From the NCBI GenBank assembly GCA_937896495.1, contig CALBNQ010000143.1:1-16480 (forward strand): 16,480 nt of DNA, in the 5' to 3' direction. Source of the DNA: an uncultured archaeon (GTDB lineage: Archaea > Thermoproteota > Nitrososphaeria > Nitrososphaerales > Nitrosopumilaceae). A program made the position numbers and the translations under genes. The notes beneath the pieces were generated by a model. That model made no database searches. It was not told the DNA's origin and was given only the letters and a program-made list of their open reading frames with translations. Position 1 is the first letter of the stretch; each line of letters starts with the position of its first letter. Positions 1 through 16,480 of the stretch are shown here, piece by piece.

Positions 1-553
1 GTTGAAGGATTTGTACACCAAATTCAGACGCAACTAAATTTACAGCCTTCATCATTTTTAATTCATTTTCTAATTTAGCATCCATTACTTCAGAAATTTT
101 AGATTCACCACCAGAGAAAGCTTCTCGGTATGCATTATAACCACAAAATAATTCATCAATTCCATTTGCAGTAATTACTGTATCAAGTTTTAAACTATGT
201 GCCAATTTAGAAACATAATAAAATGCAATACTATTTTCATTCCAAGATAAATTGTCGGTGTTAATTGTTTGATTAATTTTTGATGAAATTGTTGGAAAAA
301 TATCTGAATCAATTTCTAAAATATGATGAGGGTAATTAAGAAATTCATTTACTTGTTTTGCAAATAAAATATCATGAGATTCAGGAAAACCAATGGTTAA
401 CAGTGTAATATCATAATCCATATCTGAACAAATTTTTGAAATTAATGTACTATCCACGCCACCTGAAAAAGCAATTCCAATTTTCTTTTTCTTTACAGTT
501 TCAGAGACAGAGTTTTTAATATTATACAATAATTCTTTGGTTATCTCATCCAC
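1..553 (-). CDS. Asparagine-synthase-like ATP-pyrophosphatase (partial, runs off left edge)
   Basis: The frame opens just after a TGA at 560-562, so the GTG at 553 is the first usable start. About 184 codons are visible before the window edge. The protein begins VDEITKELLYNIKNS and carries the PP-loop SGGVDS near residue 35, then TANGIDELFCGY, which matches the ADELFGGY block of the asparagine synthase (AsnB C-terminal) family. These motifs bind ATP and adenylate the aspartate side chain. No N-terminal glutaminase domain (catalytic Cys2) precedes the PP-loop, so the protein is a free-standing synthetase domain; it may use ammonia or another amine, and its substrate cannot be told from the sequence. 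A TATA-like stretch (TATAAT, about 571-577) lies some 22-26 bp upstream, fitting a leaderless GTG start. It is transcribed divergently from the pterin dehydratase gene. Confidence 0.8.
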   Translation of the reverse strand, partial: MDEITKELLYNIKNSVSETVKKKKIGIAFSGGVDSTLISKICSDMDYDITLLTIGFPESHDILFAKQVNEFLNYPHHILEIDSDIFPTISSKINQTINTDNLSWNENSIAFYYVSKLAHSLKLDTVITANGIDELFCGYNAYREAFSGGESKISEVMDAKLENELKMMKAVNLVASEFGVQILQ

Positions 554-625
554 AACAGTTCACATTAAATATTATAGAAAAAGGGTAATGAATCAATCTT
601 TTATTTTAGTACAAATGAAAACATT

Positions 626-904
626 ATGATGAAATTATCACAAACAGAGATTGATAATGAGTTAAAAAATCTACCAGGCTGGAAAATCAAAAATAAAAAA
701 CTCCACAAAGAATTCCTCTTTGAAAATTTTAATCAAGCATTTGGATTTATGACTAGAGCAGCAATGGAAATCGAAAAAATTAATCATCATCCAGAATGGT
801 TTAATGTGTATAACAAAATTATCATTGAATTAACAACACATGATATGGGGGGCATTACAAAAAATGATGTTAATTTAGCTAAAATTTTAAATGAATTTGA
901 ATGA
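626..904 (+). CDS. Pterin-4a-carbinolamine dehydratase
   Basis: A 92-residue protein of the usual length for the PCD/DCoH family. The signature is clear: [13 protein letters not shown] (residues 52-64) followed by [10 protein letters not shown] (69-78). Family knowledge makes His54, His55 and His72 the active-site histidines that dehydrate 4a-hydroxy-tetrahydropterin. In bacteria and archaea the enzyme also appears near molybdopterin or other pterin genes, so the physiological substrate here is open. ATG codons at 626 and 629 are both possible. A T-rich TATA-like stretch (599-607) sits about 25 bp upstream, as expected for a leaderless mRNA. A pterin-synthase-domain gene follows 67 bp downstream on the same strand, which suggests a shared pterin role. 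Confidence 0.9.
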
Positions 905-971
905 TCAGAAAGAAAGTATCAGGCACAAATATTACAGAATTTATATTATATCCATAGTCAGATGACTTCAC

Positions 972-1787
972 ATGACGTCAAGTCCAACAATTTTAGATTC
1001 AGATTTCAAGTATATCGATAAAAAAGGAAATTTGTTAAGAACACGAACAGAATTGACATTAGCACAAATGTTTGATTTTCTTGATGAAGAATATCAATAC
1101 AATCACAAACTAGTATTAAAAAACGGAAAAGAGGTTGTAATTGATTTTAAAACAAAAAAAGGATTAATCGAAGTCATAGATAACGAAGAAGATATTGAAA
1201 AATATAAACAAATCAAAGAAGATTTTCCTCAAGAAAAAGTAATGGCTATTGGTCATGCAAAATATGTTGCACAAATTAAAGAATTACAAGACATAGTATT
1301 TTATGATAAAACTCCTCAGACGGGTTCAATATTTTTAGAAGATGCATCATTTTCATTTGATTATGCACATATTCTACCTTTAGTAGAAAAATGCTCCATA
1401 TTACATGGGCATACATCATCTGTAATGGTAGAATTGGTAGGACAAATGAAAGATAATTTACTTTTAGATTTTGGAGAAGCTAAAAAAATTATCAAAGAAG
1501 TTGTAAATGTATTTGATCATAAATTTTTCATTAATAAAAAATATCTAAAATCAGAAGATGATTCACATTACGTAATTTCGTTTAATGGTCCAAAAGGAAT
1601 GTTTGAATTACAGGTTCCAAAAGACACAACATATCTTTTAGAAGGCGAAGCTACTGTAGAAAATCTCTCAAGTGAAATTATTAAAATTCTAGCACCTAAA
1701 ATGCCATCAAATGTAGAAGCTGTAGGAGTATACATCTATGAAGGTTACAATAAAGGATCACACATTATTTCAAATATTTCAAGATAG
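972..1787 (+). CDS. QueD/PTPS-family synthase with N-terminal PD-(D/E)XK nuclease-like domain
   Basis: 271 residues, about twice the length of a lone 6-pyruvoyl-tetrahydropterin synthase. The C-terminal half (about 120-271) is the PTPS/QueD fold: FSFDYAH (His133) and CSILHGH (Cys141, His145, His147) give the zinc-binding histidines and catalytic cysteine; FDHKFF and the late YIYEG supply other conserved residues. The C-x3-HGH spacing is that of the QueD (6-carboxytetrahydropterin synthase) class, which would place it in preQ0/archaeosine synthesis for tRNA. The N-terminal half (about 20-112) has the layout RTRTEL (Glu27), VVIDF (Asp58), LIEV (Glu67), resembling PD-(D/E)XK-type nuclease domains in which the last Lys is replaced; that assignment is inference. 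ATG 972 lies about 27 bp from TTATATTATAT (940-950), so the mRNA is probably leaderless. valS begins 8 bp after the stop. Confidence 0.85.
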   Translation: MTSSPTILDSDFKYIDKKGNLLRTRTELTLAQMFDFLDEEYQYNHKLVLKNGKEVVIDFKTKKGLIEVIDNEEDIEKYKQIKEDFPQEKVMAIGHAKYVAQIKELQDIVFYDKTPQTGSIFLEDASFSFDYAHILPLVEKCSILHGHTSSVMVELVGQMKDNLLLDFGEAKKIIKEVVNVFDHKFFINKKYLKSEDDSHYVISFNGPKGMFELQVPKDTTYLLEGEATVENLSSEIIKILAPKMPSNVEAVGVYIYEGYNKGSHIISNISR

Positions 1788-1795
1788 TTTTAGAG

Positions 1796-4114
1796 ATGGA
1801 CCCAAAAATTTCAGAAAAAGCATGGAATCCAGAGTTAGAAAAAGAAATCCTAAATCAATGGCAAAAAGAGAAAATTTACGAATTTACACCTCAAGAAGAT
1901 AATTTTACCATAGATACACCACCGCCATATCCATCAGGTAGACCATGGCACATTGGAGCAGCAGCACATTATTCACAAATCGATATGATTGCGCGTACTG
2001 CAAGAATGTCTGGAAAGAATGTCTATTTTCCAATAGGGATTGACAGAAATGGACTCCCAGTTGAGTTGTACACAGAAAAAAAACACAGAATTAGAATGAG
2101 AGAGACTGAAAGAGGTGAATTTTTGAATCTTTGCAGAGATGCACTTGATGATTTAGAAGCAGAAATGATTCTAATCATGAAAAATCTTGGAATTAGTGGA
2201 GATTTTACAAATTATTACAGAACAGATTCAGAAGAATACAGAACGCTTACCCAATCTACATTTATTGATTTATGGAAAAAAGGACAAGTGTATTTAGCAA
2301 ATAGACCCAATAATTATGATTGGGTTTCTGGAACAACAATTGCTGATGCAGAAATCATTTACGAAGATTTACCAACTAAATTAGTTTACATGAAATTCAA
2401 AATTAAAGATACAGAAAAAGAAATCATCATTGCAAGTACAAGACCAGAATTAATTTGTGCATGTAAAACAATAATTGTTAATCCTGAAGATGAAAGATAC
2501 ACACAATACATTGGGAAAAAAGTCATAGTTCCAATTACTAATGTAGAAGTTGAATTAAGAACACATCATTCTGCCAAACAAGAATTTGGTTCAGGTGCTG
2601 TAATGGTTTGTAGTTATGGTGATCAGAATGATGTAGCATTGTTCCGAGAATTAGAATTAGAAGAAATTGTTGCAATTGGATTAGATGGTAGAATGACAGA
2701 GGCTGCAGGGGAATATGCAGGGTTAAAACCTAAACAAGCACGTACAAAAATTATCGAAGATCTAGAATCAAGAGGATTTTTGGAAAAGAAAGAAGATATT
2801 ATTCATAGAACCCCAGTATCAGAAAGAAGTAAAATTCCAATTGAGATTATTCCAATGGAAGAATATTATCTTAAACAAAAAGAATCAGTTAAAAAAATAA
2901 AAAAATTAGGACAAGAAATTACATTCCATCCAGCAATGCATAAACAAATTCTAATGAATTGGTTAGAATCTATCAACATTGATTGGCCAATTTCTAGAAG
3001 GAGATTTTATGGAACGGAAATTCCAATATGGTATTGCAAAAATTGTTCTGAGCCACATGTTCCAGAACCTGGAAAATATTACAAACCTTGGAGTGAGAAA
3101 TGTCCAATTACAAATTGTAACAAATGTGATTCATCTGAATTTATTGGAGAAGAAAGGACATTTGATACATGGATGGATTCCAGTGTTTCTCCTCTTTTTG
3201 TAAGTAAATTTGGAAAAGATGATAAATTTTTCAACATGGTGTATCCAGCCAGCATAAGACCACAAGCAAAAGATATTGTCCGAACATGGCTATACTATAC
3301 ACTTCTAAGATGTGAACAATTAACAGGGGAAAAACCATGGTCGGATGCCTGGATAATGGGATATGGTCTTGATGAAAAAGGAATGAAAATGAGTAAGAGT
3401 AAAGGGAATGCAATAGATCCTTTACCGGTAATTGAGAAATTAGGTGCAGATACTTTTAGATTTTGGAGTGCAAGTGAAATTAATCATGGTTATGACTTTA
3501 GATGTAATGAACAAAAAATTGAATCTACAAGAAAATTCCTTAGTAAATTATGGAATGTTTCAAGATTTTTGTCTAGTTTTCCTGTAATCAAATCAGGTAC
3601 ACTAAATGCATCAGATAAATGGATTTTATCAGAATTAGATAATTTGATAAAAGAATGTAAAAAAGGATATGATGATTACAACTTTTTCATTCCGGCAATT
3701 GCAATTAGAGAATTCACCTGGAATATTTTTGCAGCCCATTATATTGAAATGGCAAAAGCAAGAGCTTATGGAATTGAATTTTCTGATGAAGAAAGAGATG
3801 GAGCAATATTTACATTGCATAAAACATTGTCAACGATTTTAAAATTATTAGCACCAATCACTCCATTTATCACAGAATATTTATGGAAAATTTTGTATTC
3901 AAGTGAAAGTATTCATAAACAAAGACAAGTAGAATCAGAAAATGTGGAAGTTCAAAGCAATATCACAAAAGAAATTACAGAATTTAATTCTAAAGTTTGG
4001 AATGAGAAAAAATCTCAAAACTTATCTCTAAAAGATTCAATTAAAATTGAAATTCCTGAAAATCTAAAACCATTCATTAAAGATTTAAAATCTATGCACA
4101 ATTTATTAGATTGA
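1796..4114 (+). CDS. valS: Valyl-tRNA synthetase (class I, archaeal type)
   Basis: 772 residues. It charges tRNA-Val in the cytoplasm. Class I signatures are WHIG (51-54, the HIGH variant, after TPPPYPSG) and KMSKS (531-535). The editing (CP1) domain is present (IIASTRPE and following, about 210-330). WPISRRRFYGTEIPIWYC and SIRPQAKDIVRTW are ValRS-specific rather than IleRS or LeuRS. Cysteine pairs CKNC and CPITNCNKC (about 415-445) look like a zinc knuckle. The anticodon-binding helical domain follows KMSKS (HYIEMAKARAYG, LAPITPFITEYLW). The tail is shorter than in many ValRS and lacks an obvious long coiled coil. The start ATG lies 8 bp after the upstream stop, so it is probably co-transcribed with the QueD-like gene. 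It converges on pdxT with only 2 bp between the stop codons. Confidence 0.95.
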   Translation: MDPKISEKAWNPELEKEILNQWQKEKIYEFTPQEDNFTIDTPPPYPSGRPWHIGAAAHYSQIDMIARTARMSGKNVYFPIGIDRNGLPVELYTEKKHRIRMRETERGEFLNLCRDALDDLEAEMILIMKNLGISGDFTNYYRTDSEEYRTLTQSTFIDLWKKGQVYLANRPNNYDWVSGTTIADAEIIYEDLPTKLVYMKFKIKDTEKEIIIASTRPELICACKTIIVNPEDERYTQYIGKKVIVPITNVEVELRTHHSAKQEFGSGAVMVCSYGDQNDVALFRELELEEIVAIGLDGRMTEAAGEYAGLKPKQARTKIIEDLESRGFLEKKEDIIHRTPVSERSKIPIEIIPMEEYYLKQKESVKKIKKLGQEITFHPAMHKQILMNWLESINIDWPISRRRFYGTEIPIWYCKNCSEPHVPEPGKYYKPWSEKCPITNCNKCDSSEFIGEERTFDTWMDSSVSPLFVSKFGKDDKFFNMVYPASIRPQAKDIVRTWLYYTLLRCEQLTGEKPWSDAWIMGYGLDEKGMKMSKSKGNAIDPLPVIEKLGADTFRFWSASEINHGYDFRCNEQKIESTRKFLSKLWNVSRFLSSFPVIKSGTLNASDKWILSELDNLIKECKKGYDDYNFFIPAIAIREFTWNIFAAHYIEMAKARAYGIEFSDEERDGAIFTLHKTLSTILKLLAPITPFITEYLWKILYSSESIHKQRQVESENVEVQSNITKEITEFNSKVWNEKKSQNLSLKDSIKIEIPENLKPFIKDLKSMHNLLD

Positions 4115-4116
4115 AA

Positions 4117-4734
4117 TTAGTTTTGTAAAGAACTAATTAGATTTACAAAATACTTGTGTAATGAAATATCTTCTACAAGTTCTGGATGAAACGCAGTACC
4201 AATTACATTTCCTTTTTTAATTGCAACAATTTTGTCATTGTATTTTGCCAAAATTTCAATATCTGAACCAATATCTGAAACAGATGGTGCTCGAATAAAG
4301 ACACCATTAAATTTTGGAATGTTTATAGAATCCATAGAAATTTCAGTCTCAAAAGATTCTCTTTGTCGTCCAAAAGAGTTTCTCTCAAGGGTAATATCAA
4401 GAATATCTAAAAGTGGTTGATCAGTTTTTCCAACAATCTTATCATTTGCAGTGTTAGATAACATAATCATGCCTGCACAAATACCTAGAACAGGCATTCC
4501 AGATTCAATTTTTTCTTTTAGAACTTTAAGCGAACCGTTAACCAAAGAGAGTTGTCCAATAGTGGTACTCTCACCACCAGGAATGATTAATCCATCTAAT
4601 TGAGATATTTCATCAGGTGTTTTTGCATCAATAATTGTACCATCAATACCTAACTCATCAAGAGCAGATTTTGTTGACAAAAAATTTTCCTGAACATCAC
4701 CTTGAATGGATAAAACACCAATAGTAAGACTCAT
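4117..4734 (-). CDS. pdxT: Pyridoxal 5'-phosphate synthase, glutaminase subunit PdxT
   Basis: 205 residues, typical for PdxT. It hydrolyses glutamine and channels ammonia to PdxS in the deoxyxylulose-5-phosphate-independent PLP pathway. A class I glutamine amidotransferase triad is visible: Cys86 in GICAGM, and His183 and Glu185 in AFHPEL. Other family blocks are [13 protein letters not shown] at the N-terminus, [12 protein letters not shown] (49-60) and [12 protein letters not shown]. The ATG overlaps the pdxS stop by four bases (ATGA, 4731-4734), implying translational coupling and matched subunit amounts; a GGTGG stretch just upstream may act as ribosome binding site. Confidence 0.96.
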
Positions 4735-5699
4735 GCTGAACCACCACGATCTTGCATACGTAACTCTAAAGTATTAACATCTAATCCAAGCATTGATTGT
4801 CTTTCATCGATCATTTTTTGTGCTTCTTTTACTTTATCTGACTCATTCCAAAAAGTAGTAGCTAAAACAATTGCTCTAGCTCTTTCTTTTGCATCATCTG
4901 AATTAAAAATTCCAGAACCAACAAAAATTCCATCACAACCAAGAGACATCAAATAAGCTGCATCTGCAGGAGTTGCAATTCCACCAGCAGCAAAATTCAC
5001 AACAGGTAGTCGTCCAAGTTTGGCAGTCTGTTCTACAATATCATAAGAAACTTTGAATTCTCTAGCCATTCTAACTAAATCTTGATTATCTCCAGAATCA
5101 TAAATTGATTTTATTGTTCTTAGTTCATCATTTACTTTTTTGATATGTTTAATTGCTTCTGCAACATTTCCAGTTCCAGGTTCACCTTTAGTTCTTATCA
5201 TTGCAGCACCTTCTTCAATTCTCCTCAAAGCTTCTGCTAAAGATCTTGCACCATTTACAAATGGTGTTGTAAAATCCCATTTCCAGATATGTCGTAATTC
5301 ATCAGCAGGGGTCAATACTTCTGATTCATCAATCATATCTACATCAGTTTCTTTCAAAACCTGAGCCTCATTGACATGACCAATTCTACATTTTGCCATC
5401 ACAGGAATTGTAACTGAATCCATAATATCCTCAATAATTCTAATGCTTGCGGTTCGTGCAACACCACCTGCTTTTCTCACTTCAGATGGAAGTTTATCTA
5501 AAACCATTACAGAAACTGCACCTGCTTCTTCTGCAATCTGTGCTTGTTCCACTGTTGTAACATCCATCACAACCCCATTTTTTAACATGTGAGCAAAACC
5601 TCGTTTTAGAGTAGAGGTTCCTCGAAATATATCAGATGAATTATTTTTTTCAGAAACGATTCCTTTTGCATCAAGTCTTTCACCAGATAGTGGTAACAT
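4731..5699 (-). CDS. pdxS: Pyridoxal 5'-phosphate synthase subunit PdxS
   Basis: 322 residues. The TIM-barrel subunit makes PLP from ribose 5-phosphate, glyceraldehyde 3-phosphate and ammonia. Family blocks are nearly unbroken: [32 protein letters not shown] with the first imine-forming Lys103, [11 protein letters not shown], and [10 protein letters not shown] with the second lysine Lys171. Asp46 in VVMDV matches the conserved acidic residue. The protein has about 20 extra N-terminal residues compared with many bacterial PdxS; the ATG at 5699 is the first start and no better one follows before the conserved core. Only 30 bp separate it from the upstream unknown gene, and it overlaps pdxT by 4 bp, so an operon of three genes is likely. 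Confidence 0.97.
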
Positions 5700-5729
5700 G
5701 GAATAATTTTTACTAAAGACTATTTGTAC

Positions 5730-6263
5730 TTATTCACTAATCTTTAAAATTATTTCATCTAATTCAGATTCAACCATAGTGATAATGGGAGGAATGAAAC
5801 CAGAAGTGGCATTTTGTTCAGGCCAATGAATTTGATTGGTTCTACCATTAAGTGTAATTTTGACATTTGATTTTTGATAATCAGTTACATTTTCTAAAAT
5901 TGTAAATGATTCAGAAGGAATTGCTATAAAACCAGTTTCTTTGATTAAAGCTTTGATTTTATTTAATGTCTTTTCATCTAATTTTGATCTTATATCAGGT
6001 TGGAGATATCCCTTGTCAGTAAGAGAATATTTTGTATCACCATTATTTTTTATTAGTAAAATCTCAGTTTTTTGTGATCCCGTTCTTTCAGTTACACCAT
6101 AAGAAATTTTCTTTAATTGATGTTTTGTATATTCAATTTCAATTTTATCTATAGAATTTGCTGCAGATATTGGAATTTCATTTTTTGTAATTAAGGGGAT
6201 TGAAATCAATAGTGCTATAATTACAGGAATCGCTCCCATAACCAAGTAAATCGGTTTTACCAT
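5730..6263 (-). CDS. Unknown protein with one N-terminal membrane segment
   Basis: 177 residues, family not recognised. Residues 4-25 (PIYLVMGAIPVIIALLISIPLI) form a single hydrophobic helix just after a lysine, so the protein is probably anchored with most of its chain outside the cell. There is no lipobox cysteine. The remainder is a soluble domain of alternating beta segments (YGVTERTG, TEILLIKNNGDTKYSLT, NVKITLNGRTNQIHWP) and a late acidic helix. The start ATG at 6263 has a TATA-like AATATAC (6288-6296) at leaderless distance. It lies 30 bp upstream of pdxS and may be co-transcribed, but nothing in the sequence ties it to PLP synthesis. Confidence 0.75.
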   Translation of the reverse strand: MVKPIYLVMGAIPVIIALLISIPLITKNEIPISAANSIDKIEIEYTKHQLKKISYGVTERTGSQKTEILLIKNNGDTKYSLTDKGYLQPDIRSKLDEKTLNKIKALIKETGFIAIPSESFTILENVTDYQKSNVKITLNGRTNQIHWPEQNATSGFIPPIITMVESELDEIILKISE

Positions 6264-6320
6264 TAGTAATAATCAATCAAAAATTGATGTATATTGCAAA
6301 TAAATCTTGGTTAAAAATAA

Positions 6321-6327
6321 CTTAAAA
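6321..6327 (+). promoter_or_regulatory. TATA-like box of tRNA-Trp
   Basis: CTTAAAA lies 27-33 bp upstream of the first tRNA base in an A-rich stretch, the spacing expected for an archaeal TATA box and TSS at or just before the tRNA 5' end. Placed by spacing only. Confidence 0.45.
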
Positions 6328-6382
6328 TTCAAGTCTATTTTATTCCTGTTTGTGGGGTCGTAGCCTAGCCTGGTAGGGCGAC

Positions 6383-6409
6383 AGTGTCTACGAAAAAGAT
6401 CACCGCTAA
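6383..6409 (+). other. tRNA-Trp intron 1 (27 nt, in anticodon stem, position 28/29)
   Basis: The insert splits the 5' anticodon strand between C28 and G29; this boundary is unique because neither neighbour allows the exon to shift. It folds as a bulge-helix-bulge: intron stem GTG/CAC (6384-6386/6401-6403), bulge AC^A (6381-6383), four-pair helix GGCG/CGCT (6377-6380/6404-6407), bulge AA^G (6408-6410), each cut after the second bulge base. This is the substrate shape of archaeal tRNA splicing endonuclease at a non-canonical site. Confidence 0.82.
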
Positions 6410-6418
6410 GGGCTCCAA

Positions 6419-6471
6419 AGGTTAACTAAGCTAAACTGACTCACGGATGATGTAAGTTTGGAGCTGTAGTG
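6419..6471 (+). other. tRNA-Trp intron 2 (53 nt, canonical 37/38) with box C/D-like motifs
   Basis: The insert follows A37 and ends before A38. The 3' bulge TG^A (6470-6472) abuts CCC of the anticodon stem; the 5' bulge AA^A (6417-6419) and helix CTCC/GTAG (one C-U mismatch) complete an imperfect BHB. Inside are CTGA (6436-6439, box D'), a 7-nt spacer, ATGATGT (6447-6453, box C'), then TTTGGAGC (6457-6464), complementary to the host anticodon loop, and CTGT (6464-6467), a weak box D. Archaeal tRNA-Trp introns in other lineages are known to serve as box C/D methylation guides; the same role here is inference. Confidence 0.78.
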
Positions 6472-6576
6472 ACCCGTAGGTCGCCGGTTCAATTCCGGTC
6501 GGCCCCACGTTAAAATTTTAGAATTTTCAAAACATAAATTTGAAATTTTTTGATAGATTGGGTATAATGAAAAATT

Positions 6577-8859
6577 TTATTTATTTCTTAAAACATTCAG
6601 TGCAGAACCAAACTTGAACCAATCAATTTGAGATTTATTGTATGAATGATTCAATAAAATTTCTTCTTTATTTCCAGAATTATGTGAAATAATACATTTG
6701 ACTTGTTTTTGTGGCTCTAATTCATTTAGATTAATGAGACTGATTTTATCGTCTTCAAGAATTTTATCATAATCATCAGGATTACTAAAAGTCAATGCCA
6801 GTACCCCTTGTTTTTTCAAATTTGTTTCATGAATTCTTGCTAAACTTTTTGTTATCACTGCAGCACATCCCAAAAATCTTGGAGTCATAGCAGCATGTTC
6901 TCTACTACTGCCTTCACCGTAATTATTGTCGCCTATTATTACCCATCTCATTTGTTTTTCTTTATACTGTCTGGCAATTTTTGAAAAAGATTCAATCTGA
7001 TTGTTTAAAGTATTTTTACCTTGACCGACTTTATCACTAAATGCATTTACTGCACCCAAAAGCATGTTATCACTTAGATTATCCAAATGTCCTCGAAGTG
7101 ATAACCATGCACCTGCAGGAGAAATATGATCAGTAGTACATTTTCCCTTAGCTTTTACCATAATTGGTAATTCTTCAAAATCTTGTCCATTCCATTTTGA
7201 AAAAGGTTCTAAACGTTGCAATCTTTTACTGTCAGATTTTATCATAACTTCAATACTATCAGAATTTTCAGGCGGTTCAACAAAAATTCCTTCAGGTCTC
7301 ATAAATCCTTCTTCGGGGACTTCTGGAGCAGATTTAGGTGGTTCTAATTTGAATTTTGTTCCATCTGATGCAGTCAATTCATCTTTTAATGGATTAAAAG
7401 ATAGTCTACCACCCAAAGACAATGCAATGATCATTTCCGGACTTCCAATGAAATTAAGAGTGGTTCTTTGACCATCATTTCGTCCAGGAAAATTTCTGTT
7501 AAACGTTGTAACAATAGAATTTTTTTTATTTTTTTCTAGCTCAGGTCTATTCCATTGTCCAATACATGGACCACATGCATTTGCCAAAACTGTTGCACCG
7601 ATATCAATTAAAGAATTCATTTGTCCATCTCGTTCAATTGTTCCACGAATTTGTTCAGAACCAGGAGTTACTAAAAGGGGAATTTTTGATTTTATTCCTT
7701 TTGCTTTAGCTTGTTCAGCCAAACTTGCAGCTCTTGACATATCCTCATAAGAAGAATTAGTACAACTGCCAATTAATGCTACAGAAATTGGATCTGCATA
7801 GTCATTAGATGTAACATCATTAGATAACTGTGAAATGGTTCTTGCCAAATCAGGAGTGTGAGGACCAACAATATGAGGTTCTAATGTAGAAAGATTGATT
7901 TCAATTACTTTATCAAAGAATTTTTCAGGATTGTTTTCTACTTCAGGATCTGCAACAAGAGATTCTCTATTTTGATTTGCAAGTTCAGCAATTTCACTTC
8001 TATTTGTGTATTTGAGATATGTTTCCATTCTTTCATCATATGGAAAAATTGAACAAGTTGCACCAACTTCTGCACCCATATTTGCAATGGTAGCTTTACC
8101 AGTACAACTAATAGATTTTGTTCCAGGACCAAAGTATTCAACAATTGAATTAGTTCCACCAGAAACAGTTAGTTCATCTGCAACTTTTAAAATAATATCT
8201 TTAGGAGCTGTCCATCCACTAAGTTCTCCGACAAGTTTGATTCCTATTTTTTTAGGATACAATAATTCCCAAGGCATACCTGCCATAGTTTCTGCTGCAT
8301 CTAATCCACCCACACCCACAGCAATCATTCCAAGACCACCAGCATTAGGAGTATGAGAATCAGTTCCAATCATTAATCCTCCTGGAAAAGCATAATTTTC
8401 TAAAACAACTTGATGAATAATTCCAGCACCAGGTTTCCAAAAACCACATCCATATTTTGCAGAAGCTGATTGTAAGAATTGAAATACTTCACTATTTTCA
8501 TCTAGAGAAATTTTCATATCGACATCACCTTGTACTTCAGCTCTAATGAGATGATCACAATGAACAGAAGTTGGTAAAGATGTTTGTTTCAAACCAGCCT
8601 GCATAAATTGTAACATAACCATTTGTCCAGTAACATCTTGTAATGCAACTCTGTCTGGTTTAAGAAAGACATAATCTTTCCCACCAGTAAAATTTTTCTC
8701 ATCAAGTTTATGCAAATGTCCTGATAAAATTTTCTCAGTTAATGTTAAAGGTCTACCAGTTGTGCTTCTAAATTTTATAATATTTTCTTTTAATTTCAAA
8801 TAAACATCAGAAACCAGTTTAGCAGTTGTGTCAGTGTTCACAAAGTGATGACTGATCAT
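6577..8859 (-). CDS. Aconitate hydratase, mitochondrial/AcnA-like [4Fe-4S] type
   Basis: 760 residues. Interconverts citrate and isocitrate through cis-aconitate in the TCA cycle, in the cytoplasm. Three [4Fe-4S] cysteines are visible: Cys366 in GSCTNSSYED and Cys429 and Cys432 in NACGPCIGQW, the same 63- and 3-residue spacing as in mitochondrial aconitase. Substrate-site blocks include LIGTDSHTPNAGG (printed with M as first residue: GGLMIGTDSHTPN), TFNRNFPGRNDG, and the swivel-domain GDNNYGEGSSREHAAM. Domain order 1-2-3 then swivel is complete. The ATG at 8859 is preceded by AT-rich sequence with a T6AAT stretch about 25 bp upstream. The gene is monocistronic: the tRNA lies downstream on the other strand and a divergent gene lies upstream. 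Confidence 0.95.
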   Translation of the reverse strand: MISHHFVNTDTTAKLVSDVYLKLKENIIKFRSTTGRPLTLTEKILSGHLHKLDEKNFTGGKDYVFLKPDRVALQDVTGQMVMLQFMQAGLKQTSLPTSVHCDHLIRAEVQGDVDMKISLDENSEVFQFLQSASAKYGCGFWKPGAGIIHQVVLENYAFPGGLMIGTDSHTPNAGGLGMIAVGVGGLDAAETMAGMPWELLYPKKIGIKLVGELSGWTAPKDIILKVADELTVSGGTNSIVEYFGPGTKSISCTGKATIANMGAEVGATCSIFPYDERMETYLKYTNRSEIAELANQNRESLVADPEVENNPEKFFDKVIEINLSTLEPHIVGPHTPDLARTISQLSNDVTSNDYADPISVALIGSCTNSSYEDMSRAASLAEQAKAKGIKSKIPLLVTPGSEQIRGTIERDGQMNSLIDIGATVLANACGPCIGQWNRPELEKNKKNSIVTTFNRNFPGRNDGQRTTLNFIGSPEMIIALSLGGRLSFNPLKDELTASDGTKFKLEPPKSAPEVPEEGFMRPEGIFVEPPENSDSIEVMIKSDSKRLQRLEPFSKWNGQDFEELPIMVKAKGKCTTDHISPAGAWLSLRGHLDNLSDNMLLGAVNAFSDKVGQGKNTLNNQIESFSKIARQYKEKQMRWVIIGDNNYGEGSSREHAAMTPRFLGCAAVITKSLARIHETNLKKQGVLALTFSNPDDYDKILEDDKISLINLNELEPQKQVKCIISHNSGNKEEILLNHSYNKSQIDWFKFGSALNVLRNK

Positions 8860-8961
8860 CCCGAATTTAATATTTACAATTAAAAAATTTCAAAAATTGA
8901 TTAAACAGGCACAGAAATTCTTAACAATTATAAGCTAACAGCAGCTTTCTAATACAATGTT

Positions 8962-8966
8962 GGGAG
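8962..8966 (+). promoter_or_regulatory. Shine-Dalgarno GGGAG for the TTG start at 8976
   Basis: GGGAG sits 9 nt before TTG 8976 and complements the archaeal anti-SD core. It supports the TTG over ATG 9006 as start. Confidence 0.5.
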
Positions 8967-8975
8967 ACTATAGAT

Positions 8976-9608
8976 TTGGTCAATAAAGGTTTTCCAAAAT
9001 TTGGGATGTCACAAGCAGGTGCATTTGTAGCAGCTCTTAAAAATTATAATTTACCAGATTTCATTTTAGTTCTAGTTGCCAAAGAATGTAAATCAGAACT
9101 TCTTGAAAGAGGTAGAATTGATGATAGATTACAAAGCATGAATGATGAATCTTTAGAATTATTACACAAAGTTTTTGTTGGTTGTGAAGAAGATGCTGCT
9201 GGAAAATATGCACAGTATAGATTTTTTGCATACGTTTCAAGTATGTACCATAAATGTGAAGTCATAGTTAATGATACTATTCCAGGAGCAACAGGCAAAA
9301 ATCACAAAGTTCCTGTTGCAGTAAAAAATAATGGAATGTACATAGCAATAGCATACAACAAAGCAACTGGAAACCCAGTAAACAAAAAAGAAACAACTAG
9401 ATTTTACGATATGGTAGATGATATCAAAAAAGGAGATCATGGAACAATGTTAACGGATGGTATCTATGGTTCATCTGTAGGTTTTAGAGGAGATGCAATA
9501 GTGGAACTAGAAACATTAAGCAAATCAAGAGAAAATGATCCTGAAAATATGTTAAATTTCAAAACAGCAAATTTTGAGAATAATATTTACTCAGTAACAA
9601 AGTGTTAA
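8976..9608 (+). CDS. Unknown conserved-looking protein, TTG start
   Basis: 210 residues with no family I recognise. It is soluble and mixed alpha/beta: a helical N-terminal half (about 10-85, with Cys38 and Cys70) and a C-terminal half with segments VPVAVKNNGMYIAIAYN, TTRFYDMVDDIKKGDHG and TDGIYGSSVGFRGDAIVELE. The strand-rich part faintly recalls a nuclease-like core, but no E-x-K is seen, so no function is claimed. The start is TTG at 8976, with GGGAG (8962-8966) 9 nt upstream as Shine-Dalgarno; the alternative ATG at 9006 would drop 10 residues. A TATA-like ATTATAAG (8928-8935) predicts transcription from near 8957, so this mRNA has a short leader. It converges on the metallopeptidase gene with a 13-bp gap. 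Confidence 0.78.
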   Translation: MVNKGFPKFGMSQAGAFVAALKNYNLPDFILVLVAKECKSELLERGRIDDRLQSMNDESLELLHKVFVGCEEDAAGKYAQYRFFAYVSSMYHKCEVIVNDTIPGATGKNHKVPVAVKNNGMYIAIAYNKATGNPVNKKETTRFYDMVDDIKKGDHGTMLTDGIYGSSVGFRGDAIVELETLSKSRENDPENMLNFKTANFENNIYSVTKC

Positions 9609-9621
9609 TTTAAAAATTATT

Positions 9622-10188
9622 TTATAAATTTAATTTCGAAGTGTCCATTGTTAAAAACATCGGCTTACCATCGGTTTTTTGAAAATTTTCATCATATTGT
9701 TCAAACTCTAATTGTTCAAACAAATGTTTTGTCCAAATATCATGAACTTCTTGAAGATGTTTTTTATGACCTAAGATACGCAACATCTCATGAAGTAATT
9801 CATGAGAAACGGTAGTACAATTTTTTTCTGCTAAAAATAATGTGTTTTGGGATTCTTTAATGGGTTGCCAAAAAACCATTCCAAAATTTTCAGCATGATA
9901 CCCTTCACATGTACAATCAGTCCAAAATGGTTTAAAATGAGTCAGATAGAAATGATAAGTTTCTTTTCCTCTTTGTTCATGATCACGTAACAATACATGA
10001 GTATCAAGTTTTTGTAAAATACTCCTTGGTTTGGTTATCATTTCATCGCATTGAATTTCAAAATCTTTTCCAAACTTTTCTTTAATCCATACTTTGTAAA
10101 ATTGACCCATTTTTTGGATATATTGAAACTCAAACTGTCGCTTTTCACGATCTTCTTCTTTTACAACAAAAATAAAATGTAAAATCAT
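9622..10188 (-). CDS. Putative zinc metallopeptidase (HExxH), family unknown
   Basis: 188 residues. The segment TTVSHELLHEMLRILGHKKH contains HExxH (His129, Glu130, His133) followed by His141, His144 and His149 as possible third ligands, all on a predicted helix. This is the zincin layout, but the spacing does not fit the metzincin HExxHxxGxxH rule, and I recognise no named family. Upstream are Cys92 and Cys94 (CTC) and Cys124, and a tryptophan-rich FGMVFWQP stretch. No signal peptide is evident; the N-terminus MILHFIFVV is a short buried-type strand rather than a full membrane helix. The ATG at 10188 is 21 bp after the AsnC-like stop, so co-transcription is likely. It could also be a non-proteolytic metal protein. 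Confidence 0.72.
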   Translation of the reverse strand: MILHFIFVVKEEDREKRQFEFQYIQKMGQFYKVWIKEKFGKDFEIQCDEMITKPRSILQKLDTHVLLRDHEQRGKETYHFYLTHFKPFWTDCTCEGYHAENFGMVFWQPIKESQNTLFLAEKNCTTVSHELLHEMLRILGHKKHLQEVHDIWTKHLFEQLEFEQYDENFQKTDGKPMFLTMDTSKLNL

Positions 10189-10209
10189 AATAAGAAAAAA
10201 AGAGTTATT

Positions 10210-10449
10210 CTATGTCTGACCTTCAATACCCATTAGGGTAAGAGTTGAACGAATCTTTTCAATTTTTCTGATTTTCCAAGTAATTGTTTCTCTAAGTTTT
10301 TCAACAGTGTCAGATTCGATCTTGGCCAAAATATCATATGCACCAAAAGTACCATGAACTTCTTTAACGCCTTCTAAGCCCTTTAGTTGCTGAATAATAG
10401 CTTCTTCTGAACCTAATTCACAGTTTATTAAAACATAAGCTGTTGCCAT
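10210..10449 (-). CDS. Standalone RAM/AsnC ligand-binding domain protein
   Basis: 79 residues from ATG 10449: MATAYVLINCELGSEEAI, GVKEVHGTFGAYDILAKIES and KIRSTLTLMGIEG are the beta-alpha-beta pattern of the Lrp/AsnC RAM (SAM) domain, with GTFGAYDI as the ligand-loop signature. No helix-turn-helix is present, so it cannot bind DNA alone; such proteins form oligomers that sense amino acids and may modify full-length Lrp regulators or enzymes. The frame also allows a TTG at 10464, but the TATA-like TTTATTGATATA (10471-10482) lies about 27 bp from ATG 10449, which favours the ATG and a leaderless mRNA. It lies 43 bp downstream of the EVE gene and 21 bp upstream of the metallopeptidase. Confidence 0.88.
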   Translation of the reverse strand: MATAYVLINCELGSEEAIIQQLKGLEGVKEVHGTFGAYDILAKIESDTVEKLRETITWKIRKIEKIRSTLTLMGIEGQT

Positions 10450-10470
10450 AAATTTGACTGACAAATCTAC

Positions 10471-10482
10471 TATATCAATAAA
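10471..10482 (-). promoter_or_regulatory. TATA-like element of the RAM-domain gene
   Basis: Read on the minus strand as TTTATTGATATA, centred about 27 bp before ATG 10449, inside the 43-bp gap after the EVE gene. It suggests the RAM gene has its own leaderless transcript and decides the start. Confidence 0.5.
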
Positions 10483-10492
10483 CCGGTTACAA

Positions 10493-10912
10493 TCAACATT
10501 GGGAAATATTCAAAATTTCATCCCAAATCAATTTTGGTACTGGCATAATAGATAATCTTGAAATTCTTACCAATTCCCAATCTTTGAATTTTTTATTTTT
10601 TTTAATTTCATCAAGAGTCACAGGACGTTTCAATGTTTTCTTGTATTTTACATCTACAACAATAAATCGTTCAAAATCTTCTTTTGGGTTAGGATATGGA
10701 TTTGAAATTATCTGCATTATTCCTACAGCTTGTCTCTCAATACCCGTATGATAAAATAAAACAAGATCACCCGATTTCATTTCTCTCATGTACTTTAATG
10801 CTAAATTATTATGAACACCATCCCAAACTGTAGTTTTATCTTTTTTCAAATTTTCAAAATTATATCCTCTAGGGCCACTAGGCTCTTGTTTTGCTAACCA
10901 ATAGTTTACCAT
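10493..10912 (-). CDS. EVE domain protein (PUA-like fold)
   Basis: 139 residues, the whole length of a single EVE domain. Signatures: N-terminal NYWLAKQEPSG, TVWDGVHNNLALKYMREMKSGDLVLFYHTG, and the C-terminal FKDWELVRISRLSIMPV block. The EVE fold is related to YTH and PUA domains and is thought to read modified bases in DNA or RNA; in bacteria it often accompanies restriction systems, but here the neighbours are housekeeping. The ATG at 10912 has CTAAAAAC about 22-28 bp upstream, a possible TATA box. The GC-rich island lies immediately upstream. Confidence 0.92.
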   Translation of the reverse strand: MVNYWLAKQEPSGPRGYNFENLKKDKTTVWDGVHNNLALKYMREMKSGDLVLFYHTGIERQAVGIMQIISNPYPNPKEDFERFIVVDVKYKKTLKRPVTLDEIKKNKKFKDWELVRISRLSIMPVPKLIWDEILNISQC

Positions 10913-10933
10913 TTTATTTGCTGTTTTTAGGAA

Positions 10934-11131
10934 GCGTTTAATCGTTTTTGTAACAGTTAATGTTCCCCGGTTCTGACTCGCACAAAATCATAGGTACATA
11001 GCCATATGCCTCCTTGCGTTCTGAAACCGGGGTTGCCCATAATGTAGCACACCTGGGTGAATTAGAAATCATTGGTATCATCACGATCGCATCATCCCAA
11101 TCCGTCTGCGTGCCTGCTCTTGGGCGTTTAA
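10934..11131 (+). repeat. 8-bp direct repeat GCGTTTAA bounding the GC-rich island
   Basis: GCGTTTAA occurs at 10934-10941 and again at 11124-11131, in the same orientation, at the two borders of the GC-rich stretch. Such a short repeat could be part of RNA structure or chance; an insertion footprint is possible but no integrase or other mobility gene is nearby. Confidence 0.35.
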
Positions 11132-11158
11132 CGGTATGTTTACTCCTACTAAAAACCA
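10934..11158 (-). ncRNA. Candidate structured RNA in a GC-rich island (unclassified)
   Basis: This stretch is about 45% GC by hand count inside DNA near 30%. It carries nested helices: CCCCGGTT (10965-10972) with AACCGGGG (11025-11032), inside it CGCA/TGCG (10979-10982/11015-11018) separated by a 6x6 internal loop, plus GCCCA/TGGGC (11035-11039/11121-11125) and ATTGG/CCAAT (11071-11075/11097-11101). The minus strand is richer in G than C (about 57 to 45), as sense strands of structured RNAs often are, so minus is preferred. An open frame (10938-11159 minus, 73 codons) spans it but shows no codon-position GC bias. SRP RNA and RNase P core motifs were not found. Ends are approximate; class unknown. 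Confidence 0.42.
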
Positions 11159-11226
11159 TTGAAGAAAATTATCATTCAAAATAATTACTTTTTAAAATTA
11201 AAATTGAATTTAATTATTAAAAAATT

Positions 11227-11487
11227 ATGGAAATAAAAAACAATACATTATTTTTTGTTGGAATAATTGTTTTAATTTTAGGATTTTTGATTATAGTCTT
11301 TGATTATCCACAAATCCAGTATTTTGAAAATATAGATTTAAAATCATATAATTTACTTGTTGAAGAAAAAAAGAGTGTCTATCAAAAATTGATCATCGAA
11401 TTCTCTATTGGAATTGTTATTTTAGTAATAGGTAGCATTGTTTTAATGAGTTCTTTTCTAAATAGATTCGAGAACGGAATCAGATAA
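11227..11487 (+). CDS. Small membrane protein with two transmembrane helices, unknown
   Basis: 86 residues, not recognised. Two hydrophobic helices at about 8-25 (LFFVGIIVLILGFLIIVF) and 59-79 (FSIGIVILVIGSIVLMSSF) flank a charged segment (YFENIDLKSYNLLVEEKKS). The short ends and positive residues suggest a hairpin with the middle segment on one face of the membrane. The ATG at 11227 follows an AT-rich run with TTTTTAAAATTAAA (about 11190-11203) at leaderless distance. The last 30 bases overlap the 3' end of pheT on the opposite strand, so the genes converge with a true overlap. Confidence 0.7.
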   Translation: MEIKNNTLFFVGIIVLILGFLIIVFDYPQIQYFENIDLKSYNLLVEEKKSVYQKLIIEFSIGIVILVIGSIVLMSSFLNRFENGIR

Positions 11488-13101
11488 TGATATTTCAAAT
11501 CCAACTACTGGAACACGAATTTTATAATTTTCAATAATTTTTGAATTTATTTCACCTATAATACCAATAGATTGACCATTAAGTAGTACCGTTGCACAAT
11601 GTCCTGTTTCAAATGATGGGTGAGTAGTAGTTTTAGTATCAATTTGAATATCAAAACCAATTTTTAATGCAGATTGAAGAACTGATTTAATTTCGGTATA
11701 ATTTGCATCTTTATGAGCACTAATACCTGAAAAATTAATTTTTTCAGATATAGGGTTATCTAAAGTGAAAACGGTTCCAGTTTCAAACATTTTTTGGGGA
11801 TATGATTCGTGAATGTTTCTTGAAAGATTTTCTAATAATCCAGGAAATATCAAATCACGTAAAATTGTATGTTCTTGACTTTTTGAATCAAGTACAGAAA
11901 TAATTTTTTCAGTATTTCTATTAGTCATTTCATAAAGAACACGTTTACTAGTTAAACTTGAATTCAAAGATTCAAGAAATCCAATCCCTACCATTATGTT
12001 ACTTAATGATTTTAATTCACGTGATATAGGATTAATTTGACCAAGAGTTTGTGAAGGAGTTAACATAGGTTCAAGATTTTGAATTCCATAGCCTAAAGCA
12101 GTTTCTTCTACTAAATCCATCGGACCAAAAATATCAAATCGGTATGCAGGGATAGTACAAATGATTTGTTTTCCTTTAGATGATGCATCTAATCTAGATT
12201 TTTTTAAAGATGAAATAATTTTTGATGGTTTCAAATTCAAACCTAAAGTTTGATTAATTAATTCAGGAGTAACAGAAATTTTCTTTTGTTCAAGTTTTGG
12301 TGTTGAGTTTTTTGAACCAGATATATGAACAATTTCTAAAACAAAACCTGCTTTTTGTAAAATTGTTGCAACAACAGAAAGCATGTCCTCAGCATCATCT
12401 TTGTTAATTCCAGTTACTTCAACAAATAGATTTTTTGTTTTTGTTGTAACAGTAGTTACAGCGGCGTTAATAATTGGAGGAAAAGAAACAGTTTGTTTAT
12501 TTGAATCTAAAATGATTGGAGCTTTTGTAGAATTACCAAGAATTGAACCATAATCTTTTCCCAAATCAGTATTTGTGATAATTTCAGAAAGGGTGACAGA
12601 TTTGTCAGAATTCAATGGGATGAATTTATGATTTTTGTCAGTGGTTGTGTAAAGTAAAGGAAAAGAAATTGTATCTAAATCATGTATTCCTATGGAAGAT
12701 TTCTTCCTTTTTCTCCCAATTCCAAAATGAAGATCTTCTTGCATAGTCATGAATTGTTTAATCATTTTATCATCAATTTTTCCATTTTTTGCAACTATTC
12801 CAGTAACAAAAGGACGAATTTTTGAAACAGATGTATCTACAGAGATTGAGAAATTTTTGGACTTTTTGACATTCAATTTGATTGCCCCAGTTTTAATTCC
12901 AAGTAATCCTTGCAAACCAAGTGCAATTCCAAAATCAGTTGAATAATCAGGACGGTTTGGACTGTACTCAACGCGTACTAGATCTTTATCTTCAGACTCA
13001 ATATCTAATCCAAGAAAAGGTAAAGAATCAGAAATTTGTTTCTTTGAAACTTTTCCAATTAGTTTTTGAAGACGAGTATAAGATAATTCAACTACTGGCA
13101 T
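11458..13101 (-). CDS. pheT: Phenylalanyl-tRNA synthetase beta subunit
   Basis: 547 residues from ATG 13101, the compact archaeal/eukaryotic PheT length (bacterial forms are near 800). Domains: N-terminal MPVVELSYTRLQKLIG, the B3/B4 editing region with RVEYSPNRPDYS and VTTKTKNLFVEVTG, the B5 domain (ELINQTLGLNL), and the class II-like catalytic-fold C-terminus (TRNTEKIISVLDSKSQEHTILRDLIFPGLLENLSRN, and FETGHCATVLLNG). A TTG at 13122 would add seven residues, but ATG 13101 has GGAG (13111-13114) 9 nt upstream and is the better start. It overlaps the end of pheS by 10 bp, so the two subunits of the (alpha-beta)2 enzyme are co-translated from one mRNA. Confidence 0.96.
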   Translation of the reverse strand: MPVVELSYTRLQKLIGKVSKKQISDSLPFLGLDIESEDKDLVRVEYSPNRPDYSTDFGIALGLQGLLGIKTGAIKLNVKKSKNFSISVDTSVSKIRPFVTGIVAKNGKIDDKMIKQFMTMQEDLHFGIGRKRKKSSIGIHDLDTISFPLLYTTTDKNHKFIPLNSDKSVTLSEIITNTDLGKDYGSILGNSTKAPIILDSNKQTVSFPPIINAAVTTVTTKTKNLFVEVTGINKDDAEDMLSVVATILQKAGFVLEIVHISGSKNSTPKLEQKKISVTPELINQTLGLNLKPSKIISSLKKSRLDASSKGKQIICTIPAYRFDIFGPMDLVEETALGYGIQNLEPMLTPSQTLGQINPISRELKSLSNIMVGIGFLESLNSSLTSKRVLYEMTNRNTEKIISVLDSKSQEHTILRDLIFPGLLENLSRNIHESYPQKMFETGTVFTLDNPISEKINFSGISAHKDANYTEIKSVLQSALKIGFDIQIDTKTTTHPSFETGHCATVLLNGQSIGIIGEINSKIIENYKIRVPVVGFEISLSDSVLESI

Positions 13102-14480
13102 TTTGTTGCACTCCTTAACCAATTTAGATTATTGTTATAAAATTCTCTAACATCATCTAATCCATACTTTAACATTGCAATTCTTTCAATTCCACCACCC
13201 CAGGCCAAAACAGGTTTTGTAATTCCAAGTGGTTTTGTTACTTCAGGTCTAAAAATACCCATTCCAAATAACTCAATCCACTTTCCTAATCTTTCATTAT
13301 ACACCATTGTTTGAAGTGATGGTTCAGTGTAAGGGAAAAATGTAGGCCAAAATTTAATTTTTGTAATTCCTATTCGTTTGTAAAATTCTCGTTGAATTCC
13401 CATTAAATTTCTTAAATTAGCATCTTTACCTACAACAATACCTTCAATTTGATTAAATTCTACAAGATGTTTGTAACTAACTTTTTCATTTCTGAATACT
13501 CGACCTAATGAAAAAATTCTAGCCTCATCAGGTTTTTTTTCAGCTAAATGTTTGATTGTTACACAAGTGGTATGAGTTCTTAATGCCATTTTTCTTGCTT
13601 CATTAATATCCCAATTATATCGCCAATTCTTTTTATGAGATTCAGAAACCTTTCTAATTTGTTCAGGTGTTGCAATTTTTTTAGATGTAATTGAATCAAG
13701 GTAAAATGTATCTTGTAATTCTCTTGCAGGATGATCCTGAGGAGTAAATAAGGCATCAAAATTCCAAAAGCTTGATTGAGTCATATTTCCAATTATTTCT
13801 GAAAATCCTAAAGTAACAAAAATTTCACGAATTTCATCAAGTGTATCTTTTAACGGATGTGTTCGTGCAACAAAGATTTCAGGTACTTTTGCTTCAACAT
13901 CAATTGCTCCAGATGAATCAGATAGTTCAATAGATTTTGCAGATTCAGTTAAAGAGATTTCTTTAATCTTTGTAATTTCTTCTACAATAAAATCAGGTCT
14001 TTTAAAAAGTAGAGATAAATCATTTTTGTCAATTTCATTTATTGGCATTTTATTTTTTCCAATATGCTTTAGAGTTTTTTCACCAGGAAGAATATCAGGG
14101 ATATTTTTTAGAGAGATTTGATCTGAGGACACCTCCACCCAATTATTTTTCCTAGCCAATCCCATTGCAGGTCCAAAAACAAATCCAAGTTCTTTTTGTA
14201 AATCAGATAGTTTTCTAGGTTCGTTATTTAATAAATTAAGTAATCTTCTTTCAGGTAATTCTTTTTCAAAAGATTCAAGACCATTTTTACCTAAACAAAT
14301 GATACTTGTTTTTGACTCTTTAACAATTGCCAGATCTTTTAATTTTAGCCATTCGATTCCTCGTCTGATTTGATCTGATGAAAGATTTGTAGATATTTCA
14401 AGAGATTGAGTAGTCTGGGTAGGATTATTTTTTAGAGAAAAAATAATTTTTTTTTCAATTTCATGAAAAACTTGTGACAA
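13092..14480 (-). CDS. pheS: Phenylalanyl-tRNA synthetase alpha subunit
   Basis: 462 residues. Catalytic subunit of PheRS, class II. The N-terminal 1-100 is a winged-helix-like region (IFSLKNNPTQTTQSLEIST, IRRGIEWLKLKDLAIVKE). Motif 1 region includes RTHPLKDTLDEIREIF; motif 2 is SLGRVFRNEKVSYKHLVEFNQIEG; motif 3 is WGGGIERIAMLKYG. FWPTFFPYTEPS and HTTCVTIKHL are PheS-specific. The start is TTG 14480: the codon follows a TATA-like TTTAAA (14504-14509) by about 26 bp, so it is a leaderless TTG start, and no ATG fits before the conserved region. Its promoter is shared with trpS. Confidence 0.96.
   Translation of the reverse strand: MSQVFHEIEKKIIFSLKNNPTQTTQSLEISTNLSSDQIRRGIEWLKLKDLAIVKESKTSIICLGKNGLESFEKELPERRLLNLLNNEPRKLSDLQKELGFVFGPAMGLARKNNWVEVSSDQISLKNIPDILPGEKTLKHIGKNKMPINEIDKNDLSLLFKRPDFIVEEITKIKEISLTESAKSIELSDSSGAIDVEAKVPEIFVARTHPLKDTLDEIREIFVTLGFSEIIGNMTQSSFWNFDALFTPQDHPARELQDTFYLDSITSKKIATPEQIRKVSESHKKNWRYNWDINEARKMALRTHTTCVTIKHLAEKKPDEARIFSLGRVFRNEKVSYKHLVEFNQIEGIVVGKDANLRNLMGIQREFYKRIGITKIKFWPTFFPYTEPSLQTMVYNERLGKWIELFGMGIFRPEVTKPLGITKPVLAWGGGIERIAMLKYGLDDVREFYNNNLNWLRSATKCQ
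13111..13114 (-). promoter_or_regulatory. Shine-Dalgarno GGAG deciding the pheT start
   Basis: On the minus strand AAGGAG precedes ATG 13101 by 9 nt within the end of pheS. It favours the ATG over the upstream TTG at 13122. Confidence 0.65.
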
Positions 14481-14500
14481 CAGTAAAAGTTCGAAAAAGA

Positions 14501-14510
14501 CTTTTTAAAC
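14501..14510. promoter_or_regulatory. Shared palindromic TATA element between pheS and trpS
   Basis: CTTTTTAAAC holds the palindrome TTTAAA (14504-14509). Its centre is about 26 bp from the pheS TTG (14480) and about 25 bp from the trpS ATG (14531), so one box could place leaderless starts for both divergent genes. No second TATA candidate at the right distance is seen in the 50-bp gap. Confidence 0.6.
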
Positions 14511-14530
14511 CTTAACTTAAGTCAATTTGA

Positions 14531-15643
14531 ATGTCAGCTGATGATTTTGTTGTAACTCCTTGGCATGTTGAAGGAGATATTGACTATGATAAATTAATCA
14601 AAAAATTTGGAACAGAAAAAATTTCCCCAGAACTATTAGAGAGAATGAAAAAAATTACAAACGAAGATCACTTTATGCTTAGAAGAGGTATTTTTTTCTC
14701 ACATAGAGAAATGAATAGAATTCTAGATGAATATGAAAAAGGGAACAAATTCTTTTTGTATACAGGTAGAGGTCCTTCTGGACATACACATATTGGTCAT
14801 TTAGTACCGTGGATTTTTGCAAAATGGTTACAAGAAAAATTTGATGTTAACATGTATTTTCAATTAACAGACGATGAAAAATTTTATTCAAAACCTAATC
14901 TCACTTTGGAAGAAACAGGAAAGTATGCATATGAAAATGCATTGGACTTTATTGCATTAGGATTCAAACCTGAGAAGACAAAAATAATAATTAACACAAA
15001 AAATATTCAAACTCTTTATCCAATTGCAGCCAAAGTAGCAAAAAAAATTAATTTTTCAAATACAAAAGCAACATTTGGATTTACAAATGAAACAAATCTG
15101 GGAATGATTTTTTATACATCATTACAATCTGCTCCATGTTTCATCGAAGATAAACCAGTTTTAATTCCACTAGGAGTTGATCAAGATCCACATTTCAGAC
15201 TTACCAGAGATATTGCCCCAAAGATAGGTAAGCCAAAACCTGCACTAATTCATAACATAATGATTCCAGGATTAGAAGGACCAGGAGGTAAAATGTCAGC
15301 ATCAAATGAAAGCAGTACGATTTACACAACAGATACTGCAAATGTAGTAAAAAAGAAAATTAACAAGTATGCATTTTCAGGTGGACAAACTAGTGTGGAA
15401 GAGCATAGAAAACTTGGAGGAAATCCAGACATCGATGTATCATATCAATATCTAAGAATATTTTTTGAACAAGATGACAATAAATTAAAAACAATTTACG
15501 AAGAATACAAATCTGGAAAACTACTTTCAGGAGAACTAAAAGCAATCTTGATTGAAAAAATTAATGATTTTCTAGCAATACATCAAGAAAAAAGAGAAAA
15601 AGCAAAAGACCAAATTGATAAATTTCTTTTTGAGAATAAATGA
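14531..15643 (+). CDS. trpS: Tryptophanyl-tRNA synthetase (class I, archaeal/eukaryotic type)
   Basis: 370 residues. Charges tRNA-Trp, which is encoded in the same window. Class I motifs: THIGHLVPW with HIGH at 87-90, and GGKMSAS with KMSAS at 254-258. The N-terminal extension (1-70, with FFSHREMNRILD) and YTGRGPSGHTHIGH are typical of the archaeal/eukaryotic branch rather than bacterial TrpRS. LGVDQDPHFRLTRDIA is the tryptophan-site block. The ATG at 14531 sits about 25 bp from the shared TATA box. Its stop overlaps the next gene's ATG (ATGA, 15640-15643). Confidence 0.96.
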   Translation: MSADDFVVTPWHVEGDIDYDKLIKKFGTEKISPELLERMKKITNEDHFMLRRGIFFSHREMNRILDEYEKGNKFFLYTGRGPSGHTHIGHLVPWIFAKWLQEKFDVNMYFQLTDDEKFYSKPNLTLEETGKYAYENALDFIALGFKPEKTKIIINTKNIQTLYPIAAKVAKKINFSNTKATFGFTNETNLGMIFYTSLQSAPCFIEDKPVLIPLGVDQDPHFRLTRDIAPKIGKPKPALIHNIMIPGLEGPGGKMSASNESSTIYTTDTANVVKKKINKYAFSGGQTSVEEHRKLGGNPDIDVSYQYLRIFFEQDDNKLKTIYEEYKSGKLLSGELKAILIEKINDFLAIHQEKREKAKDQIDKFLFENK

Positions 15644-15921
15644 AGATTACAGTTACATGTGATGACAAATATGAAGCTCAGAAAGTTGCAAGTTTAATCT
15701 TCATTAAAGATAAGGGAGAAACATACATCACTTCAATTCTAAATATAATTAAAAATGAACTAATCATTTCATTAAAAGATAAATCAGCACACAGTATTGT
15801 ATTTCAAGATGAAAATGAGGTGGAAAAATTTGCAGATTTTATTCAATCAGTTTTTGAAAATGAACACAAACTAAAATCTACCAAAATTATAGGAAATCAG
15901 GTAGAGATTACAAAAGAATAA
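15640..15921 (+). CDS. Small protein translationally coupled to trpS, unknown
   Basis: 93 residues, not recognised. It alternates strands and helices (MKITVTCDDKYEAQKVASLIF, ELIISLKDKSAHSIVFQD, EVEKFADFIQSVFEN, STKIIGNQVEITKE), suggesting a compact alpha/beta fold without membrane segments or metal motifs. Weak resemblance to Pcc1-like folds was considered but not supported. The ATG overlaps the trpS stop by 4 bp, so it is translated with TrpRS; a role linked to tRNA or translation is plausible but inferred from position only. Confidence 0.78.
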   Translation: MKITVTCDDKYEAQKVASLIFIKDKGETYITSILNIIKNELIISLKDKSAHSIVFQDENEVEKFADFIQSVFENEHKLKSTKIIGNQVEITKE

Positions 15922-15928
15922 GAGGCAT

Positions 15929-16012
15929 CTATTGACCAAATGCAGTCCAGAGTGCTACTATCCCAACCATTGTTATAAGTGCAATTCCTAATGCTTTAAA
16001 GTCGCCTTCCAT
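15929..16012 (-). CDS. 27-residue single-helix membrane microprotein
   Basis: The minus strand reads MEGDFKALGIALITMVGIVALWTAFGQ from ATG 16012 to TAG 15929-15931. Residues 8-25 form one hydrophobic helix after a short charged N-terminus, as in small membrane proteins of respiratory or transport complexes. AT-rich TTATAAT at about 16030-16039 lies 20-27 bp upstream, matching a leaderless promoter. The reading frame fills an otherwise empty gap of about 150 bp. Partner and function unknown. Confidence 0.62.
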   Translation of the reverse strand: MEGDFKALGIALITMVGIVALWTAFGQ

Positions 16013-16029
16013 ACCAAGATTTCTAAATT

Positions 16030-16039
16030 ATTATAATTA
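16030..16039 (-). promoter_or_regulatory. TATA-like element of the 27-residue microprotein
   Basis: Minus-strand TAATTATAAT lies 18-27 bp upstream of ATG 16012, near leaderless spacing. Support comes from spacing and composition alone. Confidence 0.4.
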
Positions 16040-16059
16040 AAGTGTTAATAAATTCTCAA

Positions 16060-16081
16060 AGATGATTTCTTGAAATCATCT
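16060..16081 (-). terminator. Perfect inverted repeat overlapping the stop of the zinc-ribbon gene
   Basis: Arms AGATGATTTC and GAAATCATCT (10 bp each) with a two-base centre (or 8 bp with a four-base loop). The TGA of the minus-strand gene (16076-16078) lies inside one arm, and a T-rich tract follows on that strand. It may end that transcript before the microprotein promoter; a protein-binding palindrome is the alternative. Confidence 0.45.
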
Positions 16082-16480
16082 AGGAAAATATTTACTCTTT
16101 TTGGATTTTGGTTTCTCTTCTTTTGGTTTTATCATTGGTTGTCTTATTTCATTACAATTTAGACACAAAACCTTTAGATCTTCCCTAGCAAGATCAGGGG
16201 ATGAAATATATTTTCCCCAAGAAGATGCTTCTCCACCACGTCCATTATTGTCAAAGGAAATATCGTCAGAAATTGGTCTTATTCCTAAGGCCCTTTCGTC
16301 CTTAAATCCACAATTTGAGCAAGTTTTTCCACCTAAGATTTCGAACAGTTTTTCTTTGATTGTTTCATAAAATTTATCAGAACCATTAGAAAAGAAACCG
16401 GCTTGTTTTTTTGAAAGTTTATCATTTTTTGGCTTTTGGTTTCTCAAATTACTTCGACCAGATTCTCGTCTGTCATCTCT
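16076..16480 (-). CDS. Zinc-ribbon / HNH-like protein (partial, 5' end outside window)
   Basis: The frame is open to the window edge (residues RDDRRESGRSNLRNQKPKND lead in), so the start lies beyond 16480; a TTG at 16447 is possible but not needed. The visible 134 residues have a basic N-terminal stretch, then CSNCGF followed about 50 residues later by LKVLCLNCNEIR: two CxxC knuckles with the spacing of HNH-family nucleases. The catalytic HNH histidine would be expected after the first pair, where ALGIRPISDD is found instead, so nuclease activity is doubtful and a zinc-dependent nucleic-acid-binding role is more likely. The C-terminus is lysine-rich (KPKEEKPKSKKSKYFPR). Confidence 0.75.
   Translation of the reverse strand, partial: RDDRRESGRSNLRNQKPKNDKLSKKQAGFFSNGSDKFYETIKEKLFEILGGKTCSNCGFKDERALGIRPISDDISFDNNGRGGEASSWGKYISSPDLAREDLKVLCLNCNEIRQPMIKPKEEKPKSKKSKYFPR

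Follow-up and report, generated by a model that had tools for sequence, protein, structure and literature searches.

The second intron of a tRNA-Trp gene in the DNA analysed here (the window, 16,480 nucleotides from an uncultured marine, ammonia-oxidising archaeon of the Nitrosopumilaceae) is probably a box C/D type guide carried in its tRNA precursor, which would place C34 for 2'-O-methylation, a companion guide to nucleotide 39 having decayed. The sequence features that make this intron a candidate guide are real and were confirmed by direct reading. In the mechanism that we propose, the motifs CTGA and ATGATGT would fold into a kink-turn bound by L7Ae, and the antisense element that follows box C' would pair with the anticodon loop of tRNA-Trp such that C34 is set for methylation by fibrillarin. 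Once spliced out, the probably circular intron would most likely work in trans on the spliced tRNA, with which it appears to have gained, in this family, a ninth pair (to C39) that is missing from the precursor. The intron would thereby represent the Nitrosopumilaceae form of an archaeal dual guide directed at nucleotides 34 and 39.

The host gene (6354..6507; plus strand, as are all elements of the gene given below) encodes a tRNA-Trp with anticodon CCA and is split by two introns. Its cloverleaf was folded by hand with 21 pairs checked, and pairing holds, counting GU, in each of the acceptor, D, anticodon and T stems. ARAGORN reported nothing on the window and thus missed the gene, and Rfam gave no match in the window at the gathering score, presumably because of the two introns. 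The ends of both introns were placed by the cloverleaf: intron 1 would lie between nucleotides 28 and 29 (6383..6409), and the 53-nt guide-bearing intron 2, for which the 37/38 rule was used as well, would occupy 6419..6471, the same place in tRNA-Trp as guides of the sR50 type. Exon 2 (nucleotides 29-37; 6410..6418) was read directly, with the anticodon at 6415-6417 and C34 at 6415; exon 3 (nucleotides 38-73; 6472..6507) follows from direct reading and the cloverleaf. In an alignment (A1) of 17 distinct two-intron tRNA-Trp sequences from the window's genus, a single column of nine varied in exon 2 (A37 or G37) and one of 36 in exon 3, compared with 14 of 28 in intron 1. The middle of intron 1 varies and its 3' end, TCACCGCTAA, is invariant in the 17 genes; at one locus (L032) this intron is down to about 16 nt, and more distant genes with a single intron (L115-L121, for example) lack it. 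Elsewhere in the window, a tryptophan--tRNA ligase gene (14531-15643; NCBIfam NF008927) lies 8 kb from the tRNA-Trp gene, and a 177-aa ORF on the minus strand (5730-6263), which adjoins the tRNA gene and has a hydrophobic N-terminus by eye, found no match in NCBIfam.

Within intron 2, box D' (CTGA, 6436..6439) and box C' (ATGATGT, 6447..6453) face each other across the 7-nt loop CTCACGG (6440..6446), the putative stem I of a kink-turn, which at the sequence level is the arrangement of a box C/D kink-turn. Antisense 2, GTTTGGAGC (6456..6464), follows box C' at a fixed distance from its target and, with 9 nt, has the length of a box C/D guide (about 8-12 nt). It matches exactly the reverse complement of GCTCCAAAC, the stretch formed in the spliced tRNA by G31-A37 (6412-6418) and A38-C39 (6472-6473), with G6461 opposite C34. 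The box pair with its 7-nt spacer, the complementarity of the intron to its own tRNA and a ninth pair between G6456 and C39 that forms only after splicing had all been described in an earlier, sequence-only reading of this DNA, and each was recovered here; in the precursor, the base that follows A6419 is G6420. In the 17 genes, none of the 20 columns comprising the two boxes and GTTTGGAGC varied (0/4, 0/7 and 0/9, respectively), as against seven of nine loop columns and 11 of 18 in the 5' part of the intron. Conservation of boxes and guide in relatives, which that reading had named as a check on itself, is thus borne out, with most of the remaining intron drifting. Its central proposal of a box C/D type guide aimed at the host tRNA gains support from boxes and antisense that are kept also in other families of the class and phylum.

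Counts across this wider set refer to introns that fit the box pattern, namely 87 distinct introns, 39 from the family and 48 from outside it; 25 further distinct ones from titled contigs were kept apart. Among the underlying loci (L001-L331), 52 of 331 were unparsed, for the most part loci that are cut or hold intronless or other tRNAs; L119, L125, L297, L303, L305, L307, L308, L310, L311, L312, L314, L315 and L326 were unparsed as well, those from L297 to L326 amounting to 11 of the 40 loci of one fetched set. Every one of the 39 parsed family introns reads ATGATGT at box C' and CTGA at box D', where the parser also accepted other letters. In 75 of the 87 introns, the two end nucleotides of the D'-C' loop are able to pair, counting GU, compared with 33.7 expected from shuffled loops, a test that shared descent inflates; this loop-end pairing supports CTGA and ATGATGT as a putative kink-turn.

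Which nucleotide the guide would address can be read from its spacing. The partner of C34 is the eighth nucleotide after box C' in 83 of 87 distinct introns and the ninth in the other four, and the remaining spacings vary widely across the same introns (loop, 3-20 nt; tail to the splice site, 5-21 nt; 5' part, 6-32 nt). A C'-D interval of 12 nt together with the N+5 rule puts the partner of the methylated nucleotide 8 nt after box C'. The register measured from box C' therefore favours C34 over A36 as the likely target. The sequence-only reading had taken CTGT (6464..6467) for a weak box D pointing to A36. The N+5 arithmetic of that proposal stands (T6459 is opposite A36), and both box and target fall: the spot reads CTGT in 28 of the 39 family introns, CTGC in nine and otherwise TTGC or CAGC, with other letters outside the family. 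CTGT as a box D with target A36 is thus rejected in view of its conservation and of the C'-to-C34 register. A box D for C34 would need to begin at 6466, where the window reads GTAG. No CTGA occurs at the place demanded by the C34 register in any of the 87 introns; three of its four letters are found there in seven, which is about chance level, and a CTGA anywhere between guide and nucleotide 39 in one (L114). Complementarity and register thus fit an sR50-type guide to C34, and the box D that would fix this nucleotide is missing.

Box C is likewise absent from the linear 5' part of the intron, where the best matches across the 87 introns were no better than in shuffled sequences. At the junction of a circularised intron (GTGAGGT in the window), at least five of seven box C letters are present in 50 of the 87, a count that has no chance control. 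We may thus speculate that a box C lies across the circular splice junction and that CTGA and ATGATGT constitute the actual C/D motif in an RNA that is circular and permuted, with a degenerate motif at that junction. Since a second C/D pair is missing from intron 2 (box C/D RNAs have two motifs each), we leave full membership of the archaeal box C/D class unclaimed and suggest that the intron works like a C/D guide.

The place expected for box D is taken by letters of the splicing motif, which brings in the most serious alternative, namely that the 3' half of intron 2 is kept only as an exon-intron helix and hairpin for the splicing endonuclease, its likeness to a guide being incidental. GTAG and TGA (6466..6472, the intron 3' end plus A38) are the probable 3' strand of that motif, read from the sequence and partly by inference: they would pair with exon CUCC in a 4-nt helix, mismatched only at C34, and a 3-nt bulge would follow. 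This intron end is invariant in the genus, where all 17 genes share the tail TGTAGTG; relatives read GGAG, GCAG or GGGG by eye near the GTAG spot. Intron 1 keeps its 3' end as well, and in silico the hairpin fold is preferred, with a calculated energy of -16.4 kcal/mol for the intron hairpin versus -12.7 kcal/mol for guide pairing in cis. The missing box D, the lack of a box C near the 5' end, this energetic preference for the hairpin and a local fold that does not outdo shuffled sequences (z -0.67; for the entire gene the fold is somewhat stronger, z -2.23) all speak against a guide, and because the box D place coincides with the splicing tail and no box C is seen, we slightly lowered our confidence in the guide and slightly raised it in splicing structure alone. 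However, a splicing structure would predict neither a CTGA and RTGATG pair around a variable loop, nor the distance of 8 nt between box C' and the partner of C34, nor an antisense to nucleotide 39 that tracks the exon outside the family. Moreover, the tail is what varies among lineages, and boxes and antisense are what is kept. We consider it unlikely that splicing structure alone accounts for the intron.

That exon-tracking antisense lies 5' of CTGA. Antisense 1 (6424..6435 in the window) is an orphan in the family and aims at nucleotide 39 in most other parsed lineages: it forms at least five of six pairs with nucleotides 38-43 (N+5 = nucleotide 39) in 35 of the 48 introns outside the family and in none of the 39 inside. 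When the register was slid, in an earlier and cruder grouping, the nucleotide-39 register scored 4.78 of 6, with at most 2.57 in nine others. For the 48 non-family introns, Watson-Crick pairing of antisense 1 with the intron's own exon averaged 4.46 of 6, compared with a mean of 4.12 after exons were reshuffled among introns; none of 5,000 reshufflings reached 4.46, and 1,607 of 5,000 reached the value observed within the family, in a test that relatedness inflates. Among 47 introns tabulated, exon position 41 and its partner in antisense 1 form C-G in 35 and T-A in five, and are unmatched in seven. An sR50-type guide to nucleotide 39 is therefore absent from the family, antisense 1 being ruled out for that role by its 0/39. 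On these comparisons, a putative dual guide to nucleotides 34 and 39 is reduced to a single one in the Nitrosopumilaceae, where the nucleotide-39 guide has decayed.

An orphan antisense next to an invariant CTGA might also mean that the intron is a true box C/D RNA whose job in the Nitrosopumilaceae is to serve another RNA through antisense 1, with antisense 2 as a relic. In the window's genome, the only perfect site of antisense 1 is the element itself; six further sites with one mismatch compare with 40 for a reversed control pattern, and the six loci gave no Rfam match; on this basis we reject a role for antisense 1 in guiding another RNA of the genome. The antisense 1 region is itself variable (in the 11 of 18 columns noted above), and antisense 2, invariant in the genus, does not look like a relic. 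We regard a different client RNA as very improbable.

How readily such an arrangement arises by accident was gauged with 200,000 shuffles of intron 2, letters shuffled singly. A CTGA-(3-12)-RTGATG pair occurred in 346 shuffled introns, and a word complementary to the anticodon arm in 1,551 (8 nt) or 325 (9 nt); not one of the 200,000 had the box pair with an 8-nt word of this kind on its 3' side. A functionless chance resemblance, to which the absent box D and the blank ARAGORN and Rfam results at the locus would lend themselves, is thereby hardly credible, given also the conservation across families.

Returning to the guide to C34, the ninth pair bears on where it would act. Opposite nucleotide 39, antisense 2 carries a G in 38 of the 39 distinct introns from the family versus six of 48 others, and in the family the precursor offers G or A opposite this guide G, with C offered by the spliced tRNA alone. 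The splicing-dependent pair first pointed out for the window thus recurs in nearly all parsed introns of the family. Because the pair with C39 is absent in the precursor, action in trans on the spliced tRNA is favoured; pairing inside the intron hairpin can be a competing reason for the kept G. The calculated energy of the trans duplex is -16.2 kcal/mol, the cost of opening the tRNA excluded. The window's genome encodes fibrillarin (E 3.2e-90), Nop (2.9e-69) and two L7Ae genes (6.3e-26 and 7.5e-13), i.e. all gene families of the machinery, and we predict that L7Ae, Nop5 and fibrillarin assemble on intron 2 into an RNP that methylates its target.

In euryarchaea, the intron of pre-tRNA-Trp (Pyrococcus sR50, H. 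volcanii) carries boxes C, D, C' and D'. Self-guiding tRNA-Trp introns are thus already known in other archaea, and the present one appears to be a slimmed-down member with one guide and no visible box D. It shares with its euryarchaeal counterparts the same tRNA, in all likelihood the same canonical place, an antisense to the anticodon loop and the likely target C34; a second antisense that aims at nucleotide 39 is shared outside the Nitrosopumilaceae only. It differs from them in lacking a box D after antisense 2, in having lost the nucleotide-39 guide within the family, in an antisense 2 that reaches as far as C39 and can pair there only after splicing, and in the presence of a second intron.

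According to the published excerpts cited in this paragraph, the H. volcanii tRNA-Trp intron guides Cm34 and Um39 (PMC7994747, PMC4090602, PMC11408192), and the nucleotide-39 antisense found outside the family agrees with methylations at 34 and 39 as reported for it; that intron is 103 nt long (PMC7714728), compared with 53 nt in the window. The guide is placed in H. volcanii and other Euryarchaeota by one of these excerpts (PMC11408192), and a box C/D RNA nested in the tRNA-Trp intron is given for archaea in general by another (PMC4090602). Cm34 was detected in tRNA-Trp of S. acidocaldarius, and the predictions for P. furiosus tRNA-Trp (C32, C34 and C39) were not all detected (PMC7668247), a point against the guide reading. 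Circular tRNA-Trp introns are described from all reanalysed RNase R data sets (PMC12558985); they are reported as abundant in T. kodakarensis, and one is reported for the Sulfolobales. Like the intron studied here, archaeal C/D box sRNAs that stand alone and act on tRNA wobble positions (those of tRNA-Leu and tRNA-Met, in a Pyrobaculum set) direct one antisense at the tRNA, the other being targetless in that excerpt (PMC7994747), but they have their own genes outside introns. Among titles and abstract beginnings of open-licence PMC articles, we found no guide in a Nitrosopumilus tRNA-Trp intron, and we do not claim its absence in print. Candidate relatives such as L309 and L328, which we infer to be of the Sulfolobales, share the layout of the intron and an antisense 1 at nucleotide 39, but differ in having degenerate boxes D' (CCGA and TCGA) and C' (ATGAGG and ATGAAG).

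Two covariance models were used to follow gene and intron through further genomes. The model of the whole tRNA-Trp gene (R1) matched in 197 of 200 class genomes, a figure that is no intron count, as matches include intronless tRNA-Trp and other tRNAs (L130-L133, for instance, are tRNA-Pro-like by anticodon). For the intron region, model R2 (E no higher than 0.01, under filters apt to lose weak matches) found matches in 151 of 299 phylum genomes. Among the 52 family genomes listed, 40 matched R2 and 12 did not, and no match was obtained in four genomes of family f3 (G108, G110, G115 and G125). The candidate guide, with its exon-tracking antisense, is thereby extended to those 40 family genomes and to many others of the phylum, which suggests that the tRNA-Trp intron guide is an old archaeal device that underwent two lineage-specific reductions, loss of the nucleotide-39 guide and loss of the intron.

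The latter reduction is seen in the window's own genus. BLAST found tRNA-Trp gene matches in 56 of 60 genus genomes, of which 32 carry the two-intron gene (loci L001-L032, a contig end truncating L031). Intronless tRNA-Trp is present in 22 of the 60 (18 in L033-L050 and four more of the same sample), and six genomes, 54-86% complete, had no assignable tRNA-Trp gene. The intronless 74-nt gene is found (E up to 1e-15) in 25 of the 136 family genomes with a completeness of 90% or more; the window's genus accounts for 23 and genus g9 for two. At L033-L050, L134 and L141-L149, intronless tRNA-Trp occupies the same genomic place as the two-intron gene; at the loci inspected it lies 3' of an AAAATTC-like stretch and 5' of the gene end that neighbours the intron-bearing gene as well. 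Many bases of the acceptor, the anticodon stem and the T arm differ between the two genes, and for this reason the intronless form looks more like a substituted gene than like a copy that has shed its introns. For a possible origin of the intronless gene in family f3, BLAST gave tRNA-like matches that were weak (best E 2.1e-7, 79% over 57 nt), and a scan of the matched f3 loci yielded no tRNA-Trp candidate.

At its sensitivity, R2 detected no copy of the intron elsewhere in 11 intronless genomes (G048, G098, G035, G030, G006, G101, G051, G102, G005, G045 and G097). A stand-alone guide pattern, TGATG-(1-9)-TTGGAG-NN-CTGA, had one match each in four of the 60 genus genomes; in the intronless one among these (G036), the letters next to the box differ from what its tRNA would need. 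At that stringency we read the four matches as chance and reject a stand-alone guide of this form as the replacement of the intron. The intronless gene is a natural knock-out of the putative intron guide, and that relatives live without the intron counts against a guide reading, as does the dispensability of the H. volcanii intron stated in an excerpt of PMC4090602. Close ammonia oxidisers with and without the intron thus offer a ready natural experiment on why archaea keep an intron that proves dispensable in the laboratory.

A broader scenario, which we put forward tentatively and hold to be possible rather than probable, is that the wobble guide of the Thermoproteota operates with one kink-turn and no box D, measuring C34 from box C' and perhaps using a second motif that only the circular intron would form, over its splice junction; that the Nitrosopumilaceae would have cut it to a single C34 guide that needs the spliced tRNA; and that roughly one in three Nitrosopumilus genomes in the sample (the 22 of 60) would have dropped the guide by way of the intronless tRNA-Trp.

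The exact pattern of boxes and antisense retrieved 110 stretches from the genome_contigs collection. Of these, 106 fit the tRNA-Trp intron pattern, three are cut by an edge (L160, L173 and L174) and the last, on a contig titled Woesearchaeota (L247), is followed by a tRNA 3' half and has no 5' exon. Titles among the matches include Nitrosopumilus, Nitrosarchaeum, Nitrosopelagicus, Cenarchaeum, Nitrosocaldus, Nitrosothermus, Methylarchaceae archaeon and one Helarchaeota archaeon. Three contigs titled Deltaproteobacteria, Chitinophagaceae and SAR324 (L164, L209 and L217, respectively) carry an archaeal tRNA-Trp gene and are probably misbinned contigs in public MAGs. The Helarchaeota-titled contig (L244, ~7180-7249, minus strand) contains a tRNA-Trp intron with CTGA, ATGATGT and an anticodon-loop antisense, and may point to the presence of such introns among Asgard archaea. 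In other tRNA-Trp genes, further insertions were noticed by eye in the D-arm region (L122, L126, L127 and L128) and between the anticodon stem and T arm (L294, L301, L302 and L304), possibly representing additional introns.
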